Assembly: GCA_016191895.1 (NCBI GenBank)
Contig: JACPVD010000106.1
Coordinates: 1-7,653, forward strand
Source: Chloroflexota bacterium
Lineage (GTDB): Bacteria; Chloroflexota; Anaerolineae; Anaerolineales; Villigracilaceae
DNA length: 7,653 bases
Direction of reading: 5' to 3'
Within the stretch, counting starts at the first letter, position 1. Each line of letters starts with the position of its first letter. Under the pieces are notes generated by a model. The model searched no databases and was not told where the DNA came from. It was given only the letters and a program-made list of their open reading frames with translations. Of this stretch, positions 1-7,653 are shown one piece after another. A program made the translations under genes and the position numbers.

Positions 1-119
1 ATTCGACCTTTGGGTGCCTTATCATGGTGATTTCAGTCTTTTTTGGGTCTGGTGTGAGTGTCAAATCTGGCAGTTTTCTCAAGTTTTGCCTGTGCTTTGG
101 TAATCCAGGCCAGCAAGTG

Positions 120-212
120 CTAGAATTTTAGACACGCTCTCTGACAAACCTGTGATTTACTGAATTTATCGCCTTTGTCTGTGTAAAGTTGCAATTGCAT
201 GTTTGACACATT
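120..212 (-). pseudogene. Orphaned 3' end of the META-domain lipoprotein gene, beyond a premature TAA
   Basis: Reading on in the same frame past the TAA at 213-215 gives 30 more codons before a TAG at 120-122. The first 17 contain NMQLQLYTDKGD, which is the last beta strand expected of the second META domain. It aligns without gaps with the end of the first META domain of the same protein at a constant offset of 117 residues: L119/L236, L121/L238, G126/G243, D127/D244. The last 13 codons show no recognisable homology. Upstream of 120 (positions 1-119) I see no gene I can support. Confidence 0.65.
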
Positions 213-899
213 TTACTGCCAGACCATGCCTAATAAGGAGGCGTATTTTCCTTCAGCAATCAAATCTTGTTCGCTGCAATTGACTTCTCCCAACATTTTC
301 AGCGAAGGGAATCGCAGGCTGTCATCCGTTGCTTGATATTCACCTTCGTACTCTCTGCAAGTCGTTGCGCCGCTGTATTTACTCCCATCAAATTGCAAAG
401 TAAAAGGATCAAGTTGCGCTCCATCCGATCCAGTCGCAGAGACCAGCCGCCATGTTTTGCCCGTCAAAGATTCGGGGTTAACTTCAAATTTTGGTATGAG
501 TTGATACTGCAACGATATGTCTCCATCCCTATTGGTCAGCCATAACGCGTTTCCTTCAATCCTGTAGTTGGTCGCTTTCCACAATGCAGTTGTGTATTCG
601 CTTTCTTGTTCCATCACACCTTCGGGTTCAGGACATGCCATCTCCGTCCAGCCGCCTTCTTCAACTTTAAAACCAGTTTTCGATTCGATGATGTATTTTG
701 CCCCATAATTATTACAGCCTCCTCTTCCATATAAGTTATCTGCATCAAATTCCAAAGTAATGACTGTATTTACGCGCAATTCATGGCCGTTCAGTGACCG
801 CAGATTCCAACGTGTGCCATCTAATTTAATTGGGTTATCATTCGATGGGACGCAGGCGGTCATAATGAAACATAGAACAATCAGCTGTAGATGCTTCAT
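213..899 (-). CDS. Lipoprotein with two META (HslJ-like) domains, second one truncated by a stop
   Basis: This encodes a 228-aa predicted lipoprotein. Its signal peptide ends in an MTAC lipobox with Cys16 as the lipidated residue; Met at -3 is slightly atypical. Domain 1 (about 26-130) has the classic META pattern: an LEFD strand, GRGGCNNY at 58-65, MACPEPEG at 87-94, and a last strand YRIEGNALWL. Domain 2 (about 145-228) repeats it with LTGKTW, LQFDGSKYSG, Cys181 and Cys208, but stops before its last strand. META domains occur in heat-inducible HslJ of E. coli and in many secreted proteins; the molecular role is poorly known. The gene lies 41 nt after the lipoprotein gene at 941-1762 on the same strand and is probably co-transcribed. 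The start ATG is preceded by GGGTG about 7 nt upstream, a weak ribosome site. The region is clearly AT-richer than its neighbours. The full frame would run to 120. Confidence 0.85.
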   Translation of the reverse strand: MKHLQLIVLCFIMTACVPSNDNPIKLDGTRWNLRSLNGHELRVNTVITLEFDADNLYGRGGCNNYGAKYIIESKTGFKVEEGGWTEMACPEPEGVMEQESEYTTALWKATNYRIEGNALWLTNRDGDISLQYQLIPKFEVNPESLTGKTWRLVSATGSDGAQLDPFTLQFDGSKYSGATTCREYEGEYQATDDSLRFPSLKMLGEVNCSEQDLIAEGKYASLLGMVWQ

Positions 900-940
900 C
901 TTATTTCACCCATGCACATCTCGTCACCCAACTCTTAAAT

Positions 941-1762
941 CTACGGAATCGAATACGACACCAGTTCGACCACGCTATCCATATTCGATCCTGTTGACAC
1001 GGTTTTAATCAAGCCCACGCCTTGCGCGTACCAGTTCATTGCACTGAAGACCAGCGGAAGTTCAGTGGAATTCCCGTCGATTGTGACTGTGATGAGCATC
1101 GTGTTTTGACAATCCACGCGCAGGGCGTCGAATATCCCGGCATCCACGGTTACGGATTCCATCCCTGTCGCCGTGCAATTGCTGGTCGTCTGGTTTTTGG
1201 AGGGAACGGTTGTGCCATTGAGCGTTTGCGTCCCTTCGATGGTTACGGATTGGGACCAACTATCGCCGATGTTGATCGAAGCAGGAAGCGTAACTCCCTC
1301 CAATGCGGTCGTTTGAAATTCCGAAGTCATGCCCTCGGTCTGTACGCTGGCCGAACCTCCGCCGGCCGGGTTGAGCGCAATCAGATTCCCGTTGTCGCAA
1401 TTCCACTTTCCCTGGCGAGTCACCCCCGCGCCAAAGACATCCTGTTCGGTGAATCCCCCCGCCTCCACGTTGAGGATGCTATGGGTGTATGTATCGGGGG
1501 CCGGCCCGCTGAGTTTGTAGTTCCATATCGCACCGACGATGACGGGCATGTATGGGTTGGCGCATGCGCTGTTTGCCGGGTTTGAATTATTTTGCGGCGC
1601 TTCTGTGGGAGATTCGGCAACGGGGGATGCAACTGCCGTGGCTTCGCCGTTCGACGGGGGAGCGGACTCGGTTGAAGGAGTAGTTGTTCCCATATTGCAG
1701 GCGAGCATCGAAAGGACGATCGCCGCGGCCGATAGTACGACAAAAGATATGTTCGTTTTCAT
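941..1762 (-). CDS. Secreted lipoprotein, 273 aa, function unknown
   Basis: The N-terminus MKTNISF leads a hydrophobic segment ending in a MLAC lipobox, so Cys22 should be lipidated after cleavage by signal peptidase II. Residues 25-66 are a low-complexity Thr/Ser/Pro/Ala/Asn linker, typical of surface lipoproteins in Chloroflexota. The folded part (67-273) begins with NPYMPVIVGAIWNYK and ends with WYAQGVGLIKTV and a short beta strand. This resembles the broad class of exported beta-rich proteins described as YFP..G..W.Y, but I cannot name a family. Four Cys (67, 122, 196, 218) could form two disulfides. The frame is open upstream to 1834, but I chose ATG 1762 because AGGAAG (1769-1774) lies 6 nt before it and the signal peptide starts there. 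It ends with TAG. It probably leads an operon with the META-domain gene. Confidence 0.85.
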   Translation of the reverse strand: MKTNISFVVLSAAAIVLSMLACNMGTTTPSTESAPPSNGEATAVASPVAESPTEAPQNNSNPANSACANPYMPVIVGAIWNYKLSGPAPDTYTHSILNVEAGGFTEQDVFGAGVTRQGKWNCDNGNLIALNPAGGGSASVQTEGMTSEFQTTALEGVTLPASINIGDSWSQSVTIEGTQTLNGTTVPSKNQTTSNCTATGMESVTVDAGIFDALRVDCQNTMLITVTIDGNSTELPLVFSAMNWYAQGVGLIKTVSTGSNMDSVVELVSYSIP

Positions 1763-1800
1763 GGTTTGCTTCCTGTACCTGAGATGGGGCGTTCCTGCGG

Positions 1801-1809
1801 AGTATAGCA
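1801..1809 (-). promoter_or_regulatory. Extended -10 promoter for the lipoprotein operon
   Basis: Read on the minus strand this is TGCTATACT: a TATACT -10 hexamer with the TG of an extended -10. It lies about 40 nt upstream of the start codon at 1762. No good -35 hexamer is present at 16-18 nt, which is usual for extended -10 promoters. Confidence 0.5.
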
Positions 1810-1842
1810 CTGACGCGGAAAATTGCTCGAACAAAATCAGGA

Positions 1843-1858
1843 GTGTTCAAAAGAACAC
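1843..1858. promoter_or_regulatory. Perfect 6-4-6 palindrome between divergent promoters (candidate operator)
   Basis: GTGTTCAAAAGAACAC has perfect 6-bp arms around AAAA. It ends 7 nt before the plus-strand -10 (1866-1871), so it covers roughly the -35 to -20 zone of that promoter. It also lies upstream of the minus-strand lipoprotein promoter. The position suits a repressor or activator site serving one or both directions. The regulator is unknown. Confidence 0.45.
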
Positions 1859-1862
1859 CCGG

Positions 1863-1871
1863 TGGTATAAT
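1863..1871 (+). promoter_or_regulatory. Extended -10 promoter of the leader-peptide transcript
   Basis: TGGTATAAT carries a consensus TATAAT at 1866-1871. The conventional start point about 7 nt downstream falls at 1877-1880, at or just before the leader ATG (1880). The transcript would therefore be leaderless or nearly so. No ribosome-binding site fits in between. Confidence 0.65.
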
Positions 1872-1879
1872 GCCGGTCT

Positions 1880-1960
1880 ATGAAACAAATCTTTAACCCA
1901 TCCGCCACCGCTCAAGTCGCTGCTGCTACCCGCGCGTTATTCGAACCTGCCACGGCTTGA
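1880..1960 (+). CDS. Alanine-rich leader peptide (26 aa) upstream of alaS
   Basis: ATG 1880 opens a 26-codon frame ending in TGA at 1958-1960. Eight of 26 residues are Ala, including three consecutive GCT codons at 1919-1927 and GCG at 1934. The peptide begins MKQIFNPSATAQVAAATR and ends in PATA. It sits directly behind a consensus -10, so it is probably translated from a leaderless mRNA, and it is followed 20 nt later by a strong terminator and then alaS. A short ORF enriched in the cognate amino acid in front of its aminoacyl-tRNA synthetase is the arrangement of a ribosome-mediated attenuator, as in E. coli pheST for Phe. The role is inferred. It could instead be an independent small gene, since GC-rich DNA produces Ala codons easily. 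Confidence 0.55.
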   Translation: MKQIFNPSATAQVAAATRALFEPATA

Positions 1961-1980
1961 GACTGAACAAAGGAACACAG

Positions 1981-2015
1981 TCCCGGACCAGCACAGGTTC
2001 GGGATTTTTTATTTT
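1981..2015 (+). terminator. Intrinsic terminator between the leader ORF and alaS
   Basis: TCCCGGACC (1981-1989) pairs with GGTTCGGGA (1996-2004) over 9 bp with one G-U. The 6-nt loop is AGCACA, and TTTTTTATTTT follows. This is the strongest terminator in the window. It lies before, not after, a structural gene, which supports attenuation. Confidence 0.85.
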
Positions 2016-2074
2016 CCTCGACGACCTTCAACTTTTGACCATTCATCCTCATCATTTATCCTTCATCATTCCGT

Positions 2075-2083
2075 TGGTATAAT
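2075..2083 (+). promoter_or_regulatory. Second, alaS-proximal extended -10 promoter
   Basis: TGGTATAAT, identical to the leader promoter core, has TATAAT at 2078-2083. Its expected start is near 2090, giving a 5' UTR of about 26 nt that contains GGAG (2106-2109), 6 nt before the alaS ATG. alaS may therefore have a constitutive promoter as well as attenuated readthrough. No convincing -35 is present. The stretch 2016-2070 is pyrimidine-rich (TCATC-like runs) and holds nothing else I recognise. Confidence 0.55.
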
Positions 2084-2115
2084 TCGCCAGCCATCTCAAA
2101 TTTTCGGAGCTACTT

Positions 2116-4935
2116 ATGAGCAAAAAACTGACAGGCAACCAGATCCGCCAGACCTTCATCGACTTTTTTGTCGAACATGGACACACCGCCGTGCCTTCGA
2201 TGTCGCTTGTGCCGGGCGGGGACTCCACGCTTCTTTTCACAAACTCGGGCATGGTTCAGTTCAAGGATGTCTTCATCGGCACCGACAAAAAGCCCTACAC
2301 CCGCGCCGTCGACTCGCAGAAGTGCATGCGTGTCGCCGGCAAACACAATGACCTCGAAGATGTCGGCCGCGACGACACGCATCATACCTTCTTTGAAATG
2401 CTCGGAAACTGGTCGTTTGGCGATTACTATAAGAAGGAAGCCATTGCCTGGTCGTGGCAACTGCTCACCGAGGTTTGGGGCCTGCCAAAAGACAGACTCT
2501 ATGCCACCTGCTTTGAAGACGACCAGGGCAATGTCCCGCGCGACGACGAAGCCGCCGACGTGTGGAAATCACAGTCTGGATTCGATCCTTCACATGTGCT
2601 CTTTTTTGGGCGCAAGGAAAACTTTTGGCAGATGGCTGAAACCGGTCCATGCGGGCCATGTTCCGAAATCCATCTCGACCTAGGCGAAGATCGCGATAAC
2701 ATGCGCGGCACGGAACATCGTTGCGGCGTGAATGGCGAATGAACGCGCTTCCTCGAACTCTGGAACAACGTCTTCATTCAATACAATCTTTACGATGACG
2801 GCCGTCTCGAGTCGTTGCCCGCCAAGCATGTCGATACCGGGATGGGCTTCGAACGCATTGTTTCCGTATTGCAGGGCGTCGACTCGAATTACAAAACCGA
2901 CCTCTTCACCGGTTCGCTGGATGTGTTGCGCTCGCTCACCGGTCATGGCGAAAAGGAAATGCTCGCAAACTTTACGCCCTATCGCGTCATCTGCGATCAT
3001 GTCCGCTCGGCGGCGTTCCTCATCGCCGATGGAGTCGTTCCGGGTAACGCCAAACGCAACTACGTCACCCGCATGATCGTCCGCCGTGCTGCGCGTTTTG
3101 GCGGCAAGATCGGGCTCAACGAACCGTTCCTCGCGAGAGTTGCGCAGGCTGTAATCGACCAGTATGGCGATTTTTATCCCGAACTGGAAAAGAACAAAGC
3201 GACCATTTTCGACAACCTGACTCGGGAAGAGATCCGCTTCGCGCGGACCGTTGAATCTGGCACGGCTCATCTGCAGAATCATCTCGACAATCTTCGCGCC
3301 CAATCACCAGTTACTAATCACCAATTACCGATCCTCGACGGTCATATTGCCTTCGATCTCTACGCCACCTACGGCCTGCCCTTTGAAATCTCCCGCGACA
3401 TTGCCCGCGAACAAGGCATGGACGTGGAAGAGGAAAGTTATAACGAAGCGAAGGAAAAACACAGTCTTGCTTCCGGCGGCGGCAAGGCCATGGGTAAACT
3501 TGGCGGCGACGACGCCGAATACTTTGCGTCCCTGTTGAAGGATTTGCAGAAGAATAAAAAACTCGGCGAGCACGGTGTCGAATATGATCCATACACAAGC
3601 CCCAAAGCGAAAGGCGAAGTTCTTGCAATCGTTGTCGGCGGGGAGGCGGTTAAGTCTGCCTCCTTTGGCGAGGCCGTCGAAGTCATCCTGCCGAAGACCG
3701 GGTTCTACATCGAATCCGGTGGACAGGTGGATGATAACGGGTATATCCGTTCTTTCAGCGGTTCAACTGCCGGCGAATCGGGGAGTGGTTGGGAAATCGA
3801 AATCACCGCCATGCGTCGCGCGTCTGCCGGTGTGATCGTCCACATCGGCGAAGTCATCTCCGGCCAGCCGAAAGTTGGCGACCCCTGTATTGCCGAAGTG
3901 GACATGGATCGCCGCCACGACATCATGCGCAATCACACAGCCACGCATCTCATGCATGCCGCATTGCATAAAGTGCTCGGCGAACATGCGCGCCAGGCTG
4001 GGTCTCTGGTCGCGCCCGACCGCCTGCGCTTCGACTTCAACCACCCCGAAGCCATGACCCTCGATCAGATCGAGCGCGTCGAGAAAATTGTCAACGACGC
4101 GGTTGCGGCGGATATGGAAGTCGTACCCAAACTTAAGTCGCGCGAAGATGCAATTGCCGAAGGCGCGATGGCCTTGTTCGGCGAAAAATATGGCGAGACC
4201 GTTCGCACGATCACGATTGCCCCGCCCGCGCTGGATATGTCTGTCGAGGAAACCGTTGTCCACCCGATGGCCGCGGTGGAACATCAACACAAGTATTCCT
4301 ACGAATTGTGCGGCGGCGTTCACCTTGACCGCACTTCAGATGTGGGCGCGTTTATCATCACCAGCGAAAGTTCCGCCGCGGCGGGAGTCCGTCGTATCGA
4401 AGCGGTGACAGGCCGTGGCGCGTATGACCTGATCGCGAGGCGATTCAAATCTGCAAAACAAGCCGCAGCCCTGCTTTCCTCCGCGCTGGAGGAATTGCCC
4501 GCGAAGGTCACAGCCTTACAGGAAGAGCAGATTGAACTCCGCAAACAGATCGCAAACATGCGCCGCGACTCGGCTTTGAACACGTTCAACCTTATGCTGG
4601 AAGATGTCCAAACCGTGAACGATGTGATGGTGCTTGCGGTGGAGGTCCCGAATTGCGACGCCGATACCCTGCGCTCGCTGGCCGATAAATTCCGCGAAAA
4701 GCACCCCAAACATGGCGTGTGTGTGCTGGTCTCGGTACATGAGGGCAAGTCCACATTGATCGCCACTGTCACGGAAGACATGGTCAAAAAGGGAATCAAA
4801 GCCGGCGACATCATTCAAGCCATCGGCGGTAAAGGTGGCGGGCGTCCCAACCTTGCGCAGGGAAGCCTGCCCGATGGAAACGCCGCCGACGCGCTGGCAA
4901 AGGTTGTGAAAGCGGTCGAAGAAAAAGTGAAATAG
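2116..4935 (+). CDS. alaS: Alanyl-tRNA synthetase, interrupted by an in-frame TGA at codon 209
   Basis: AlaRS charges tRNA-Ala with alanine in the cytoplasm. Read through the TGA, the frame is 939 codons; E. coli AlaRS has 876. The class II catalytic core lies at about 1-250, with TNSGMVQF at 42-49, [17 protein letters not shown] at 90-106, [10 protein letters not shown], and after the [17 protein letters not shown] and [10 protein letters not shown]. The editing domain has its zinc/catalytic signatures HTATH (607-611) and C732-GGV-H736. The C-terminal DHHA1/C-Ala domain has GGKGGGRP at 904-911. Start ATG 2116 has GGAG 6 nt upstream. Codon 209 (2740-2742) is TGA, inside the catalytic core between VNGE and TRFLELWN. 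The same frame resumes at once with full conservation, so there is no indel. Neither the 208-aa head nor the rest alone could aminoacylate. Options are recoding, sequencing error, or an inactivated copy with another alaS elsewhere. It ends with TAG. Confidence 0.93.
2740..2742 (+). other. In-frame TGA in alaS (codon 209)
   Basis: The reading frame is unbroken on both sides, so this is a single-codon event. TGC, TGT or TGG would need one change. From memory, relatives with the same VNG-x-C-x-R-x-x-ELWN style carry Cys here; I could not verify this. The only downstream hairpin seen is TTCC (2749-2752) with GGAA (2762-2765), 4 bp around a 9-nt loop, which is too weak for a bacterial SECIS. Confidence 0.8.
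3302..3329 (+). repeat. Two 14-bp direct repeats inside alaS
   Basis: AATCACCAGTTACT (3302-3315) is followed at once by AATCACCAATTACC (3316-3329); 12 of 14 positions match. They encode SPVTNHQLP, a non-conserved stretch at the junction between the tRNA-recognition part and the conserved segment [16 protein letters not shown]. The AT-rich text differs from the surrounding gene, and 14 bp is not a multiple of 3. This suggests a small insertion kept in frame rather than an evolved protein segment. Confidence 0.6.
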
Positions 4936-4972
4936 AGGCAAGCGCCCTTATCGCATGTTTGGCTGTCTCTAC

Positions 4973-4984
4973 CGCCAGCTGGCG
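4973..4984. repeat. 12-bp perfect palindrome between convergent genes
   Basis: CGCCAGCTGGCG lies in the 58-nt gap between the converging alaS and CPBP-protease genes. AGCGCC (4941-4946) can also pair with GGCGCT (4981-4986). Neither is followed by a T-run on either strand, so an intrinsic terminator is not supported. Confidence 0.35.
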
Positions 4985-4993
4985 CTCGCGAAG

Positions 4994-5878
4994 TCAATCC
5001 TTTGTCGGTCGGGGATGATGCGAGAGATTCTCTTTGCCGAATTTTCGAATCAGGAAGATCGCGATCGCCCACGGCAGGACTCCGTACAACGTCTGTGCGG
5101 TCATGTTATTGGACGAAAGCACGAGATAGGATTGCACTGCGTTGCCCCAACCGTGCAGGAGAATCATCAGCCAGACGCTCTTGGTGTTGTTGTAGAGCCA
5201 TGTGTTGACAATTGTCCAGCCGACGATGCCGAGCGTCAGCCCGATGAGCGAGGCAATCATCGGCGCGAGTCCTGCCGCGAGGTTATAGTAGATGATGAAT
5301 GGAAAATGCCACACGCCCCACAGGATGCCCAAGATCCAACTGGCTTTTTCGGCGTTGTAGCGGCTTTGCAGGCGGGGCAATGCGAAACCACGCCAGCCTG
5401 GTTCCTCCGCGATGCCCGTGAAAACCAGCATGTAAACGAAGAACGGCAGAAACGAACCGATGGGCAACTTCGCGGCGTACGCGGATTTTCCGCCCGTAGA
5501 GAGCAGGCCCAACCCGAGGCTGACCAAAGCCAGCGCCAGCGGAATCCCGAACGCGGCGAGATACCACTTCGCTTCGACCTTCCATAAACTGGATCGGCGC
5601 CACAAATCCTTTATCCCCTCCACGCCTTCGACGACGCGCGTGACGATCAGCGCGGCGAACAACGGCCCCGCGCCGAGTGTGAAGAGAATGTAGACCATTG
5701 CCTGCGCGGAGTTTATTCGTCCACTTAGCAGGCCGAGGAAGTATTGAAAGTTCGTCTCGTTGCTGAGCGCCATGCCCTGTGTGGGTGCGAGGAAAATCGC
5801 CGCCAGTTGAAGTGTCCATGTGATTGCGTAGGCGAGAATGAAAAACGCCGTAAGTGGGTATTGTTTGATAATTTTCAC
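4994..5878 (-). CDS. CPBP-family intramembrane metalloprotease (CAAX/Abi type)
   Basis: This is a 294-aa integral membrane protein with about 7-8 hydrophobic segments. The CPBP signature is complete: E158-E159-PGW-R163 (EExxxR), H191 in WGVWHFPF, and H242-GWG-N246 (HxxxN-like). In family members the Glu and His residues form the intramembrane active site, as in Rce1. Bacterial relatives serve in bacteriocin self-immunity, signalling or protein turnover, and the substrate here is unknown. The start is GTG at 5876-5878, with AAGGA about 6 nt upstream. It follows the hydrolase-cyclase gene by 37 nt on the same strand, so the two are probably one operon. It ends with TGA and converges on alaS. 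Confidence 0.88.
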   Translation of the reverse strand: MKIIKQYPLTAFFILAYAITWTLQLAAIFLAPTQGMALSNETNFQYFLGLLSGRINSAQAMVYILFTLGAGPLFAALIVTRVVEGVEGIKDLWRRSSLWKVEAKWYLAAFGIPLALALVSLGLGLLSTGGKSAYAAKLPIGSFLPFFVYMLVFTGIAEEPGWRGFALPRLQSRYNAEKASWILGILWGVWHFPFIIYYNLAAGLAPMIASLIGLTLGIVGWTIVNTWLYNNTKSVWLMILLHGWGNAVQSYLVLSSNNMTAQTLYGVLPWAIAIFLIRKFGKENLSHHPRPTKD

Positions 5879-5915
5879 TGATGTTCCTTGGAAGATTTAA
5901 TTGGCGTATTTTCCT

Positions 5916-7253
5916 TTACCGATCCACTGTAAACAAGCGCCATTCTTCCGGGATTCCCTTGAATTGAAAAGAGCCTTGTTCGCTAAAGGAAAAATCCGAC
6001 CCAACCACCAGGTCCTTGACCGTGCGTGAAACCCAGATTGTGTTCGCTCTGGCTTGCTCCAATACGCGCGCCGCAATATGAATGGCGATACCTCCAACAT
6101 CGTCCCCCATCAGTTCGATTTCGCCGGTATGCAGCCCGGCCCGTATCTCGATCCCCAACTGTTGGATTTGATCGCGGATTGCAAACGCGCAACGGATGGC
6201 GCGGGCGGGCCCGTCGAAGGTTGCCAGAAAGCCATCGCCGGTGCTCTTAATTGCCCGCCCATGGAATCGACCGATTTCTTTATGTATAAGTTCGTTATGA
6301 CCATTCAGTAAGTCTCGCCAGCGCCGGTCGCCCAGTTGAGAGGCGCGGCGGGTTGAATTCACAATGTCTGTGAAAAGAACAGTTGCTAAAACACGGTCGG
6401 GCTCAAAGGTTTGTTGTTCTCCTGTAAGGAATCCCTGAATCTCGTTGACCAGCGATTCTGAATCGCCCACCCACCACAAATGATCGTCTCCGCCCAGTTC
6501 GACGAACCGGGCGCCGGGGATATGTTCGGCGAGATAGCGCCCTTGTTCGACATGAACAGTGCGATCACCGGCGCGATGTAATATGAGGGTGGGAACATGG
6601 ATGGTCGGCAGGATGGCCCGAACATCTATCGAAATGTTCATCCGAATGATATTGGCTATGGCGCCTGGACTTGTGCTCAGCCGCAGATATTTTGCCCACC
6701 ATTGCCGAAATCGATCATCGTGGGCTGCGGATGGCGCCCAATCCTCGATGCCATAGGGACTGCCCCACGCCTTGCGCCACGCTTCCAGCCATGCTTCCGT
6801 TTGGCCGTCTTCCGGTTTGTCGCCCCACGGATAATCCGAATCCCACGCGCCCCTGGCAATGCTGCCGTACAAAACCAGCGCGGAAACACGCTCGGGGTAG
6901 GTTGCCGCGAATGTAACGCTCATCGGGCCGCCTTCCGAGATTCCAAATAAGGCGGCGCGTTGGGAACCGGCTGCATCCATGACCGCCCGAACATCATCCA
7001 TGCGTTGTTCCAGGGTCGGTATTCCAGTGATACGTTCGGAGAGACCGGTTGCCCGTTTGTCGAACAGGATCAAACGCGAGAAAGAAGCAAGCCGCTGGAG
7101 AAACCGCGCATAGGCAGGCTCCTCCCAGGCTTGTTCCAAATGAGACACAAAGCCGGGGACGACCACCAAGTCGAGCGGGCCGCCGCCGACTATTTGATAG
7201 GCGATGCTGATATCACCGCTTTGGGCAAACCGGGTTTCGGGCTGTGTGATCAT
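5916..7253 (-). CDS. Alpha/beta-hydrolase fused to a class III adenylate/guanylate cyclase domain
   Basis: This is a 445-aa two-domain protein with no signal peptide or membrane segment. Residues 1-278 are an alpha/beta-hydrolase: the nucleophile elbow is GIS106EGG, with acid D230 (RAGD) and H258 (GDDH), so the triad looks intact. Residues 286-445 are a class III cyclase domain. The metal-binding aspartates are D296 (LFTDIVNS) and D340 (STGDGF). K336 and D385 occupy the usual adenine-selecting positions, which suggests cAMP as product, and R396 fits the transition-state Arg. H392 sits where the textbook transition-state Asn is expected. Such fusions are known in actinobacteria and Chloroflexota; a natural substrate of the hydrolase part as a sensed ligand is a plausible but unproven idea. 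ATG 7253 has AGGAG (7258-7262) 4 nt upstream. It ends with TAA, followed by the CPBP gene. Confidence 0.93.
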   Translation of the reverse strand: MITQPETRFAQSGDISIAYQIVGGGPLDLVVVPGFVSHLEQAWEEPAYARFLQRLASFSRLILFDKRATGLSERITGIPTLEQRMDDVRAVMDAAGSQRAALFGISEGGPMSVTFAATYPERVSALVLYGSIARGAWDSDYPWGDKPEDGQTEAWLEAWRKAWGSPYGIEDWAPSAAHDDRFRQWWAKYLRLSTSPGAIANIIRMNISIDVRAILPTIHVPTLILHRAGDRTVHVEQGRYLAEHIPGARFVELGGDDHLWWVGDSESLVNEIQGFLTGEQQTFEPDRVLATVLFTDIVNSTRRASQLGDRRWRDLLNGHNELIHKEIGRFHGRAIKSTGDGFLATFDGPARAIRCAFAIRDQIQQLGIEIRAGLHTGEIELMGDDVGGIAIHIAARVLEQARANTIWVSRTVKDLVVGSDFSFSEQGSFQFKGIPEEWRLFTVDR

Positions 7254-7269
7254 ACTGCTCCTGATCTAA

Positions 7270-7312
7270 AGGAGTTTTCGCGTGTGGGTTGAATCTGCAC
7301 GTGAAAACTCCT
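7270..7312 (-). terminator. Long inverted repeat after the methyltransferase gene (possible terminator)
   Basis: AGGAGTTTTCGCGTG (7270-7284) pairs with CACGTGAAAACTCCT (7298-7312): 15 bp with one G-U, around a 13-nt loop. On the minus strand it starts 6 nt after the methyltransferase stop and is followed by only TTTAGATC, so the U-tract is weak. It separates the methyltransferase from the hydrolase-cyclase gene. It could be a terminator, a processing or mRNA-stability hairpin, or a protein-binding palindrome. Confidence 0.55.
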
Positions 7313-7318
7313 ATGAGA

Positions 7319-7653
7319 TTACATTGGCTTGCGGGCGCGGAAGGTGATGCCCTGCGTGCCGAAATCCAACGCGTCCGAGGGATCGGGCGTGTCCACGTAA
7401 CTGTTGTACTTGTGGACGATCTTGCCGTCTTCAAAACCAGCCGCGCTCACGGCGCGGAGCAACTCTGCATCCAGCAGAGCGCCAGCAATTCAGCCCGTCC
7501 ATAGCGAGATGTCGTCCAATGCGCTGTTGGGTACCTCCCTTTCCACAAGGATGTCACCCACTTGCAGGCGTCCGCCAGGTTTGAGAACGCGGAACCACTC
7601 GCGCAGGGTTTCGGTCTTGTCGAGGGTCAGGTTGAGGACGCCGTTGCTGATGA
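7319..7653 (-). CDS. SAM-dependent methyltransferase, AS3MT/UbiE-like, 3' part; in-frame TGA at a conserved Cys
   Basis: The 5' end lies beyond the window. The visible part reads ISNGVLNLTLDK, then FRVLKPGGRLQVGDILVE, then DDISLWTG-TGA-IAGALLDAELL, then AAGFEDGKIV and a tail, ending in TAA at 7319-7321. This is the C-terminal half of a class I methyltransferase of the arsenite-methyltransferase/UbiE group. Aligned with human AS3MT from memory, SNG matches SNC (Cys156), and W-T-G-[TGA]-IAGAL matches WGECLGGAL (Cys206), an As(III)-binding Cys. The Cys156 equivalent is Gly, so this is probably not a standard arsenite methyltransferase, and the substrate is unknown. The 56 codons after the TGA remain well conserved, which argues for readthrough, a very recent mutation or an error rather than an old pseudogene. 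Confidence 0.8.
7462..7480 (-). promoter_or_regulatory. SECIS-like hairpin just downstream of the in-frame TGA
   Basis: On the minus-strand mRNA, 10 nt after the TGA (7490-7492) starts CTCTGC-TGGAT-GCAGAG: 6 bp perfect, plus one G-U at the base. The loop begins 16 nt after the TGA and contains GG. In the E. coli fdhF SECIS the loop AGGUCU, also flanked by UGC and GCA, begins 17 nt after the UGA. The match is good in distance, size and loop G residues, but the U after GG is A here and no bulged U is obvious. Confidence 0.4.

Follow-up and report, generated by a model that had tools for sequence, protein, structure and literature searches.

A predicted selenocysteine-containing methyltransferase of the ArsM type that lacks the partner cysteines of arsenite methyltransferases

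Introduction

As the mechanism of the arsenite methyltransferase ArsM is usually told, two or three cysteines are needed. In human AS3MT, the residues that we take to be equivalent to Cys72, Cys174, and Cys224 of CmArsM are Cys61, Cys156, and Cys206. The accessible text of PMC5552862 gives a criterion for ArsM proteins: at least three of the four cysteines 44, 72, 174, and 224 of CmArsM. An ArsM-type enzyme from Thermus thermophilus, TtArsM, is said to work with a single cysteine and two histidines, and it is reported to methylate As(III) (accessible text of PMC8649762).

Methyltransferases of the ArsM type that contain selenocysteine (Sec) are already known as a kind, because Sec "arsenite methyltransferases" with a UxxG motif have been catalogued. 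In the accessible part of PMC13188914, the entry for an arsenite methyltransferase that has one Sec in a UxxG motif stands above the heading "Predicted with high confidence", with Fomenko et al. 2007 as the source, and fused double and triple Sec types of ArsM are also in the catalog. WP_011987699.1 is an example of the catalogued Sec-containing ArsM proteins. A Sec-type arsenite S-adenosylmethyltransferase is in the arsM row of the GOS survey of marine data, and the arsM family is also among the selenoproteins listed in PMC9312934 (accessible parts of PMC2398784 and PMC9312934). The accessible part of the deep-Sep paper (PMC12013277) has no mention of methyltransferase, arsenite, ArsM, Chloroflexi, Chloroflexota, or Anaerolineae. 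In the literature that we searched, we met no statement that Sec-containing ArsM proteins lack the partner cysteines, although one could still be in print.

Here we describe a gene of this kind from a Chloroflexota bacterium, and its relatives across several phyla.

Results

A methyltransferase gene with an in-frame TGA

The window, which is the whole stretch of DNA that we analyzed (7,653 nucleotides), is all of one contig from a 2.11-Mb assembly of 367 contigs that is 67% complete. The 3' part of a gene for a SAM-dependent methyltransferase lies at 7322..7651 on the minus strand. It has 110 codons, counting the TGA, and is followed by a TAA stop at 7319-7321; because the window is an entire contig, the 5' end of the gene is off the contig. 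Translating the frame from 7651 to 7322 gives ISNGVLNL...LWTG*IAGALLDAEL...RKPM, where the asterisk is a TGA at 7490..7492. The fragment matches residues 152-260 of the ortholog in a related genome (G018) with 97% identity. Between the TGA and the TAA, the frame is open for 56 codons and the protein is conserved, which agrees with the claim of the first-pass annotation that homology runs on past the TGA.

The protein has an ArsM-type SAM-methyltransferase domain (a predicted fold, from curated families and solved structures), and its nearest solved structures and nearest curated families are arsenic methyltransferases. To map residues, we aligned a profile of the family to solved ArsM chains. 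The TGA aligns with the cysteine of GECLAGAL or GECLGGAL, which corresponds to Cys224 of CmArsM, the last of the arsenic-ligand cysteines. The TGA occupies the site of a conserved cysteine of the wider family, as had been noticed from the window itself.

The motif U-I-A-G fits the UxxG of the catalogued Sec arsenite methyltransferase (NF008823/PRK11873), which is likewise of the ArsM type with one Sec; the comparison with the catalogued proteins covered motif and description (accessible parts of PMC13188914 and PMC2398784). Against NF008823 itself, P0003 and P0007, two proteins of the present clade, score 222 and 235 bits, under the cut-off of 263. Over the methyltransferase part, the best curated matches are NF041537 (ArsM/AhpD), NF041536 (ArsM/DUF2284), and NF047649 (MTase/UXPK-star), at 214-241 bits for P0003. 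The proteins of these three families also have UxxG in the accessible part of PMC13188914, but they are double or triple selenoproteins, whereas ours has one Sec and no second domain, and the scores are far below the cut-offs of 460-575 bits. In the five proteins that we scanned, including the window's fragment, no cut-off was reached for any of these four families.

The TGA is conserved across phyla

We scanned named genomes for relatives, and the best 80 of 195 relatives correspond to 79 distinct loci. The scan patterns contained HFHTG or AGTGNPF, so the conservation of both motifs in these loci is partly selected. At the Sec site, 74 of the 79 loci have TGA, four have TGC, and one has TGT. 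This alternation of TGA with cysteine codons is the pattern that had been looked for as a mark of Sec. Titles of the loci include Chloroflexota, Deltaproteobacteria/Desulfobacterales, Marinimicrobia, Latescibacterota, Acidobacteria, Gemmatimonadetes, Poribacteria, Nitrospirae, Myxococcota, and KSB1. When we compared 61 genomes, each close relative of the fragment (in G018, G046, G048, G027, and G059) had a single TGA, while a copy that is 54% identical (in G019) had TGC at the Sec site. An order-wide search with a full-length protein as the query, and with no selection for motifs, matched 21 of 400 genomes at 1e-60; the Sec-site codon was TGA in 18 of these and a cysteine codon in three. There is one extra stop within the aligned stretch in each of two loci (L238 and L284), and one stop in a Cys form (L257).

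A SECIS-like hairpin behind the TGA

A hairpin lies at 7462..7480 on the minus strand. Its sequence, from 7480 to 7462, is GCUCUGC-UGGAU-GCAGAGU: seven pairs, of which the outermost is G-U, around a five-nucleotide loop (7469-7473) with GG at loop positions 2-3. The loop starts 16 nucleotides after the TGA. The hairpin of 6-7 pairs with a GG-bearing loop that the first-pass annotation described is therefore present, with seven pairs and at a suitable distance. As printed in the accessible part of PMC13188914, the criteria for a bacterial SECIS are a loop of 3-9 nucleotides, an upper stem of 4-16 base pairs, a G among the first two nucleotides of the loop, a spacing of 16-37 nucleotides, and a minimum free energy of at most -7.5 kcal/mol. 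The hairpin has all of these features, and the 45-nucleotide stretch behind the TGA has a minimum free energy of -16.1 kcal/mol. This folding energy is not unusual compared to shuffled sequences (z = -1.21; 25 of 200 shuffles fold equally well), so the evidential weight for the hairpin rests on its conservation.

We examined covariation in 75 TGA sequences (the window and the 74 loci), of which 69 are distinct. In these TGA forms, 96.1% of stem cells are paired, versus 20-44% for controls with slid partners. Four of the seven pairs show two-sided changes, in 12 cells; the shuffles have a mean of 1.4 and none of 500 reach 12, although this test ignores kinship among the sequences. In three loci (L225-L227), both loop-closing pairs change from GC to AU, at the price of an Ala-to-Ile change in the protein. 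One locus (L283) has a different stem-loop in place of the hairpin. In contrast, the hairpin is lost in the five Cys forms, with 45.7% of cells paired versus 26-51% for the slid controls. So the sister genomes are not uniformly Cys, and the hairpin is conserved.

The TGA could instead be a nonsense mutation or an assembly error in a Cys-coding gene, with a hairpin by chance. The assembly invites this suspicion: it is fragmented (367 contigs) and just 67% complete, and on the same contig there is a second in-frame TGA at a cysteine codon, in the essential gene alaS, that is absent from relatives. But 74 of the 79 loci (best 80 of 195 relatives), from separate assemblies and several phyla, share the methyltransferase TGA; the frame then stays open through 56 more codons, which encode conserved protein; and the hairpin covaries. 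Its recurrence in independent genomes shows that the TGA is not such an accident, and we assign this explanation a negligible probability.

The TGA in alaS is private to this assembly

The alanyl-tRNA synthetase gene alaS is at 2116-4935 on the plus strand, and its in-frame TGA is at 2740-2742. All 17 relatives that we inspected have TGC or TGT at this site. The 45 nucleotides behind the alaS TGA fold at -7.8 kcal/mol (z = -2.07), and the stem is short and poorly closed, unlike the methyltransferase hairpin. We considered Sec in alanyl-tRNA synthetase and set it aside, given the poor stem and the codons of the 17 relatives. The alaS TGA is likely to be an assembly error or a private mutation, not recoding. 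Because it is private to this assembly, the methyltransferase TGA in this assembly would be untrustworthy by itself, without the relatives.

Two in-frame TGAs at cysteine positions within 7.65 kb might also mean that the whole genome reads TGA as Cys or as some other amino acid, and both the methyltransferase and alaS would then be explained without any SECIS. We compared the assembly to one relative across 97 aligned stretches (30,757 codons, on 81 of the 367 contigs). Where the relative has Cys, this genome has TGC 163 times, TGT 79 times, and TGA three times. One of these three is alaS, and the other two are in alignments with further stops, which we judged to be in the wrong frame. Also, the genome has an intact prfB, the gene for the release factor that recognizes TGA; a UCA anticodon is absent from all 13 tRNAs that we found; and within the window, a CPBP gene stops at TGA (4994-4996). 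Finally, the TGA-containing methyltransferases span phyla, and their hairpin goes with the TGA. Genome-wide recoding of TGA as Cys, which the alaS TGA had prompted us to consider, was dropped on the codon counts, prfB, and the tRNA searches, and we think that reassignment is extremely improbable.

Sec machinery

The window's genome is not one without sel genes: it encodes SelA (555 bits; cut-off 268) and SelB (340 bits; cut-off 242). The expectation that sel genes would accompany the TGA is only partly borne out within this assembly, as neither selD nor tRNA-Sec has a match in it (67% complete); both are found in close relatives. We found selD, itself with an in-frame TGA, in 11 of 12 genomes and a tRNA-Sec over the cut-off in 8 of 9, and in each case the only miss was the window's own assembly. 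The simplest reading is that selD and tRNA-Sec are absent because the assembly is only 67% complete and they lie in its missing third. Four weak matches to tRNA-Sec in this assembly were rejected, as they are tRNA-Ser and tRNA-Arg genes.

The first-pass annotation took a TGA at a Cys position with a SECIS-like hairpin to indicate a selenoprotein. This is supported by the alternation of codons, by the covariation of the hairpin, and by selA and selB in the assembly, with tRNA-Sec and selD in close relatives. From these comparisons of sequences, insertion of Sec at the TGA (7490-7492) is very likely.

The partner cysteines are missing

Within the 79 loci (best 80 of 195 relatives), the position of Cys174 of CmArsM, which is the cysteine of ISNC, is Gly in all 79. 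The first-pass annotation had pointed out this Gly in the window, and it is a feature of the family. At the position of Cys72, the residue changed to Ala in chain 5eg5 (C72A), 78 of the 79 loci have Thr and one has Val. Compared to canonical ArsM/AS3MT (CmArsM, 4fr0 and 6cx6; CrArsM, 5evj; human AS3MT, 8xt7), these proteins have Thr for Cys72/61, Gly for Cys174/156, and Sec for the last Cys. With Gly at 174, Thr or Val at 72, and Sec or Cys at 224, they do not have three of the four cysteines 44, 72, 174, and 224 of CmArsM.

The Sec methyltransferase clade carries an HFHTG motif. Among the 21 matches that were obtained without selecting for motifs, H35 is present in every one of the 19 covered rows, and H37 and T67 are each present in 18 of the 19. 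When the family profile is aligned to solved chains, the aligned ranges pair model position 35 with residue 42 of chain 6cx6 and model position 36 with residue 44 of chain 4kw7, which places HFHTG near Cys44 of CmArsM, within a residue or two. Because the clade lacks both partner cysteines and has HFHTG alongside the Sec, it probably does not bind arsenite in the usual way.

We also came across more distant Sec-type homologs. L319 (G019:C219:39300-40700) and L320 (G027:C14:64000-65400), both on the minus strand, are of a distant methyltransferase type that is conserved in two genomes. This type has TGA at the same motif (NWFA*IAGAKEG) and Gly at the ISNC position, and it is possibly another Sec methyltransferase family. 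A third Sec-type ArsM homolog, L321 (G411:C29:10809-11564, minus strand), has the motif WAR*QGGA, and its genome also contains a member of the present family. L321 is the nearest relative of the NF041537 kind that we met (330 bits, below the cut-off). It, too, combines a TGA with Gly where CmArsM has Cys174, which suggests that Sec-containing ArsM proteins more widely share the loss of this partner. L319, L320, and L321 all lack HFHTG, so the pair of histidines is not general to Sec-containing ArsM proteins.

Relationship to canonical ArsM and gene neighborhood

We built a tree of 102 rows: the 79 loci, 8 further members, 13 canonical ArsM proteins, and 2 of a sister Sec type. The trait column was kept and TGA was read as a gap. 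In the tree, which was built by a quick method and in which 41 of 97 inner branches are open and long branches meet at the outgroup, the 13 three-Cys ArsM proteins are separate from the 89 rows that lack both partner cysteines (81 Sec rows and 8 Cys rows). Four changes overall are needed to account for the Cys forms, and at least three of these are forced by starred branches. It is likely that the partner cysteines were lost together with the gain of Sec and that there were later, repeated returns to Cys, although the tree does not prove the direction.

Two of the genomes with the Sec gene (G018 and G048) also contain canonical ArsM-like genes with three cysteines, which makes it probable that the role of the Sec enzyme is distinct from that of canonical ArsM. 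When we clustered 499 flanking ORFs to look for a conserved operon, no partner was dominant. A Pfam scan of 73 adjacent same-strand ORFs (up to 700 amino acids) found no dominant partner and no ars operon either. The commonest family among these 73 ORFs was OsmC (6 cases), and DsrE, rhodanese, and metallo-beta-lactamase were each found 3 times. These four families are often associated with the chemistry of thiols, persulfides, or peroxides. Separately, an OsmC-like gene is near the methyltransferase in 8 of the 79 loci (L223, L242, L243, L249, L251, L256, L257, and L270), all titled as Chloroflexota or its lineages. On contig JABTUW010000003.1 the Sec methyltransferase is present twice (L243 and L250), with about 10 kb between the copies, and a second copy, ending at TGA, adjoins L252.

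Public databases

A search of public proteins returned at least 8000 candidates, all scoring as homologs. Of the 120 homologs listed, 117 end in LWTG, directly before the TGA, with lengths of mostly 203-204. Names among the matches listed are "SAM-dependent methyltransferase", "methyltransferase domain-containing protein", and "arsenite methyltransferase", and one is "cobalt-precorrin-6B (C15)-methyltransferase". Where a database entry stops at the TGA, the active-site end of the protein is likely to be missing from it. One protein of 261 residues (P0051) has Trp at the Sec site, perhaps because the gene caller used another code.

Discussion

Overall, we are confident in reading the TGA as Sec, which would yield a SAM-dependent methyltransferase of about 261 residues with a predicted ArsM/AS3MT fold and a single active-site Sec at residue 205. 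By analogy with established Sec insertion in bacteria, SelB would bind the hairpin and deliver Sec-tRNA. The Sec would sit at the position of ArsM's last arsenic-binding cysteine, and the other two ligand positions are Gly and, nearly always, Thr. We propose that the selenolate, together with the histidines of HFHTG, would hold a soft substrate in the trivalent state, for example an arsenical that already carries some methyl groups, and that a methyl group would be transferred to it from SAM.

That the selenolate would hold such a substrate by one ligand, with help from the pair of histidines, is a tentative proposal, and we would lean somewhat against it if pressed. We make it because the Sec is at a ligand position that ArsM shares, because the other thiol ligands are gone, and because of the precedent of TtArsM. 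In TtArsM the lone cysteine is the N-terminal C77 and there is no Sec, whereas here the Sec is at the position of the last cysteine (accessible text of PMC8649762).

Sec might also be inserted into an enzyme that is unrelated to arsenic, which would methylate sulfur, selenium, or an organic nucleophile, with the selenolate serving in activation or redox control. Both partner cysteines for the usual binding of arsenite are missing, canonical three-Cys ArsM-like genes are found alongside the Sec enzyme, and no ars operon appears among the adjacent genes scanned; the neighbors give a weak signal towards thiol or peroxide chemistry. On the other hand, that signal is mixed as well as weak, the closest solved structures and curated families are arsenic methyltransferases, and methylation of As(III) is reported for a Thermus enzyme with one Cys (accessible text of PMC8649762). 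We give a non-arsenic substrate a little under an even chance, which makes it at least as likely as the soft trivalent substrate that we propose.

More broadly, and with less than even confidence, we suggest that these proteins may form a large selenoenzyme clade that crosses phyla, in which the three-Cys arsenic site was lost and rebuilt on one Sec and a near-invariant His-x-His. This would be a new catalytic site whose substrate is not free arsenite. The clade would have been hidden from annotation because gene callers end it at the Sec codon.

A selenolate as the only conserved chalcogen ligand in a SAM methyltransferase would be chemically odd. Since TGA alternates with Cys codons in this family, natural Cys forms such as L249, L257, and L277 could be produced in ordinary hosts, so the function is directly testable. 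Should the Sec enzyme methylate arsenicals, it would link selenium to the methylation of arsenic in anaerobic Chloroflexota, Desulfobacterota, and other groups. Otherwise, the label "arsenite methyltransferase" that the clade bears in the databases is wrong. Either way, the public predictions for these proteins are cut short.
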